From Granulicella sp. dw_53 (lineage in GTDB: Bacteria > Acidobacteriota > Terriglobia > Terriglobales > Acidobacteriaceae), in assembly GCF_018449545.1 (NCBI RefSeq), contig NZ_JAAVUR010000008.1, positions 186,001 to 250,000 of the forward strand: a stretch of 64,000 bases of DNA. The letters are read 5' to 3'. Shown piece by piece: positions 1 through 64,000 of the stretch. Numbering within the stretch: the first letter of the stretch is position 1; the number at the start of each line of letters is the position of its first letter. The translations under genes and the position numbers were made by a program. The notes below the pieces were generated by a model that saw nothing but the letters and a program-made list of their open reading frames with translations, searched no databases and was not told where the DNA came from.

Positions 1-1088
1 ACGGCGAGCGCGACGAAGAACTTGAGCATGAACTCGCCGACGGCCTCTTTGATGTTTACAGCCTGATCCGTGACTTTGGTGAAGGTGATGCCGGCAGGGA
101 GGTCGGACTGGATCTTCTTTTGCTCTGCTTCGAGGGCCTTGCCTAACTCCAGACCGTTCCACTGCTCTTTCATGACGACGCCGAGCATCAGCGCGAGTTC
201 GCCGTTGTGGCGGATGAGGAAGGTGGCGGGATCTTCATAGCCGCGCTTGACCTCGGCTACGTCGGATAGCTTTAACGTTCGTCCGCCAGAGACGATGGGG
301 GTGTCGCGGATCTTTTGGAGGTCGTCGAAGGCGCCGTCCAGACGGATGAAGACTTGTTCGCCCTGGGTGTCGATGGAGCCTGCGGGGGTGACGGCGTTCT
401 GCCGCACGAGGGAGTCGAAGATGTCGCGAGCGCCTACGCCTAGCGTTGCGAGACGTGCGTAGGAGAACTCGACGAAGATGCGCTCTGGGCGCTCGCCTAG
501 GATGTCGACCTTTTTTACTCCGGGGACGTGCAGCACGCGCTGGCGCAGGGACTCGGCTTCTCTTGTGAGCAAGCGCGGGGGGAGGCCGTGGGCCTCTACG
601 GAGAAGAGTGCGAATGTGACGTCGGAGTACTCGTCGTTGATGAAGGGGCCGAAGGCTCCCTGGGGGAGGTTGTGTGCTTCGTCGCCTAGTTTTTTGCGGG
701 CCTGATAGAACTGTTCGGGAACTTCAATGGGAGGGGTCAGGTCTTTGAGGGTGACCGTCATCCATATAATTCCGGGACGTGTGAATGTCTCGACGCGGTC
801 GTAGTAGCGTAGCTCCTGGACGCGCTTTTCGAGGGGCTCGGCGACGAGGTCCTGCATCTCCTGCGCGGTGGCTCCGGGCCACACTGCTGTAACGGTGAAG
901 ACTTTGACTGTAAATGTGGGGTCTTCGGCGCGGCCTAGCTTCAAGAAGGAGACGATGCCCGCGATGACGATGGCGAGGATCAAGAAGAGGGTTACTGCGC
1001 GCTCTCGGACTGCCAGGGCCGAGAGGTTCAGGAATGCGGACTCTGCGCGTGCGCGGATCTCAGGGCCTGAGAGGTGTTTGTCGCTCAT
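1..1088 (-). CDS. RND efflux pump inner-membrane subunit (AcrB/MexB-like), 3' part outside window
   Basis: About 362 N-terminal residues are visible and the reading frame is open to the window edge. The protein opens with a cytoplasmic segment, one membrane helix near residues 31-50, and then the periplasmic porter domain; the stretch VWPGATAQEMQDLV followed by EPLEKRVQEL is typical of RND pumps. The family exports drugs, solvents or metals by proton antiport as a trimer. The start ATG overlaps the adaptor stop codon (ATGA, 1085-1088), so the two are translationally coupled and form one operon. Together with the adaptor and the outer-membrane factor at 2950 it would make a complete tripartite pump. 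The substrate cannot be told from this part. Confidence 0.93.
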   Translation of the reverse strand, partial: MSDKHLSGPEIRARAESAFLNLSALAVRERAVTLFLILAIVIAGIVSFLKLGRAEDPTFTVKVFTVTAVWPGATAQEMQDLVAEPLEKRVQELRYYDRVETFTRPGIIWMTVTLKDLTPPIEVPEQFYQARKKLGDEAHNLPQGAFGPFINDEYSDVTFALFSVEAHGLPPRLLTREAESLRQRVLHVPGVKKVDILGERPERIFVEFSYARLATLGVGARDIFDSLVRQNAVTPAGSIDTQGEQVFIRLDGAFDDLQKIRDTPIVSGGRTLKLSDVAEVKRGYEDPATFLIRHNGELALMLGVVMKEQWNGLELGKALEAEQKKIQSDLPAGITFTKVTDQAVNIKEAVGEFMLKFFVALA

Positions 1089-2173
1089 CGGACTGCCGCC
1101 TTCTCTTCAGCGATACGAACTTGCTGACCGTTGCTGAGTAGGTGGGCTCCAAGCGCGACGATCTTTTCGCCGGGGAGCACGCCATCGCTGAGGGTTGCAC
1201 TCTCTTCGCCGATGGAGAGTACGTGCACTGGGCGGAAGGAGATGGTGGAGGCGGGGTTGAGCACCCAGACGCCGGGGCCTGCTCCTCGGTCTGTAATAGC
1301 GGCGATCGGAACTTCGATCGGCTGAGAGGCTTCACCTCCACCGAGCCGGATGGTCACTGTCGCTCCGAGGGGGGCTTTGGCTGCAGCGCCTTCGAGGACG
1401 TAACGGGCCTCGAAGGTTCGCGTCTGTGGATCGGCTGCGTCGGAGAGTTGTCTTAGCCGAGCCGATGCGACGGGGGTGTCGGTGCCGTATAGATTTGCGT
1501 GAGCGATCGAGCCGAGGGCGGGGCGGATCGTCTCTGGAAGGTTGACGGCGGCCTCGCGTGGTCCGGAGTGCGCCAACTTCACGACTGTCTGGCCAGCGGT
1601 GACTACCTGTCCGGGCTCAGCGAGCGTCTCGACCACGATGCCGTCGGCGTCCGCGATGAGCAGGGAGTAGTCTCCTTCGTCTCTTGCTACCTGGGCCTGG
1701 GCTTCGACCGCGGAGAGTTGGGCCTGCGCTGCGTCCGCGGCTGCCTTTACTCCGTCGTATGCCGAGGCGGAGACGGCACCGGTGCTGACCAGACCGCGAT
1801 AGCGTGCTTCATCTGCGGCTGCCTGAATCGCCCGCGCCTTTGCCGCTGCTACGTTTCCTGTCTGCGTCGTAATGGCGTGGGTGAAGTCTGTTACGTCGAT
1901 GCGCATGAGCGGCTGGCCGGCTCGAACGGCCTGACCTGCATCTACAAAACGCTTCGTGATCTTGCCTGGGACGCGGAAGCCGAGATCGCTTTGAACCCGA
2001 GCCGAGACGACTCCGGTGAATGCCCGCTCACTGTGTGATGCGGATTCTACCGGTACTACGCGCACCAGTTCGGGCTGCGTCCGGGGGTCTTGTTCGTGCT
2101 TTTCGCAGCCTGTTAGCGCAAACGCCAGGCCAACGACAGCCAGCACGTCATAGATTGATATCCAGATCCTCAT
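1085..2173 (-). CDS. RND efflux periplasmic adaptor lipoprotein (membrane fusion protein, AcrA/HlyD type)
   Basis: A 362-residue adaptor that links the inner-membrane pump to the outer-membrane channel. The N-terminus is a lipoprotein signal peptide with lipobox LTGC (Cys23). A lipoyl-like half follows (GFRVPGKITKRFVDAGQAV), then an Ala/Gln-rich alpha-helical hairpin at about residues 80-150, the second lipoyl half (ADGIVVETLAEPGQVV), and beta-barrel and membrane-proximal domains with the family signature GATVTIRL. Its stop overlaps the pump start. It is read from a sigma70-type promoter directly downstream of the TetR gene (2207-2235), so the regulator is not strictly needed for its transcription. 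The family assignment is firm; the pump substrate is unknown. Confidence 0.93.
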   Translation of the reverse strand: MRIWISIYDVLAVVGLAFALTGCEKHEQDPRTQPELVRVVPVESASHSERAFTGVVSARVQSDLGFRVPGKITKRFVDAGQAVRAGQPLMRIDVTDFTHAITTQTGNVAAAKARAIQAAADEARYRGLVSTGAVSASAYDGVKAAADAAQAQLSAVEAQAQVARDEGDYSLLIADADGIVVETLAEPGQVVTAGQTVVKLAHSGPREAAVNLPETIRPALGSIAHANLYGTDTPVASARLRQLSDAADPQTRTFEARYVLEGAAAKAPLGATVTIRLGGGEASQPIEVPIAAITDRGAGPGVWVLNPASTISFRPVHVLSIGEESATLSDGVLPGEKIVALGAHLLSNGQQVRIAEEKAAVR

Positions 2174-2206
2174 TGATTCAGCTCTCCCTTGGTGGCGCTG
2201 AGCTGA

Positions 2207-2235
2207 ATTTATATAACAAGTAACGTATTTGTCAA
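2207..2235 (-). promoter_or_regulatory. sigma70-type promoter of the efflux adaptor/pump operon
   Basis: Read on the minus strand: TTGACA (2230-2235), a 17-nt spacer, ATAAAT (2207-2212). It lies between the tetR stop and the adaptor start. The -35 box falls between the two arms of an inverted repeat that probably binds the TetR protein. Confidence 0.6.
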
Positions 2236-2245
2236 CTCGTCACTT
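2218..2245. promoter_or_regulatory. probable TetR operator A: AAGTAACG-N12-CGTCACTT
   Basis: An inverted repeat (7 of 8 positions symmetric) with arms at 2218-2225 and 2238-2245 straddling the -35 box of the adaptor promoter. One arm (AAGTGACG when read on the minus strand) recurs exactly at 2919-2926 in the divergent outer-membrane-factor promoter, followed at the same 12-nt distance by a degenerate second arm. The shared site suggests that one regulator, the adjacent TetR protein, controls both halves of the pump. Confidence 0.6.
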
Positions 2246-2246
2246 A

Positions 2247-2882
2247 TTACGGAGCTAGTGAGCGGAGAACTAGATTGGCGACAGCAATTGCATCCTGTTC
2301 TGAACGAACTCTATCCTGCTCCAAGAGCAACGGGTGGTAGAAAGGCTCCATGGTGAGACGGATTGCGTGGCAGACCTCTTCGAGAGGACTCTTCCGTTCA
2401 AACTCCCCGGTCTCGCGGCCTTTTAGGACGACCTTGCGGATGATATCCAGGAAGGCCTTGCCGTAATGATTGTGAGAGTTCCAGTTCTCTTCGAAGGACG
2501 CCGCAATGATGTCGTGTATCTTTCGATGCTCGAGGAAGACCTGGTTGCTTTTGAGCGCGGTACCCTTATAAATCAATCTCATACACTCAACAGGAGATTC
2601 GGTTTCAGAGATGATCCGCTCCAGTTCCGAGATGATTTCGGCTAGACCCATTGTGCATATGGTTTCGCCTATAGCTTGTTTGGAGTCGAAGAATTTGTAG
2701 ATATAAGCACTCGACACGCCGATCGCCTTGGCCAGATCGCCTACGGTCGTCTTCTTGTATCCATAGTGGCGAAAGTGCTCCAGGGCGGCCTGTAGAATCT
2801 GATGCCGCCGCTCATGTTCCGCCGGGCCACGCTGGCCCGCAGTCGAGATCGTAATTGCCGGATCCGAGACCGTGTTTGTCAT
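2247..2882 (-). CDS. TetR/AcrR-family transcriptional regulator of the efflux locus
   Basis: A 211-residue TetR-type repressor. The N-terminal helix-turn-helix lies at about residues 38-62 (GDLAKAIGVSSAYIYKFF) and is followed by an all-helical ligand domain. I chose ATG 2882 over an upstream in-frame ATG at 2900, because a good promoter (-35 at 2912-2917, -10 TATCAT at 2889-2894) ends only 6 nt before 2882, which implies a leaderless mRNA. The gene sits between the adaptor/pump operon and the divergent outer-membrane factor. Matching operator-like repeats lie on both sides, so it probably represses the whole system and responds to a pump substrate. Confidence 0.92.
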   Translation of the reverse strand: MTNTVSDPAITISTAGQRGPAEHERRHQILQAALEHFRHYGYKKTTVGDLAKAIGVSSAYIYKFFDSKQAIGETICTMGLAEIISELERIISETESPVECMRLIYKGTALKSNQVFLEHRKIHDIIAASFEENWNSHNHYGKAFLDIIRKVVLKGRETGEFERKSPLEEVCHAIRLTMEPFYHPLLLEQDRVRSEQDAIAVANLVLRSLAP

Positions 2883-2888
2883 AAATAG

Positions 2889-2917
2889 ATGATAGAGCAA
2901 TCATCATACATTGACAA
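2889..2917 (-). promoter_or_regulatory. promoter of the tetR gene, probably leaderless
   Basis: On the minus strand: TTGTCA (2912-2917), 17-nt spacer, TATCAT (2889-2894), then 6 nt to ATG 2882. Its -35 overlaps the -35 of the divergent outer-membrane-factor promoter (2911-2916), so the two promoters compete for the same DNA. Confidence 0.55.
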
Positions 2918-2940
2918 CAAGTGACGATTATCAATACTAT
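2911..2940 (+). promoter_or_regulatory. promoter of the outer-membrane factor gene
   Basis: TTGACA (2911-2916), 18-nt spacer, TACTAT (2935-2940). The ATG at 2950 is only 9 nt past the -10, so the transcript would be leaderless or nearly so. The TTG inside the -35 box is itself an in-frame potential start, but it cannot be used if this promoter is real. Confidence 0.55.
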
Positions 2941-2946
2941 TTACTA
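2919..2946. promoter_or_regulatory. probable TetR operator B
   Basis: AAGTGACG at 2919-2926 is identical to one arm of operator A. After 12 nt comes ATTTACTA (2939-2946), which keeps only the TTACT core of the second arm. It overlaps the spacer and -10 of the outer-membrane-factor promoter and flanks the tetR promoter. Confidence 0.45.
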
Positions 2947-2949
2947 ATT

Positions 2950-4467
2950 ATGACGAGTCAAGGTCCAATTGCATCCTGCGCTGCTTCCTCCCTGTCAGGC
3001 GACACGTTCCGTTCGAAGGAACGAAGAGCGCGAGTGGGCTCCTCGCTTTGGATGAGGTCCGTTTTGTTGCTTTCGCTTGGGGCTGTCGGCTGTACTGTGG
3101 GACCCAAATACCGGTCGCCGACCTCGCAATTGCAGCCGTTTCATAATGCTCCTTCGATCGAAGCGCGTACGGGGGTGCCACCCGCGCCGATGCTCGATAG
3201 CTGGTGGACGGGCTTCAATGATCCGGTGCTGACCAAGATCGTGCAACGGGCCCTGGATCAGAATCTGGATCTCGCGGCTTCGCTAAGCCGGGTCGAGTTG
3301 GCTCGTGCGGTTGCGCGTGAGGCGGGTGCACAACGCAAACCGACAGGTGCTCTGAATGCGCAGACGACATCGTTTCATCAATCGCTGGAGAGCCAGGTGG
3401 GGCGCTTCGTTGGCGGGCTCCCGGGATATGACCGCAACCAAAACTACTACGATCTTGGGGCGAGCGCGAGTTGGGAGACCGACCTTTTTGGTGGGCTGAA
3501 GCGCGGAGCCGAGGCTGCAACCGATGAGGCTCAAGCAGCGGAGGCTCTGCGCATGGGGACGCGCATCTCGGTTGTGGCGGAGGCTGCCGATGCTTATCTG
3601 CAGATTCGCGGAGCCCAGGCCAGGATCGCCTTTGCGAAGGAACAGATCGCTACAGATGAGCACCTGGTCAAGCTGGTTCAGCAGAGGAAGGATGCCGGCA
3701 TCGCTTCTGACAGAGAGCTTGCGCAGGCGCAGGCGCTGTTGTCGCAGGCCATTGCGACGGTACCACTGCTTATGATCACGCTGGAGTCGGAGTTGAATCG
3801 GTTGGATGTTCTGATGGGGGCACAGCCGGGTACCTATGCTGCCGAACTGACTCCGGTGGTGGACATTCCAGTGGTTCCGGCTCTTACCGGATATGCCAAT
3901 GCCTCCGATCTTTTGCGAAGGCGGCCAGACATTATTGCGGCGGAGCGCCGAGTGGCGGCGTCGAATGCCCGTATTGGGCAGGCTCTTGCCGAGTACTATC
4001 CCAAGATTTCACTCTCGGGTGTTCTGGGGTCCGAGAGTCTTGCACCGGGCCACCTGTTCCAAGGCCAGAGCTTCCAGCCGGCTGCTGTGGCGGGTTTGCG
4101 GTGGAGGTTATTCGATTTCGGAAGAGTGGATGCCGAGGTGAAGGAGACGCGTTTCGCCAATGCGGATGCTCTGCTGCAGTATCGCAACTCTGTTTTGCAT
4201 GCGGCTGAAGATGTCGAAGATGCCTTCAGTGTTTTGGCTCAGTCTGAGGCTCGCCGTGACGAGATCGTTCGGGAGATCAGCGCTCTGCAACGGGTGAGGG
4301 ATCGGTCGCAGGAGTCCTATCAGGCCGGAGTGATTGGACTGACCGATGTGCTGGATGCGGATCGTCAGTTGCTCGTGGCGAAAGACGATCTTGCGCTTAC
4401 GCGTGAGGCTGCTGCGCGTGCCGCGGTCGGTTCGTTTCGTGCGTTGGGAGGCGGCTGGACTTTGTAG
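2950..4467 (+). CDS. Outer-membrane efflux factor lipoprotein (NodT/OprM/TolC family)
   Basis: A trimeric outer-membrane channel subunit that completes the RND pump. The lipobox region is LSLGAVGC, immediately followed by TVGPKYRSP, the classic NodT/OprM mature N-terminus; two outer-membrane-efflux repeats follow, with the signature LRRRPDIIAAERRVAASNARIGQA near residues 315-340. The start is uncertain. ATG 2950 fits the promoter at 2911-2940 (leaderless, long basic n-region), while ATG 3052 would give a short 14-residue signal. It is transcribed divergently from tetR. The family is certain; the substrate is unknown. Confidence 0.92.
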   Translation: MTSQGPIASCAASSLSGDTFRSKERRARVGSSLWMRSVLLLSLGAVGCTVGPKYRSPTSQLQPFHNAPSIEARTGVPPAPMLDSWWTGFNDPVLTKIVQRALDQNLDLAASLSRVELARAVAREAGAQRKPTGALNAQTTSFHQSLESQVGRFVGGLPGYDRNQNYYDLGASASWETDLFGGLKRGAEAATDEAQAAEALRMGTRISVVAEAADAYLQIRGAQARIAFAKEQIATDEHLVKLVQQRKDAGIASDRELAQAQALLSQAIATVPLLMITLESELNRLDVLMGAQPGTYAAELTPVVDIPVVPALTGYANASDLLRRRPDIIAAERRVAASNARIGQALAEYYPKISLSGVLGSESLAPGHLFQGQSFQPAAVAGLRWRLFDFGRVDAEVKETRFANADALLQYRNSVLHAAEDVEDAFSVLAQSEARRDEIVREISALQRVRDRSQESYQAGVIGLTDVLDADRQLLVAKDDLALTREAAARAAVGSFRALGGGWTL

Positions 4468-4512
4468 GTTCTCATGAGTGGTGCGTGATGCCAAGTGCTC
4501 TAAGCTGGATGG

Positions 4513-5055
4513 ATGGCGCATCTCTTTCTTATAGGGCCGGGAGGGGTGGGTAAGAGTGCGGCGGGCCGGTTTGTTGCCTCTATGTTGGGTCGCGATTTTA
4601 TCGATCTGGATGAGGAGTTCTGTGCACGCGTCGAACCGATTCGCAGCTACCTGGACCGCTATGGATACGCTGCGTATGTGCGGCGCAATGCGACATTGTT
4701 TGGTGAGTTATTGGAGATGCAAGAGGAGCCTGCCCTCTTCGTTCTGTCCTCGGGTTTCCTGGTCACCGATGTCGAACCCGAGGTGGTTGCCAGCAATCGT
4801 TTGAGGGTGAAAGAGGCGGGGACTTCGATCTTGTTGATGCCATCCCGCAGTTTCGAGGAGAGCATGAAGATCGTGCTGGAACGTCAGATGGGGCGGGGTC
4901 TGGGGCTGAATTATTTGTTGCAACAGGCTACGTTTGCGGCCCGCTTTGATGGGTATATGGAACTGGGAGATCTTCAGGTCTTCAGTTCCGAGGGGCCTTC
5001 CGAGGTGGCAAAGAGAATCGTGGATCGACTTTCGGCGCGGGTCTCGGAGGGGTAG
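4513..5055 (+). CDS. Shikimate kinase-like P-loop kinase
   Basis: A 180-residue nucleoside-triphosphate-binding protein of shikimate-kinase size. Walker A is GPGGVGKS at residues 8-15 and is followed by a DLDEEF segment (about residues 32-37), in the place of the Asp pair that binds Mg and shikimate in AroK. The conserved Gly-Gly-Gly substrate loop of true shikimate kinases is not evident; the corresponding strand reads VLSSGFLV. I therefore call it shikimate kinase-like and leave the substrate open (shikimate, gluconate or another small hydroxylated acid). It starts 45 nt after the efflux-factor stop, possibly by read-through from that gene, and converges on the CGNR gene. Confidence 0.7.
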   Translation: MAHLFLIGPGGVGKSAAGRFVASMLGRDFIDLDEEFCARVEPIRSYLDRYGYAAYVRRNATLFGELLEMQEEPALFVLSSGFLVTDVEPEVVASNRLRVKEAGTSILLMPSRSFEESMKIVLERQMGRGLGLNYLLQQATFAARFDGYMELGDLQVFSSEGPSEVAKRIVDRLSARVSEG

Positions 5056-5062
5056 TCTGCGT

Positions 5063-5662
5063 TCAGATTTCTCTTTCGAGATTTCGTCTTCTGTAGGCAG
5101 CTACTTTGTGGCGGTTGCCGCAGGTCGCCATGCTGCACCAACGGCGATGGTGGGATTTTGTCTGGTCGTAGAACCAGAGCACACAGGTCTCGTCCTCGCA
5201 GCGCTTCACTAGATCCATGTCTCCAGTGACAAGAAGGTCTGCGGCGATCTCCGCCAGGGGCGCGAGGATCTGCTCCGGTGTGGTCTGTTGGCGTACACGG
5301 GCTACCTTCAGAGAGCGTGACCGGTCCCAGACGAGTTGAGGATGGCTTTGCGCTTCGGTTAGGAAGGCGTTGATGGCTGTGAGGTCTCCGCGTTCGTCAG
5401 CTTTGTACTTTTGAAGCAGCCGGCGAAAGGTCTCGCGCAGGGTGCGCGCGGCGTTGAGCAGGGATGACGGCGGCGCGGGTGGGCGCGTTGCCGGCGGGGT
5501 GAGTTCGGCACGGACTAGCCAGTGCACGACGTCTGCGTCGGTCTGGAAGAGATCCACGAGCTTGCCGTTCACGTTGGGAAGGGTGTTCAAGAGATCGAGT
5601 GCCGGATGATCGGCGAGGAGAATGGGCTCTTGTTGTGTGGAGGGTTGTCGTTTATTTTGCAT
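5063..5662 (-). CDS. CGNR zinc-finger / ABATE-domain transcriptional regulator
   Basis: About 199 residues from ATG 5662; a longer frame to 5752 has no supporting ribosome site and would run into the neighbouring promoter. The N-terminal part (LADHPALDLLNTLPNVNGKL) is the ABATE (stress-induced regulator) fold. The C-terminus carries paired cysteines ending in the defining CGNR motif (MATCGNRHKVAAYRRR), a zinc finger expected to bind DNA. It is divergent from the Tat-exported alpha/beta hydrolase at 5789, with an imperfect inverted repeat at that gene's -35 box, so local control is a reasonable inference. Confidence 0.85.
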   Translation of the reverse strand: MQNKRQPSTQQEPILLADHPALDLLNTLPNVNGKLVDLFQTDADVVHWLVRAELTPPATRPPAPPSSLLNAARTLRETFRRLLQKYKADERGDLTAINAFLTEAQSHPQLVWDRSRSLKVARVRQQTTPEQILAPLAEIAADLLVTGDMDLVKRCEDETCVLWFYDQTKSHHRRWCSMATCGNRHKVAAYRRRNLEREI

Positions 5663-5708
5663 ATTTCCAGTCCGGCGATCTTTTCTATTGTAACCGGAGA
5701 TTCTGATA

Positions 5709-5738
5709 TTGACAGGTGACTGTATCCGAGTAACCATA
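5709..5738 (+). promoter_or_regulatory. promoter with inverted repeat upstream of the Tat-exported hydrolase
   Basis: TTGACA (5709-5714) is followed directly by the imperfect repeat GGTGACT-N7-AGTAACC (5715-5735, 6 of 7 positions symmetric). The -10 (around 5733-5738) is poor, as would fit a regulated promoter. The adjacent divergent CGNR regulator is the obvious candidate to bind here. Confidence 0.35.
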
Positions 5739-5788
5739 GAAATGGATTTCAAGGGTGTCGCATTCGTTGGCTAATATCAAGGAGATTT

Positions 5789-6748
5789 ATGACTCGTCGA
5801 GACTTTTTATCACAGGGGGCGAGCTTAGTCGCGGCTTCGGCCGCAGTCCCTACAGTTCACGCAGAGCGGGGCAGCACTACTTCTGAGATTCCGCGCACGT
5901 CTGTTCATCGCGTGGAGGCGGACGGCGTAAGCGTCTTTTATCGAGAGGCGGGCGCGCCCGATGCGCCGGTTGTGCTTTTGTTGCATGGCTTCCCGACGTC
6001 TTCGTTTATGTATCGCGAACTCATTCCGCGATTGGCTGACCGCTACCGCGTGATTGCGCCGGATCTGCCGGGTTTTGGATTTACGGAGGTGCCGGAGAAG
6101 CGCGGCTATACTTACTCTTTCGATGCTTTGGCTCGGACGATTGGCGCCTTCACGGATGCACTCCAATTGAAACGCTATGCGCTTTATGTCTTCGACTATG
6201 GCGCTCCTACTGGCTTTCGGCTGGCGTTGGCGCATCCTGAACGGGTCTCGGCTATTGTTTCGCAAAATGGCAATGCGTACGAAGAGGGATTGGGGAATGC
6301 GTGGGCTCCGATTCGGCGGTACTGGCGAGAGCCGACAGCAGAGAATCGCGAGGCTGTTCGCAGGGAGCTTAGCGCTGAGGGGATTCGCACGCAGTATACG
6401 TATGGAGTGCCGAATCCTGCGGTTATTGCACCGGAGGGTTATACGCTGGATGCCGCGATGATCGCACGGCCGGGGAATATGGAGATTCAGTTGGATTTGT
6501 TTTTGGACTATGCCAATAACGTCAAGCTCTATCCTGTATTCCAGGAGTACTTCCGCAAAGCTAAGCCTCCGCTGCTGGCGATTTGGGGTAAGCACGATCC
6601 TTTCTTCATTCCTGCGGGGGCGGAGGCTTATCGAAGAGATATCCCGAATGCTCAGGTTCAATTTCTGGATACGGGACACTTTGCGACGGAGACGCATGTG
6701 GTGGAGATTGCGGCTGCTATGAAGCTGTTTCTTGCGGGGAAGCTTTAG
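5789..6748 (+). CDS. Tat-exported alpha/beta-fold hydrolase (epoxide hydrolase / haloalkane dehalogenase-like)
   Basis: A 319-residue protein with a twin-arginine signal peptide (TRRDFLSQG, cleaved near VHA-ER). The hydrolase fold shows HGFP at 66-69 (oxyanion region), a nucleophile elbow VFDYGAP with Asp136 in the nucleophile position, an acidic segment WGKHDPFF, and the catalytic histidine in DTGHFA. An aspartate rather than serine nucleophile groups it with epoxide hydrolases and haloalkane dehalogenases, but the substrate is not predictable. A strong ribosome site (AAGGAG) precedes the ATG. It is divergent from the CGNR regulator. Confidence 0.85.
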   Translation: MTRRDFLSQGASLVAASAAVPTVHAERGSTTSEIPRTSVHRVEADGVSVFYREAGAPDAPVVLLLHGFPTSSFMYRELIPRLADRYRVIAPDLPGFGFTEVPEKRGYTYSFDALARTIGAFTDALQLKRYALYVFDYGAPTGFRLALAHPERVSAIVSQNGNAYEEGLGNAWAPIRRYWREPTAENREAVRRELSAEGIRTQYTYGVPNPAVIAPEGYTLDAAMIARPGNMEIQLDLFLDYANNVKLYPVFQEYFRKAKPPLLAIWGKHDPFFIPAGAEAYRRDIPNAQVQFLDTGHFATETHVVEIAAAMKLFLAGKL

Positions 6749-6889
6749 TTTCGCGGCCTTTCCATCTCCAGAGGTTGTGCCCGCTGGGAATAAAATTTGA
6801 GAGGGCGGGTCTATTTCTCTAATGCAGGTTTTGCGTTGCATGCCGGATGAGTCGATCCGAGGATTGACTTATGTGAAGAGAGAGACACT

Positions 6890-8197
6890 GTGAAGATTGG
6901 TTTTTTGAGTATGCCTCTGACGGGGCATTTGAATCCCATGACGACGCTCGCGCGACGGTTGAAGGCGCGTGGGCACGAGGTAGTGTTTTTTGGGGTTCTG
7001 GATTGTGGACCGATCGTTCGGGCTGCGAAGCTGGATTTCGTCTCCTATTGCAAAGAAGAGTATCCGGTAGGATCTGTCGCGAAGCTGTTTGGTCCTGTGG
7101 CGAAGTTGCCGGGCCTGGAAGGGGTGCGGTATACCGCTTGGAACATTCTTCCTGGCATCGTTCGGGCGACGCTGAATAAGTTGCCCGAGAAGCTGGTAGA
7201 GACCGGTGTGGAGGCGCTGGTCCTTGATACTGTCTACCGTTTTACCGAGTTGATGCCGATTCGTCTGGGTATGCCTTACGCCCAAATTTGGAATATTCTT
7301 CATCTGGATCGTTCGGGCGCGACTCCACCGTATTACTTTAGTTGGCCGCATGAGACTACTCCGGAGGCCCTTGCCCGCAACATGGAGGGAGTTAAAGCGA
7401 TGGGTGGTTTCTTTGGGCCGATGGCGGAGGTTGCGAAGGCCTATGCAGAGAAGGAAGGGCTTCAGATTGAATGGAGTAATCCGGCTGCGACGGTGTCCAA
7501 GGTGGCGGTGATTACCCAGACTCCACGGGAGTTCGATTTCAGCGGCGCTCCGTGGCCTCCCGCGTTTCATTACGCTGGTCCCTTTCATGATGAAGGAGGG
7601 CGAGAGGATGTCCCTTTTGCGTGGGAGAGGCTGACTGGTGAGACTCTGGTCTACGCTTCTCTGGGAACGCTGGTGAATGGCCTGGAACAGGTGTTTCGCA
7701 CCATTCTCGAAGCGGTAAAGACGATTCCGGGGGTTCAGTTGGTGCTCTCGGCTGGCAGCGTTGTCGACCTCGATGAGCTGGGACCCGTTCCATCGAATGC
7801 GATTGTTGTCAGGAAGGCTCCTCAGATTGAGCTGCTGAAGCGTGCGGCTCTTTGTATCACGCATGCGGGGTTGAATACGGCGCTCGAATCTTTGGCGCAG
7901 GGGGTTCCCATGGTGGCGATGCCGATTGGATTCGACCAACCAGGTGTCGCCAGCCGCATTGCATATCATGGTGTGGGTGAGCTCGTGGAGGTGGAGGATC
8001 TGACGGTGGAAGGTCTCGCCGGGTTGATTCAGAAGGTGCTGAAGGATACGAGCTACCGCGACAAGGCGCGTGCCTTCCAGAAGGTGATTGCACAGACTCG
8101 CGGCCTGGACGTGGCTGTCGATGTGCTTGAACGGGAGCTCGAAAAGAGCCTGGCGGGACGCCCGGATACGAAGCGCGCTGAGCTTTCGCACTTTTGA
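6890..8197 (+). CDS. GT1/MGT-family glycosyltransferase (UDP-glycosyltransferase-like)
   Basis: A 435-residue GT-B fold enzyme. The N-terminal acceptor domain begins MKIGFLSMPLTGHLNPM, as in macrolide and zeaxanthin glucosyltransferases. The C-terminal nucleotide-sugar signature is ITHAGLNTALESLAQGVP followed by MVAMPIGFDQ, close to the PSPG box, around residues 322-350. It should transfer a sugar from an NDP donor to a small lipophilic acceptor in the cytoplasm. The start is a GTG at 6890 with GAGAGAGA upstream. No carotenoid or polyketide genes lie nearby, so the acceptor is unknown. A clear terminator follows at 8223. Confidence 0.88.
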   Translation: MKIGFLSMPLTGHLNPMTTLARRLKARGHEVVFFGVLDCGPIVRAAKLDFVSYCKEEYPVGSVAKLFGPVAKLPGLEGVRYTAWNILPGIVRATLNKLPEKLVETGVEALVLDTVYRFTELMPIRLGMPYAQIWNILHLDRSGATPPYYFSWPHETTPEALARNMEGVKAMGGFFGPMAEVAKAYAEKEGLQIEWSNPAATVSKVAVITQTPREFDFSGAPWPPAFHYAGPFHDEGGREDVPFAWERLTGETLVYASLGTLVNGLEQVFRTILEAVKTIPGVQLVLSAGSVVDLDELGPVPSNAIVVRKAPQIELLKRAALCITHAGLNTALESLAQGVPMVAMPIGFDQPGVASRIAYHGVGELVEVEDLTVEGLAGLIQKVLKDTSYRDKARAFQKVIAQTRGLDVAVDVLERELEKSLAGRPDTKRAELSHF

Positions 8198-8222
8198 GAT
8201 TGCAGGTGGAAACGTGAGAGAG

Positions 8223-8251
8223 CCTCGCAGGAATGCGAGGTTTTTTCTTTT
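8223..8251 (+). terminator. intrinsic terminator after the glycosyltransferase
   Basis: CCTCGCA-GGAA-TGCGAGG (8223-8240), a perfect 7-bp stem with a tetraloop, followed by TTTTTTCTTTT. It lies 26 nt after the stop codon. Confidence 0.9.
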
Positions 8252-8340
8252 GAGATGGTGTTTTGATGTCAGCGTGCGAGCATGGAGAGAGATACTTGTG
8301 GCTCGAAGAGAGGGAGCGCCGGTGCTGGTGGAGATGAGCT

Positions 8341-8823
8341 ATGGAGATTGTGCTGCGTGGTTATCGAGAGACTGATTTAGAGACTCTCTTCCAGATCGAT
8401 GAGGCCTGCTTTGCTGCGGAGTTCCGGTTCGACCGGGAGTCTATGCGGCATTTTGTGGGGCATCGCAGAGCGGTCGTGGTGGTGGCGGAGGTCGAGAGTA
8501 CAGGGGAGATCGTTGGATTTGTAATCGTGCATCTGGAGGGAAGCGGCCGGGCGATGGGGGGCTATGTGGTGACTCTGGATGTTAGTGAACAGTGGCGGCG
8601 GTCGGGGTTAGCTGGCAGATTGATGGGAGAGGCGGAGGAACAAGCACGAGAGAGTGGAGCGATCTGGATGGGGCTGCATGTGTTTGTCGAGAATGAGGGG
8701 GCGATCAGGTTCTACGAGCGGATTGGTTATGTGCGAGGAGAGCGGGTTGCGGGGTTCTACAGCGGGATTGCGGCGGGTGCGAAGAGAATGGATGCGTGGG
8801 TGTATCGGAAGTGGATTGGATAG
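8341..8823 (+). CDS. GNAT-family N-acetyltransferase (RimI-like)
   Basis: A 160-residue acetyl-CoA-dependent acetyltransferase. Motif A reads TLDVSEQWRRSGLAGRLM at about residues 78-95 (the usual R/Q-x-x-G-x-G/A pyrophosphate loop), followed by the late-fold segment NEGAIRFYERIGY. The order resembles RimI and related protein or small-molecule acetyltransferases, but the target is unknown. GGAG lies about 8 nt before the ATG. It lies between the terminator at 8223 and a convergent peptidase gene, so it is probably transcribed alone. Confidence 0.85.
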   Translation: MEIVLRGYRETDLETLFQIDEACFAAEFRFDRESMRHFVGHRRAVVVVAEVESTGEIVGFVIVHLEGSGRAMGGYVVTLDVSEQWRRSGLAGRLMGEAEEQARESGAIWMGLHVFVENEGAIRFYERIGYVRGERVAGFYSGIAAGAKRMDAWVYRKWIG

Positions 8824-8866
8824 CTGAGAGAACATGTAATCGTCTTTGTTCCATGTTCTCCTGGGT

Positions 8867-10450
8867 TTAGTGAGGGGCGAAGGAGCTCTCCGGGTACCAT
8901 GTGGGGCGTTGGGGGTTGTTGGCTACCCGTGCGGCTAGTTGGCCGAGGATGTGGGTAAACTGCGCGGCGGCAACTTTGTCTATGGGCTGCTGGAGGTCGT
9001 CGGAGGGCTGGTGGTAGCGGGCCTTGACCCACTCGTTGAAGGTCTTCATCTCTGGGGAGTCGGGTGTCCAACCGAACTTGAAGGCGAGGGCGGGGATGCC
9101 CTGATTGACGAAGTTGACCTGGTCGGAGCGGATGAAACGGTTCTCGTCGGGCTGCTTGTCGAACTGGGGCTCGACGTCGTTGAGTTGGCAGATGGCGCGG
9201 GCGTCGTTGCCGAGGGTGGATTCGCCGAGGCCCTGGATCTCGAGGTAGCGGAGAGGGAAGAGCGGAAGGTACATGTCCATGTTGAGGTCGGCGACGATCT
9301 CGGATTTTTTTACGGTGGGCTTGGTGGCGAAGTATTGGGAGCCTAGTTCGCCTAACTCCTCACCGGTGAGGGCGATGAAGAGGATGGAGCGTTTGGGGCG
9401 CGGTCCGGCGGCGAGGAGTTTGGCGGCTTCGATGACGGAGGCTACGCCAGAGGCGTTGTCCATGGCACCGTTATAGATGGTGTCGCCGTCGACGGCGCGG
9501 CCGACTCCGAGGTGATCGAGGTGGGCGCTGATGACGATGTATTCGTGCTTGAGCTTGCGGTCGGAGCCTTCGAGCTCGCCGATGACGTTGGGTGGTGCGA
9601 GGTGGGCTAACTGCTGGACGGTGGTGGTGGCGTGGAGGTTGCCGTTGAAGGGGAAGATGGGAAGGGGTTTTCCCTGGTCGGCGAGGGCTTTGATTTCGGC
9701 GAAGGTGTGGCCGGAGGTGGCAAGGAGCTTTTCGGCTCCAGCGGCGGTGAGGGTGGCGTTGAGGCGAAGGCCAGGGAGGGTTTCCAAGCTGGGATCGGAG
9801 ATGAGATAAGTGGGGCGTGGGCCGGGAGGTGTTGGAGCGGGAGGGTTGCGGGGTGGGGTGAAGGAGATTACGCCGATGGCTCCGGCGGCCTGCAGGGCCT
9901 TCCAACGTTGGCTGAGGACGCGGGAGTATGCGCGCAGAGGACCGAGGACGTTCGCAGGGCTGGCGTTGTAGAAGACAACTACCTTACCGTGAAGATCGAG
10001 GTTGGCGAGATTGTTGATGTGTTTGGCGGGGAGATCGAGGCCGTAGCCGATGAAGACCAAGGGTGCGTCGATGGGGCCACCGGGTGTGATGTGGGGGCTG
10101 AGGGTGATCTCTTTGGTGAGTTCCAGCGGCGTCTGGGTGGCGCCGATGCATAGGGCCACGGAGGATTTAGCGGGGTCGATGGTGGCTTGGTCGAGGGGGA
10201 CGGGCTGGAGGTAGCCGCTGGATCCGGCTGGCAGGATGCCGATGGATTGGAACTGCTTTTGGACGTAGGCTACGGCGGCGTCGAAGCCGGGAGTGCCGGG
10301 CCGGCGGCCCTGAAGCTCGTCCGAGGCGAGGTACTGGACGTGGGCGAACCAGGCTTTGCCGGCGGCGTCCCAGTCGGGTGTAGGGGATTGGGCCAGGAGG
10401 TTGAGGGGCAGCAGTGCGGTGGCGATTGCCAGGCGTAGGGACAACTTCAT
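8867..10450 (-). CDS. Secreted M28-family zinc aminopeptidase with PA domain
   Basis: A 527-residue exported metallopeptidase. It has a signal peptide (MKLSLRLAIATALLPLNLLAQ), a protease-associated domain at about residues 130-290, and an M28 catalytic domain with the expected zinc ligands and catalytic acids in order: SAHLDHLG, GAMDNASG, LTGEELGELG, DLNMDM and a C-terminal RYHQPSDD. Enzymes of this kind remove N-terminal amino acids from peptides in the periplasm or outside the cell. ATG 10450 was chosen because GGAG lies just upstream and the signal peptide starts there; the frame stays open 77 codons further upstream with no signal. No peptide transporter is adjacent. Confidence 0.92.
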   Translation of the reverse strand: MKLSLRLAIATALLPLNLLAQSPTPDWDAAGKAWFAHVQYLASDELQGRRPGTPGFDAAVAYVQKQFQSIGILPAGSSGYLQPVPLDQATIDPAKSSVALCIGATQTPLELTKEITLSPHITPGGPIDAPLVFIGYGLDLPAKHINNLANLDLHGKVVVFYNASPANVLGPLRAYSRVLSQRWKALQAAGAIGVISFTPPRNPPAPTPPGPRPTYLISDPSLETLPGLRLNATLTAAGAEKLLATSGHTFAEIKALADQGKPLPIFPFNGNLHATTTVQQLAHLAPPNVIGELEGSDRKLKHEYIVISAHLDHLGVGRAVDGDTIYNGAMDNASGVASVIEAAKLLAAGPRPKRSILFIALTGEELGELGSQYFATKPTVKKSEIVADLNMDMYLPLFPLRYLEIQGLGESTLGNDARAICQLNDVEPQFDKQPDENRFIRSDQVNFVNQGIPALAFKFGWTPDSPEMKTFNEWVKARYHQPSDDLQQPIDKVAAAQFTHILGQLAARVANNPQRPTWYPESSFAPH

Positions 10451-10792
10451 CTTGCGAGCTCCGTGGGGCGCTTTGAGGATTGAGCTATGGTATCGCGTTG
10501 GCTGGACTTCGCGTTGGAGGGATGGCTGATAATCGGTTGCAGTGTGAAGGAGAGGCTTGGGGCTGAAGTTTGTAGGCAAAGATCCTACTCTCATCTCAAA
10601 GGCATGCAGGTAAGGAGAATGCCTAAACCATTTGAAAGGATTGACGGTCTGAGCAAACCGCAGGTCCTTCGACTGCGCCACTCGCGATGAGACTGCGAGT
10701 GGCTTCGCTCAGGATGACAAATTTTACGTAACAGCATTAGTTGCGATACGTTTCGTAGCTTTAATCCATCTACCAAAGAAGCGGACGGAGTG
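10451..10792. other. gene-free spacer between the peptidase gene and murA
   Basis: 342 nt with no credible gene. It holds the hairpin-forming repeat element at 10658-10719. The rest shows no recognisable structure; the peptidase promoter must lie here on the minus strand but no clear pair of boxes stands out. Confidence 0.6.
10658..10719. repeat. REP-like intergenic element with 9-bp stem
   Basis: The stretch contains GTCCTTCGACTGCGCC, a perfect inverted repeat GCCACTCGC-N9-GCGAGTGGC (10677-10685 and 10695-10703), and GCTTCGCTCAGGATGACA. CTTCGACT...GCTCAGGATGACA is a pattern I recognise as a dispersed intergenic repeat in many bacterial genomes. I see only one copy in this window. It could act as a transcript-stabilising or terminating hairpin downstream of murA. 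Confidence 0.6.
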
Positions 10793-12088
10793 CTATTTTT
10801 TGCCGAAGACGTCGCCCATGCGGCGGATCTGGGCGCCTACGCCGCGGAGTTTTTCTTCGAAGCGCTCGTAGCCGCGGTCGAGGTGGTAGACGCGGTCGAG
10901 GATGGTCTCGCCGTCAGCGACCAGAGCCGCTAGAACGAGGGAAGCGGAGGCTCGTAGGTCTGAGCACATGACGGCGGCGGACTGAAGGGGAGTCTTGCCA
11001 CGGATGGTGGCGGTGCGGCCGTTGACGGTGATGTTGGCGCCCATGCGGTTGAGTTCGCCGACGTGCATGAAGCGATTTTCGAAGATGTTTTCTGTGACGG
11101 TGGTGGTGCCTTCGGTCTGGGTGGCGAGGGCCATGAATTGGGCTTGCATGTCGGTGGGGAAGCCGGGGTACTCCTCGGTGGAGATGTCGGAGGCTTTGAG
11201 GTCGCCGCCGGAGCGGACGCGGATGTGGTCGGTGCCGACGTCGATCTTTACGCCGCACTGTTCGAGCTTGGCGATGAGTGCGCCGAGGTGTGAGGGGTCG
11301 CAGCAGTCGACGTTCAGGTCGCCGCCGGTGATGGCTCCGGCGAGGAGGAAGGTGCCAGCCTCGATGCGGTCGGGATTGATCTTATGGCGCGCTCCGTGGA
11401 GCTGGGGGACGCCGTGAACGCGGATGGTGCCGGTGCCTGCGCCCTCGATTTGAGCACCCATAGCGATGAGGAGGGCGGCGAGGTCTGTGACTTCGGGCTC
11501 GCGTGCGCAGTTCTCGAAGAGGGTTTCGCCTTCGGCGAGGGTGGCGGCCATGAGGAGGTCTTCGGTGCCGGTAACGGTGATCTTGTCGAAGACGATGTGA
11601 GCACCATGGAGGCGGTTGTTGCCGCTGTTGGGGCTGCGGGCTTCGAGGTAGCCGTGATCGTAGGAGACGGTGGCACCCATGGCTTCGAGGCCTTTGATAT
11701 GGAGATCGATGGGGCGGTCTCCGATGGCGCAGCCGCCGGGCATGGCGACGCGGGCGACGCCGGTGCGGGCGATGAGGGGACCGAGGACGAGCGAGGAGGC
11801 TCGCATGGTTTTGACGATTTCGTACTTGGCGACGGGGTCGGAGAGGAGGGCGCACTTGATGCTGGTGCGATGCTGGGCGCGGCCGTAGCCGAGTTCAACC
11901 TCTGCTCCCATGCTGACGAGGAGCTTGCGCTCGGTCTCGATGTCGCGGACCTGAGGTATGTTTTCGAGGATTACTTCGTCCTCGGTGAGGATGGCGGCGG
12001 CCATGCAAGGGAGAGCGGAGTTTTTTGCTCCGGAGACTTTAATGGTGCCGAGAAGGGGGTTGCCGCCACGCACTACAAACTTATCCAT
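10793..12088 (-). CDS. murA: UDP-N-acetylglucosamine 1-carboxyvinyltransferase
   Basis: A 431-residue enzyme, full length for the family. It transfers enolpyruvate from PEP to UDP-GlcNAc, the first committed step of peptidoglycan synthesis in the cytoplasm. Diagnostic features are GAKNSALP with the UDP-GlcNAc-binding Lys22, the catalytic loop MPGGCAIGDRPID with Cys120 (the fosfomycin target; the Cys-to-Asp resistant form is not present), and the late motif ENIFENRFMHVGELNRMGA. It is flanked by unrelated genes, as is common for murA. The opposite strand carries a long high-GC shadow frame, which is not a gene. Confidence 0.97.
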   Translation of the reverse strand: MDKFVVRGGNPLLGTIKVSGAKNSALPCMAAAILTEDEVILENIPQVRDIETERKLLVSMGAEVELGYGRAQHRTSIKCALLSDPVAKYEIVKTMRASSLVLGPLIARTGVARVAMPGGCAIGDRPIDLHIKGLEAMGATVSYDHGYLEARSPNSGNNRLHGAHIVFDKITVTGTEDLLMAATLAEGETLFENCAREPEVTDLAALLIAMGAQIEGAGTGTIRVHGVPQLHGARHKINPDRIEAGTFLLAGAITGGDLNVDCCDPSHLGALIAKLEQCGVKIDVGTDHIRVRSGGDLKASDISTEEYPGFPTDMQAQFMALATQTEGTTTVTENIFENRFMHVGELNRMGANITVNGRTATIRGKTPLQSAAVMCSDLRASASLVLAALVADGETILDRVYHLDRGYERFEEKLRGVGAQIRRMGDVFGKK

Positions 12089-12226
12089 CCGACTAGTTTA
12101 CGGAGATTTTGCGTGGAAATGGGTGGCTGCGTGGGTACTGGGCCTGCAGATTCTTATTGACCGGGTTGAGCGGACAGGATTCGTGAAATGAACTTCGAGT
12201 TACCGCATTGATGGTAGATGACTGTA

Positions 12227-13303
12227 TCAATGTGTTTTGTTGGCCATTCGGCTTGAACAGTAGCCGTTTCTAGTTCCCGTCCAGCGAATGGTCTTACAGC
12301 GGGAGGTCAGCCTGGTGCCAGTGATGATGAACGCAGAGTCCTTTGGCAGATGTTGCAGGATGGAAGCCCTTTGTCTGGCGCTTGATACGAAGAGTACGTT
12401 GGAGAGGGCGTCACTGGCGGTGGCCGATGGATCGATTATGGAGACTTGCAGTATTCCTTCGACTGGCTGCAGGGTATGGGGATTCATAATGTGGCAATAG
12501 AGATGGTGATTCTGAATGAAGTTTTTCTCAGAACAGTTGGCGGTCGAGATAGACGTATCGCGCAAGGTTACGGTGGAGAGGGTGTTTTGGTGGTCTCCGA
12601 GGGTGGGCACGCGAACCTTCCAACCTGACGTTCCGGGGGGTGCGCCCAATGCATAGATGGTGCTGCTTCCGGCTGAGAGTAGAGCGGCCTGAACATTGTC
12701 TGCGCGAAGGATTGCGACTGACCGCTCGATGGCGTAACCCTTACCGATGCCACCAGGATCGAGTTCGATTCCTGGAGACAGGAATCGGACTGTGCGGCGC
12801 TGTGGATCCAGTTGGACTTTTTCCCATCCGATTTCGTTGCTTACTTGTGTGAGCTCTTGCTGGGTTGGGCGGTGTCCGGATGCTCTGAAAAATCCCCACG
12901 CTTTCATCAGCTTGCCGACGGTGATGTCGAACGCTCCGTTTGATAGGGCACTCCACTCGAGAGAGGTCTGAAGGAATTCGAAGGTCTCGGGATCGGTTGT
13001 TACCTCGGAGCTATCTGCTTCCCGATTGATTCGAGAGAGTTCGCTGCTTTCCCGATAGTTGCTGAGTAACTGTTCCAGCCGGTCGATCTCTTCGAATACT
13101 GCCGCTGATTCTGCGTCGGCTTCGGTGGCCGATGATGCGTAGAGATATAAGGAGTAGGTCGTGCCCATCGCGGGATGACTGCTTGAGTAAAGTTGCAGTG
13201 GTTTGGTTGTGACGGTATGGGACTGCGGGGCCAGGTGTCTTATGTTCTGACAAAGTATTACAAGACAGATCATGGGCCAAAGCGGAGGCGCAATCTTCAG
13301 CAT
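12227..13303 (-). CDS. apbE: FAD:protein FMN transferase (ApbE family)
   Basis: A 358-residue periplasmic flavin transferase that attaches FMN covalently to a Thr/Ser of target proteins. It has an N-terminal hydrophobic export segment, MGTTYSLYLY (start of the ApbE fold), the flavin-binding signature ELDPGGIGKGYAIERSV near residue 180, CHIMNPHTLQPV (the histidine-containing segment) and ATASDALSNVLFV (Mg and Asp loop). Where most homologues have an NLGGN-type strand this one reads LSAGSSTIYALG, a modest divergence. No obvious FMN-acceptor protein (RnfG/NqrC type) is encoded in this window, so its partner lies elsewhere. Confidence 0.9.
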   Translation of the reverse strand: MLKIAPPLWPMICLVILCQNIRHLAPQSHTVTTKPLQLYSSSHPAMGTTYSLYLYASSATEADAESAAVFEEIDRLEQLLSNYRESSELSRINREADSSEVTTDPETFEFLQTSLEWSALSNGAFDITVGKLMKAWGFFRASGHRPTQQELTQVSNEIGWEKVQLDPQRRTVRFLSPGIELDPGGIGKGYAIERSVAILRADNVQAALLSAGSSTIYALGAPPGTSGWKVRVPTLGDHQNTLSTVTLRDTSISTANCSEKNFIQNHHLYCHIMNPHTLQPVEGILQVSIIDPSATASDALSNVLFVSSARQRASILQHLPKDSAFIITGTRLTSRCKTIRWTGTRNGYCSSRMANKTH

Positions 13304-13387
13304 GGATGACCTTGTCCTTGTGCCGGGCTTTCCTCATTCTGGATGCGAAGTGGCTTCTATTCGGCGTTGATGTATGCCACTTCAGGT

Positions 13388-14632
13388 TTAACTTTTTGGG
13401 AGTTGAGGCACAGTTATCGTTCGTCCCTCGGTCATGGCTTGTTTCCCTACCACGCAAGCGATGGCCGATCCAAATCCTACCTCTGCGCTCGCGACTGGCT
13501 GGTGCTTATCGCGCACCGATTGAAAGAACGCTTGACAGGCCGTCAAGGTTGGATCATCGCCGGAGGGAAACTGCACACGTTCTCCTGGCCCACGGTACGG
13601 CATCTCCCAACTGGTCTTGTAGGACGCACCTGTTTTGACGCCGCGCTCGACGATATCGGTGTGTGATGACGCCGTTACCGTTTTTTGGGTAGGACGATAG
13701 AACGTGGCGTCCTGCAATGTGATTTGGGCGCTGCCTTCGGTTCCGTAGATCCAGATCTGATCGGCCATCATGGCGTTATCCGTAATGGAGCTGAAGAACA
13801 TGCGGCGGCCTTTGGAGTAGCCGATGACTGCCTGCACATTGTCGCCAACGGTGCGGCCGTCATGATAGACGGCGATGCTAGTGGAGCCCATGATCGTCTC
13901 TGGTGTCTCCCCGAAGACCCAGTTGGCGATGTCGATTGCATGCGATCCAAGTTCCTCGAGCAGACCGCCGGAGGTTTCGTTGTACAGGCGCCAGTTGAAG
14001 AGGTGCTCAAGCTTTGGATCGTTGACTGGACGGCGCCAATCATCGGCTCGATGCCAGTAGGCATAGACATGGGTGGGAACACCGATGTCGCCCTGACGGA
14101 CGCGCTTGATGGATTGCTGAATCCAAGATGCGTAACGCAACTGGTGACCTATTTGAAAGATCTGTCCGGTTCGTTTTACGGCGGCGACGACGTCGTTGCA
14201 ATCCTGAACGGTGAAGCCGAGTGTCTTCTCGCCATAGACTGGCTTGCCTTTTTCGAGAGCCGCGATCGTGTATTCGGAGTGGAAGATAGGCGGTGTGGCG
14301 ATCAGGATTACATCCAGATCTTTCCGCTCCAGAAGCTCGCGGTAGTCTTTGTAGGACATCACCTTCTTGCCTACAAGTTCATTTACTTCTGCGAAGCGTG
14401 GCTCGTACACGTCACATACGGCTGCCATTTCGACACCGGGTATCCGTAGCATCTGCCGCATGACCTCCCGGCCTCTACTGCCCGGACCGATAACACCCAC
14501 GTTGATTCGATCATTGGCGGCGATGGGCTTCGGTTTTGTTTTGGCGGTCTGCGCGAGCAGAGGCTCGTTCGAGAGAAGCTTGCGGGAGAGCATGCTCAAT
14601 GAAAGGCCTTGAAGTATATCTCTACGGTTCAT
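13388..14632 (-). CDS. Tat-exported Gfo/Idh/MocA-family oxidoreductase
   Basis: A 414-residue NAD(P)-dependent sugar oxidoreductase. The N-terminus MNRRDILQGLSLSML is a twin-arginine signal, so the folded, cofactor-loaded enzyme is probably moved to the periplasm. The Rossmann loop is VGVIGPGSRGREV, and the family EKP strand appears as GEKTLG. The C-terminal domain has LLEELGSHAIDIANWVFG with the conserved His. A strong AGGGGA site precedes the ATG. It is the last gene of a five-gene minus-strand cluster (19173 to 13388). Periplasmic Gfo/Idh enzymes oxidise free or bound sugars, in some cases at C3; the substrate here is inferred only from context. Confidence 0.87.
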   Translation of the reverse strand: MNRRDILQGLSLSMLSRKLLSNEPLLAQTAKTKPKPIAANDRINVGVIGPGSRGREVMRQMLRIPGVEMAAVCDVYEPRFAEVNELVGKKVMSYKDYRELLERKDLDVILIATPPIFHSEYTIAALEKGKPVYGEKTLGFTVQDCNDVVAAVKRTGQIFQIGHQLRYASWIQQSIKRVRQGDIGVPTHVYAYWHRADDWRRPVNDPKLEHLFNWRLYNETSGGLLEELGSHAIDIANWVFGETPETIMGSTSIAVYHDGRTVGDNVQAVIGYSKGRRMFFSSITDNAMMADQIWIYGTEGSAQITLQDATFYRPTQKTVTASSHTDIVERGVKTGASYKTSWEMPYRGPGERVQFPSGDDPTLTACQAFFQSVRDKHQPVASAEVGFGSAIACVVGKQAMTEGRTITVPQLPKS

Positions 14633-14690
14633 GGTGTCCCCTCCGTGCCTGGGGTGGCGTCTGCTGAGGTGCGAGGTTGATGAAGTCGAT

Positions 14691-15722
14691 TTAAAAGTTT
14701 CCGCTACGTACTTCGAAGTGAGTGGGTTTTCCTAACTTCTCTCCGCCATGGGTGGTCCAGTCGGCGATCCATGCGATCATCTGGTTCACGCTGACTGTGG
14801 GGTAGCCGAAGAGTTCAAATGATTTTTGCGCGTTGCTGAGGATGGCGTCTCCTGATTCGACTCCTTCGAAGCGAACATCGGTGTTGAAACGTTCCGCGAA
14901 GTTTCTGGCGATGCGCTGTACACTCATCAACTCCGGACCGGCTATGTTGATGATGAAGGGCGGAGATGAGGCGTACAGGAGCGATTGCAGACTCATCGCG
15001 GTCGCATCGGCTTGCCAGATGGTATTGAGGTGGCCCATGTGCAGCGATACTGGACGTCCTGCTAGTACGCGCTCTGCGATATCCAGGAGAACGCCGTAGC
15101 GAAGCTCTGTTGCATAGTTCAGGCGGACGATGGAGAGCGGAATATCATAGGTGCGGCTGAAGTACTCGAAGATTCGCTCGCGGCCCAGGCAGCTCATTGC
15201 ATAGTCTCCGACGGGGTTTAATTCGTCGGTTTCGAGGGAGCCGCCGAGGTTGATCGAAGATAGCCCGTATATATTGCCCGTGGAGAAGGCCGCGATCCTG
15301 CTGTCGCGATATCTTTCGCTTACTAGTCCAGGCATGAAGGTATTCATCGCCCATGTTCGCGCCTCCTGATTCGTCGAACCGAACTTCATGCCGGCCATGA
15401 AGACTACGTTGGGAGCTTCGGGAAGGTCTACATAGGCCGTGCGATCCAGGAGATCGCAGGAGTGTGTTTCCACTCCCCAGGAGTGGAGTTGCGCTGGCAG
15501 GCTTGCGGAGGTGAAGCGTGAGATCCCGATGACGCGGCGTGAGATGCCGGCTAAGTCGGAGGCGCGTTTGGCCATCCGCGCAAGCGTCGGGCCCATCTTT
15601 CCTCCGACGCCCAAAATCACGATGTCGCCTTCCAGCTTGCCGAGGGCAGCAACGGTTTCCGGAGTTGGGAGACTTAAGAGATCTTCCAGCTCTTCTACAT
15701 CGCTGATGTGCGTTGTTCTCAC
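14691..15722 (-). CDS. NAD-dependent epimerase/dehydratase-like protein (SDR fold)
   Basis: A 343-residue extended short-chain-dehydrogenase protein. The nucleotide-binding loop is DIVILGVGGKMGPTLARMA, followed by FSTGNIYGLS and the catalytic-type YAMSCLGRERIFEYF (the usual YxxxK is YxxxCxGRE, so the lysine is missing). I chose GTG 15722, because GAAAGAAG lies just upstream and this removes the 62-nt overlap with the MFS gene that the longest frame would give. The unusual active site suggests it may not act as a classic epimerase. It sits between the MFS transporter and the oxidoreductase in one operon. Confidence 0.75.
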   Translation of the reverse strand: MRTTHISDVEELEDLLSLPTPETVAALGKLEGDIVILGVGGKMGPTLARMAKRASDLAGISRRVIGISRFTSASLPAQLHSWGVETHSCDLLDRTAYVDLPEAPNVVFMAGMKFGSTNQEARTWAMNTFMPGLVSERYRDSRIAAFSTGNIYGLSSINLGGSLETDELNPVGDYAMSCLGRERIFEYFSRTYDIPLSIVRLNYATELRYGVLLDIAERVLAGRPVSLHMGHLNTIWQADATAMSLQSLLYASSPPFIINIAGPELMSVQRIARNFAERFNTDVRFEGVESGDAILSNAQKSFELFGYPTVSVNQMIAWIADWTTHGGEKLGKPTHFEVRSGNF

Positions 15723-15780
15723 GTTTTCTTCTTTCAGTTCTTCCGTGTTTGAAGGTTCTATCTTCGAGGCGTCACGAATT

Positions 15781-17058
15781 TCAGTCTGGCGCGGTGGAAA
15801 GAGACGGAGGCACCCTGACGGTGTAGATTGCCGCTGCACCAAGGATGCCGCACGCGGCTATTATCTTCCAGGCGAGATCGTAGTTGTGATACGTGTCGAA
15901 GATCTTTCCGGCCATCCATGGGGCTACCCACTGACCGACCGAGTAACCCATAATGAGTAGAGCGAGGAGCTTTCCTAGAGAGCCCACGCCGAAACACTCT
16001 GCGGTAACGAGCGGGATGAGCATGTAGTCCGCACCCATGGCGAATCCGAAGGTTACCGCAAAGCTCCATGCGGCAAGGGGACGATCTGCGAGAAAGAGCA
16101 GAGGAATGGCCGCGCCAATTACGAGATAAAACAGCGCCATCGCGTTCTTCTTTACGAAGCGATCCGCGATGTAGCCGACAACTACACGTCCAGCCAGACT
16201 CGATGCCAGAAGCACGGAGAGAAAATGCGAGGCGGTGGTTCGTGAGTGGCCGTGGTCCTGCAGGAAGAGGATAAAGTGCTGGATGACGGTGTTGATGGCG
16301 CCGATGACCAGTGCGGAGCCGGCCAGAATGAACCAGAAGTTTGCTGTGCGGATCGCTTGACTTATGGTCATGGAGGAATCTGATGTCTTCTCTAGAGGTG
16401 GGGCGGAGGTGGCTATCGTCCCGTCTGGTAGAAGTCCCATGTCGGCGGGTGTTGATTCCGTGACGAAGAAGCCTACGGGGAAGAGTACTAGGAGAATCAA
16501 GGTTCCAGCGGCTTCGAGTGCGTATCTCCAGCCGAACGTATGGATCAGGAAGTTTGCAGCAGGCGGAGCGAATACACCGCCGAGTCCAAGTCCCAGATAG
16601 GCGTATCCCATTGCGCGTCCTCGGCGCAGACGAAACCACTGTGAGATAAGGACCTGGTTTGCGATTGGCCCGGCGAAGACGTATCCCAGGACCTCGAACA
16701 GGCAAAGGATTTCGTACTGCCAGAACTTATTCATGAATCCCATGAAGATGAGCGGGAGCCCAATGAAGGCAACGCCAAGGAGGATAACTCGGCGAGCTCC
16801 ACTCCGGTCGATGAGCAAGCCGGCGAGATAGCCAAATGGCAACCCAACGATGATGAAACCAAGCAGGAAGCCTTGTGTGACTTGCGCTCGGGTGAATCCG
16901 AGCGACTCTACCAAGGCGGGATAGAAGACGGGAAATCCATAGTAGATGACTCCTGTGCTGCAGAACAGATTGAGGAAGGCCGCGGCGACAATCCACCATC
17001 CGTAGAAGATTCGTGGAGCGGGTTCAGATAAGGTATCGTGTGGAGCGGTTCTTATCAT
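15781..17058 (-). CDS. MFS transporter (oxalate/formate antiporter or monocarboxylate-type)
   Basis: About 425 residues with twelve predicted membrane helices in the major-facilitator arrangement. After the first helix (FYGWWIVAAAFLNLF) come the central-loop motif DRSGARRVILLG between helices 2 and 3 and a second copy, IADRFVKKNAMALFYLV, after helix 8. The FYGWW opening is common in OFA/MCT-type carriers of small organic acids or sugar acids. ATG 17058 is preferred: AAAGGAG lies 7 nt upstream, whereas the longer frame starts at a TTG. In this cluster it most likely imports the sugar-derived substrate into the cytoplasm. Confidence 0.87.
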   Translation of the reverse strand: MIRTAPHDTLSEPAPRIFYGWWIVAAAFLNLFCSTGVIYYGFPVFYPALVESLGFTRAQVTQGFLLGFIIVGLPFGYLAGLLIDRSGARRVILLGVAFIGLPLIFMGFMNKFWQYEILCLFEVLGYVFAGPIANQVLISQWFRLRRGRAMGYAYLGLGLGGVFAPPAANFLIHTFGWRYALEAAGTLILLVLFPVGFFVTESTPADMGLLPDGTIATSAPPLEKTSDSSMTISQAIRTANFWFILAGSALVIGAINTVIQHFILFLQDHGHSRTTASHFLSVLLASSLAGRVVVGYIADRFVKKNAMALFYLVIGAAIPLLFLADRPLAAWSFAVTFGFAMGADYMLIPLVTAECFGVGSLGKLLALLIMGYSVGQWVAPWMAGKIFDTYHNYDLAWKIIAACGILGAAAIYTVRVPPSLSTAPD

Positions 17059-17113
17059 CTCCAACTCCTTTGGTTCGGACGCATGCTTTGACTTAGGCCG
17101 CCCACTTCGAGCT

Positions 17114-18064
17114 TTAGCCGTAGGTCTTCAGAATGAGGCGTTCAAGAAATTTCTTAGACCTAAGGATGTCGGTTCTGCGCTCTGCTTCGTTTCCGACCTC
17201 GCGTTCGATCATCATGGAGCCCTTGTAGTTGATCCTCTTCAGAGCCTCAAAGACGCGTGGGAAGTCGACCTTCCCCTCACCGATCGGGGTCTCTGCACCC
17301 AGATGTTTCGGATTGGTCGGAAACTTCCCGTCTTTAGCATGGATCCCTCGCACTCGATCACCAAAGACGTCCATTGCATCGACGGGATTTCCCTTGCCGT
17401 AGAGAATGAGGTTGGCAAGATCCAGATTGACGAATACGTTGCCAAGGTTCACATCGTCGATCATTCGGACTAAGGTGATGGGGGTCTCCTGTCCCGTTTC
17501 GCAAAGCAATACTACGCCTCTTTGCTTGCAATGGCTGGCTACTTCTTTCACTGCTTCGACGGCCTGTGGATATAGGGGGTCGTTTGGATCTTCGGGGATG
17601 AAGCCGCAGTGGGTGTGGATTGCGGGAATGCCGGCGAGGCTTGCGACGTCGGCTGCAATCTTCAAGGCTTGTATGCGGACGGCGCGTGTGTCCGGGGGAA
17701 CCACTCCAATCGTAAGTGGCCCCTGGTAGAAGTCGAAGATGCGGCGGCCGGGGTTGTGTTCGCTGATGGAGGTTGCTTCTACTGCGTATTTTTTGAGTGC
17801 GGCGAGTAGCGGAGCGACTATGTCGGTCGATAGATGCTCGAAGCCAATTTGACAGGTGCGAAGGCCAAGTTCCCGTACGTCTTTGATTACGGAATCCGCA
17901 GTCTGATCGTCGTTTACCCACGCTACCTTTCCCAAGTGGATTGGAGATGCCACGTCGGCTGGGGATCCCAACGCGGGCTGTCCTAGCGCTGGTCCAATCG
18001 CTCCCGCCGCAAATGTCGTGCCGGCGAGTTGCATGAAGCTTCGGCGGTCGAGTCGATCGGACAT
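17114..18064 (-). CDS. Tat-exported sugar phosphate isomerase/epimerase-like TIM-barrel protein
   Basis: A 316-residue AP-endonuclease-2-type TIM barrel. A twin-arginine signal (DRRSFMQLAGTTFAAGAIG) begins at ATG 18064, with GGAG upstream; the frame is open for 17 more codons but those overlap the preceding gene. Likely metal-site strands are IHTHCGF, LLCETGQE, NVFVNLDLAN, RGIHAKDGKF and SMMIERE near the C-terminus. Members isomerise, epimerise or cleave sugars and keto-sugars. The export signal, shared with the Gfo/Idh enzyme of the same operon, suggests the two act together on a sugar in the periplasm. Confidence 0.85.
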   Translation of the reverse strand: MSDRLDRRSFMQLAGTTFAAGAIGPALGQPALGSPADVASPIHLGKVAWVNDDQTADSVIKDVRELGLRTCQIGFEHLSTDIVAPLLAALKKYAVEATSISEHNPGRRIFDFYQGPLTIGVVPPDTRAVRIQALKIAADVASLAGIPAIHTHCGFIPEDPNDPLYPQAVEAVKEVASHCKQRGVVLLCETGQETPITLVRMIDDVNLGNVFVNLDLANLILYGKGNPVDAMDVFGDRVRGIHAKDGKFPTNPKHLGAETPIGEGKVDFPRVFEALKRINYKGSMMIEREVGNEAERRTDILRSKKFLERLILKTYG

Positions 18065-18099
18065 CGTGATCTCCGGCAAGCCAGGATAGGAACCAACTA

Positions 18100-19173
18100 C
18101 TATGGCGCGAGCCATTTATCTAAATGCTGCTGTACAAAGCTGTCGTCGTTGAGATGTGGATAGGCCTCGTAGACTCTATCGATCTCTTCCTTCTGACCTT
18201 TTCCCAAGGTCTCGTTGGGATCGAGGCACCAGATTCCTTCCAAGAGGCCCTGACGTCGCAGCACTTCGTGCAAGCCGGCGATGCAGCCAGCAAATCCATT
18301 TGCAACATCGAAGAACGCCGCGTTGGTATCGGTTACTTCGACACTCTTCTGGAGGAAGTTATGGTGAATGCCATCGGTGCTGTGGACGAGTTCCTGGCAC
18401 TCATGGAAGAGGTGGACTGCCGTATGCGTCCAGACAGACCAATGCCCGAGAAGGCCACCCTTCATGCGAAGCTGCTGCCTTTTGCCTTGGACTAGAAATG
18501 AATATGGGGTGACCAGATCCATGAGAATGTTGTCGTCGTTGCCGGTGTAGATAGTGATATTTCGGCCGGACTCGCAGACAGCACGCATGACATCCAGGGT
18601 CTGGTAGCGATTGAAAGGAGCGATTTTGATGGCGACTACGTTATCGATCTCGGCGAATTTACGCCAGAATGTCGATGAGAGGACCTGACCTCCGACGGAG
18701 GGCTGCAGGTAGAAGCCAGTTACTGGGATGATCTGAGCTACGCTGCGGCAATGGTTTACTAAGGCTGCCTCGTCCCGGTCTTTTAGAGCAGCCAAGCTTA
18801 AGAGGCCGGAGTGATAACCGAGATCTGCGAGAAGACCGGCCTCGCGGACTGCTTGGTTCGTGTCCCCGCAGATCCCACCGATGCGGAGCAAAGGGTCAAT
18901 CCGAAGTAGATCGGCTCGGTTCATCTCTTCTGCGGCGAGTGACAGAACTGGCTCGAAGAGTCCTATGTGGGGATCTCGAATACTGAATTGAGTTGTATGT
19001 ACTCCGACGGCTATGCCGTCTACTCCTGCGGCAACGTAGTAGCGAGTTAGAGCTCGTTGACGCCGTTCGTCAAGACGACGTGCGGCAGTCAATGCAAGTG
19101 GGTGAGCCGGAATCGCAGCGCCTCTTGTGAGTATTTCGCTGATCTTCGGATCCATTGTTCGGCTCATTCCCAT
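18100..19173 (-). CDS. DapA-family lyase/aldolase (dihydrodipicolinate synthase-like)
   Basis: A 357-residue class I aldolase-fold protein, about 60 residues longer than true DapA. The Schiff-base lysine is Lys183 in VVAIKIAPFNRY and the conserved tyrosine is Tyr155 in VTGFYLQP. The GTTGE phosphate/carboxylate loop of DapA is replaced by GVHTTQF, so the substrate differs from pyruvate plus aspartate semialdehyde. No Tat signal is seen, so it acts in the cytoplasm. It is the first gene of the five-gene operon; two small palindromes upstream may be its operator. A 2-keto-3-deoxy sugar acid aldolase or a related lyase is plausible. Confidence 0.8.
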   Translation of the reverse strand: MGMSRTMDPKISEILTRGAAIPAHPLALTAARRLDERRQRALTRYYVAAGVDGIAVGVHTTQFSIRDPHIGLFEPVLSLAAEEMNRADLLRIDPLLRIGGICGDTNQAVREAGLLADLGYHSGLLSLAALKDRDEAALVNHCRSVAQIIPVTGFYLQPSVGGQVLSSTFWRKFAEIDNVVAIKIAPFNRYQTLDVMRAVCESGRNITIYTGNDDNILMDLVTPYSFLVQGKRQQLRMKGGLLGHWSVWTHTAVHLFHECQELVHSTDGIHHNFLQKSVEVTDTNAAFFDVANGFAGCIAGLHEVLRRQGLLEGIWCLDPNETLGKGQKEEIDRVYEAYPHLNDDSFVQQHLDKWLAP

Positions 19174-20044
19174 CCCTCTTCCGAACCTATCTGCGACGTA
19201 AATGCCTTAGAGTTCGCAGGACCCAGTGGTGACGATTCACGAGCACGAACGTGCGTGTAATTGGGTATGACTAGCAGTCATTGGTCGTGAGAGGGATAAG
19301 TTGAAGGATCTCTCCGACGGCGCATAGAAGCGCCTTCTTTGCGGTATCCGAGATGCACATCCGGTTCTATGCCGCTTGGATACACTCAACGATTTGCAAT
19401 CCATAAACGGTCCGACCGTAACTCATCTACCAGGGTAGAAATCAAACAATATTTATCGAGAAGACTATAGCATAGATAAAGTATGATGCTCAGACGCGAA
19501 TGGTATAGCTGCTGCCGGCTTTGGGTGTGGCCTGCAACTTACGCTTGTCCTAAAGTTCGCGGCGAAGACGCGAATAGGTTCGTAACGCCCCTCCGACTTA
19601 CTTCTGAACTGATGACAATCGCCTGCAGAGTGATCCGTTTTGGATCCTATGGTCCGCCCTGCCGATACAGCGAATCTACTTAGCGTTCCGTCGCCAATAG
19701 GAGGACGCGCGAGTGCGAAGGATGTTGTCCCTCTGTAGCTGCTCTCTGCAGATTCTGAAGCGCAAGACCTCGATTTCGAGATTCAGTGCTTTCCGTTTGG
19801 AATATTTTGCGTATTGCCTTGTTATTCAAGAAAACACAGAGCTCTAACTTCATACCTTTCAAGGGAGATCCATGAAATGCCTCTCATGGTGAATGGCAAG
19901 ACCCGAGATCAGCGGCTTGAAGAGCGCCATTTCTCAGGAACAACGACGAAGCAGGACCAACTCAATTGGAAGAATAACAACAATACGGCCGAACTTTCCG
20001 ACAACGGTTTACGCAAACAAGCATACAGAACGAAGTCAAAATAT
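19174..20044. other. 871-nt intergenic region between the sugar operon and the TBDR
   Basis: A long divergent spacer. Near its left end are two palindromes (19243-19281) suited to a GntR-type or similar regulator of the minus-strand operon, and a hairpin GGCGC-N6-GCGCC followed by TTCTTT (19319-19340, plus strand). At 19862 GGGAGATCC precedes an ATG at 19873 that encodes only a six-residue peptide, and an alternative in-frame start for the receptor lies at 19877. Short open frames here have no family features and I do not call them genes. Confidence 0.5.
19243..19281. promoter_or_regulatory. paired palindromes upstream of the DapA-family gene
   Basis: GCACG-AA-CGTGC at 19243-19254 and ATGACT-AGC-AGTCAT at 19267-19281, centred about 25 bp apart and roughly 75-100 nt upstream of the start at 19173. 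Their symmetry and position fit regulator binding sites. No regulator gene is adjacent. Confidence 0.35.
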
Positions 20045-22792
20045 ATGAACATACACTATCCAATACTGATCTTTTCTCTTTACTCTCTTACTGCAGCCGC
20101 GCAGAGTTGCAGCAATGGCCTCCGTATTGAAGGTGTGGTTACCGACCCTGGCAATCTGGTAATACAAGGGGCGCAGGTCAAAGCTGCCAGCGGCCCGACC
20201 GCTGTTACCGATTCAGAAGGTCATTTCGTCCTGCCCTGTGTTACGCCGCCGTCGGCTGAGATCAGTATCGAGGCTCCAGGCTTTGCCCCAAAGACGGAAA
20301 GTGCGCCGATTTCTCCGAACGGTCGATTGAGCATGCGGATTCAGCTTGCTCTCTCTGAGGTTGAAACGGTTATCCAGGTTGGGGATGAGCCAGCACCAAT
20401 GGAAGGGGGAGAGGGGCCAGGCTCTCGAACCCTGAATACAAAAGACATTGAGCGGTTGGCCAACGATCCCGACGATCTGATTCGAGAGCTCCAAGCACTT
20501 GCAGCGACAACGGGAGGTGCACCGAGCTCGACCGCAATCACGGTAGATGGTTTCGAGAACACCAGCGCTCTGCCCCCGAAAGATTCCATTGCCTTCATTC
20601 GGATCAATCCGGATCTCTTCTCGTCGGAGTATCAATGGCCTCCTTTCGCTAGTGGCGGTCACGTTGATGTTGTAACTAAGGTCGGAGGGGGTTCTCTGCA
20701 TGGATCTCTATTTTTTACCGATAGCGATGGAAGCTTTAACGCCACCAATCCCTTCTCTTCAACGTCGACTCCAGCAGGCAAGCGCCGGTATGGCTTCACT
20801 GTGGGTGGCCCCATCGTTCCCAAGAAGATTGGTTTCAATCTGGCGTTCGAGAAGCGCGATATTGATGAATTCAATGTTGTAAACGCCATTACGCTCGATG
20901 GTAATAACAATCAGGAAGCCTTGCATCAGACAGTTTCAGCACCACAGCGGTTATGGGTTGCCTCGGCGCGCGGAGACATGGAAGTTAGCGCCAGCGATTC
21001 CGCGACAGCGTCGTTTGCGGCGAATGTCAACGATCTCGATAATCAGGGGGTTGGTGGGTTGACACTCGCTGAGGCTGGATACACCAATCACGTTAGCGAA
21101 TATACCCTCCAACTTAAGAATACGCAGACTTTCGGTCCAAATCTCGTTCATGAAACTCGTCTTGGATTTACATGGAAGGATACGGTCCAGACTCCACTTT
21201 CGACGGCGCCTCAACTGCAGGTAGCTGGTTTCTTCGTTGGTGGTGGTTTCACGGGGCAGCAGCTCAATAATCGCGACCGCAGTCTTGAGGTCAACGACGA
21301 TATTCTTTATGTGCGCGGCAAGCATTCGCTGAAGATCGGTGCGAAGGCACTTGGTTATTTTGTTCACGACTTCGATCCGGATACTTTCAATGGAGCCTTC
21401 GTCTTTGGAGGCGGTAGTGCTCCTGTGCTGGATACTAATGGACAGCCACTTTCGCAGGCCACGAATATCAATGCTCTGGAGCAGTATCGACGAGCCCGTC
21501 TCAACCTGGCGGGTGGTGTGCCAACCACCTTTCAGATTACATCGGGTACTGCGCTTGTGAACTATACGCAATGGCAGACCGGACTCTATGCGCAGGACAC
21601 CATTAAGCTCCGTTCTAACGTGACTCTCTCTGCTGGCATCCGTTCTCAGCTTCAAACCTCCCCCGCCAGCTTTCTCAACCTGGAACCGCGAATCGGCGTG
21701 GCGTGGGCCCTTGGTAAGAAGAGTTCCACAGTGCTTCACGCTCGTGCGGGTCTCTTCAACGACTTTAATAATCGGAGTACATCGACAGAGGCGTTCCGCT
21801 TGAATGGTATTCGTCAGCGTCAGGCCCTGGTCTATTCGCCTTCCTTTATCGCACCGCTTACTCCAGTACCTGGGTCGTTCCAGGTAAGCACTGTGCGTGC
21901 ACTTCCACATTCGTTGAGCGAAGCCACTCTAAGCGTATTCAATCTCAGCGTCGAGCAGTCCTTGTCTCATGGGTGGAGCATGTCCGTCGGTTTCATATAT
22001 GGGGTGGCATGGAATGGAGTTCGTGTACGCAATATCAATGCCCCCATTGTCGCAAGCAGCAATAACACCGTGCCGGATCCCACCGCAGTCCTATTTGCAC
22101 CTCGTCCCCTTGCTCCCAATATGAACATTCTCCAGTTCCAAAATACCGGTCATCTTGCTGGTAATGTGGTCAGGGCCGGTATTAGCCAGAATAGCTTCAA
22201 GCGTGCAAGCATCAATGTGAGCTATGTACATACGAGCGTATCGGGAAACTACGGAAATGACCTCGATGTCCCTCAGTCCTCGTATACCGATCATGGCGAG
22301 TCCGGGAAAGCCTCATGGGTGGTAAAGAATCGCATGACTCTCACCGGCAATCTGACCCTTCCTCGCAAGGTAGAGTTGTCGTCAGTAATGGATGCCGAAT
22401 CCGGTAGTCCATTCAATCTGACGACGGGGACAGATGCAAATGGCGACGGCACCTTTAATGACCGTCCTTCTTATGCCACCGTGCCAGGGAACGGGGTCTT
22501 TGCTACTCGCTTTGGGCTGCTCAGCACCAATGCCATCAATGGCAATGTCCCCAAAAATCTCGGAACCTTGCCAACGACTATTCACCTTGATTTGAGTGTG
22601 AGTCGCACTTTCAACCTCAATAGAGGGCCGGATCATCAACGAACTCTGACCCTCAACGTACGGAGCGCCAATCTGCTGAACCATACAAACGTTACTGCGG
22701 TTGGTACGGTCGTCTCATCTCCGACCTTCGCGCAGTCTCTTGCCGCGGAGGCCGCACGTCGAATCGAACTCGGAGCACGAGTCAACTTCTAA
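20045..22792 (+). CDS. Oar-like TonB-dependent receptor with N-terminal carboxypeptidase-regulatory domain
   Basis: About 915 residues from ATG 20045, where a signal peptide begins (MNIHYPILIFSLYSLTAAAQ); the frame is open back to 19814 and a start at 19877 cannot be excluded. After the signal comes a carboxypeptidase-regulatory beta-sandwich (GVVTDPGNLVIQGAQVKA) at about 30-110, then a plug-like region (TITVDGFENTSALPPKDS; GGHVDVVTK) and a beta-barrel ending in RIELGARVNF with a terminal Phe. Proteins of this type carry large substrates over the outer membrane. It is divergent from the sugar operon and convergent with the rhamnosidase, so a glycan or glycoside ligand is likely. Confidence 0.88.
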   Translation: MNIHYPILIFSLYSLTAAAQSCSNGLRIEGVVTDPGNLVIQGAQVKAASGPTAVTDSEGHFVLPCVTPPSAEISIEAPGFAPKTESAPISPNGRLSMRIQLALSEVETVIQVGDEPAPMEGGEGPGSRTLNTKDIERLANDPDDLIRELQALAATTGGAPSSTAITVDGFENTSALPPKDSIAFIRINPDLFSSEYQWPPFASGGHVDVVTKVGGGSLHGSLFFTDSDGSFNATNPFSSTSTPAGKRRYGFTVGGPIVPKKIGFNLAFEKRDIDEFNVVNAITLDGNNNQEALHQTVSAPQRLWVASARGDMEVSASDSATASFAANVNDLDNQGVGGLTLAEAGYTNHVSEYTLQLKNTQTFGPNLVHETRLGFTWKDTVQTPLSTAPQLQVAGFFVGGGFTGQQLNNRDRSLEVNDDILYVRGKHSLKIGAKALGYFVHDFDPDTFNGAFVFGGGSAPVLDTNGQPLSQATNINALEQYRRARLNLAGGVPTTFQITSGTALVNYTQWQTGLYAQDTIKLRSNVTLSAGIRSQLQTSPASFLNLEPRIGVAWALGKKSSTVLHARAGLFNDFNNRSTSTEAFRLNGIRQRQALVYSPSFIAPLTPVPGSFQVSTVRALPHSLSEATLSVFNLSVEQSLSHGWSMSVGFIYGVAWNGVRVRNINAPIVASSNNTVPDPTAVLFAPRPLAPNMNILQFQNTGHLAGNVVRAGISQNSFKRASINVSYVHTSVSGNYGNDLDVPQSSYTDHGESGKASWVVKNRMTLTGNLTLPRKVELSSVMDAESGSPFNLTTGTDANGDGTFNDRPSYATVPGNGVFATRFGLLSTNAINGNVPKNLGTLPTTIHLDLSVSRTFNLNRGPDHQRTLTLNVRSANLLNHTNVTAVGTVVSSPTFAQSLAAEAARRIELGARVNF

Positions 22793-22906
22793 CCTCCCAG
22801 ATTGGGGAAGGGAAGAACATTACTACGGAGCACAACCGGAGCTTCTTCGACAGCTATGGTGCCAGCTCTACCTGCGAAGCTTGCGTCGTTGTTACGCATA
22901 TGGGTT

Positions 22907-26287
<3,381 letters not shown>

Positions 26288-26429
26288 TGTTTCCCCCGGA
26301 GCAGTTGCTTCAGCCAAAAATGTGACGTCTCAATTTGAGGGGGAATTGTAACAGTTGTTGCGCGCTACACGGTATCTACCTCTTTTAGAGGAGATGACTT
26401 CACCATGGAAGGTGACCGAATGTTTGCGG

Positions 26430-26462
26430 CCGCGGATGGTGGTTTAGAACACTCATCCGCGG
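26430..26462. terminator. hairpin downstream of the second TBDR gene
   Basis: CCGCGGATG-N15-CATCCGCGG, a perfect 9-bp stem (26430-26438 and 26454-26462), 12 nt past the stop codon of the minus-strand TBDR. No T-run follows, so it may be a weak or Rho-assisted terminator or an mRNA 3'-end stabiliser. Confidence 0.4.
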
Positions 26463-26474
26463 GTTGAGTTGAGG

Positions 26475-29400
26475 CTAGAAATAGACCTTGGCGGCAAGTT
26501 GGATGACGCGGGGTCCGCCAGGGCCGGTTGGGTTATAGGACGCTGTGGGTTGACCCCAATTGGTGTCCTTCGCGATGGAGAGTGGAGTGAAGGTGCCGGT
26601 GGAGTTGTTGTAGGACGGTAGTGTGATGTTAGCGCCATAGTCGCGTGTCAAAAAATTGGGGTGGTTGAGGATGTTGAAGAATTCTCCGCGGAGCTGAATG
26701 GAGCGCCCCTTCTCCTTGCTGCCGAACGGGAAGTTCTTGAAGATGGACGAGTCCCACGTCACCAATGCGCCCTGACGAAGGCTGCCGGGTGCGCCGAGAT
26801 TGGGCTGGCCGATGGTCGGCAGGAGCAGGTTGCCGTTGTGGTCAACGCCGACGAAGGCGGGTGGTGTCTTGCTGTACTGAGATCCACCGGTCAACTGGTT
26901 GGCTGGGGAGAAGAGGGCGTTGCGGACTGGTACCCCACTCTGCATGCTGGCGAGCCCGGAGAGTTGGTAGTTGTCGGTAAGGTAGCCCACCCAGGATGGG
27001 CCGTGGAATCGCTGGTTGAGGTTGGGCAGGTCGTAGACGTAGTTGATAGCTGCGATGTGGCGGCGATCGTAGCTAGCGACTCCGTAGCTGTACTTGCGGG
27101 GATCGAAGGGATCGACGAAGGTTTCGTCAGCGCTCGAGGTAGTTAGGGTCTTGGACCAAGTGTAGACGCCGCCGAAGGTGAGGCCGTTTGAGAAGCGCCG
27201 CTGCACAGAGGTCTGGAGAGAGTTATAGCTGGAGGTACCGTCGAACTTGTAGTACTCCATCTGGCCGTAGCCCTTGTAGGGAGAGAGGAAGTTCTGCTGA
27301 TAGGCATACTGTCCGGAGAACGAATATCCTGCGGCAGCATATTCTGGTGGAAGATTGGGTTCGACGGCGGGCACGACGCCGCCGGCGAAGTTAGCGGGAT
27401 TCTGGGCGGCGCGGGTAAAGGTGGTGCCGTAGGGAATGGTATTGATGTCGCGCGCGGTGACCTGGTGACGGTTGACATTGCCGACGTAGGCGACATCGAG
27501 GGTGATGCCACTACCGACTTCGCGCTGAATGCCCAAGGAGTAGCTGTAAGTGACGGGCACCTGTCCGGAGATGTCGGCACCGTAGATTCCACTGAGGACG
27601 CCGGAGTTGGATTGAGCCGCAGAGGCGATGCCGGCGATGGTCCCGTTGGAGATAGTAGGAGTGGTAACGAGCGCTGGGTTGCCGAAGACGGTGTTGAAGA
27701 CGAGGTTGCCCTGTTCGCGATCGTGTGAGGTGCCGAAGCCGCCGCGGAGGACGCTTTTGTGATCGCCGTAGGGGTCGAACGAGAAACCGAAGCGCGCTTC
27801 GGGCATGATGCCGTTGCTGTTCCAACCACCCCTAGGGAGAGTTCCGTTCGAGGCAAAGATCATGCCGTCGAGGCGGTTGCCTGTGTTGGGAATGATGTTG
27901 CCATCGGGATCGATCTGAACGGCGGTCGAAGGGGCATAGGCGGAAGGGCTGAAGAGCGCGATCTGATTCTTCGCGTCATATTGCGGCGGAATGTAGACGA
28001 ACCGGACGCCATAGTCGAGAGTCAAGCGCGGGGTGATCTGCCAAGTGTCTTGCGCGTAGAACTCCACCTGGTTGTAGCGGAAGTAACCGGTGGGCCGTGC
28101 GCTGGATTGGTCGAAGCTGGAAAAGGCTCCAAGTAGAGCGCTAGCGTAAGGGGAACCCTGGTTGCTGGAGGTGGAGATCAGGCAGCCGGAGGGGCCAGTG
28201 CAGTTGGTGGAGAAGCTGAACTGTCCATTGCTGTTGCCGTAGCTGACCTGATCTTTTCGGTTGCGCTGGTAAAAGGCACCGAACTTCAATGTGTGGCTAT
28301 GAAAGCTCCAGGTGAGATTGTCGTTCGCGGTGATGGTGGTGTTGGCCTGGTGCCAGGGTGTCGAGCCAAAGTAGCTGCCGGGGTAGGTTTGGCCGTTGCC
28401 GCTGAAATTGAAGTCAGGGATCGAGGTTTCGGAGGTGACAGGGTAGAGCAGGGGCAAATTGATGCTGTTAGCGCCGACGGTGATGTTCCCGCTGACGCCT
28501 GCGATACGGGACGAGTACACGCTGGGCCCGACGCTGACCTCGTTAACGATCGTAGGCGAGAGTGTGCTGATGAGATCGACGGCGAGGTTCCAGCCAGGCT
28601 GGGAATTAGTGCAGCCGCCGGTGATCTGGAGGGGGCCAAGGCATTGGATGCCGAAGGAGCCCATAGGGCCGGTCTGGGTATCCTGGTTGCGGACATAACG
28701 AGCGAAGAGACGTTCAGACTGGGAGAGTTGATAGTCGACGCGCCCGATGTACTCTGTGCGGGGGTGGGTCGAGGAGAGTGGGTCCTGACGGTTGTAAGTA
28801 TTGTTGCCGGTGACGTTCGGGAGAGGATAGAGCGCGAGGATCTTCTGGATTTGTGCGAAGGCGGATGCCTGCGCTGCGCTTAGTGCACCCGGCGTAATGA
28901 CATTGCCAGCGAACTGCTGGTGGGTCTCGGGATTGAAGATGTGAAGGTGGTTGCCGCTGCTGTCGACCGACTGTGAGAAGTCACCGTTGCGTTCTAGAGC
29001 GGTGGGGCTGCGGTACTGAGTGATGCCGCCGGGGACAAGCTGGCGGTAGAACTCATTGGAGAAGAAGAAGAAGAGCTTGTCTTTATTGATGGGGCCGCCG
29101 ATCTGATAACCGACGGTGTTATAGCGATAGAGCTGTTTGGCGGTGCCATTGTGGTCGCTGACCCAGTCGTTGGCGTTCATGCCTTCGTTGCGGTGGAAGA
29201 AGTGCGCATTTCCATGGAAGTCGTTAGTACCGCCGCGGGTGGTGACGACGATAGACCCGCCGCCGGCCTTGCCGAAGGCTGCCTGGAAGTTAGAGGTGAG
29301 GACTTTGACCTCGGCGATGGCGTCGGTATTGACGGTGATCTGGGTTGTGCCGTTGTTGCCCGTATCGACGTTGGAGGCTCCGTCGACGGTGAAGTCGTGC

Positions 29401-30107
29401 TGATTGGTACGACTGCCGTTGATGGAGTAGCTATCGAGGCCACTCGTTCCGGAGGCACCGAAGGCACCGGAGCCAGAGACGCCTGGAATAACACGGACGA
29501 TATCGAGCACGTTGCGTCCGTTGAGGGCGATGTCGTTGAGCTGCTTGCCGGTGATGAGGTCGGAGCGCTCGCCGGAGTTGGCTTGTAGTTGTAGTTGACC
29601 GGCATCAGTCTCGACGGTGACGGTGGTGGACTCGGCGCCTACCTTCAGAATAAAAAAACCGGCGTTGAGGTTGTCGGCGGAGCTTAGGATGACACCGGTC
29701 TTGGTGTTGGTTTCGAAACCGGGGGCCTGGACAGTGACACTGTAGGTAGCGGCAGGCAGATTTGTGAGAGAGAAGGTACCGTTCTTGCCGGAGGTGACGG
29801 ACCGGATTACTCCAATGGCGCTGGCGATGACGGTGATCTTGGCGCCGGGAAGAATGGCCCCCGACGTGTCCTGAACGGAGCCTAGGATGGCTCCGGAGGT
29901 GACTTGCGCGAAGAGTGGGGAAGATATCGCTAAGAATAGAGCTAAGACGGCGAAGGGTAGACTGCTTCCTGTCGTAATGAATGCGCTAGCGCTGGAAGAT
30001 CGGAGGATACACTTCCTCTTACAACTAATAGATATCGGGGATGAAGATAGATGAATCAAAATGGCCTCTCTTGCTGTGACGAGCGCTCCGAATCCTAGGA
30101 GTTTCAT
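26475..30107 (-). CDS. Large Oar-like TonB-dependent receptor with carboxypeptidase-regulatory domain
   Basis: A 1210-residue outer-membrane receptor. The hydrophobic export segment ends LFLAISSPLFAQ at about residue 68, so the true start may lie downstream of ATG 30107. Next come a carboxypeptidase-regulatory domain (GAILGSVQDTSGAILPGAKI, about 72-160), a plug with GRNVLDIVRVIPGVSG and NQHDFTVDGASN, GGGSIVVTTRGGTNDFHG, and a barrel ending RVIQLAAKVYF with a terminal aromatic. It is read in the same direction as the rhamnosidase and lies upstream of it (about 190 nt gap), so the two may be co-transcribed. Import of rhamnose-containing oligosaccharides is inferred from context only. Confidence 0.9.
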   Translation of the reverse strand: MKLLGFGALVTAREAILIHLSSSPISISCKRKCILRSSSASAFITTGSSLPFAVLALFLAISSPLFAQVTSGAILGSVQDTSGAILPGAKITVIASAIGVIRSVTSGKNGTFSLTNLPAATYSVTVQAPGFETNTKTGVILSSADNLNAGFFILKVGAESTTVTVETDAGQLQLQANSGERSDLITGKQLNDIALNGRNVLDIVRVIPGVSGSGAFGASGTSGLDSYSINGSRTNQHDFTVDGASNVDTGNNGTTQITVNTDAIAEVKVLTSNFQAAFGKAGGGSIVVTTRGGTNDFHGNAHFFHRNEGMNANDWVSDHNGTAKQLYRYNTVGYQIGGPINKDKLFFFFSNEFYRQLVPGGITQYRSPTALERNGDFSQSVDSSGNHLHIFNPETHQQFAGNVITPGALSAAQASAFAQIQKILALYPLPNVTGNNTYNRQDPLSSTHPRTEYIGRVDYQLSQSERLFARYVRNQDTQTGPMGSFGIQCLGPLQITGGCTNSQPGWNLAVDLISTLSPTIVNEVSVGPSVYSSRIAGVSGNITVGANSINLPLLYPVTSETSIPDFNFSGNGQTYPGSYFGSTPWHQANTTITANDNLTWSFHSHTLKFGAFYQRNRKDQVSYGNSNGQFSFSTNCTGPSGCLISTSSNQGSPYASALLGAFSSFDQSSARPTGYFRYNQVEFYAQDTWQITPRLTLDYGVRFVYIPPQYDAKNQIALFSPSAYAPSTAVQIDPDGNIIPNTGNRLDGMIFASNGTLPRGGWNSNGIMPEARFGFSFDPYGDHKSVLRGGFGTSHDREQGNLVFNTVFGNPALVTTPTISNGTIAGIASAAQSNSGVLSGIYGADISGQVPVTYSYSLGIQREVGSGITLDVAYVGNVNRHQVTARDINTIPYGTTFTRAAQNPANFAGGVVPAVEPNLPPEYAAAGYSFSGQYAYQQNFLSPYKGYGQMEYYKFDGTSSYNSLQTSVQRRFSNGLTFGGVYTWSKTLTTSSADETFVDPFDPRKYSYGVASYDRRHIAAINYVYDLPNLNQRFHGPSWVGYLTDNYQLSGLASMQSGVPVRNALFSPANQLTGGSQYSKTPPAFVGVDHNGNLLLPTIGQPNLGAPGSLRQGALVTWDSSIFKNFPFGSKEKGRSIQLRGEFFNILNHPNFLTRDYGANITLPSYNNSTGTFTPLSIAKDTNWGQPTASYNPTGPGGPRVIQLAAKVYF

Positions 30108-30802
30108 CCAACGATGATCTGTGGATGGGTTGGTGGTTTCTTGAGGTATCTAGTCTTGAATGAGTAGCTGTAGTTAGAAGATCAAACTTGGAATCAATGG
30201 CGCAGGGGCGAAGGACGGCGTCCAATGTTAGTGGATGATGACGTACTGACGAGGTTCATCTCTATTTTACGTAGAGTGACGGGGACGATCCACCCGCCGA
30301 GCCTCATTCAGATGGTTTCAGAATTGTGTATCAGATGATGGCGCAATTTCAACCTTGAGCAGTCTGCGACAGAGATAGAAAGACAGGCATTCCGGTGCCG
30401 TTGTCGGAGGTTCCGTCTAGCATAGCAGCACATATTAGCGCGAGGATGATTTGGGGGCCACTTGTCGAGCGTCTGCTTGGCCACCTACTGCTTCGGCCAT
30501 ATGCTCTCGTTGGAGGAGCTTTTTCAGTGGCCGTACTGGTACGCTTCTAAGCCAATGTACTTCTTACGATAGAACATGTCATCGCTGATTCCACCTTCCG
30601 GATTAGCTCCGCGATCGGCACACCCACTTCGGTTACGTAAGAGACGCGATCTGCCTCAAAGATAATTTATTCGCGGCAAAGTCCTTCTGCCTTTTCGATC
30701 TGCTTTTGCCGGGATACTAACCTTCCGATTGATTCAGTCTGGCCATGCCTACCAGTTACACGTTACGTCCGCTCATCAGCAACCGCTTCATAGCTCCTGG
30801 TA
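30108..30802. other. gene-free spacer containing a transposase fossil
   Basis: About 695 nt with no intact gene. The only recognisable content is the decayed IS3-type orfA at 30425-30680 (minus strand). The remaining parts (30108-30424 and 30681-30802) show no orfB remnant and no terminal inverted repeats that I could find. Confidence 0.6.
30425..30680 (-). pseudogene. IS3-family transposase orfA remnant
   Basis: Translation of the minus strand in shifting frames gives, in order, E*IIFEADR (expected EQII), TEVGVPIAELIRKV, GISDDMFYRKKYIGLEA, LKKLLQRE and WPKQ*VAKQTLDK. This is the order of OrfA proteins of IS3-type elements (the helix-turn-helix GIS-x-x-x-FYRWKKKY block followed by LKKL-x-x-x-LVA-x-x-TLDK). 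At least two frameshifts and two in-frame stops are present, with a one-base loss between RKV and GIS. No OrfB or terminal repeats remain, so the element is dead. Confidence 0.75.
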
Positions 30803-32113
30803 TTAATTCGCTGCAGGCAGTGTGCTGATAAAGGCGTTTATTTCGCGGAGGACATCGGCCTCATTGGAACGAAATAGATAGTGGTTCGCATTGGGTATGC
30901 GGACAACGTGGGCTGAGGGGGCTTGGGTCTTGAAGGCATTGGCCTGGAGATCGACGTTGCGCTTGTCGTTGGCTTCCATGGCAGCGCGTATCTCTGGCTT
31001 GTCCTTCATCGTCTGTCCGAGATCGTGGGGAGAGGCGAAGATGACAAGTGCAGGAGCGCTGATGGTAGTGAAGCGCTGTTGGCCGGTCATGATGGCGACC
31101 GCAACCGGCGGTGCTGCGGGGTGGGGTCCGGGAGGCGGAGGTGGCATGTGCTCCAAATCCTGCCGTTGCCGAATTGCCTCATTTTCGACGAGCTGAAGGT
31201 TGGATATGAATTCGTCGAGCAGCTTCTTTTGGTCTTCGGCGGGAGGTCTGCCAGGAAGGATCTGGTTGAGTTGCTCGCGCAGATCGATGGCGTCGATCAG
31301 GAAGTTGCCGTTGGCTTTGTCATACATCGCGTAGGGGTAGCCCGCATCGAGGTAGATGAGGCCAGCTACTTTCTCCGGATGTTGGCTGCCGATGTAGCTG
31401 AGCTCTTCCCCGGCGACAGAGTGCCCCGCGACCACTGGGCGGCTAAGGTGGAGCGCGTCGATGACGGCGAGGACGTCGGTGCCGAGGCGGGCGGCGGTGT
31501 AGTTGGTTGTTGTGAATGAAGGGGCGCTGGAGACTCCGAAACCGCGTCGGGTGATTCCGTAGACGTGATAAGTTGCCGCGAGTTTCGGCGCGAAGTTGTC
31601 GAAGACGTGCGCGTTGTCGCCGAGGCCAGTGAGAAGTACAAGCGGCCGACCAGTTCCTCCCCAGTCGAGTACTTCAAGCATGACGTCCTTCTCTACAGGG
31701 ATCATCTGCTTGGTATGAGGCGATGGGTCAATTTTCCATGCGGTCTCTTTTGTGGCACGTTCGAAGGCGAGGAGGTTGGCCTTGCCCTGGATGAGAGTGC
31801 CGGTTATAGTTTTTCCGTCGGGACTGAGGGTGCCCTCGTAAGACGCGTGGAGGGAATCCACCGTGAACTTCAATGTCGGGTTGGTGAAGGAGATAGTAGT
31901 GACTGGAGTGGGATTGGGCGATTGGTCGATGCTATAGGCCATTCCTTTGAACGTGCCGTCGGCGGTCTTTTCAATCTGAAGGATAACGCGGAGTTTTGAA
32001 CCAGAGTCAATTGTGCCCTGCCAGTTGCCGGTTATGTCCTGGGCGCAAAGAGTTGCCGCTATGCAGAGAAGAGATGCGGCGACACTTATCGTTCGTAACT
32101 TGCGATCATTCAT
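30803..32113 (-). CDS. Secreted alpha/beta hydrolase with N-terminal beta domain
   Basis: A 436-residue exported protein. A signal peptide (ISVAASLLCIAATLCAQ) is followed by a roughly 120-residue beta-rich domain beginning DITGNWQGTIDSGSKLRV, which is common at the front of acidobacterial hydrolases, and then an alpha/beta-hydrolase domain. The nucleophile elbow is VAGHSVAGEE with Ser232, a catalytic acid lies further on, and a likely catalytic His is in IPNANHYLF. It probably acts as an esterase or amidase in the periplasm. Its ATG overlaps the stop of the preceding small membrane-protein gene by 4 nt, so it is the last gene of a PadR-led three-gene operon. Confidence 0.85.
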   Translation of the reverse strand: MNDRKLRTISVAASLLCIAATLCAQDITGNWQGTIDSGSKLRVILQIEKTADGTFKGMAYSIDQSPNPTPVTTISFTNPTLKFTVDSLHASYEGTLSPDGKTITGTLIQGKANLLAFERATKETAWKIDPSPHTKQMIPVEKDVMLEVLDWGGTGRPLVLLTGLGDNAHVFDNFAPKLAATYHVYGITRRGFGVSSAPSFTTTNYTAARLGTDVLAVIDALHLSRPVVAGHSVAGEELSYIGSQHPEKVAGLIYLDAGYPYAMYDKANGNFLIDAIDLREQLNQILPGRPPAEDQKKLLDEFISNLQLVENEAIRQRQDLEHMPPPPPGPHPAAPPVAVAIMTGQQRFTTISAPALVIFASPHDLGQTMKDKPEIRAAMEANDKRNVDLQANAFKTQAPSAHVVRIPNANHYLFRSNEADVLREINAFISTLPAAN

Positions 32114-32580
32114 CGGTTGACTCCTGCGCGTAGGTTAGCGGTGGATCTCTGTGGAGCTGGCGTGGGTAAAGATGAGAAGATTTTGACTCGTGTAAGGAGC
32201 CAGTCTTTTTGTCTTGCGGCATCAAGCACGGTTAGTTTCGGAATCATCATGCTCACAAAGAGGCCGATGCTAAAAAGACAACAGAGGCAGGAGAGAACAA
32301 TCATCCCAGCCTGAGTGAAACGAAATGCAGGAAGAGATGAGTCGATCTCACAGTAGTATCGGTTCACGGTCTCGGTGTGCTGGATGCGGGGCTTTGCATG
32401 CTGAGTGACGAGGGAGCGGACGCCGTCAAACAGCAGGTGTGCAGATGTGCTGTCGCGGGATTTTTTGTCTCGCAGTTGTTGATCGAAGATCCAAAGCATC
32501 TCCTCGCTGAACTCGGCGCGGAAGGCGTACGGATGCAGTTGAAGAATAGCGCGATAAGCGAGACGAAGGAATGATCTCAT
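32110..32580 (-). CDS. Small membrane protein of PadR operon, ADOP-prefix-like
   Basis: A 156-residue protein with no enzyme motif. The start, LRLAYRAILQLHPYAFRAEFSEEMLWIFDQQL, resembles the short cytoplasmic prefix (L-Y-R-x-L-x-P-x-x-F-R-x-x-y-x-x-E-M) found ahead of many acidobacterial permeases; here it is split as AILQLHPYAFR and FSEEMLWIFD. One strong membrane helix follows (MIVLSCLCCLFSIGLFVSMMI, about 94-114). It is coupled by ATGA overlaps to PadR upstream (32577-32580) and to the hydrolase downstream (32110-32113). It could be a stand-alone prefix domain whose permease part was lost or never present. Function unknown. Confidence 0.65.
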   Translation of the reverse strand: MRSFLRLAYRAILQLHPYAFRAEFSEEMLWIFDQQLRDKKSRDSTSAHLLFDGVRSLVTQHAKPRIQHTETVNRYYCEIDSSLPAFRFTQAGMIVLSCLCCLFSIGLFVSMMIPKLTVLDAARQKDWLLTRVKIFSSLPTPAPQRSTANLRAGVNR

Positions 32581-32930
32581 GCGTTGCGTGGCTTCCTCTC
32601 ACGAAGACGAAGTTGCGCTTCTAAAACGATGCTCTGCAGGCGGTCAACCTCAGAGGAGAGCGCGGCTTTCCCTGTCGCAGTGAGGCGGTAGAATCGGCGG
32701 TCGTCACCTTGGGTTCGACTGGAGCGGGGGGCATCGACCACGAATTTCTGATCGACGAGTTTCTTTAGGTTGTCGTATAGGGTGCCGGGGCCGATTCGAT
32801 AGCCTCCCTCGGACTGGCGTGAGATCTCTTGAATGATGCCGTAACCATGCAGGTCTTCATTGGCAAGAGCGAGAAGAATGTAAAGGGCTGCGCTAGAAAG
32901 CGGTGGCGGCGTTTTATGTTCCTTCTTCAT
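32577..32930 (-). CDS. PadR-family transcriptional regulator (operon leader)
   Basis: A 117-residue winged-helix protein. It reads LSSAALYILLALANEDLHGYGIIQEI, then GPGTLYDNLKKLVDQKFV and RRFYRLTATGKAAL, which are the helix-turn-helix and wing of PadR regulators; the C-terminal helix forms the dimer. It leads a three-gene operon coupled by ATGA overlaps. Its promoter contains three copies of a TAGTCG/CGACTA element, so autoregulation is likely. Unlike the two plus-strand PadR genes, it is not followed by an ADOP permease. Confidence 0.92.
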   Translation of the reverse strand: MKKEHKTPPPLSSAALYILLALANEDLHGYGIIQEISRQSEGGYRIGPGTLYDNLKKLVDQKFVVDAPRSSRTQGDDRRFYRLTATGKAALSSEVDRLQSIVLEAQLRLRERKPRNA

Positions 32931-32941
32931 GATAGGGTCTC

Positions 32942-32983
32942 TAGTCGAAAACCGACTATATCGTGTTCCGACTATCCGATCAA
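32942..32983 (-). promoter_or_regulatory. PadR operon promoter with overlapping TAGTCG repeats
   Basis: On the minus strand: TTGATC (32978-32983), 17-nt spacer, TATAGT (32955-32960). TAGTCG occurs twice in direct order (32969-32974, and 32953-32958 overlapping the -10) and once inverted as CGACTA (32942-32947); the last two form TAGTCG-N5-CGACTA. This is a probable self-operator of the PadR at 32577-32930. Confidence 0.55.
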
Positions 32984-33100
32984 GAACTATTTTTTATGAA
33001 TGGATTGCGCCCTCGCTTTTCCTCTGGAGAATCCGATGGGTCTCCTGCCCTAATGTTCTACGGATAAATAAAAAATGGCACTACTCTAATTTCTTTCCCC

Positions 33101-33145
33101 TTGCACTTCGACAGTACATTCTGTTAGGTTTCTGTTGTCGAAGTG
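33101..33145 (+). promoter_or_regulatory. promoter and PadR operator of ADOP cassette 1
   Basis: A perfect 10-bp inverted repeat CACTTCGACA-N22-TGTCGAAGTG (33104-33113 and 33136-33145), arm centres 32 bp apart, about three helical turns. A promoter (TTGCAC 33101-33106, 18-nt spacer, TAGGTT 33125-33130) is wrapped by the repeat. The following PadR is expected to bind it. Confidence 0.6.
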
Positions 33146-33163
33146 AAAGGGGAGACGTGTGTG

Positions 33164-33496
33164 ATGGGCGAAAAGAGGTTGGAGTTGCCGCAGGGAACGC
33201 TAGACCTTCTGATACTTAAGACGCTTGAGCTCCAGCCGATGCATGGATGGGGAATCTCCGAGCGCCTGCAGCAGATGTCGCGGGATGCGATCCAGGTTCA
33301 GCAGGGGTCGCTGTATCCGGCGTTGCACCGTCTGGAGCGACGCGGGTGGATCAAGGCAAATTGGGCGATCAGCGAGAATAGCCGCAGGGCGAAGTTCTAC
33401 GAACTGACGGGGAAGGGAAGCAAACAGCTTGCGCTGGAGACGAGTGACTGGAACCGACTTACTGGCGCGGTGAACGAGATTCTCGGCACGGTTTAG
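33164..33496 (+). CDS. Acidobacterial PadR-family regulator of ADOP cassette 1
   Basis: A 110-residue winged-helix repressor of the acidobacterial PadR subgroup that travels with duplicated permeases. Characteristic stretches are LPQGTLDLLILKTLELQPMHGWGI (LPQGTLDLLILK then MHGWGI), QGSLYPALHRLERRGWI and RRAKFYELTGKG. ATG 33164 was chosen because GGGGAG lies 9-14 nt upstream; an earlier in-frame ATG at 33143 overlaps the operator arm. It is followed after 11 nt by its permease, so the two form one operon. Confidence 0.92.
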   Translation: MGEKRLELPQGTLDLLILKTLELQPMHGWGISERLQQMSRDAIQVQQGSLYPALHRLERRGWIKANWAISENSRRAKFYELTGKGSKQLALETSDWNRLTGAVNEILGTV

Positions 33497-33507
33497 GGAG
33501 TGGCCTC

Positions 33508-36231
33508 ATGGGTAATGATCTGTTTTACCGGCTGCGGGTATTGCTGGGCCGCAAGAGATTTGATGGCGAGTTGGACGAGGAACTGGCTTATCACTTGGAG
33601 CGCCAGGTGGAAAAGAATCGTAGTGCGGGTATGCCTGATGCTGAGGCGATCCGTCTTGCCCGTTTATCTCTTGGCGGCCTGGAGCAGGTGAGGCAGCAGG
33701 TTCGGGAGGGACGCGGTGTGCGGCTTGTGGATGATGTTGTGCGCGACATGCGCTTTGCGCTAAGACAATTAAGGCGCTCGCCGGTATACACGTTGACGGC
33801 GTTGGTAACACTGACCCTTGCGATTGGTGCGGCGATTACGATGATGAGCCTCGTGCGCACGGTGCTGCTGGCTCCGTTGCCCTATCCGCTACAGGATCGA
33901 CTCGTCGGAGTGGCGTATGCGCAACCAGGCCAGCCTGCGAACAATGAGCAGACGGGAGCTACGGCGAATTTTGTAATCGAACATGCGCGATCGTTTGCAA
34001 CGACTGGGGTATATGTCGATACGACCTCGGGCGCAAACCTCGCGGTAGGAAACGACAACGCGTCAGGAGCAGTGCAGGTGGCAGTGCAAGCGGTCGATCA
34101 CAACTTCTTTCCGACGCTTGGCATAGCTCCGGTAATAGGGCGGAACTTTACGGTCGATGAAGATCGAGCGACCGGACCGAAGGCAATCATCCTGAGCTAT
34201 GGATTGTGGCAGAGGATGTTTGCAGGTGATCGCGGCGTGGTCGATCGCGTGGTTCATCTGAACGGCGAGAGTTTCGTAGTTGCGGGCGTGATGCCGGAGA
34301 GTATGGCGTTCGGCAGCGACGATCCACGCTCGCTGAGTGCGGTAGCCGATGTGTGGCAGCCGCTGAAGCTGGACGAGAAGAATGCGGGATACCCAGGCAA
34401 GAACTACAACATGATTGCACGGCTGCGAGATGGTGTAACGATAGCGCAGGCGCAGGAGGACGTGTCTGCACTTGTCAAACCGCTGTACAAGGCGATGCCC
34501 TATCTGGCGCAATGGGTCGGCCCGAAGCAGACGATCCCTGAACTTAGGGTGTGGCCACTGCGCGAGGTAATGGTGAGCAATGTTCGCTCGAGCATCGTTA
34601 CGTTGACGGCCGCGGTGATAGCTGTGCTGTTGGTGGCTTGTCTTAATCTTGCTGGATTGAATGTGGCGAGGGCCAGTCGCAGACAGAGGGAGATGGCTCT
34701 GCGCAGTGCGCTGGGAGCGTCACGGGGTGCGGTGGTGCGACTGCTGTTGGCGGAGAGTTTTCTGCTGGCGATGTGTGGCTCGATGCTGGGAATTGTGGCG
34801 TCGATGCCGATGTTGCACATGTTGTTGGCAAGATCTCCGGTTCCGATCTTGCGTGCGGGTCTGAGTATGATCGCGACTGTGTGGCTGACGCCGCTACTGG
34901 TCTTCGCGGTAACGCTGATGTGCGGGTTGGCTCCGTCGTGGATGGTGCTGCGGCGGAATACGGCCTCCAATCTGAAGGCGGGGCATAGTGTGGGAGCTTC
35001 GGCAGCGGATGGCCGTATGAGTAAAGTGTTGCTTGTCTCTCAGACGGCGATTGCAGTGGTGCTGCTCTCGGCTGCTTCGTTGCTGCTTGCGGTGTTTTTG
35101 CGGCTGCGTGCTACGCCTTCGGGGGTGCAGCCGGAGCATCTAACGGTCGCGCAGGTTAATCTTAAGGGGTCAGGCTATGCTTCGACGCTCGAGACGACGC
35201 AGTTCATCGACAAGGTACTGGGAAGGCTGGCGCGTGAGCCAGGGGTGAAGCATGTCGCCGCGATCAACGGGCTTCTCCTGGACCGTGGGTTGAATATCGC
35301 GATCCCTCCAACCGGAAAAAATGAGCAGTTGTACATTGTGGAGCTTCGTCTGGTAACGCCGGGATATTTTGCCGCCGTGGGCACACCGCTGCTGGCAGGG
35401 CGGGATATTGCTGACACAGACAAGGCGGGGGGGCCAACGGCGGTAGTGGTGAGCGAGGCATTCGCCAAGAAACTGTGGCCGGGAAAGTCCGCAATTGGTG
35501 AGCACATTGACTCTCTGCGCGACAAGGTGACGGGGCCGCCAGTGGTGGTGGGCGTGGTAGGCAATGCGCGTACACATTCGCTGGCAGAGCCTCCGGCGTT
35601 GCTGATCTACGAGGCGTTTCAACAACAGCCTGACAAGACGATGAAGGCGTTGAATGGATGGTTTCGCACGAGCTTTGCAATTCGCAGCGCGGCGGATGTC
35701 GATATGGCAGCGGGTGTTGAGGCAGCGATTCGCGAGGCGGATGCGGGGATTCCGATCTCGCGCTATACCACGATGCAGGCAATCATCGACCGTTCGCTAG
35801 CGCGGCCGAAGTTCTTCTCATCGCTGGTGACGGCGTTTGCGGGGTTTGCACTGGTTCTGACGGTGATTGGGTTGTTCGGCTTGCTGAGCTACCAGGTGTC
35901 GGAGCGCACGCGCGAGATCGGCGTACGGATTGCACTTGGGGCCACGCGAGCAAGGATTCTGGGCTTTGTGCTGCAGCGTGGATTGTTTCTTACGATGGTG
36001 GGGTTGGTGGTGGGCACGGGAGCTAGCCTTCTGCTGCCTCGACTTCTGCGCTCGCTGCTGGACAGCAGCATGTACACTGCCGGCGCGGGAGCCTCGGCCT
36101 CGTCGTGGAGCACAGCGATGGCGCTTGCTACGGCTTGCTGTGCAATGGTGGCGGCGGCGGTGCTGGCGAGTTACTTTCCTGCGCGGCGGGCTTCGGCTAT
36201 CGAGCCGCTAGAAGCGCTGCGGATGGAATGA
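33508..36231 (+). CDS. ADOP-type ABC permease (FtsX/MacB fold, duplicated), cassette 1
   Basis: A 907-residue inner-membrane protein of the acidobacterial duplicated orphan permease group. An 85-residue cytoplasmic prefix (ELDEELAYHLERQVEKN) is followed by the first membrane helix (VYTLTALVTLTLAIGAAITMMSLV), a MacB-like periplasmic core domain, a three-helix FtsX block, a second periplasmic domain and a final FtsX block (LFGLLSYQVSERTREIGVRIALGA near residue 790). No ATP-binding subunit is encoded nearby, hence orphan. Such proteins are expected to work as mechanotransmitters or exporters; the cargo is unknown. GGGAG precedes the ATG, and a hairpin terminator follows at 36242. Confidence 0.92.
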   Translation: MGNDLFYRLRVLLGRKRFDGELDEELAYHLERQVEKNRSAGMPDAEAIRLARLSLGGLEQVRQQVREGRGVRLVDDVVRDMRFALRQLRRSPVYTLTALVTLTLAIGAAITMMSLVRTVLLAPLPYPLQDRLVGVAYAQPGQPANNEQTGATANFVIEHARSFATTGVYVDTTSGANLAVGNDNASGAVQVAVQAVDHNFFPTLGIAPVIGRNFTVDEDRATGPKAIILSYGLWQRMFAGDRGVVDRVVHLNGESFVVAGVMPESMAFGSDDPRSLSAVADVWQPLKLDEKNAGYPGKNYNMIARLRDGVTIAQAQEDVSALVKPLYKAMPYLAQWVGPKQTIPELRVWPLREVMVSNVRSSIVTLTAAVIAVLLVACLNLAGLNVARASRRQREMALRSALGASRGAVVRLLLAESFLLAMCGSMLGIVASMPMLHMLLARSPVPILRAGLSMIATVWLTPLLVFAVTLMCGLAPSWMVLRRNTASNLKAGHSVGASAADGRMSKVLLVSQTAIAVVLLSAASLLLAVFLRLRATPSGVQPEHLTVAQVNLKGSGYASTLETTQFIDKVLGRLAREPGVKHVAAINGLLLDRGLNIAIPPTGKNEQLYIVELRLVTPGYFAAVGTPLLAGRDIADTDKAGGPTAVVVSEAFAKKLWPGKSAIGEHIDSLRDKVTGPPVVVGVVGNARTHSLAEPPALLIYEAFQQQPDKTMKALNGWFRTSFAIRSAADVDMAAGVEAAIREADAGIPISRYTTMQAIIDRSLARPKFFSSLVTAFAGFALVLTVIGLFGLLSYQVSERTREIGVRIALGATRARILGFVLQRGLFLTMVGLVVGTGASLLLPRLLRSLLDSSMYTAGAGASASSWSTAMALATACCAMVAAAVLASYFPARRASAIEPLEALRME

Positions 36232-36241
36232 GGGTGTCGCA

Positions 36242-36266
36242 AAACGTGCCTTGATGAGGCACGTTT
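36242..36266 (+). terminator. hairpin terminator after ADOP permease 1
   Basis: AAACGTGCC-TTGATGA-GGCACGTTT, a perfect 9-bp stem starting 10 nt past the stop codon. The T-run is limited to the stem end. Confidence 0.6.
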
Positions 36267-36383
36267 GCTAGCCTTCAGCTTTGAAGCGCTTCAGGGCAAG
36301 TTGGTACATATGATTGATTATTTGATCGCTGCCGACTTGATCGAATTCGCGGCAGCGACTCTGCAGGTATTCAAACTACTAGT

Positions 36384-38867
36384 TTAGAAGGCAAACTGCA
36401 GCGACGTTGAGATCGTCCGTGGAGCGCCAAAATGGGCAGTGTTGCTACTCGCATTTGTTCCTGTGATGTCGCCAGCCGCAATCGTTGAATAGTAGTGAAC
36501 GTTCCCGATGTTGTTGCCGGTAAAACGCAAAGTTGCCAGTTTGGTGAAGATCATATGGGAATAGCGAAACCCGAGATCGTAGACGTTATATCCACTTGTT
36601 GAGTGAAGATTTTCATCATCTTGGGGACGTCGTCCCACGAACTGCCAATCGCCGGTTACGCTCAGATTGGCAACCCCAGGAAGCCGATATTCGCTGTAGA
36701 GGTTGGATCTATAGCTTGGGATGCCGACGAATCGTTTTCCGTTCGTTGCTGCGATTCCGGTATCGTTCAGTCGAGCATTGAGAGCTGTGAAGCCTCCATC
36801 TATCAGGAGACGGTGAAAGAGAGTGCCCTGGGCAGAGATCTCGGCTCCGAAGTTTACCTGTTGTCCCGTGATCGCAAATATATTCTCGGTCGCATTCAGT
36901 GCGATCGTATTTGCGAAGGGCCGCTCCAAACGGAATAGGGCAGTCGTAATGTTCATCGTCTTCGATGCAGTCTTGAATCCTAACTCCCATTCCTTGCTGC
37001 GATAGGGAGCGAGGGCCTGATTAGCATTCACCAGGTTGGCACCTCCGGGAGCTATATCTCCCTGTTGAAGGCTACTGGCGTAGGTGGCATAGGCTGTCAT
37101 CCAGTTACGCGGCTTGAACATGACACTGGCTGAGGGGCTGATGCCTTGCTTGTTTGATCCGCTGAGTCTGGCAGTTGCCGAGTTGTTATCGACACCGATG
37201 AAGTCTTGACTCGCGGCTAGACGTACGGCGAAACCCTTGGGAAAGTAAATCAGATCCCCCAGGTTGAATCCTTGTTGGTTAACGACAGTAGCCTGATATA
37301 GGCCGCGGTTCTGGGGAAGTCCGGCAGCGGGTGGTGCGAACACAACCGGGTTGTCGACTGACGCGGTTCCAAGCAGAACACTGGCGGCAGGCGGTGTTGA
37401 ATAGGCGTACTGATTGAACCTATAACCCTCGCTAGCAAGGACGACATCTTGTTTGATTCCCCAGCGAGAGATTGTGCCGGTGATATAGCCAAGGTCGCTC
37501 TCGATTCCGAAGCGCGGGGCGAATCCGGTTGCAAGCGAACTTACGTAAGTACCTGTGTTGTTCGTGATGGTGTTGACAGGTGTATCCATAAAGCGATCCA
37601 GACGCTGTGCAAGACCCCCAGCCATCGCGTGCCAGTTGGGCGAAAAGTCATGCAGGATGCGAGCACTCGTGCTTTGTGTGGTGAGATTGACGCCGGCATA
37701 GGGTTGGCCAAAGCCTAGTCTCGTCGGATCGGGCGCGACGGGCAAGAGTAGCGTTCGGCTTGGCCTCTGCTTCGTTGAGGTCGTATCGGTGGGGTCAGGA
37801 CCATAGCTGAACCACCCGGGATAGCCGCGCTGGACGATGTCATAGGCGCTGTAATGGGAGTCGATAGTCGTATGCGCTGTAGGCCTTAAATCGAAGGCGA
37901 ATTCGGCCAATCTGCGTCGCAGTCGACTCTGTTCTACAAATGCTGTTCCATCTCCGAAGAGAAGATTCGTCCGATACCCGAACACCTTGTGTGGGCCGAT
38001 GCGGCCGCCGGCGTCACCATAAACAGTTCCGATGGATTTGCTGTCCTGCTCAAGATAGAGGTTAGTCGTGCGCTCTTCCGTTGGGCGCTTGAGGACAAAG
38101 TCGAACATGCCGGAGGGATTGGCAGGCCCATACATTGCCGCTCCAAGGCCATTTTCGACTTGGAGTTCCTGGTATTGTTCCATGGCATTCGCGCCCGTGA
38201 TGGCGATTGCCATACCGTCCATGCGTGTGTTCTGTGCGATGCTTCCCTGAATACCGCGTGTGGAGGGGCGTAAGATCTCTGATCCCTGCTGTTCGGTAAA
38301 GGACACCAGAGGTAGGAACATAATGGCGTCGCGCAGGCTTTTTACCTGAGTATTTGTGATCTGTTCAGCCGGCAAGACAGTGATCGTGTACGGCTGATTT
38401 ACGATAGGAGAGTTTCCTAAGACACCTTGATCGACGTTGTTTACGTAGTAACCGGTCGCCGGCGTACCTGCAAGTCCGGCTGTAACGGTTATAGAACTGT
38501 CTGTGCCCGCAACGGCGAATGAAATATCTTGTAGTGCGTTCTGTCCTGGGAGGATGGTGAAGGACGGGATGGCAAAGGTGGTAAAACCGGGCTTGCGTGC
38601 CTCCAACCTATAGGTGCCGGCAGGCACAGAAGCAAACGTGTACTGGCCATCCTGGTTGGTAACCATTTGCAGTGGAGAAGAGGTTTGTGTGTTCGACAGC
38701 ACGACCTGGGCGTTGGGTACGACCGATTGATCAAGATCTTTAATTGTTCCGCTTAATTGTCCGGACTGCGCCAAGGCGTGGAGCGAACTGAGTAACAGGA
38801 CACCAACCACTGCGAAAGGCAAGAGTCTGGGAAGATGCGAACGACTGAAAAAAAGATTGCGAAACAT
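36384..38867 (-). CDS. TonB-dependent siderophore-type receptor with carboxypeptidase-regulatory N-domain
   Basis: About 827 residues from ATG 38867, preceded by a near-ideal AAGGAG site; a longer frame to 38993 is rejected. A signal peptide (LLPFAVVGVLLLSSLHALAQ) precedes a carboxypeptidase-regulatory domain (GTIKDLDQSVVPNAQVVLSN). The plug (QPYTITVLPAEQITNTQ, STRGIQGSIAQNTRMDGMAI) and the block YGPANPSGMFDFVLKRPT resemble ferrisiderophore receptors (FhuA/FpvA type), with a barrel ending ISTSLQFAF. It probably takes up a siderophore or another small chelate. An inverted repeat and a 12-bp palindrome lie upstream (38939-38986). I did not recognise a Fur box. Confidence 0.88.
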   Translation of the reverse strand: MFRNLFFSRSHLPRLLPFAVVGVLLLSSLHALAQSGQLSGTIKDLDQSVVPNAQVVLSNTQTSSPLQMVTNQDGQYTFASVPAGTYRLEARKPGFTTFAIPSFTILPGQNALQDISFAVAGTDSSITVTAGLAGTPATGYYVNNVDQGVLGNSPIVNQPYTITVLPAEQITNTQVKSLRDAIMFLPLVSFTEQQGSEILRPSTRGIQGSIAQNTRMDGMAIAITGANAMEQYQELQVENGLGAAMYGPANPSGMFDFVLKRPTEERTTNLYLEQDSKSIGTVYGDAGGRIGPHKVFGYRTNLLFGDGTAFVEQSRLRRRLAEFAFDLRPTAHTTIDSHYSAYDIVQRGYPGWFSYGPDPTDTTSTKQRPSRTLLLPVAPDPTRLGFGQPYAGVNLTTQSTSARILHDFSPNWHAMAGGLAQRLDRFMDTPVNTITNNTGTYVSSLATGFAPRFGIESDLGYITGTISRWGIKQDVVLASEGYRFNQYAYSTPPAASVLLGTASVDNPVVFAPPAAGLPQNRGLYQATVVNQQGFNLGDLIYFPKGFAVRLAASQDFIGVDNNSATARLSGSNKQGISPSASVMFKPRNWMTAYATYASSLQQGDIAPGGANLVNANQALAPYRSKEWELGFKTASKTMNITTALFRLERPFANTIALNATENIFAITGQQVNFGAEISAQGTLFHRLLIDGGFTALNARLNDTGIAATNGKRFVGIPSYRSNLYSEYRLPGVANLSVTGDWQFVGRRPQDDENLHSTSGYNVYDLGFRYSHMIFTKLATLRFTGNNIGNVHYYSTIAAGDITGTNASSNTAHFGAPRTISTSLQFAF

Positions 38868-38938
38868 GGAGCTCCTTGAAGCGATAGTTCTCTTCCGTGT
38901 CAGTTTGCGTGCTAAGAACACGGAGAGTGTTGACGGAT

Positions 38939-38986
38939 ACTGCCCGATGTCGATGGTTTTGATGCATCTCGGGCAGTTCCGGAACT
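38939..38986. promoter_or_regulatory. inverted repeat and palindrome upstream of the siderophore-type receptor
   Basis: A perfect 9-bp inverted repeat ACTGCCCGA-N21-TCGGGCAGT (38939-38947 and 38969-38977; arm centres 30 bp apart), overlapping a perfect palindrome AGTTCCGGAACT (38975-38986). They lie 70-120 nt upstream of the receptor start and 100 nt from the divergent PadR promoter. These are strong candidates for a looping regulator site; the regulator is not identified. Confidence 0.5.
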
Positions 38987-39088
38987 CTTGCAAGTGGCCA
39001 ATAAACGACTAAACGTCATATTCGATTTCATGTGAATAAAACCGTATATTCCGTCCACCGTTTCGCTAAAAGCTCATCAAATCTCCCC

Positions 39089-39129
39089 TTGACATTCGAC
39101 CGGAGTCGTCTTATCTTGGGTCGAATGTC
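39089..39129 (+). promoter_or_regulatory. promoter and PadR operator of ADOP cassette 2, leaderless
   Basis: TTGACA (39089-39094), 17-nt spacer, TATCTT (39112-39117), then 7 nt to ATG 39125. A perfect 11-bp inverted repeat GACATTCGACC-N17-GGTCGAATGTC (39091-39101 and 39119-39129) covers the -35 and runs through the start codon. It differs from the cassette 1 repeat but shares the TTCGAC core. Confidence 0.7.
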
Positions 39130-39481
39130 GACTAGAGATGCGAATCAACTGGAACTGATGCAGGGCACTTTGGATCTGCTGATCCTCCAGACCGTTGCCC
39201 TTGGCCGCGCTCATGGCCACGCAATTGCGCGTTCCATCGAGCGGCGCTCTGACGAAGTGTTGCAGGTGGGCCATGGCTCTCTCTACCCGGCACTGCAGCG
39301 CCTGCTCAAACTTGGTTTGATCATCGCCGAAGACGGGATCTCTGAGAACAACCGCAAGGCCAGGTTCTATCGCTTAACGGCGAAGGGTCGCAAACAACTC
39401 TTCACGGAAGCTTCCGAGTGGCAGCGGCTCTCAGATGCGATTGCGCGCATTCTGGCGCCGGTAGCCGAAGAAAATCCATAG
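39125..39481 (+). CDS. Acidobacterial PadR-family regulator of ADOP cassette 2
   Basis: A 118-residue PadR-type winged-helix protein similar to the one at 33164: QGTLDLLILQTVALGRAHGHAI, HGSLYPALQRLLKLGLI and RKARFYRLTAKGRKQL. ATG 39125 sits 7 nt after a consensus -10, so the mRNA is probably leaderless. The frame is open upstream to 39032 but that part overlaps the promoter. It is followed after 15 nt by an ADOP permease. Its operator covers its own start codon, so repression would block RNA polymerase at the earliest step. Confidence 0.92.
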   Translation: MSTRDANQLELMQGTLDLLILQTVALGRAHGHAIARSIERRSDEVLQVGHGSLYPALQRLLKLGLIIAEDGISENNRKARFYRLTAKGRKQLFTEASEWQRLSDAIARILAPVAEENP

Positions 39482-39496
39482 TGGGAGGACTCGATC

Positions 39497-42127
39497 ATGT
39501 TTGGCTGGAACAACCGCAGGAATCAATTACTGCAGGAATTCGAGACGCACATCGAAGTCGAAACGCGGGAGAACCTTGAAGCAGGGATGTCGCCTGAGGA
39601 AGCAAAACGAGCCGCACGAAAGAAGTTTGGCAATGTGTTGCTTGCCGCAGAGGAATCCCGCGAGATCTGGGGCCGGCTTTGGTTGGAGCGCATGCTGCAG
39701 GATGTCCGGTATGCGGTGCGAAGCCTAAGGGGATCCCCGGCGTACACCGCTACCCTTGTGTGCACGCTCGTACTGGGACTGGGGGCCGCGACCACCATGA
39801 TGGCCGTCGTCGAGTCGATTCTGATGCGGCCTGTGGCTCTGCCGCATCCCGAGCAACTAGTTCAGGTCTATAGCGAAGACGGGCCGGACGGAACCTCCGC
39901 GTCGGCTCACGCACTGTCGTATAAGGCGATCGACGAGCTACGGCGCAACACCCACTCCTTCACCAACGTGAGCGGATACAACTTTATGGCGCGGCCCGTG
40001 AGCGCATCGGACGGTACGCGCATCACGGTGCTGACGGAAGTGACGCCGGAGTTCTTCCCCATGCTCGGTGTTCAGACGAGGCTCGGACGGCCGATCGGCC
40101 CTGGCGACGATAAGGCGGCGGTGGTCGTTGTCAGCGACGAGTTCTGGCGTGAACGGCTTCACGCAGACCCCAAGGCAGTTGGTTCGACGATCAAGGTCTC
40201 AGGCCAACTCCGCACGGTGATTGGTGTGCTGCCGGCGGAAGTTCATGTTCCTCAGGGAACGGGTGGGCCGATGGTTTATCTACCGGTTTCATTGAACGCC
40301 TCGGGCGAGGACGATTTCAAGATCGAGTCGGCTCTTACAATCGCGCGCCTAAAGCCCGGTGTCTCCGCACAGCAGGCACTGGCGGATGCCCAGAGCGTCT
40401 TTGCTCATGGCGACAGGAGATACGCGGAGCGGTACAGGCGATTGTCGATGCGTTCGTACCAGAATTTGATCGTTGGCGACATGCAGAAGCCCCTGTTCGC
40501 ACTGCTTGGTGGTGTCGGCGTGCTGCTGTTGATCGCATGCGCCAACGCGGCGAACCTGCAGATCGGACGCGCAGCCAGTCGCATGCCGGAGATCGTGACT
40601 CGCTCGGCGCTGGGCGCCAGTTTCGGACGACTGCTCCAGCAATTGATCTCGGAAAGTATTCTGGTCTCGCTGCTCGGGGCGGTGCTCGGAGGGATGTTGT
40701 CTTTTGCGGCGGTTGGGATTGTGCGGCACGCCTATGGGCAGGAGTTCCCACGATTTGATGAGTTGTCCGTTCGTCTAGTCGTTTTGGGCTGTACTGGCGT
40801 ACTTGCCGTGTTCGTAGGAATTGTCGCATCGATCGCGCCTCTGTTGAATATTCGCCGACGAACAACATCGCAGTTCAACACCAAGAGCGTTACACGGAGA
40901 TCGCGTCTTCCTGGAGCCTTGGTGGCGCTTCAGGTGGCGCTTACGTGCATCCTTCTGGTGATCAGCGGTCTGTTTGTTCGCACTCTTAAATCGCTTCAAA
41001 ATGTGAAGCTTGGATTCGATCCCCGCGGCGTGACGACACTGGTCCTCATGCCCGAACTACAGAATCAGGATCCTGAGCTCTCACGCGAGATCGAAGCGCG
41101 TCTGCTGCGTCGATTCGAGACACTCCCAGGTGTGCAATCGGTGACGATGCAAACTGCGGTTCCGTTCTCGAGCTACAACATGACCCTGAACGGAGATACA
41201 GAGGTCTCCGGGCGCGCGTTTCAACAGGGAGACTCCGCCTTTTACAGCCTGGTCAGCACGAACTTTGTGCAAACGAGCAGAATGCGCCTCCTGAAGGGGC
41301 GCAACTTTGTAGCAGGCGATGAGGCCAGCTCTGCGATGGTGGCGCTGGTCAACGAAGCCTTCCTGAAGAAGTATCTCGAAGGGCGGGAAGCTATCGGTGC
41401 AAGCCTGCGGTTCCATCGCAATCCAGGCGAGACTGATGCAGACCTTCCCTTCGTTCAGCCCATGACCGTCGTCGGCGTAGTTGAGGACGAAGTTCAGGGA
41501 AGTGATCTTGGAGCTCCGTATCAGCCGATGATCTATCTCGAATATCTGCAACTGCCCAAAGGTTCGCTTTTGGGCATGGTGTTTAGTATGACGGCGCAGT
41601 ATGCGATACGATCCCCTCTGGCGTCGGAAACGTTAGCAACGGAGATCCGCGCTGCCGTCACCCAGGAAGCACCAACGATGGTCGAGATGAGTCTGCAGCC
41701 TATGGATGACGCTATCACGCATTCGCTGGGCCAGAGGCGGCTTGCTTTACGGTTGGTTGGGGGATTCGGCGTCGTTGCACTGGCGCTGTCGGCCGTGGGA
41801 ATTTACGGCGTGCTGGCATATTCGGTGGCTTTACGGCGGCGCGAAATCGGAATCCGCATGGCGCTTGGTTCGACAGGAACCAGGGCAGCCGCACTGGTGA
41901 TGAGCCAAGCAGGAGCAATGGCGCTGCTTGGGCTCATTCCCGGCATTGCGGGCGCGTGGGGAGCGGGTTATGCGGTTCGTTCGTTTCTGTATGGAGTGAG
42001 AACGTTTGATGCCGCGACAGCCGCCGAAGCCGGAATGGTACTAATGCTCGTCTTTGCTGCAGCCGCTTCTTTTCCTGCCATGCGTGCAGCGAAGGTCGAT
42101 CCTGTGGAGACTTTGAGGGCGGAATAA
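39497..42127 (+). CDS. ADOP-type ABC permease (FtsX/MacB fold, duplicated), cassette 2
   Basis: An 876-residue orphan permease. It has a cytoplasmic prefix with NLEAGMSPEEAKRAARKKFG (the short alpha motif seen in these proteins), then helix 1 (AYTATLVCTLVLGLGAATTMM), a MacB-type periplasmic domain, a first FtsX block, a second periplasmic domain and a final FtsX block (IYGVLAYSVALRRREIGIRMALG). GGGAGGA lies before the ATG. It differs clearly in sequence from the permease at 33508, so the pair is not a recent tandem copy. No ATPase gene is near. The role (export, envelope signalling or lipid or lipoprotein handling) is unknown. Confidence 0.92.
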   Translation: MFGWNNRRNQLLQEFETHIEVETRENLEAGMSPEEAKRAARKKFGNVLLAAEESREIWGRLWLERMLQDVRYAVRSLRGSPAYTATLVCTLVLGLGAATTMMAVVESILMRPVALPHPEQLVQVYSEDGPDGTSASAHALSYKAIDELRRNTHSFTNVSGYNFMARPVSASDGTRITVLTEVTPEFFPMLGVQTRLGRPIGPGDDKAAVVVVSDEFWRERLHADPKAVGSTIKVSGQLRTVIGVLPAEVHVPQGTGGPMVYLPVSLNASGEDDFKIESALTIARLKPGVSAQQALADAQSVFAHGDRRYAERYRRLSMRSYQNLIVGDMQKPLFALLGGVGVLLLIACANAANLQIGRAASRMPEIVTRSALGASFGRLLQQLISESILVSLLGAVLGGMLSFAAVGIVRHAYGQEFPRFDELSVRLVVLGCTGVLAVFVGIVASIAPLLNIRRRTTSQFNTKSVTRRSRLPGALVALQVALTCILLVISGLFVRTLKSLQNVKLGFDPRGVTTLVLMPELQNQDPELSREIEARLLRRFETLPGVQSVTMQTAVPFSSYNMTLNGDTEVSGRAFQQGDSAFYSLVSTNFVQTSRMRLLKGRNFVAGDEASSAMVALVNEAFLKKYLEGREAIGASLRFHRNPGETDADLPFVQPMTVVGVVEDEVQGSDLGAPYQPMIYLEYLQLPKGSLLGMVFSMTAQYAIRSPLASETLATEIRAAVTQEAPTMVEMSLQPMDDAITHSLGQRRLALRLVGGFGVVALALSAVGIYGVLAYSVALRRREIGIRMALGSTGTRAAALVMSQAGAMALLGLIPGIAGAWGAGYAVRSFLYGVRTFDAATAAEAGMVLMLVFAAAASFPAMRAAKVDPVETLRAE

Positions 42128-42330
42128 AAATCTTACAGGATACGATACAAAGACTGGTGTGAAGTGCGATTCACCTGGCAATTCGCTCCATCGTGACCGC
42201 AGGTACTGCAAATGTGGAATTTTAGAATCTAATGCTTGTTCTCCATCTCCCGTCCAAGCGATGGAACGCCCCTCCGGTTGAACCGTAACTCTGGAAATTT
42301 CGGGAATTCGGGTGTAGAGCCGATAATGGA

Positions 42331-43926
42331 ATGTATCAAGTCATTTGTGGCCACTCTTTCATGCCGGTGAAGCTCGTTACGTTTTTACAGATCTTTCTCA
42401 TTGCCGTGTCTCTTGGTCTGTTCGTGATGGCCGCCCTGACGTTCACACGCCGGCGCCAGGCTCCGCAATCAGGTTTATTATTCCTGGCGATGTGCGCGGA
42501 GGCATTTTACTGCTTCGGATACGCCCAGGAGATGGCGCAGACCACACTGGCCGGAGCCGTCTTCTGGCTCCATGTGGAATACATCGGCATTCCCTGGATC
42601 CCGATGCTGTGGGTTCTGATTGTACGTCGGCACTTTGGCTTGCGAGGCCGTGCAGTTCTTTTGTCGATCATTCCCGTGATCGTTGCCATCGCTGAATGGA
42701 CTAACGGCATGCATGGTCTGTATGACCGCTCGATGACGCTTGTGCAGCGCGGCCCTTTCTGGGTGGTCGAGGTTCACAGAGGCCCCATTGCGTGGCTAAA
42801 TCTGGCGTTTCTTTATGGCTCTCTTTTTTACGGGACAGTGCTTTGCCTCTCGCGCATCCGCGCTTCATCGGGACTCGCACGGTTGCAATCGATCTTTTTT
42901 GCCTCGTCCTGCATACCGCCGCTTATCGGCTACCTGATTTATTTCGTTGGCTGGAGCCCTTGGGGACTCGATCTGGCGCCATTGGCCTTATGCCTTACGG
43001 TCGCGCTTGTGTATGTCGCCGTATTCCGGCTGGAGTGGTTCCATCTTGTTCCGACGGTGCGTTCACTTGTGTTCAAAAGCATCCGCGATGCAGTGCTTGC
43101 GATTGATCTGCAGCAGCGCCTGGTAGACTTCAATCCTGCGGCAAACGCGCTTTTTCCATGGCTGTCCGAATCCCGCCTTGGGCTGGAGCTCTCCAAGATA
43201 TTTCCCGAACACTCGGGCTTCTTGAAGACATTTAGCACTTCGGACAGTGTTAAAGAGTTGACTCTACTGGTGAACGGTGAAGAACAGCATTTTGAGCTGC
43301 GTGTCTTCCCACTCAATCGGGGGGCACAACACTTAGGCTGGGCTGTGATCGTATCGAATATTACAGCCCAGATTGAGCTTGTGCGGCAGTTGCAATATCA
43401 CGCCGTAACCGACTCCCTAACCGAGATTGCAAATCGCCGGGCCTTCGATGCCGCTCTGGAGCGTGAGTGTGTGCGCGCATCACGCTATCACTCCCACTTT
43501 GCCGTCATGCTCATTGATGTGGATCATTTCAAGACGATCAACGACGGTTCGGGTCACGCCATGGGAGATCAGGTGTTGCACTTAGTAGCCCGACGCATCA
43601 CCCATTGCCTGCGCTCCACTGATCTGCCGGGCCGTTTCGGCGGAGATGAATTTGCAATTCTGTTACCCGAAACGACATTGCATGAAGCCTCACAACTAGC
43701 TGATCGTATTCGAGACGAAGTGGGCATCGCAGCGGCTGAGATTGGAGAACAAGGGATACGAGTCACTCTCAGCGTAGGTCTTACGGTATATACGCCCGAA
43801 GATCCTGCCGATGCCCGAGAATTGCTGGAACAAGCAGATCAAGCCCTTTACTCCGCTAAATCGGATGGGCGCAACCGCGTCGGGGTGTGGAGTGGTCTCT
43901 CTATACGTGCGAAGACGCTCCTCTAG
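42331..43926 (+). CDS. Diguanylate cyclase: 7TM sensor, PAS-like domain, GGDEF domain
   Basis: A 531-residue membrane signalling protein. About seven hydrophobic helices fill residues 10-230, in the style of the histidine-kinase N-terminal 7TM domain. A PAS-like region follows (AIDLQQRLVDFNPAANALFPW, about 255-345), then a GGDEF domain (about 365-520). The active-site loop FGGDEF is intact, the DVDHFKTIND metal/substrate segment is present, and the product-inhibition site RSTD lies five residues before GGDEF. It should therefore make cyclic di-GMP and be feedback-inhibited. It is a single gene with no partner nearby; the input signal is unknown. Confidence 0.93.
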   Translation: MYQVICGHSFMPVKLVTFLQIFLIAVSLGLFVMAALTFTRRRQAPQSGLLFLAMCAEAFYCFGYAQEMAQTTLAGAVFWLHVEYIGIPWIPMLWVLIVRRHFGLRGRAVLLSIIPVIVAIAEWTNGMHGLYDRSMTLVQRGPFWVVEVHRGPIAWLNLAFLYGSLFYGTVLCLSRIRASSGLARLQSIFFASSCIPPLIGYLIYFVGWSPWGLDLAPLALCLTVALVYVAVFRLEWFHLVPTVRSLVFKSIRDAVLAIDLQQRLVDFNPAANALFPWLSESRLGLELSKIFPEHSGFLKTFSTSDSVKELTLLVNGEEQHFELRVFPLNRGAQHLGWAVIVSNITAQIELVRQLQYHAVTDSLTEIANRRAFDAALERECVRASRYHSHFAVMLIDVDHFKTINDGSGHAMGDQVLHLVARRITHCLRSTDLPGRFGGDEFAILLPETTLHEASQLADRIRDEVGIAAAEIGEQGIRVTLSVGLTVYTPEDPADARELLEQADQALYSAKSDGRNRVGVWSGLSIRAKTLL

Positions 43927-44084
43927 ACCAGCAGCGTTAGGGCGTACATAAACGCGGGATATGGAGTTAACATCTCGCGCGCTATCGTACGCGACCTTCA
44001 ACAATTTGCGGCCAGTAATTAGACTGGAGTTAATGTTCAAAGAGGCATTTGCGGCTGTCACTCTCGCACTCGGTAGCCGTCGAC

Positions 44085-44876
44085 TCAATTACTGACCTCG
44101 AGAAATCGGACGAGGTCTTTGCGTTCTTGCGGTTTGGCAACTCGGAACTCCATGTTGTTCCCGGGTACGAGAGCGTCGGGATCGGTGAGCCATTTCTCCA
44201 GTGTGGTCTCGTTCCAGGTGATGTGAGCCTGTTTGATGACGGTAGAGTAGCCGAAATCAGAGACGGAGCCGGAGACGCGTCCGAAGACTCCATTCAGACG
44301 AGGCCCTTCGCGATTCTGATCCAGTGAGTGACAGCCGGTGCAGCGGCGTTCGAAGACGTCCTTACCGCGGGCAGCGTCGCCTTCGGTTGTGACGGATGCA
44401 GCCTGAGAGACAGAGATACTCTGAGATTGACGGGCCCATTGCGTGAGGACGTTGATGTCGCGTTCGGTGATGCGGGTATTCCAGTGGATGACGCGGTACT
44501 GCGGCAAGGGCATGTGGTGCGATTTTGTTTCGAGAAGTATCTTTGTCTTGAAGGCTTGCTGTTCCTCGGCAGAATAGCTATCCCATCGCGAGAGATTCAT
44601 TGCCTCGCGCGCTTCCACGATGTCACGCTCCATCAACCACGAAACTGGAGCAAAGCGCCCGTACAGTGGTGAGCGTGTCTGGGTAGAGTGACAGTCCGCG
44701 CACTTGGTCAAGAGCGTCTCGCGGGCATCTGGCGGTATGTCGGTGTGCTGCAGGATGGAGCCGCTATGCGACTGGGCGTAGAGGCCCGCGTCACCGAAGG
44801 GGTGAGCGCGGGCGAACAACAACGAAGATGCAATACCGATCGTACAGACGATGACCATGGAGCGGGCGCTGCTCAT
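44085..44876 (-). CDS. Secreted di-haem cytochrome c (haem-binding domain plus cytochrome c domain)
   Basis: A 263-residue periplasmic electron carrier. An N-terminal signal or anchor (MVIVCTIGIASSLLFARA) precedes a haem-binding domain with CADCH (59-63) and the following HSTQTRSPLYGRFAPVSW typical of that domain, then a class I cytochrome c domain with CTGCH (179-183) and a likely distal Met in NNMEF. ATG 44876 overlaps the metallophosphoesterase stop (ATGA), so the two proteins are made together. The longer frame to 45173 is an artefact inside that gene. The electron donor and acceptor are unknown. Confidence 0.88.
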   Translation of the reverse strand: MSSARSMVIVCTIGIASSLLFARAHPFGDAGLYAQSHSGSILQHTDIPPDARETLLTKCADCHSTQTRSPLYGRFAPVSWLMERDIVEAREAMNLSRWDSYSAEEQQAFKTKILLETKSHHMPLPQYRVIHWNTRITERDINVLTQWARQSQSISVSQAASVTTEGDAARGKDVFERRCTGCHSLDQNREGPRLNGVFGRVSGSVSDFGYSTVIKQAHITWNETTLEKWLTDPDALVPGNNMEFRVAKPQERKDLVRFLEVSN

Positions 44877-45898
44877 GCCTTTTCCTCCAGCGAGGAGTCG
44901 ACGATAGCGAGATGGCTGTGGCGGGCGATGTAGTTCACCTTGGTGACGCCGAGGACGCTCTGAAGTCTTCCTGCCGGAACTACCATTGGGCCTGCGTTGG
45001 GAGCCGCGCCGGGAGCAGGCTGCGGAAACGCAGTCGAGGCTGCGGTATGAAAGGCGACGTTGCCTTCGACCTTCTGCACGACCTGGTGGATGTGTCCGTT
45101 GAGGACGGTGACGGAGCCGAAGCGTTTGAGGGAGGAGAGCGCCTCTGCGCCGTCCTGCGTACCCCATCCCCACTGTGGGTAGACCATCCAGAGAGGGATG
45201 TGAGCAAAGACGACAATGGGCGTCGAGGCGGAGAGCGCGGCCAGATCTTGTTTAAGCCAGCTCAACTGGTCGGGTCCGAGCCTGCCCATGGCGTCTATCT
45301 GCAGCACATTGTTGAGTCCGATGAAGTGGACGTCCTTGTGGTTGAAGCTGTACCAGCCGCTGCCTAGGATGCCCTTGCCGAAGCGCTCGCGATAGAGAAC
45401 TCCATCGTCGGATGCGGTGTCGTGTTCGCCCGGCACATAAAAGGTCCCGCCGACGCGGGCGGTCTTTACGATCTGCTGGGCGGTATCGAACTCGCCGGGT
45501 TTCGAGGACTGCGTAACGTCACCGGTGTGTAGCAGAAGGTCAGGCGTGTTGGGAAGGTGGTTGATCTTGTCGATGGCTAACCTCAACGTTCCGGTTACAT
45601 CCTGGTTCGCGGCCTTGTTGAAGCCGATGTGGCTGTCGCTGATCTGCACAAAACTGAAAGAAGACGCTGACGAAGCTTTGCTGTTTGGGGTGTCGGCGCT
45701 GGCGGCGAAGAGCTTCGATGTGGGTACACCTCCGGCGACGGTCCAGAGTAGACCGGTTCCAGCCCAGGCCATGCAACTGAGGAAGTTACGTCGGTCGATG
45801 CCGTCATTCGCAGGGACGCTGGTGGGGGTGGATTCTGTGGGCAATGCATCGGTTGGCGCGGGTTCGTGTGCGCGATTGCGATCTTGAATATTCTTCAT
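44873..45898 (-). CDS. Tat-exported metallophosphoesterase
   Basis: A 341-residue calcineurin-type phosphoesterase. ATG 45898 has a full GGAGGA site. The twin-arginine signal DRRNFLSCMAW starts near residue 35. Metal ligands in order are QISDSHIG, LLHTGDVTQ, VPGEHD, FAHIPLW and NGHIHQ. The usual GNHD is GEHD here, a change I believe recurs in this subgroup. It probably hydrolyses phosphodiesters or phosphomonoesters in the periplasm. It is the first gene of a two-gene operon with the di-haem cytochrome, divergent from an ECF sigma/anti-sigma pair across an 8-bp inverted repeat, so that sigma factor may control it. Confidence 0.9.
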   Translation of the reverse strand: MKNIQDRNRAHEPAPTDALPTESTPTSVPANDGIDRRNFLSCMAWAGTGLLWTVAGGVPTSKLFAASADTPNSKASSASSFSFVQISDSHIGFNKAANQDVTGTLRLAIDKINHLPNTPDLLLHTGDVTQSSKPGEFDTAQQIVKTARVGGTFYVPGEHDTASDDGVLYRERFGKGILGSGWYSFNHKDVHFIGLNNVLQIDAMGRLGPDQLSWLKQDLAALSASTPIVVFAHIPLWMVYPQWGWGTQDGAEALSSLKRFGSVTVLNGHIHQVVQKVEGNVAFHTAASTAFPQPAPGAAPNAGPMVVPAGRLQSVLGVTKVNYIARHSHLAIVDSSLEEKA

Positions 45899-45937
45899 GG
45901 ATAGATCCTCCGCAGATGCAAACTGGGGACTACAGGA

Positions 45938-45962
45938 TTTATTCGGTCTCAATGCGAATAAA
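45938..45962. promoter_or_regulatory. inverted repeat in the divergent ECF / phosphoesterase promoter region
   Basis: TTTATTCG-N9-CGAATAAA, a perfect 8-bp inverted repeat (45938-45945 and 45955-45962), 40 nt upstream of the phosphoesterase start and 45 nt upstream of the sigma-factor start. Its place suggests joint control of both transcripts. Confidence 0.5.
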
Positions 45963-46006
45963 ATTTAGGTAGGCTGGTTTTCATCTTCAGAAGAGAGTCG
46001 GAGACG

Positions 46007-46606
46007 ATGACGTTGCTGCCATGGAGACATACGGGCAAAGAGACAAGCGGACGGTCCTCGCTATTCGAGGACCTGGCGCTGCCGTTGCTCCCTGCGTTGT
46101 ACAACGTTGCATATTGGCTAACGCGCAACGCAACCGACGCGGAAGACCTGGTGCAAGAGACGCTCCTCAAGTCGTTGCGTGGATTTGAGGGCTTCGAGGC
46201 AGACTCGAACTTTAAGGCGTGGATCTTTCGGATCCTTCGTAACACCTATCTGACATCGCGTAGCGGACTAGCGGCACGGCGCACAGTTGCACTGGAAGAG
46301 GAACTAGACGAAGGCGGTAAGTTGGGGCCAGGGGCTTATCCGGAGGCTGCGATCGACCGGGAGACACCGGAGTTAAATCTGATTCGGCTGGCCGATCGCG
46401 CTACGCTGCAAAGCGCCATGGAAAAGTTGCCTCCGCCGCTGCTCGAGATCGTTCTGCTATGCGATGTGGAAGAGTTGAAGTACAAAGAGATCGCCTCGAT
46501 TCTTGAGGTGCCAATCGGCACGGTGATGTCACGCCTTGCACGCGCACGGGCTCATCTGCGCAAATCGCTTGAAGGTAACACGTTTACCAGGGAGTTCCAC
46601 GCATGA
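46007..46606 (+). CDS. ECF-type RNA polymerase sigma factor
   Basis: A 199-residue extracytoplasmic-function sigma factor. Region 2 reads DAEDLVQETLLKSLRGFEGF and NFKAWIFRILRNTYLTS (about 40-80); region 4 reads LKYKEIASILEVPIGTVMSRLARARAHLRK (about 155-185, the -35-binding helix). CGGAGA lies before the ATG. Its stop overlaps the start of the zinc-finger anti-sigma gene (ATGA). The divergent metallophosphoesterase/cytochrome operon is the natural first target. I could not assign a numbered ECF group. Confidence 0.93.
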   Translation: MTLLPWRHTGKETSGRSSLFEDLALPLLPALYNVAYWLTRNATDAEDLVQETLLKSLRGFEGFEADSNFKAWIFRILRNTYLTSRSGLAARRTVALEEELDEGGKLGPGAYPEAAIDRETPELNLIRLADRATLQSAMEKLPPPLLEIVLLCDVEELKYKEIASILEVPIGTVMSRLARARAHLRKSLEGNTFTREFHA

Positions 46607-47430
46607 GCGATCATCTTTCATCTGCAACATGGAACGCACTTGTCGACGGAGAGCTTATAGCCGAAGAGCTTGCCTCCGTGACGGAGCATCTACACAGCTG
46701 TCCTGGCTGCACCTCGCATGCGCTGGAACAGTCGTTACTGAAGACGGGCACGGCGAGAGCCGGGCAGAGATATGCGCTGCCTGACGATATGCGGCAGCGG
46801 ATGGAACATCTTCTGGCTGTACAGGATTCGCCGTCTCATGTTACCGAAGGAAGCGAAGCGGCGATCCGCCCCGCAGTCCAACGTCCGGCTTCGATACGGC
46901 GTACGGAATGGCTGGGATGGGCGATGGCGGCGATGGTTCTAGTATTAGGCGCTGGGTTGACCTTCGTGAGGCGGAACGATAGCAGAGTGCACGCTGCAGG
47001 CGTGGAGCGCGCCGCGTTGGTGACAGAGGTAAGCGATCAACACTTCGCCACGCTGGCGGCGAATCTGCCTCCCCAGGTGCTCTCTTCGGATCGTCACACT
47101 GTGAAGCCGTGGTTTCAGGGGAAGATACCCTTCAGCTTCAACCTTCCGGAAGGGCTCTCGGAGGATACGAAGTTGGAGGGCGCTAACCTGGCATATCTGC
47201 ACAACCGCCCGGTGGCACAGCTCCTCTACAGCATCGGCAAACATCGCGTTTCGGTATTTGTTGAAGAGAAAACGGCTGGGAGCGGGCTAGGCTTTCCGAT
47301 GGAGGAGCATTTGGGATTTCGACTGGTCACCTTCCACACGAATGAGCTTAACGTGGTGGCAATTAGCGATGTGGCGCCGGGGAAGCTGACAGAGTTAATG
47401 AACTTATTCGAACGCGCACAGGTCGATTAG
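46603..47430 (+). CDS. Zinc-finger transmembrane anti-sigma factor
   Basis: A 275-residue partner of the ECF factor. The cytoplasmic N-terminus carries the zinc anti-sigma motif HLHSCPGCTSH (H-x3-C-x2-C, about residues 28-35), followed by one membrane helix (WLGWAMAAMVLVLGAGLTFV, about 106-125) and a roughly 145-residue periplasmic domain that probably senses the signal. Its start overlaps the sigma-factor stop, so the two are made in step. Because the divergent operon encodes a cytochrome and an exported enzyme, a redox or oxidative signal is a fair guess, not shown by the sequence. Confidence 0.9.
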   Translation: MSDHLSSATWNALVDGELIAEELASVTEHLHSCPGCTSHALEQSLLKTGTARAGQRYALPDDMRQRMEHLLAVQDSPSHVTEGSEAAIRPAVQRPASIRRTEWLGWAMAAMVLVLGAGLTFVRRNDSRVHAAGVERAALVTEVSDQHFATLAANLPPQVLSSDRHTVKPWFQGKIPFSFNLPEGLSEDTKLEGANLAYLHNRPVAQLLYSIGKHRVSVFVEEKTAGSGLGFPMEEHLGFRLVTFHTNELNVVAISDVAPGKLTELMNLFERAQVD

Positions 47431-47538
47431 GGAAGCGACCGTTTAACCAACAGGTGCCTATTGGAGATGAATCCTCAAGACCGTACGATCGAACAAAATT
47501 CGCACCCCGTTCGCAGTCTGACAATTGGGTTGACGAGG

Positions 47539-48012
47539 TTAAACATCTACGGATACCACTGCTCGCTCAATATGCCTATTTGTCAGGTGTTCCATGTAGT
47601 TATTTGGATGCGCGGCAAATTGAAAGTCCAGTCCCAGATAGAATGTCTGGGCATCATGTGTTAGGAGAGCTACTCGCTTAAGAACCTTGATGTCAGGGTG
47701 TTCTAGGACACAACGAACCATCCAAGATCCTAATCCCTGTCGCCTCCGCTCTGCCACGATGAAGACATCACATAGGTAAGCATAGGTGATGTAGTCCGTG
47801 ATAACTCTGGCCATCCCGATCTGCCGATGCTCTTCCAGCAGGGAAAAGCAGAGCGAGTTGCGCAGTGCCCGATCCAAGGAATCTGGAGTGAGATCACTCC
47901 ACCACTTTGTCTGCGCAAGGAACCCAAATACCGCGTCGCGATCCAGAAGTTTCGGGTTCGTAGTGATCAAAAAGCCGGCTTGCTCTCGTAGAAAATAATT
48001 CACATCAGGCAC
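47539..48012 (-). CDS. GNAT-family N-acetyltransferase
   Basis: A 157-residue acetyltransferase. Motif A is DVFIVAERRRQGLGSWMV (about residues 82-99, with the R-R-x-G-x-G loop), preceded by a conserved strand ITYAYLCDVFIV. The start is unclear. GTG 48012 lies inside a TATAGT sequence (48011-48016) that would make a good -10; in that case GTG 48003, 7 nt further on, would start a leaderless message. A 17-bp palindrome lies directly upstream (48018-48034). Substrate unknown. Confidence 0.82.
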   Translation of the reverse strand: MPDVNYFLREQAGFLITTNPKLLDRDAVFGFLAQTKWWSDLTPDSLDRALRNSLCFSLLEEHRQIGMARVITDYITYAYLCDVFIVAERRRQGLGSWMVRCVLEHPDIKVLKRVALLTHDAQTFYLGLDFQFAAHPNNYMEHLTNRHIERAVVSVDV

Positions 48013-48017
48013 TATAC

Positions 48018-48034
48018 ATGTTCATTGTGAACAT
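48018..48034. promoter_or_regulatory. 17-bp palindrome at the acetyltransferase promoter
   Basis: ATGTTCA-TTG-TGAACAT, perfect 7-bp arms, immediately upstream of a TATAGT -10-like box on the minus strand. It would sit in the promoter spacer and could bind a dimeric regulator. Confidence 0.5.
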
Positions 48035-48125
48035 TACTTGATGGCAGATTGCGTCATTTTTCCCCTTGTAAATCTGTAAATGTCATCTGCGGTAGTTCTG
48101 TTAATAGTTAACGAGCTTCTCATTT

Positions 48126-49064
48126 TTAAAGAACCTCCGTTCTACTGGAGGCGTCAAAGAGGAACAGTATGCAGGTGGCGAATAATACGATCGCTGAACC
48201 AGCAATTGTTCGGTGTGACAAGCGTTCCTTCAATATGCAAAAGGCTAGTACCACTCCGGCGAGTGGTGTGAAATAGAGTGATGCCGAGGCGATGATAACG
48301 TCGACAGTCTCTAGAGCTTTTAGGAAGAACACCATCGCAAGCCCGTAGAAGAATACTGCAAGATACCCGAACGCGCCCCACTGCACGAGAGTGAGGTGTG
48401 CAAGTCTACCAAGACAATTGGGCTCGACCAGAAAGAGTACAGGTAGGCTGAAGACGGTCGCCGGCAGATAACTGAAGAATAGCGTCTCGATGCCAGAGAA
48501 GGAGTTCAGCAGCCGTTTGGAATAAACATTGTAGAAGGCTGAACCGAGACATCCGGCGATAATCAGGAGGTCTCCTGCAAGTTCATGGCGCCCGCTTCTC
48601 GTGATGGACAAGCCATGTAGCGGGGACAGGATAAAGACTCCAGTCAGTCCTAGCGAAAGGGAACTGATGCGAAGCGATGATAGGCGCTCGCGCAGCAGCC
48701 ACACGGCGATCAAGGCGCCGAAGACTGGAATGAGCAGGCTGAGGATCGCTCCATTGGAGGCGGTAGACCAGTCTACGCCGAGTGTCATGCCCACCTGAGC
48801 CATCAGTTGACCGCAGATGCCGGCGAGAAAGAACTCGCGATTGAATCTCCACGCTTCTTTAAACTTCTGGACGACGCCACGGCGCAGGGTGAGAAGGCCC
48901 AAGCCAACTAGGGTAATGCAGTAAAGAGGAAGAAGGGCAATCGCGAGCGGATTGTCGTTTACAGCGAGGATTTTGATCGCGACTCCTTGGCCTGCCCAAA
49001 GAAGGTTGGCAGCGATCAGAAGCAGAACTGCTAAGGCGACGCGAACACGCCGCGCCGATAGCAC
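48126..49064 (-). CDS. EamA/DMT-family membrane transporter
   Basis: A 312-residue protein with ten predicted membrane helices in two EamA repeats. The first repeat has LLIAANLLWAGQGVAIKILA and the second GDLLIIAGCLGSAFYNVYSKRL; the C-terminal signature is YFTPLAGVVLAFCILKERLS. Carriers of this superfamily move nucleotide sugars, sugars, amino acids or metabolites. The start is GTG, whose G is the last base of the upstream kinase stop (TAGTG), so the two are tightly coupled. It is the third gene of a DeoR / sugar kinase / transporter operon, which suggests a sugar or sugar-phosphate-related cargo. Confidence 0.88.
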   Translation of the reverse strand: MLSARRVRVALAVLLLIAANLLWAGQGVAIKILAVNDNPLAIALLPLYCITLVGLGLLTLRRGVVQKFKEAWRFNREFFLAGICGQLMAQVGMTLGVDWSTASNGAILSLLIPVFGALIAVWLLRERLSSLRISSLSLGLTGVFILSPLHGLSITRSGRHELAGDLLIIAGCLGSAFYNVYSKRLLNSFSGIETLFFSYLPATVFSLPVLFLVEPNCLGRLAHLTLVQWGAFGYLAVFFYGLAMVFFLKALETVDVIIASASLYFTPLAGVVLAFCILKERLSHRTIAGSAIVLFATCILFLFDASSRTEVL

Positions 49065-50503
49065 TACTGTCTTCTCCGAAGAGGAGCGGGTTGTAGCACT
49101 CGGACACCGAAGGCATCGACGCCGTCAGAGCTGCCTTCGAAGATGTGGGGCATCGCTCCTCGCTCTTTGCCATATGCTTCGGCGATGGCGCGTACGGAAT
49201 GTTCATCCTCCGAACGGCAAACAATGGCAACCACCCCGCCGCCGCCGCCGCCGGTCATCTTTGCCCCAGCGAGGCCGTGCGTTAGGACGCGTCTGACCAG
49301 ATCATCACACGCTTCGTTGCCCAAGCCACACTCACTATAGGCCACATGGGACTGGCAAAGGATCTCACCGAGCAACGGCAAGGCGTTCTCCATTCGACCG
49401 AATGCCATGGCTTCAAGAAGTGTTCGCACCGTCTGCACGCGAAGATTCTCCTCGGTGGCGTATCGCACGGCAGCGCGGACAGGGTATTGCGTCTCGGGAT
49501 CGACCCTAGTGAAGGGGTCGACGTGTTCTCCGGTAGAGGCAAGAAACTCGCTTCCTTTGATTGACTTGGGCAATAGTCGTTCATATCTTGCGCGGAACTC
49601 CGATGGAGCAAGGTTCGAGAGATGCCCATGCCATCGTTCCTCTGTCCATCGCGGTATCTCGGCGCCTTGCTCGGGAGTAATTTCGATTCCTTCCCTTTGA
49701 CAGATTAGCTTGTACCCCATAAACGCAGCGGCTCTGGCTGTCTCGTATGCGGTGCTGGTCGTCGAGCGTGCAGCCATCGAATCGATCCCTATAATACGAA
49801 CTCCAGCAGGCAGAGTCACCAAAGGAGACGGTTGGCAGGGCTGGCAGAGCATGGGCAGAAGATAACCTTCCCTCCCCAGCACGATCGCTGCCTGATCCAT
49901 GATTCCGCAGGCTGCGCCTACGACGACGTTCTCCACCCATTGTCCGGCGGTTGCCAAATCAGTGCCCTCGAGCGTGACTCCCCATGCGGCTGATGCCGCT
50001 TTCAGGGTAGCAATTCCCAGGGCCGCCGAGGAACTGACTCCCTTATTTGGAGGCAGATCCGAAGCAAGAAACAAGTCAACACCACCTGCTTCACCGCAGC
50101 CGCGAAGGTTCTTTAGGAAATAGAGCGCCCCCAGTACATAACAGACCCAGAGTGAACCGGGTTGCGACTGACAGAGGGCTCGCACACTCTCGACGTCGCA
50201 TAGATCGCTCATCTGCGCTTCGAATTCGGTGTTCCATCCGAACTGTTCAGCACCGGGGTTTACGATACGGATCGCTTCGTCGGTTCGCGCTTGTGCCGCA
50301 ACCCATATGGCTTCGCGCAAAAGCCCTTGCAATACGTTGCCGCCCGTGTAGTCGACGTTCCCGCCCATCACATCCAACCGGCCGGGCGCCCGAGAAACAT
50401 AAATAGGCTTCTCGGTCGGGAACAGACCGTGGGCCACGACGGCGGTTGCGATCTGATCTTCGAAGGACTGCATGTTCGACAGCGTCTGAGCAGGAAACGA
50501 CAT
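49064..50503 (-). CDS. GHMP-family sugar kinase, L-arabinokinase/galactokinase-like
   Basis: A 479-residue cytoplasmic kinase, about 90 residues longer than E. coli GalK. Motif 1 is SRAPGRLDVMGGNVDYTGG; plant L-arabinokinases share GRLDVMGG at this point where galactokinases read GRVNLIGEHTDY. Motif 2 (phosphate loop) is PPNKGVSSSAALG, motif 3 KMTGGGGGGVVAIV. GAACGIMDQ contains the catalytic-type Asp. It probably phosphorylates a sugar at C1; arabinose or galactose are candidates. It is the middle gene of a minus-strand operon, 44 nt after the DeoR stop and overlapping the EamA start by one base. Confidence 0.85.
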   Translation of the reverse strand: MSFPAQTLSNMQSFEDQIATAVVAHGLFPTEKPIYVSRAPGRLDVMGGNVDYTGGNVLQGLLREAIWVAAQARTDEAIRIVNPGAEQFGWNTEFEAQMSDLCDVESVRALCQSQPGSLWVCYVLGALYFLKNLRGCGEAGGVDLFLASDLPPNKGVSSSAALGIATLKAASAAWGVTLEGTDLATAGQWVENVVVGAACGIMDQAAIVLGREGYLLPMLCQPCQPSPLVTLPAGVRIIGIDSMAARSTTSTAYETARAAAFMGYKLICQREGIEITPEQGAEIPRWTEERWHGHLSNLAPSEFRARYERLLPKSIKGSEFLASTGEHVDPFTRVDPETQYPVRAAVRYATEENLRVQTVRTLLEAMAFGRMENALPLLGEILCQSHVAYSECGLGNEACDDLVRRVLTHGLAGAKMTGGGGGGVVAIVCRSEDEHSVRAIAEAYGKERGAMPHIFEGSSDGVDAFGVRVLQPAPLRRRQ

Positions 50504-50547
50504 TTCTCATTCAGGCTATCGAAGTGCTGTACAAGGAGCGTTAATAT

Positions 50548-51315
50548 TCACCTCAGATCGGCGACCTGAACCTCTGTCATGCGGCGCAGCCGTGCCAAAT
50601 CGTCATTTGAGATCCCTTTGTCCGTCAAAATGAGGTCGCAATCCTCTATTCCGCATAGCCGATAGGTCGCTTCGGTCCCGATCTTGCTGCTATCGACGAC
50701 CAGCACCTTCCGTTTGCCAGCTTGTAGGAGCTCGTGTTGTGCGTCTGGATCGTGAACCATGACGCCGCGGCTCAATGAGACAGCCGCCGCTCCAAAGATC
50801 ACGGTGTCGGCGTAGATCGAAGTCAGGCTCTTCGCGACAGCGTGTCCGATCAGATCATGGCTGCTGGATCGGTAGACCCCGCCGGTGAGTTCCACGCGAA
50901 TATTTTCCGCCGAGGTCAGCTCCTCTAGGACAGAGAGGGAGAAAGTAAAGACGACTACGTTCTTTCGGGCTCGTAGCTCCCTCGCGACGTAGAGTGTGGT
51001 TGTGCCAGAGTCGAGAACGACGGACTCTCCATCTTTCACTAGCGCCGATGCGGCGGTTCCGATGCTCCGCTTGGCATGGGCCATCTTCTGCAACCGCTCG
51101 AAGAAGCTTCGCTCTGCGCCGCGCCAGTGCTCGATACGCGCTCCGCCGGGAATGCGAATCACTTGACCGGCTTCGACTAGCTTTTGCAGATCCCGTCGGA
51201 TAGTCATCTGCGAGACGCGGCATGCCTCTGCAATCTCTGCAATTGAGGCGGATGTGTTTATTTTTAACATTTCGACAATGGACTTAAGTCTGGAACTCTC
51301 AGCTGATTCATTCAT
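50548..51315 (-). CDS. DeoR/GlpR-family transcriptional regulator
   Basis: A 255-residue repressor. The N-terminal helix-turn-helix is SIAEIAEACRVSQMTIRRDL at about residues 24-43. The C-terminal sugar-phosphate sensor domain begins near residue 75 and contains VVLDSGTTTLYVA, VELTGGVY, DTVIFGAAAVS and KVLVVDSSKIG, as in GlpR, FruR and other DeoR proteins. It leads the kinase/EamA operon and is divergent from the TBDR/glycerophosphodiesterase operon, with two palindromic elements in between (51339-51408). A phosphorylated sugar made by the neighbouring kinase is a logical inducer. Confidence 0.93.
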   Translation of the reverse strand: MNESAESSRLKSIVEMLKINTSASIAEIAEACRVSQMTIRRDLQKLVEAGQVIRIPGGARIEHWRGAERSFFERLQKMAHAKRSIGTAASALVKDGESVVLDSGTTTLYVARELRARKNVVVFTFSLSVLEELTSAENIRVELTGGVYRSSSHDLIGHAVAKSLTSIYADTVIFGAAAVSLSRGVMVHDPDAQHELLQAGKRKVLVVDSSKIGTEATYRLCGIEDCDLILTDKGISNDDLARLRRMTEVQVADLR

Positions 51316-51338
51316 TACAATTCGTTCTCATAGTTATT

Positions 51339-51408
51339 CTTTGGCCAAAGTTCCTTTTTATGGAGAAAATCCAGATATTTACCTAGTCGTTTTCTCTTCA
51401 CGGAAACG
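51339..51408. promoter_or_regulatory. palindromes between deoR-like gene and TBDR
   Basis: CTTTGGCCAAAG, a perfect 12-bp palindrome (51339-51350), 24 nt upstream of the DeoR start, and CGTTTTC-N7-GGAAACG (51388-51394 and 51402-51408, 6 of 7 positions symmetric). Both are candidates for binding by the DeoR protein. Confidence 0.45.
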
Positions 51409-51586
51409 TAAAGAAAGCAGACTTGTAATTTTTTATCATCTACGTGTGTCTATTTGTCACTTATTAACAATTGCTTGTTATTTTCTGATCATTCGCACCT
51501 TGATCGTCCAGCCTGTTCGCTTTGAGCAGTCAAGGTTTTCTTCCCGGTATTGCAGCTTCCACTTAAACGCCAATCTTGGAGTTTCT

Positions 51587-54500
51587 ATGAATTGCCTCGC
51601 CTTTGCCTCCCATCTCGACAGTCGCATGCGATCCGGCGTCGCTCGCCGGTTCTATAGTAGCGGCAAACAAATTATTCAGGTCCTCGGCGGGTTCGTTTTT
51701 TTGTTGGCTTTCCTAGCTTTGGGTGGCAAACTCGAGGCCCAGACCTTCTATGGCTCGATTAGCGGAGTGGTAAAGGACCCTAGCGGAGCCGTCGTTCCAG
51801 GTGTCGCGGTGACGGTGCACGAGAACGGCACGACCACCGAATACAAGACTGTCTCCAACAAGTCGGGTACGTATCGCATCTCCTTTCTCAAGCCGGGCGG
51901 CTACACTGTACGCTTTGAAAAAAATGGCTTCGCTCAGTATGTTACGGACGAGCTAAACATCGTGCTCAACCAGGAGCGCGTGGTAGACGGATCGCTAAAG
52001 TTAGGAGCGACCTCTGAGATCGTGACCGTCTCTGGAGTTGCCAGCTCTCTTAACACCAACAATCCCCAGGTAGGCGGCGAACTAAGCACTCAGGAACTCA
52101 TCGACCTTCCCGAATCCACCGGGACAAAGGGAGCGAACGAGTTTCTCATCACTAAGACCTTCGCCGGAGCCTCCAGTTCCAGCCAAGATTACTCGAACGT
52201 CAACAACCTCTCTCTTGGGGGCGGCAGAGCCGGTACCAATCCCATCATCATCGATGGTCTGCCTAGCAATATGGGTATAGATGGAACCTACGGCCTCATC
52301 CCCACACCCGACTCCACAGAAGAACTCCAGGTCCTCACCGCTCCCTTCTCCGCCCAGTACGGCCAGAGCGGCGGCGGTGCCATCCTTACCACTACCAAAT
52401 CTGGTACAGAAAAATTTCATGGCACGGCCTTCGAGTCCTATAGTTCCCAGAGCCTCAACGCTCTTGGATATTTCACCAAGCCCGGGACGATCATTCAGCC
52501 TTCTTACTTCCACTACTTCGGTGGATCGATCGGAGGCCCCGTGATCCTGCCAAAGCTCCTGGATGGCCGCAAGCATCGTCTTTACTTCTTCACCGACTGG
52601 GAGTACACACTCAACCACGCCAATGCGCCGTTCACCACTACCGTGCCTACCGCAGCGGAGCTGACCGGGGACTTCTCCGGACTATCTCCGGTAGGCACTC
52701 CTACCGTCCCTATCTACGACCCCCTGACGACGATGACCGCCGGCAAGGTGACCTCGCGTACGCAGTTCCCAGGCAACATCATTCCGAAGTCACGGATCGA
52801 CCAGGTCGGTCAGAACATAGCAGCGTTCTTCCCTGCAGCAAACTGCACTCCGACCCCGACCTCTCCATTCAACTACTGCTCTAATCCCATCTCGGCGACC
52901 AGCTATCTCTATAACGCTGATCGCGTTGACTACAACGCCTCCGACTACGATCACCTTTGGGCAAAGTTCGCGCGCGATGGACCAAGAAATCAGCCCACCA
53001 TCGATATCCCCAACGTTGCAAACACCTCCACATATAACGGCTGGACGGACGACCATGATGAGATCTCATGGAGCCATATCTTCTCGCCTCGCCTCTCCAA
53101 TGAAGCTCGCGTAGGCTATGTTTCGGAGGTCAACTTCGCCTCGCCACTGCCAGCAAACGCAAGCTCAATTGGCCTGAATGGTGTGCCTCTAACCCAGTTT
53201 CCCAGCATCAAGACCAACCAATACGCCAGCTTTGGCGCAGGCGGCTACTCCAGGACTAGAGACGGTCACTACATCCTGAATGACGCGATGGTCATGCAGA
53301 TAGGCCGCCACACACTGTCTATCGGTGGCGAGTATATGCGCTACGCCTACAGCTCCTATAAGCCTGGTGTTCTGTCCGGCAGCTACACGTTCTCCGGTGG
53401 CTTTACCGCCGTGCCGGGCCAGAGCGGATATGGCTTCGCCGATCTGCTGCTTGGTCTGCCTGCGACGACCACCATCAGCACGACCAACACTGTCTTTCAC
53501 TACAACCTGAATTACTTTGCCGGCTATCTGCAGGACGACTACAGAATCTCCTCCAGGCTCACGATCAATCTTGGCCTGCGTTACGAATTCGATGGTCCGG
53601 CCGCGGAAAAGAACAACAACTACTACAGCTTCAATCCCAACCTGATGGATGCCACGACCGGCAAGCCGGGCGGAATTGAGTTTGCTGGCTTCAATGGCGC
53701 TCCTCACAGCCTTTCTCCGAACGTCTACACCGGCATCCTTCCCAGAGTCGGCTTCAACTACCATCTCTTTCGCAATACTGTCGTGCGCGGAGGCTATGGA
53801 ATCTACCAGCTTCCTAGCATCGGCTTCAACGCGCTGAGCAATACCTCGGCCTCTACCGTATCCGCCACATTCCAAACTCCAACCGGCAGCTTTACCCCTG
53901 CTTATCAGCTCTCTCAGGGGGTCCCTGCTTACTCTCCCAACGTCGCTCCAAACGGTCAGCCACTGATTCCCTCGAGTCTGACAAACCCCACCTCCAGCCC
54001 CGTCCAATTGCAGTTGACCGCAGTCCTTCCTTATCTCCAGGAGTGGCAGGTCGGTGTACAGCAGGATCTCGGTCATAACTGGATCGCCGAGCTCGACTAC
54101 ATGGGAGATCATGGCGTACATCTGCCCGTCGTGCTTCCAGCTAACCAGATCGCTCCTTCCTCTACCTGTTGCTTCAATATCAAAACTGCCCAGAGTCTCC
54201 GTCCCTATCCTCAATTTCTCACTGTCTCTAACGTCACGAACGGAGGAGCACAGTCCTATGCGGCTCTCTTTGCCACACTGAGCCATCGTTGGAGCAACGG
54301 TATCTCGACACGCGCAGCCTACACATGGGCGCGTACACAGGACGATGTCGATGGCGGTACTCTGACTCCACTGCTCCAGAACTACTACAACCTGCACGCG
54401 CAATGGGGAACGGCAAAGCTGAGCATTCCCCAGCGTTTCTCCCTCTCGGCCGTCTACGCTCTGCCTGTGGGGTCGGGTGGCAGGTTCCTTTCTCACTCGC

Positions 54501-54964
54501 CGATTGTCTCGCAGGCCATCGGACACTGGAAGGTCAGTACCGTGGCTCAGTTCCAGGTCGGTCTCCCGTACAACGTCTCACAGGCCGACCAGCTTCAGAT
54601 CGGTTCAGGAGGACAGTTTGTAACCGAGACAGGCAATCCCAATATTGCTCGTGGTTCTCGCTCGGTAGCAAAGTGGTTCAACACCTCCGCCTTCACCATC
54701 ACCCCTCCTGACACCCTGGGCACTGGCCCGCGTGCCAGCTTCTACGGGCCCGGTCAGAATGTATGGGATATAAGCCTCATGCGAGACATTCCCTTCCGGG
54801 AACATGCAGCCTTCACCCTCCGTGTCGATGCGCATAATGCCTTCAACCATCCACAGTTCTCGGGGCTCAACACCTCACTGTCCGCTACTAACACTGCATT
54901 TGGTACAGTCACCGGCGCGCAAGACCCACGCTCTCTGCTCCTCGTCGGTCGTCTCAGATTCTAA
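51587..54964 (+). CDS. Oar-like TonB-dependent receptor with carboxypeptidase-regulatory domain
   Basis: About 1125 residues from ATG 51587, which has GGAG 8 nt upstream; the longest frame (51254) overlaps the DeoR gene and is rejected. A signal region (VLGGFVFLLAFLALGGKLEAQ) precedes a carboxypeptidase-regulatory domain (GSISGVVKDPSGAVVPGVAV, about 54-145). The plug carries NPIIIDGLPSNMGIDGTYG and SGGGAILTTTKSGTEKFHG, and the barrel ends DPRSLLLVGRLRF. It is followed after 48 nt by a glycerophosphodiesterase gene, probably in one operon. The ligand may be a phosphodiester-containing compound. Confidence 0.9.
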   Translation: MNCLAFASHLDSRMRSGVARRFYSSGKQIIQVLGGFVFLLAFLALGGKLEAQTFYGSISGVVKDPSGAVVPGVAVTVHENGTTTEYKTVSNKSGTYRISFLKPGGYTVRFEKNGFAQYVTDELNIVLNQERVVDGSLKLGATSEIVTVSGVASSLNTNNPQVGGELSTQELIDLPESTGTKGANEFLITKTFAGASSSSQDYSNVNNLSLGGGRAGTNPIIIDGLPSNMGIDGTYGLIPTPDSTEELQVLTAPFSAQYGQSGGGAILTTTKSGTEKFHGTAFESYSSQSLNALGYFTKPGTIIQPSYFHYFGGSIGGPVILPKLLDGRKHRLYFFTDWEYTLNHANAPFTTTVPTAAELTGDFSGLSPVGTPTVPIYDPLTTMTAGKVTSRTQFPGNIIPKSRIDQVGQNIAAFFPAANCTPTPTSPFNYCSNPISATSYLYNADRVDYNASDYDHLWAKFARDGPRNQPTIDIPNVANTSTYNGWTDDHDEISWSHIFSPRLSNEARVGYVSEVNFASPLPANASSIGLNGVPLTQFPSIKTNQYASFGAGGYSRTRDGHYILNDAMVMQIGRHTLSIGGEYMRYAYSSYKPGVLSGSYTFSGGFTAVPGQSGYGFADLLLGLPATTTISTTNTVFHYNLNYFAGYLQDDYRISSRLTINLGLRYEFDGPAAEKNNNYYSFNPNLMDATTGKPGGIEFAGFNGAPHSLSPNVYTGILPRVGFNYHLFRNTVVRGGYGIYQLPSIGFNALSNTSASTVSATFQTPTGSFTPAYQLSQGVPAYSPNVAPNGQPLIPSSLTNPTSSPVQLQLTAVLPYLQEWQVGVQQDLGHNWIAELDYMGDHGVHLPVVLPANQIAPSSTCCFNIKTAQSLRPYPQFLTVSNVTNGGAQSYAALFATLSHRWSNGISTRAAYTWARTQDDVDGGTLTPLLQNYYNLHAQWGTAKLSIPQRFSLSAVYALPVGSGGRFLSHSPIVSQAIGHWKVSTVAQFQVGLPYNVSQADQLQIGSGGQFVTETGNPNIARGSRSVAKWFNTSAFTITPPDTLGTGPRASFYGPGQNVWDISLMRDIPFREHAAFTLRVDAHNAFNHPQFSGLNTSLSATNTAFGTVTGAQDPRSLLLVGRLRF

Positions 54965-55012
54965 GCACTGCAACTCAAGACATTTCAACGGAAACACAAA
55001 GGACAAAGAAAA

Positions 55013-55831
55013 ATGCATAACTCTATCCTGAAACTTCTGATCGGTTCCACCCTCGCCAGCGGCGTAGCCTTTGCTCAGACAGCATGGACCCCGAAGGAAG
55101 ACGGAAAAGCCATCAAGATCATCTCCCACCGCGGCGAGCATCTTCATCATCCGGAGAACACGATGGCTGCTTTTCAGGCGGCGATCGATGCGGGGGCAGA
55201 CTACTTCGAACTCGACGTTCGCACGACCTCTGATGGAAAATTCGTCATCATGCACGACGGCACCCTGGACCGCACCACCAACGGCAGCGGCGAAGTGTAC
55301 AAGCACACCTTCGACGAGATCCGTGCACTCGATGCAGGCGCAAAATTCGGCCCTTCTTTTGCCGGGACCAAGGTGCCTACCCTGGACGAAGCCTTCGATC
55401 TAGCCCACGGCAAGATCAATGTTTACGTCGACACAAAGTATGCCGATCCCCAACAACTAGTCGATACCATCGTGAAGCACGATATGCAGGATCACGTCGT
55501 CATCTATGGCAATCCGTTCTTTCTGTATGACGTACGTAAGATTCGTCCGACGCTGAAGGTCATGCCCGAAGCTCTAAGTCCAGACATCTGTAAACTCTTC
55601 GTTCGCGCGATGCAATTGCAGGTCATCGCGTTCGATGCCAATGACTTCAAAGATCCTGTCATCGATTGCGCCAAGGCTGCAAATGCAAAGATGTTCGTGG
55701 ACCGCTTGGGTGATGCTGATAATCCCGAAACGTGGCAAAAGGCTATCGACCTTGGAGCAGCTGGTATCCAGACGAATCTTCCCGCGGAGCTTGCAGCGTA
55801 CCTTCGTGCCCATAACCTCGCCACGCACTAA
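55013..55831 (+). CDS. Periplasmic glycerophosphodiester phosphodiesterase
   Basis: A 272-residue TIM-barrel enzyme with a signal peptide (ILKLLIGSTLASGVAFAQ). Catalytic and metal residues are visible: SHRGEH (His39, Arg40), HPENT (Glu48), YFELDVR (Glu66, Asp68) and IMHDGTLDRTTNG (His81). It hydrolyses glycerophosphodiesters to an alcohol and sn-glycerol-3-phosphate. Of the two common types it is closer to the secreted GlpQ-like group by export, though shorter. It lies in the operon of the TBDR at 51587 and ends at a terminator (55849). It probably processes what the receptor brings in. The overlap with DeoR/GlpR control fits glycerol- or sugar-phosphate use. Confidence 0.92.
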   Translation: MHNSILKLLIGSTLASGVAFAQTAWTPKEDGKAIKIISHRGEHLHHPENTMAAFQAAIDAGADYFELDVRTTSDGKFVIMHDGTLDRTTNGSGEVYKHTFDEIRALDAGAKFGPSFAGTKVPTLDEAFDLAHGKINVYVDTKYADPQQLVDTIVKHDMQDHVVIYGNPFFLYDVRKIRPTLKVMPEALSPDICKLFVRAMQLQVIAFDANDFKDPVIDCAKAANAKMFVDRLGDADNPETWQKAIDLGAAGIQTNLPAELAAYLRAHNLATH

Positions 55832-55848
55832 GCCGCTAGAAAGACTAG

Positions 55849-55874
55849 AGGGGACGGTGGAAACACCGTCCCCT
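55849..55874 (+). terminator. hairpin terminator after the glycerophosphodiesterase
   Basis: AGGGGACGGTG-GAAA-CACCGTCCCCT, a perfect 11-bp stem with a GAAA tetraloop, 17 nt after the stop codon, followed by GATCTTCTTC. It may also serve the convergent regulator gene. Confidence 0.8.
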
Positions 55875-55936
55875 GATCTTCTTCGCACCTGATCCGGAGA
55901 AATTAAAATCTTCAAACTGATTGAGTGAACTGGGGT

Positions 55937-58297
55937 TTACCGCCATGACATCATCTTAGCGTATTCCGTTCGCACTTGTGTGGCGATCTTGGTGGTCTCA
56001 TCTGCATCGTTGAGCATGCTTAGTAAGTTTTCATAATTGGTCTTAGCCTCCACTCTGTTGCCTAGTAAGGCGTACGATTTCCCCAGTTCCAGTCTGGCGA
56101 TTACGGAGAGGGGATCGTTCATGACGAGTCCGGGATGATCGAGAATCTTCTGAAATTCAGCAGCAGCTTCACTTGCACGCCCCATCGCCAGGAGGGCTTC
56201 ACCACGGATATAGATGGGATAGAGAGGCTGGCTCAGTTCGTAGGAAGAGCTGACTTGAAGAAGATCAAGCGCTCTATTGGGCTCATGATTTTTTAGCGCG
56301 AGAAGAGCTCGAAGTTGTGGGACGTAGTTGTACTGTACGATTGTGTCTTCTTGAAAGCGTGCGGCCAGATCTTCCGTTAGCCGCAATGCCTGGGAGGCAT
56401 CCCCCGTCATTGCAAGCACGGACGCAACTCCAAATTCGGTGTTCTTTCCTGTCGAAAGGCGAAGAGCGCCCATCGCAAGATTTCTTGCAGCATGAGGGTC
56501 TCCGTAGAATGCTTCGAGCAGAGAGCCGGCAACCTCCAACTGTGCTTGCGTGTCGCGCCTCGACGCCTGTCGAGAAAGGTTCACGGCTCTCCTGGACATC
56601 TCGCGCGCAGAAGCCAAATGTCCGGAACGAGCGAGAGAGAACGCCTCATAATTCACGAGCCAGGGATTTGTCGGGGCTTGTTCTAATGCGAGCTTCATAT
56701 TTATTGTGTTGCCCTTGAGAAAAGCGATCCAGTACCTGTCCGTAATAAAGCTGGCGACGAAGAGCTTGCGGTCCGATGCCTGCTGAATGGCTTCCGCTGC
56801 ATCCTGCAATCGATTGAGAGCAATTGAGTTGAGCGCGAGATTTCGATATCCAGCGACGAAGTCAGGATCAACCTCAATCGTCTTTTTCGCTTCATCGAAG
56901 GCTTTCTCATATTGGCCAAAGGCTGGATAAATAGTTCCCGAAAGAAAAGCATGGGGAAAGGAATCGCGAGGATACATATGCACCCACGCCTCGCAGGTAT
57001 CGCGGGCCTTTAGCAGATTACCGGACACCAACAGATCGTACGAAGCATCGATCGAAAATCTTTCGCGGTCACTGGCTCTTTCTCGAAGTTGATATGACTT
57101 TCGCGTGCTTTCGATTGAAAGGCTTTCTTCTCCGAAGTCGGCGTACATGCGTCCAAGCCAGGCGTGGGCCATTGCAAAATCAGGATCGAGTTCTGTCGCA
57201 CGTTTGAAGAGCGGGAGGGCTTGACCGCTCCCTGTTGTATTGAAGAGTTTGATCCCTTGGCTAAATGCCTTCAACGCGTCGAGCGAAGGCGTGGTCGCTT
57301 CAGCAAGCGGAGTATCGAAAGTAGTGACCGAAGCTACCGATTCACCTACCCTGGTCCTGAACTTAGTCGCTATTCGGCTCAGCGCACCGAGCACGTCCTC
57401 TTTCCGGCCAACTTGTACCTGCTCGACGTCCAATAATTCGCCAGTTTCGCAATTCTGCGCTCTTAGTCCCAAGACGTACTCTGTACCAGCACGCGAGATA
57501 GACCCGTCCAGAATTGCCGCTCCACCTACCCGTTGACAGACCTCGCGCGCAAGGTCTGGGGTAAGAGAAGAATCGGGGGCTCTCCCCATCAGGCGTAAAG
57601 TCCTTCGAATCCGAGGCTCGCTGACCAGATGCAATATCGGAGATTGCTCCAACTGGACGACCATGCCTTGTCTCAACGTATCGTCGAACAGTTGATCCCC
57701 GCTTGTGTTGGTAAAGTCGGCCAGGACGATGGTGTCCTTGGCGCCTAGCGACGGTCTCGCGCGATAGACGAAATGGGCACCTGCAAAGATTGTGATCAGG
57801 GTCACGACTAGTGCTCCACCCACATAAAAGCCAGCCCAGCTTCTAGGCGTAACTCCGATGTTGGTGTAAGCAACCCTATCCACCTCACTCTCACTGGCAA
57901 CCACCGGATCAGTGGCGATGGGGTCAGAGGGGTGACCAAGCTGCGCGCTCTCAGTTTCCAGAGGTTCCACTTCCGTCCGGTCAACGAGTTCAACCGGAGC
58001 AATAAAGCGATAGCCGAGAGTAGGTATCGTCTCGATGTAGGTTGGGGAGCGAGGATCGTCACCTAAATTCTTGCGTAGAACGGCGATCGCGCGGGTGAGG
58101 GTGGTTTCTTCAACGAACGTATCCTTCCAAACCGCTTCCAGAAGAACCCTCTTCTCGAGCAGCCTTCCCCCGCTGGCAGCCAAAACAAGTAGAACCCGGA
58201 GAGCTTTGGGCTCCACCGAGATGCGCTGCCCCCCACGCGTCAGACTGAAGTTTTTCTCGTCAAGTCTGAATTTTTCAAAGAGATAGACCACGGACAC
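55937..58297 (-). CDS. CadC-like membrane regulator: winged helix, one TM helix, TPR array
   Basis: A 786-residue one-component regulator. An OmpR/CadC-type winged helix fills residues 1-105 (FEKFRLDEKNFSLTRGGQRI, LRKNLGDDPRSPTYIETIPT, LGYRFIAPV), then a low-complexity linker and a membrane helix (GFYVGGALVVTLITIFAGAHFVY, about 155-178). The periplasmic part starts with a TolB-like section (IVLADFTNTSGDQLFDDTLR) and continues with roughly ten tetratricopeptide repeats (LPLFKRATELDPDFAMAHAW onwards). This order is common in Acidobacteriota. It lies divergently upstream of the di-haem oxidoreductase gene, which may be its target. The signal is unknown. Confidence 0.9.
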   Translation of the reverse strand: MSVVYLFEKFRLDEKNFSLTRGGQRISVEPKALRVLLVLAASGGRLLEKRVLLEAVWKDTFVEETTLTRAIAVLRKNLGDDPRSPTYIETIPTLGYRFIAPVELVDRTEVEPLETESAQLGHPSDPIATDPVVASESEVDRVAYTNIGVTPRSWAGFYVGGALVVTLITIFAGAHFVYRARPSLGAKDTIVLADFTNTSGDQLFDDTLRQGMVVQLEQSPILHLVSEPRIRRTLRLMGRAPDSSLTPDLAREVCQRVGGAAILDGSISRAGTEYVLGLRAQNCETGELLDVEQVQVGRKEDVLGALSRIATKFRTRVGESVASVTTFDTPLAEATTPSLDALKAFSQGIKLFNTTGSGQALPLFKRATELDPDFAMAHAWLGRMYADFGEESLSIESTRKSYQLRERASDRERFSIDASYDLLVSGNLLKARDTCEAWVHMYPRDSFPHAFLSGTIYPAFGQYEKAFDEAKKTIEVDPDFVAGYRNLALNSIALNRLQDAAEAIQQASDRKLFVASFITDRYWIAFLKGNTINMKLALEQAPTNPWLVNYEAFSLARSGHLASAREMSRRAVNLSRQASRRDTQAQLEVAGSLLEAFYGDPHAARNLAMGALRLSTGKNTEFGVASVLAMTGDASQALRLTEDLAARFQEDTIVQYNYVPQLRALLALKNHEPNRALDLLQVSSSYELSQPLYPIYIRGEALLAMGRASEAAAEFQKILDHPGLVMNDPLSVIARLELGKSYALLGNRVEAKTNYENLLSMLNDADETTKIATQVRTEYAKMMSWR

Positions 58298-58537
58298 CTC
58301 GGGTAAAGAATTGCCCTAAGAGAAACCTAAGAAAATCATCATGGGAAAAGCAAGACAATTTCGCTCGCTAAAGACAGATTACTCCTTGTAACCAATCGCG
58401 AAAACCCTGCTGTCCAGTTAGCCCTGATTGCCTGTGAATGATCGGGCTGCTCTGGATGTGTCTCGTCAAGCCGAACCCTTAGAAGGGGCGAGCGGGGTTC
58501 TGCGAATAATTGGCGTTTTGGACCAAAGGAGAGCAAT

Positions 58538-60070
58538 ATGTGGAGAAATCAAACCTCTCGACGAATAGGCCACTATCTGGTCTGCATCGTTACCTTCTGC
58601 CTTGCGGCGACTCTCACGTCGACAGCACAGAACCTGCGTCCCTCGTCGCGAGCAAAGGATCCTGGTCCGCGTCCAAGCCCGGTCTCTACCATTCCTAATT
58701 CGGTGCCGGGTTTGAATGCGAACGAGATCGCCCTCTTCAATGAGAGCTTGCTTCGCGTCTCGGAACTGGAGGGGACATGCGACACCTGCGTCCAACAGCC
58801 ACAGGGCACTGCACCGGTGGACCCCGACCCAAAGAATCCGTTTTCTCCTCTGCGGCTGGTGAACTCCGCCGGCATGGGGCCGGTCTTCAATGCGGACCAA
58901 TGCTTTATCTGCCACTTCCATCCAACCATCGGGGGCAGCGCGACTAAAGAGAACGCCGCCCACATCGTTGCGCACAGACTCGGCGGAACGAATACGGTCC
59001 CCAGCTTTGAAGAGCCAAGAGGCGCCTTTCGGGAGATGCGGTTCAAATTCAATCCAAATAGTACTCGAGACGGAGGGGTGCACAGCCTGTTCACATTGCA
59101 GGGCCGGTCCGATGCGCCCAACTGCACTCTGAAACAACCTAACTTTGAACGAGAAACCTTGAAACGCAACGTGGCATTTCGGATTCCACTTCAGCTCTTT
59201 GGTCTGGGCTTGATTGAGTCGATTCAGGACTCCGCCATTCGAGAGAATATGAACGCAGACGAAAACCTGAAGCGAATGTTTGGTATTCAGGGTCACCCCA
59301 ATATTGTTCCAAACAACAGTACAATCAGTCGCTTTGGGTGGAAGGCACAGAATGCGTCGCTGACGATGTTTGCGGGAGAAGCCTACAACGTTGAAATGGG
59401 CATCAGCAATGACCTGTTTCCGATCAACCGAAGCGAGAACACCGATTGCAATCTCTCCTATGAGCCCTTCGACGTCCCCCGGACAGCTGACGCAGACTAT
59501 AACAATCCACTGAAGATCATGCCGGCGTGGCTGATGTTCACTGAGTTCATGCGATTCGTCGATGCGCCTCAGCCCGCCCCTCTGACAGCTAATGCGACCC
59601 GCGGCAAACGTCTATTCAAGGAAGTCGGCTGCGCGCTTTGCCATACTCCTTCCTTCAAGACGCCCGGTATGGCTGACCCGAGAGCTCCTTCGGATCAGAT
59701 CGGTGCAAGGACAGTGGCCCTCCGCGGACAAACCGTAAACCTGTACTCGGACCTGCTGGTTCATCACATGGGCGCAACCCTTGCGGACAACGTCGTTCAA
59801 GGAGACGCAGGACCGGATGAGTTCCGCACCACACCTCTCTGGGGTTTGGGACAGCGCCTTTTCTTCCTGCATGACGGACGGACGGAAGACCTCATGGTCG
59901 CTATCCAGGACCACTTCTCCTTTCCCGGCTACGACGGCGGAGACAACCCTGCGAAAGATAAGGATTCTTACAAATACGGATTTTCAGAGGCAAACGAGAC
60001 AGTCCGTAGGTTCAATACTCTTCCAGAGAGCGACAAACAGGCGGTACTCGATTTTCTACGCTCACTCTAA
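58538..60070 (+). CDS. Di-haem oxidoreductase (DHOR / thiol-oxidoreductase-like c-type cytochrome)
   Basis: A 510-residue periplasmic protein with a signal peptide (VCIVTFCLAATLTSTAQ). It has two true haem-c motifs, CFICH (122-126) and CALCH (365-369); an earlier CDTC (81-84) lacks the histidine. The segment FRTTPLWGLGQRLFFLHDGR is characteristic of this family, between haem 2 and the C-terminus. Related proteins are found in iron- and thiol-linked operons but the reaction is undefined. AAAGGAG precedes the ATG. It is followed after 26 nt by a small secreted protein, so the two form one operon divergent from the CadC-like regulator. Confidence 0.88.
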   Translation: MWRNQTSRRIGHYLVCIVTFCLAATLTSTAQNLRPSSRAKDPGPRPSPVSTIPNSVPGLNANEIALFNESLLRVSELEGTCDTCVQQPQGTAPVDPDPKNPFSPLRLVNSAGMGPVFNADQCFICHFHPTIGGSATKENAAHIVAHRLGGTNTVPSFEEPRGAFREMRFKFNPNSTRDGGVHSLFTLQGRSDAPNCTLKQPNFERETLKRNVAFRIPLQLFGLGLIESIQDSAIRENMNADENLKRMFGIQGHPNIVPNNSTISRFGWKAQNASLTMFAGEAYNVEMGISNDLFPINRSENTDCNLSYEPFDVPRTADADYNNPLKIMPAWLMFTEFMRFVDAPQPAPLTANATRGKRLFKEVGCALCHTPSFKTPGMADPRAPSDQIGARTVALRGQTVNLYSDLLVHHMGATLADNVVQGDAGPDEFRTTPLWGLGQRLFFLHDGRTEDLMVAIQDHFSFPGYDGGDNPAKDKDSYKYGFSEANETVRRFNTLPESDKQAVLDFLRSL

Positions 60071-60096
60071 CGCAATCGAAATGGCAGGAGGACAAA

Positions 60097-60630
60097 ATGA
60101 AAGTACTTCGCATAATCCCGCTCGTGCTTATGTTTATAGGCCCCACTCTGCTTCATGCTTCGGATCCTTTCCTGGGGAAGTGGAACCTCGATACAAAGCA
60201 TTCGAAGTATCCTCCGGGATTCTGCCCGAAACAGATGTCTATTGAGATGACCGCCGCAGAGCATGGAGTCCACTACCACTCCGAAACGCTGATGATAAGT
60301 GGCAACTCTTTCAGCGCCGACTATACGGCTGACTACGATGAAAAGCCAGTGATCGTCTCGGGAGCCAAAGGGATACTCTTGCCGGTGTCACTGAAACGAA
60401 CTGAGCCGAATGTGGTCATAGCGAGCTATATAAGCGGCCTTCAGGTCAGGGCGACCAGCCGCAGAGCGCTCTCCAGAAACGGCACAGTTATGACTGTAAC
60501 TACGACCTCGCGAGATGGCGAGGGCCGTACGGTGACAAACGTGAGTGTCTATAACAGATCGGCTCCGGCACAGCGAAGACTTGATCTCTCGAAGGTCAAT
60601 GCAGCTGACCTTGTCACGGTTCTACAATAG
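60097..60630 (+). CDS. Secreted protein of unknown function (lipocalin-like beta fold)
   Basis: A 177-residue exported protein with signal peptide KVLRIIPLVLMFIGPTLLHA and an excellent GGAGGA site. The mature part begins DPFLGKWNLDTKHSKYPPGF, a G-x-W start that recurs in short acidobacterial beta-rich proteins and resembles lipocalin openings; the rest is alternating hydrophobic strands, with no cysteines beyond one near residue 43 and no catalytic motif. It directly follows the di-haem oxidoreductase gene (26 nt), so it may assist that enzyme or bind its substrate. I did not recognise a named family. Confidence 0.7.
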   Translation: MKVLRIIPLVLMFIGPTLLHASDPFLGKWNLDTKHSKYPPGFCPKQMSIEMTAAEHGVHYHSETLMISGNSFSADYTADYDEKPVIVSGAKGILLPVSLKRTEPNVVIASYISGLQVRATSRRALSRNGTVMTVTTTSRDGEGRTVTNVSVYNRSAPAQRRLDLSKVNAADLVTVLQ

Positions 60631-60734
60631 TTGCTGAGTGAATTGGTGTGTAGAAGCGAACCACCGTCAACCAGATTAACAATGGAGAACTCCAGCCTCG
60701 TCGATTGCATGCGCGGTAAGAGCTAAGGCGCCGG

Positions 60735-62195
60735 CTACGGTAACTGAAAGTCCATGACGGCAATTGCGGTCATCGGCGTCGGCCCATCAGAGGACATGTA
60801 CGGACGATAACGCCAGCGCTGCACTGCGTCCAGTGCGGCATCCCGCAGCAGAGGCGGCCCGCTGATGATGCGGACCGACGCTACATTCCCGTCACGATCG
60901 ATATCGGCCTTTACCTTGACTTCTCCTTGTACATGAGAGGCTGAAGCTGCCGCTGGATAAGTCGGCATAGGACTGTACAAAATATTTGCCGCCATAGAGC
61001 CTAGGGAGGTAAGACGGATGACGCCTCCGCGAGTCGCGTCGACACCTCCGACGGGACTTCCAGGTGTGACGGAGACGTCTGCCGGACGAACCTCTGACGC
61101 AAGGTTCGATCCATCTTCCGGGAATGCAGACGATGCGCCAGGAGCTCGTCTATGAAGGAGAATGGGAGGCTTCGAGGTCCTGGCAATACTACCGCCCCCT
61201 TGCTCCGAGGAGTCCACAGGAACAGATGGTCTCCCTAAACGTCCGCTCAAGGTGGTTGCCGGAGTACTCGCACTTCCCGCCGCGCGAAGGGCAGGAGGGG
61301 CAGTGGAAGAAACCGAAGGGCGTTCGGACGGTGCCGAGGTGGGGACAGCGTCCATAGTTTGTGGGGAAACTTGGCCGTGCGTGGCCAGCGACGGAACTCC
61401 AGCGGGGCGCGCAGGGCTATAGGGAACAGCGAGCTGCGTTCTGGGTGATTTCCTTATGAGTGTGCTCGGAGAAGGTATGGCCGTCTCACTGGGGTGGACG
61501 GCGGATGGACTGACGTGTCTCTCCGGCGCTGCAGTGGATGCCACATTGTCCGCTGCAGCCGGATTGACCAATGCTGGCGAATTGCTCACATCCGCAGTCG
61601 AGCGGGGCTTCAGCCATAGACCGATGGATAACGCCACTATTACGCATGCGGCAGCAACCATCCAGTAAACACGCCTATTCCCAGCGCCACTGTTCTGCGG
61701 CCCTTTCAGATCGTATAAATCTCTTTGTGCAAGTTGTACAGAGGTATCGGAAATCTCTTGCGTCTCACCGCGCGCCGATTGAAACGGCTCGATTGAGGGG
61801 TTGGCCGCAGGTTCCGCAGTCCAATGTGTGGGAGCCGTGTCCCTACTGCCCGGAGCCGCACCAAGGGCGTGGCGCGCCTCCATCAGGAAGCGAAGCAGAC
61901 CGTGAGCGTCGCCCTCATCCGCCGTAGCGGCAAAGCTCACCCCAGCGGCGGCAATGGCAAGCACGCCAAGCAGATCGGGGTAACTGATTGTCTGGTCGCA
62001 CCTGTCGATCACCACCCAAACATACGACGTTAGATCACGGTGGAAGGCGCGGTCACGCGGCAATCGCGTGACAATTTTCCCAAGGGTCTCGACGGTCTCT
62101 ACGGCACAGTTAGCCTTGATCAGAAAATCTCGTAACTCCGTGATTTCTTCCGCGTAGCGAACGGACACATCTTTGAGTTGCAGAGGTTGCAGCAT
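60735..62195 (-). CDS. TonB-family energy-transducer protein with large N-terminal cytoplasmic domain
   Basis: About 486 residues from ATG 62195 (a GTG at 62210 is possible). A roughly 170-residue N-terminal helical domain precedes a single membrane helix (MVAAACVIVALSIGLWL). A Pro/Ser/Ala-rich periplasmic linker of about 200 residues leads to a TonB C-terminal domain (PTYPAAASASHVQGEVKVKADI, RIISGPPLLRDAALDAVQRWRYRP). TonB proteins usually start at the membrane helix, so the cytoplasmic domain is unusual; its segment SYPDLLGVLAIAAAGVSFAA is hydrophobic. It could drive one of the receptors in this window. It is convergent with the small secreted protein and monocistronic here. Confidence 0.85.
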   Translation of the reverse strand: MLQPLQLKDVSVRYAEEITELRDFLIKANCAVETVETLGKIVTRLPRDRAFHRDLTSYVWVVIDRCDQTISYPDLLGVLAIAAAGVSFAATADEGDAHGLLRFLMEARHALGAAPGSRDTAPTHWTAEPAANPSIEPFQSARGETQEISDTSVQLAQRDLYDLKGPQNSGAGNRRVYWMVAAACVIVALSIGLWLKPRSTADVSNSPALVNPAAADNVASTAAPERHVSPSAVHPSETAIPSPSTLIRKSPRTQLAVPYSPARPAGVPSLATHGQVSPQTMDAVPTSAPSERPSVSSTAPPALRAAGSASTPATTLSGRLGRPSVPVDSSEQGGGSIARTSKPPILLHRRAPGASSAFPEDGSNLASEVRPADVSVTPGSPVGGVDATRGGVIRLTSLGSMAANILYSPMPTYPAAASASHVQGEVKVKADIDRDGNVASVRIISGPPLLRDAALDAVQRWRYRPYMSSDGPTPMTAIAVMDFQLP

Positions 62196-62619
62196 GCGAG
62201 GGCGCCCCACTTCCTGACCTCGAGTAAAACACGGCTACAGTAGAGTTGACACGCAAAACCATCATATGTTGCCCGTATAACGACACAACACGATGATGCG
62301 CACAGCCTAATCTATCCCACCAACAAGCCGACCTCAGGACACTGATCTGCCTTAAATGATTGAAGTGACGGTTATACATGAATCGAGAGTTCCCTAAGTT
62401 ACGCGCAGATTTACGAATCGAAACAGCCTCGTGCAAGTTATTGAAAGTAAAGCTCTCTTTTGCGTAACGGACTTGAGACATTACCGAAAAGGCTGCTTTT
62501 GTGATTGTTTCTCCGCGGCCGTTTGCCCTGCGTCGAGGGTATGACTGGCACCGAGACCGGAGCCGCCGTGCCCACAAACTCCGTCACCTAGATCACTTTA
62601 GTCTGAACTTCGGCGTCAG
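62196..62619. other. gene-free spacer upstream of the TonB-like gene
   Basis: About 420 nt with no protein-like frame and no RNA gene that I recognise. It must contain the TonB-gene promoter on the minus strand and the end of the PEP-CTERM gene, but no clear boxes or strong hairpins stand out. Confidence 0.5.
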
Positions 62620-63159
62620 CTATACGCGAGAGAGCTTTCGTCTTGCTGCTCCCGCAACAACTAGGATGCCGCTGCCCAGAAGCATGAACGTGGAAGGTTC
62701 AGGCGTGATGACAAGGATTGCGGAGCCAATCTCTTGTGCATGTTCGCCCATCAGCGAGTATTGGCCGGTCAAAAAGGTCGGCGATGAAGTTTGGCCGCTA
62801 AACAGTTGTGTGCCCAAAGCTAAAAATGGATCCGGAGAACCGTTGAAATCTTCACCGGCGATTTCTATACTCACCCCACCACCAATTAATGAAGAAGCAA
62901 ACTCCATGTCTGCCACTGCCGGAATGCCGTCGTAGGAAACGGGTACGTTGTCGAGTGTAAAGAAGTGAGGACTTGCACTGTTGTCTGGCGTGGGAGTGGA
63001 GGGCAAAAACCAGGTTATGGTGTGGCCAAACTCCGTAAGGGTGAAGCCGTCGATGGAATCGGCTTTAGCAACCAAACTGGTAGCTGCAATGGCTGCGAAA
63101 CATAAGGCTTTGGACGGTGGCACTCGTGAATGGAACGGCCACATATACCGCAACAGCAT
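62620..63159 (-). CDS. PEP-CTERM-sorted exported protein, 5' end probably replaced
   Basis: A 179-residue frame ending with a full PEP-CTERM sorting tail: ITPEPSTFMLLGSGILVV then AARRKLSRV (Pro-Glu-Pro, one membrane helix, basic end), the signal read by exosortase/EpsH systems. The mature part (DGFTLTEFGHTITWFLPSTP) is a beta-rich surface protein. The signal peptide core KALCFAAIAATSLVAKAD is normal, but everything before it (residues 1-16) is read from the antisense of the Ig-repeat fragment on the other strand, so the native start seems to have been lost at a junction near 63108. It may still start from this new sequence. Confidence 0.75.
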   Translation of the reverse strand: MLLRYMWPFHSRVPPSKALCFAAIAATSLVAKADSIDGFTLTEFGHTITWFLPSTPTPDNSASPHFFTLDNVPVSYDGIPAVADMEFASSLIGGGVSIEIAGEDFNGSPDPFLALGTQLFSGQTSSPTFLTGQYSLMGEHAQEIGSAILVITPEPSTFMLLGSGILVVAGAARRKLSRV

Positions 63160-63767
63160 TGCTCGCGGGTGCGCATAGCTTGACCATCACCTACAGCGGA
63201 GATAGCAACTTCAACGGTGTCAGCGCTGGAGGCTCTGGCATTACGCTTACAGTGAGTCCCCTCGACTTCACATTGACATCGAATTTAACAGTGGTCCAGT
63301 CCGTGATCCCCGGCAAGTCGGCAACGTATACCTTCAACCTCACTCCGACTGCCGGAACTTTTCCCGGCGTCGTCACCTTCGCGGTCAGCGGCCTGCCAGT
63401 TGGAGCAACCTCTAGCTTCAGTCCGCAGACTCTACCGGCCAACTCTACCGGCGAGGCGGTCGCACTGACGGTCCAGGTTCCTCTTCCCGCAACAGCATCC
63501 CGACAATGGAATTCGCAACAACTGGTCTGGGCGCTTCTATTGTTGCCTTTGGCGGGTGTCAGGCGACTACAGAAGGCACATAAACGGTTCAGGCGTGCCG
63601 GGCTGCTGATGCTCCTCTTACTTGGCTCTACCGCTGTGATCGGGCTCAGTGGATGTGGTACCAGCACCGGCATCTTCGGCCAAACTCCAAAGGACTATAC
63701 CCTTACCATCACCGCAACTAGCGGATTGGTCCAGCACTCCATCAACGTAAACCTAAATGTTCAATAA
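63108..63767 (+). pseudogene. C-terminal fragment of an acidobacterial Ig-repeat surface protein
   Basis: The frame begins mid-domain: TVALVNGTATYTATALLAGA and LTITYSGDSNFNGVSAGGS are the last strands of a bacterial Ig-like repeat whose first half is absent upstream. A second beta domain follows, then LLLLPLAGVRRLQKAHKR, a second hydrophobic stretch (GLLMLLLLGSTAVIGLSGCG) and a final YTLTITATSGLVQHS block, the usual ending of these large repeat proteins. The real gene would be far longer. Frame upstream of about 63108 belongs to the PEP-CTERM gene instead, so this copy is truncated. Confidence 0.7.
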
Positions 63768-63783
63768 GACAGGAGGAGATGAG

Positions 63784-64000
63784 ATGAGAATGACTACTCG
63801 CAAGAGGCTCCTCCGCGGAGTTGCAATATCGTTGTCTTTTTTTATAACCGTCAGGTTTTCTTTGACGCAGAGCACGGCACAGGTGCAGAAGCCTTTGCCT
63901 ACGTCGCCCGCGCCAGTCGTCGAAGTAGGCCTAATATATGTTGCGGAGCGGACCAAACTTACCTACGGGGACAACTTCTGGCTGCAGGGAGGGAGTGGCG
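63784..64000 (+). CDS. Outer-membrane beta-barrel protein, start only
   Basis: 72 codons are visible before the window ends. A doubled AGGAGGAG site precedes ATG 63784. An export segment (LLRGVAISLSFFITVRFSLT) leads to a Pro-rich linker and the first strand VEVGLIYVAERTKLTYGD followed by NFWLQGGSG, which looks like the start of a small acidobacterial porin or OmpA-like barrel. It is 16 nt after the Ig-repeat fragment and was probably co-transcribed with the intact parent. Family assignment is tentative. Confidence 0.55.
   Translation, partial: MRMTTRKRLLRGVAISLSFFITVRFSLTQSTAQVQKPLPTSPAPVVEVGLIYVAERTKLTYGDNFWLQGGSG

What the first reader, a model, noticed from the sequence alone, without database searches (positions are those of the whole stretch)
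13388..30107. Candidate rhamnoside-use locus with periplasmic, Tat-exported sugar enzymes
A GH106-type rhamnosidase lies between two Oar-like receptors and beside a five-gene operon. In that operon a Gfo/Idh oxidoreductase and a TIM-barrel isomerase both carry twin-arginine signals, while a DapA-family lyase does not. This suggests oxidation and rearrangement of a sugar or glycoside in the periplasm (for example by a 3-keto route), MFS import, and aldol cleavage in the cytoplasm. I know of no described rhamnose pathway with this set.
Basis: partly seen in the sequence, partly recalled or inferred. Interest (0 to 1): 0.7.

Follow-up and report, generated by a model that had tools for sequence, protein, structure and literature searches.

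The report
Sugar-oxidation operon with flavin-attaching enzyme
A soil bacterium carries a sugar-processing operon that is rarely found beside a rhamnose-cutting enzyme elsewhere, but whose exported sugar dehydrogenase is steadily paired with an enzyme that attaches flavin to proteins, hinting at an undescribed way of passing electrons from sugars to respiration.

Summary
The genes described are present. The SDR-aldolase pair (EPI-DapA) is widespread across phyla. The full five-gene set recurs in one examined locus (Granulicella sapmiensis), without GH106 on that contig.

In 250 genomes of the class, the 22 with this Gfo/Idh are exactly the 22 with this ApbE subtype; the genes are adjacent in 21. 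No FMN_bind or NqrB/RnfD protein was found in the window's genome, and only this one ApbE. Thirteen of 23 Gfo/Idh orthologues carry the ApbE motif [S/T]GA[S/T]; the other ten read TSAS or TTAS. Elsewhere in the phylum the pairing persists (17 of 23 high-scoring loci), usually with a DoxX-like gene, but the motif is mostly absent.

Best reading: a periplasmic, flavin-linked sugar or glycoside dehydrogenase feeding an import-and-aldolase pathway, substrate unknown. Flavinylation of the Gfo/Idh itself is plausible but unproven.

The parts
   Evidence: PF02424 E=3.4e-67; next to Gfo/Idh in 21 of 22 genomes
13388..14632 (-). Gfo/Idh/MocA oxidoreductase (GFO) with twin-arginine start
   Evidence: orthologues in 22 of 250 genomes; N-termini
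13622..13633 (-). TGAS (residues 334-337) in GFO, candidate ApbE site at Ser337
   Evidence: motif definition from PMC12052999 passages
14691..15842 (-). EPI, extended SDR lacking the Lys of YxxxK; likely GTG start at 15722 after an AAGGAG-like site
   Evidence: start is my reading
15781..17064 (-). MFS transporter
   Evidence: orthologue near EPI-DapA in 12 of 60 loci of the class
17114..18115 (-). Xylose-isomerase-like TIM barrel with Tat signal (likely start 18064)
18100..19173 (-). DapA-like class I aldolase family member, first gene
19814..22792 (+). Oar-like receptor, divergent from the operon
22907..26317 (-). GH106 alpha-L-rhamnosidase, neighbour judged not part of the operon's pathway
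   Evidence: absent from homologous loci
26475..30107 (-). Oar-like receptor, same strand and 157 bp upstream of GH106

Best explanation
Two units stand side by side: a receptor-GH106 pair, and a six-gene operon dapA-like / TIM / MFS / EPI / Gfo-Idh / apbE. The Gfo/Idh and ApbE form a conserved periplasmic two-gene redox module that joined, in this lineage, an EPI-DapA catabolic pair. Supported by sequence: a Tat-type TIM barrel and a probably Tat-type Gfo/Idh, a dedicated ApbE, an importer, an SDR and a Schiff-base aldolase. Inferred: the Gfo/Idh oxidises a sugar, sugar acid or glycoside in the periplasm; FMN attached by ApbE, on the Gfo/Idh itself (candidate Ser337) or on an unknown partner, passes the electrons on; the TIM barrel rearranges the product; the MFS imports it; EPI and the aldolase convert it in the cytoplasm to a 2-keto acid and an aldehyde. 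The substrate is unknown and need not contain rhamnose.
For: GFO in 22 of 250 genomes and the ApbE subtype (308 bits or more; next hit 268) in the same 22; within the window's genus 14 have both and 12 neither. Adjacent in 21 of 22 although the order differs: ApbE first in 20, GFO first in the window. Across 22 loci the recurrent genes are GFO (22) and ApbE (21); apart from opposite-strand shadow ORFs the next is in 9. Fifteen of 23 GFO genomes have a single ApbE. FMN_bind in 1 of 23 and NQR2_RnfD in 3 of 23, weak; the window's genome has neither. Test on further genomes: ApbE within 1 kb, same strand, in 17 of 23 loci with GFO score 270 bits or more, 0 of 17 below. T-[GST]-A-S-[YF] in 23 of 23 orthologues. 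Aldolase residues Lys182, Tyr154 and Thr60 in 37 of 37.
Against: The strict [S/T]GA[S/T] motif is in 13 of 23 orthologues; 10 have Ser or Thr for Gly. The Asp of DxxSGAT is replaced by Gly. In the more distant ApbE-linked Gfo proteins it is in 2 of 17. L285 has TGAT but no ApbE in the 7.5 kb fetched. DUF2271 and DUF3570, other known ApbE targets, were not searched in the genome. L039 shares the five-gene operon but its ApbE is about 45 kb away. TIM is only loosely tied: of 250 genomes 78 have a homologue, and 8 of the 9 loci fetched for their TIM show no EPI-DapA. Genomes are related, so counts are not independent, and score cut-offs were set after seeing the gaps. EPI lacks the usual SDR Lys, so its role is open.
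Confidence: 0.55

Rival explanations
1. Rhamnoside-use locus as first proposed: GH106 releases rhamnose or rhamnosides, which the operon oxidises, rearranges, imports and cleaves.
For: Physical neighbourhood in the window; GH106 is full length; two Oar-like receptors flank it.
Against: No GH106 by blastp in 140 homologous loci and only weak profile hits; the other five-gene operon has none on its contig. GH106 is common in the class (104 of 250 genomes), so one neighbourhood can be chance.
Confidence: 0.12
2. ApbE flavinylates an unlinked or unrecognised carrier protein; GFO hands its electrons to that carrier, and in other Acidobacteriota to a DoxX-like membrane protein. GFO itself stays an ordinary nicotinamide enzyme.
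For: Pairing without the motif in the distant clade (15 of 17 lack it); DoxX-like ORF in 14 of these 17 loci; DUF2271 and DUF3570 not tested.
Against: No FMN_bind or NQR2_RnfD protein found in the window's genome; no third gene conserved beside the pair in 22 loci; no DoxX-like ORF near GFO in the window-type loci.
Confidence: 0.35
3. GFO works like glucose-fructose oxidoreductase: tightly bound NADP, ping-pong between two sugars, no flavin; ApbE is an incidental neighbour.
For: Exported Gfo/Idh enzymes of this type are known (recalled for Zymomonas; a Caulobacter relative in a search listing, PMC4628093). GFO matches such structures weakly.
Against: Does not explain identical distribution with one ApbE subtype in 250 genomes or the pairing elsewhere in the phylum.
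Confidence: 0.12

Closest known systems
ApbE-flavinylated extracytosolic redox systems (FMN_bind, DUF2271, DUF3570 and others; PMC8238504, PMC11334425, passages and one section seen)
   Same: ApbE gene beside an exported redox protein, [S/T]GA[S/T]-like site, genomes lacking FMN_bind
   Different: Partner is a Gfo/Idh/MocA protein; neither text contains Gfo or DoxX; motif not fully conserved
3-keto-glycoside beta-elimination systems (Agrobacterium OGE, CGE, Gfo; PMC10628242, passages seen)
   Same: Gfo/Idh enzyme plus metal-site TIM barrel
   Different: TIM lacks the corresponding catalytic His by my reading; operon adds ApbE, EPI and aldolase
Exported glucose-fructose or aldose-aldose oxidoreductases (partly recalled; PMC4628093 listing)
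   Same: Gfo/Idh fold with export signal
   Different: E only about 4e-12 to GFOR structures, best matches are DgpA proteins; ApbE partner
DHDPS/NAL superfamily aldolases
   Same: Fold, Schiff-base Lys, Tyr, Thr
   Different: 14-19% identity to solved members, HTTQF in place of the GTTGE-type motif (recalled), longer chain, no NCBIfam match

Membership tests
GH106 alpha-L-rhamnosidase | Full-length Glyco_hydro_106 domain | tested here: met
   PF17132 1103 bits, profile 2-743 of 743
Rhamnoside-utilisation operon | Operon regularly linked to a rhamnosidase | tested here: not met
   0 of 140 loci by blastp, 3 weak profile hits
Gfo/Idh/MocA oxidoreductase | N-terminal Rossmann and C-terminal domains | tested here: met
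   PF01408, PF22725, PF02894 above cut-off
ApbE FMN transferase | Near-complete ApbE domain | tested here: met
   PF02424 1-260 of 266, E=3.4e-67
ApbE substrate | D-x-x-[S/T]-G-A-[S/T] motif | tested here: inconclusive
   TGAS present in GFO without the Asp; 13 of 23 orthologues TGAS, 10 TSAS or TTAS; sister clade AGAT in 8 of 8; 2 of 17 in distant clade
ApbE substrate | Covalent FMN | not testable with these tools
   needs coexpression and mass spectrometry
OGE/CGE 3-keto-glycoside eliminase | Metal site plus catalytic His | tested here: not met
   E, D, H, E invariant but E-T-G where the His is expected; by sequence only, no structural superposition
DHDPS superfamily class I aldolase | Fold with Schiff-base Lys and Tyr | tested here: met
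   Model pLDDT 93.2, Foldseek E 3e-13; Lys and Tyr 37 of 37
Extended SDR dehydrogenase or epimerase | YxxxK active site | tested here: not met
   Tyr 37 of 37, Lys 0 of 37; fold matches SDRs
GFOR-type enzyme | Tightly bound NADP, sugar-to-sugar ping-pong | not testable with these tools
   biochemistry needed

The most novel reading that the evidence does not exclude
Acidobacteria have turned a nicotinamide-dependent Gfo/Idh enzyme into a covalent flavoprotein: a dedicated ApbE attaches FMN to Ser337 in the TGAS loop (Thr in the AGAT loop of a sister clade), so that the exported dehydrogenase can pass electrons from sugars to the respiratory chain without exchanging NAD(P)H in the periplasm; in other Acidobacteriota a DoxX-like membrane protein is the receiving partner.
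Probability: 0.35. Interest if true: 0.78.

Novelty: new variant of a known kind. Interest (0 to 1): 0.6.

Why it matters
How an exported nicotinamide enzyme turns over in the periplasm, where NAD(P) is not freely supplied, is an open question for the many exported Gfo/Idh proteins of soil bacteria. A dedicated ApbE partner makes it testable with a simple coexpression. It may also account for some of the 670 genomes with an orphan apbE that PMC8238504 left without a substrate (section 7).

Tried and rejected
Rhamnoside pathway: rejected as a conserved link. Of the GH106 places listed, I saw none but the window's on the same contig and within 30 kb of a DapA place; that comparison was by eye and the list was cut. 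3-keto elimination by the TIM protein: lowered. A named substrate for EPI-DapA: neighbours vary too much (MFS, SSF, ABC and Nramp-type transporters, M20 peptidase, serine dehydratase subunits, MR_MLE enzyme), so none was chosen. GFO as the flavinylated protein throughout the phylum: not supported by the motif.

Other ApbEs of the class: of 20 ApbE loci I picked and fetched, 8 have a Gfo/Idh next door (7 in the maps; L248 coordinates), 1 has a cut-off fragment (L249), 1 ends at the contig (L237), 10 have none.

Rows left out: 60 of the DapA places were fetched; one search kept the best 80 of 588; of 79 places listed, 17 were the already studied core and 40 of the other 62 were fetched, which include all 23 at 270 bits or more. 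L101 and L126 may be the same record. L039 was left out of the neighbour count.

Literature: searches listed no paper joining ApbE with Gfo/Idh; the library lacks most subscription journals and holds no bioRxiv preprints.

Full report
What is there. The window is part of genome G000, contig 55. Its class is inferred to be Terriglobia (Acidobacteriota) because the closest named relative of the operon is Granulicella sapmiensis (L039). One Oar-like receptor is divergent (19814-22792); GH106 (22907-26317) follows the other (26475-30107) on the same strand.

The rhamnoside link fails. By blastp above 60 bits, EPI is in 66 of 80, mostly directly upstream; TIM in 3, MFS in 1, GFO-like in 14 (mostly 22-40% identical) and GH106 in 0. 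In 60 loci of the window's class EPI is in 44, an MFS orthologue in 12, a close TIM in 1, a GFO of 50% identity or more in 0, GH106 in 0. A GH106 profile over the 140 loci gave 3 weak hits, best 37 bits. The only other complete five-gene set seen is L039 (receptor, DapA, TIM, MFS, EPI, GFO), whose genome has one divergent GH106 gene on another contig. Many flanks are short, so the result holds for the DNA held.

The cytoplasmic pair. The DapA-like family has no NCBIfam match and solved relatives only at E about 1e-6 with a profile; its model (pLDDT 93.2) matches N-acetylneuraminate lyase and DHDPS folds. Lys182, Tyr154 and Thr60 are invariant in 37 of 37. EPI's model (pLDDT 94.9) is closest to TerB and UDP-sugar epimerases; it keeps the Tyr but has no Lys in YxxxK (0 of 37), with an invariant Arg-Glu just after. 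An MR_MLE-type enzyme or serine-dehydratase-like subunits near some copies would fit a sugar-acid route, without proof.

The TIM protein. Its homologues are in 78 of 250 genomes. Of the 9 loci fetched for their TIM, only L197 also holds EPI-DapA, so TIM is a loose partner. It keeps E, D, H and E residues in 14 of 14 aligned sequences.

The periplasmic pair. GFO orthologues (E<=1e-80) are in 22 of 250 genomes. The window's ApbE finds 22 genomes at 308 bits or more in the same 250, the next hit being 268; the two lists are identical. In the window's genus 14 genomes have both and 12 neither. ApbE is adjacent in 21 of 22. The exception, G215, keeps a 56% identical ApbE elsewhere, and so does the genome of L039, about 45 kb away on the same contig. 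ApbE comes first in 20 of the 21 and GFO first in the window, so adjacency outlives rearrangement. Near 22 GFO loci no other gene recurs in more than 9, opposite-strand shadow ORFs aside. The genomes are related and the cut-offs were set at gaps seen afterwards.

What does ApbE modify? In 23 GFO genomes FMN_bind occurs once (inside an ApbE paralogue of G094) and NQR2_RnfD weakly in three; the window's genome has neither and a single ApbE. According to a review (PMC12052999, passages) ApbE modifies the last residue of D-x-x-[S/T]-G-A-[S/T]; loss of the Asp had minor effects, Gly to Ala about halved it, Ser is accepted. Serines were modified in DUF3570 (PMC8238504, section 7). GFO has TGAS at 334-337 with Gly where the Asp would be. 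Among 23 orthologues the site is TGAS in 13, TSAS in 8 and TTAS in 2, always followed by Y or F and an EMPYRG-like stretch. Of 14 more distant Gfo/Idh proteins aligned with them, 13 reach the region and none has the motif, though L089 has DAVSSAT there; among all 42 weaker hits 3 carry [S/T]GA[S/T] in other sequence contexts. In a sister clade beside ApbE in two other families, 8 of 8 Gfo/Idh proteins have NWWAGAT or DWMAGAT in the same C-terminal loop. The aligner places it about nine columns before TGAS, so equivalence is my reading; this lowered the novel case slightly, from 0.37 to 0.35.

A test on further genomes. A profile of both clades gave hits in 64 of 396 phylum genomes. Forty places outside the core were taken by score alone. 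ApbE lies within 1 kb on the same strand in 17 of 23 with GFO score of 270 bits or more and in 0 of 17 below. A DoxX-like ORF is in 14 of the 17; in the ten intervals printed it lies between ApbE and GFO. Seven such proteins match PF07681, three above its cut-off. Against the simple reading, the strict motif is in 2 of the 17 (L290, L291), and L285 has TGAT without ApbE nearby. So the genetic pairing is firm while the identity of the flavinylated protein is open.

Relation to known systems. Gfo plus TIM-barrel enzymes on 3-keto-glycosides are known (PMC10628242, passages). ApbE-linked exported oxidoreductases are known (PMC8238504, PMC11334425), but Gfo and DoxX do not occur in the main text of either, nor Gfo in PMC12052999. 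Eight searches listed no paper joining ApbE and Gfo/Idh. Verdict: the rhamnose pathway is not supported; a flavin-linked periplasmic Gfo/Idh module attached to a widespread SDR-aldolase pair is the better description.

Noticed in passing
L290-L300 and L303 (other families of the phylum): ApbE, a DoxX-like membrane protein and a Tat-type Gfo/Idh in that order on one strand; a possible membrane electron-transfer partner.
   Followed up: partly
L089 8593-10672 (Draconibacterium): A locus with EPI-DapA also has a Gfo/Idh directly beside a DoxX-like ORF; the Gfo carries DAVSSAT in its C-terminal part.
   Followed up: no
14691-15842: EPI belongs to an SDR family in which the Lys of YxxxK is replaced, mostly by Cys, in 37 of 37 sequences, with an invariant Arg-Glu after it.
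   Followed up: partly
L244, L247, L254: Other ApbEs of the class lie near a uroporphyrinogen decarboxylase (L244) and amine-oxidase-type flavoproteins (L244, L247, L254); L240, L242, L243 and L250 have ORFs of similar size that were not scanned.
   Followed up: no
L251 5212-6912: An ApbE beside an FMN_bind protein, a canonical pair in the same class.
   Followed up: no
L086, L077, L092 (Paenibacillus): EPI-DapA followed by serine-dehydratase-like subunits, or by an M20 peptidase and further Gfo/Idh and TIM genes.
   Followed up: no
44085-45173: Haem-binding plus cytochrome c domain protein in the window; a possible electron acceptor, no link shown.
   Followed up: no
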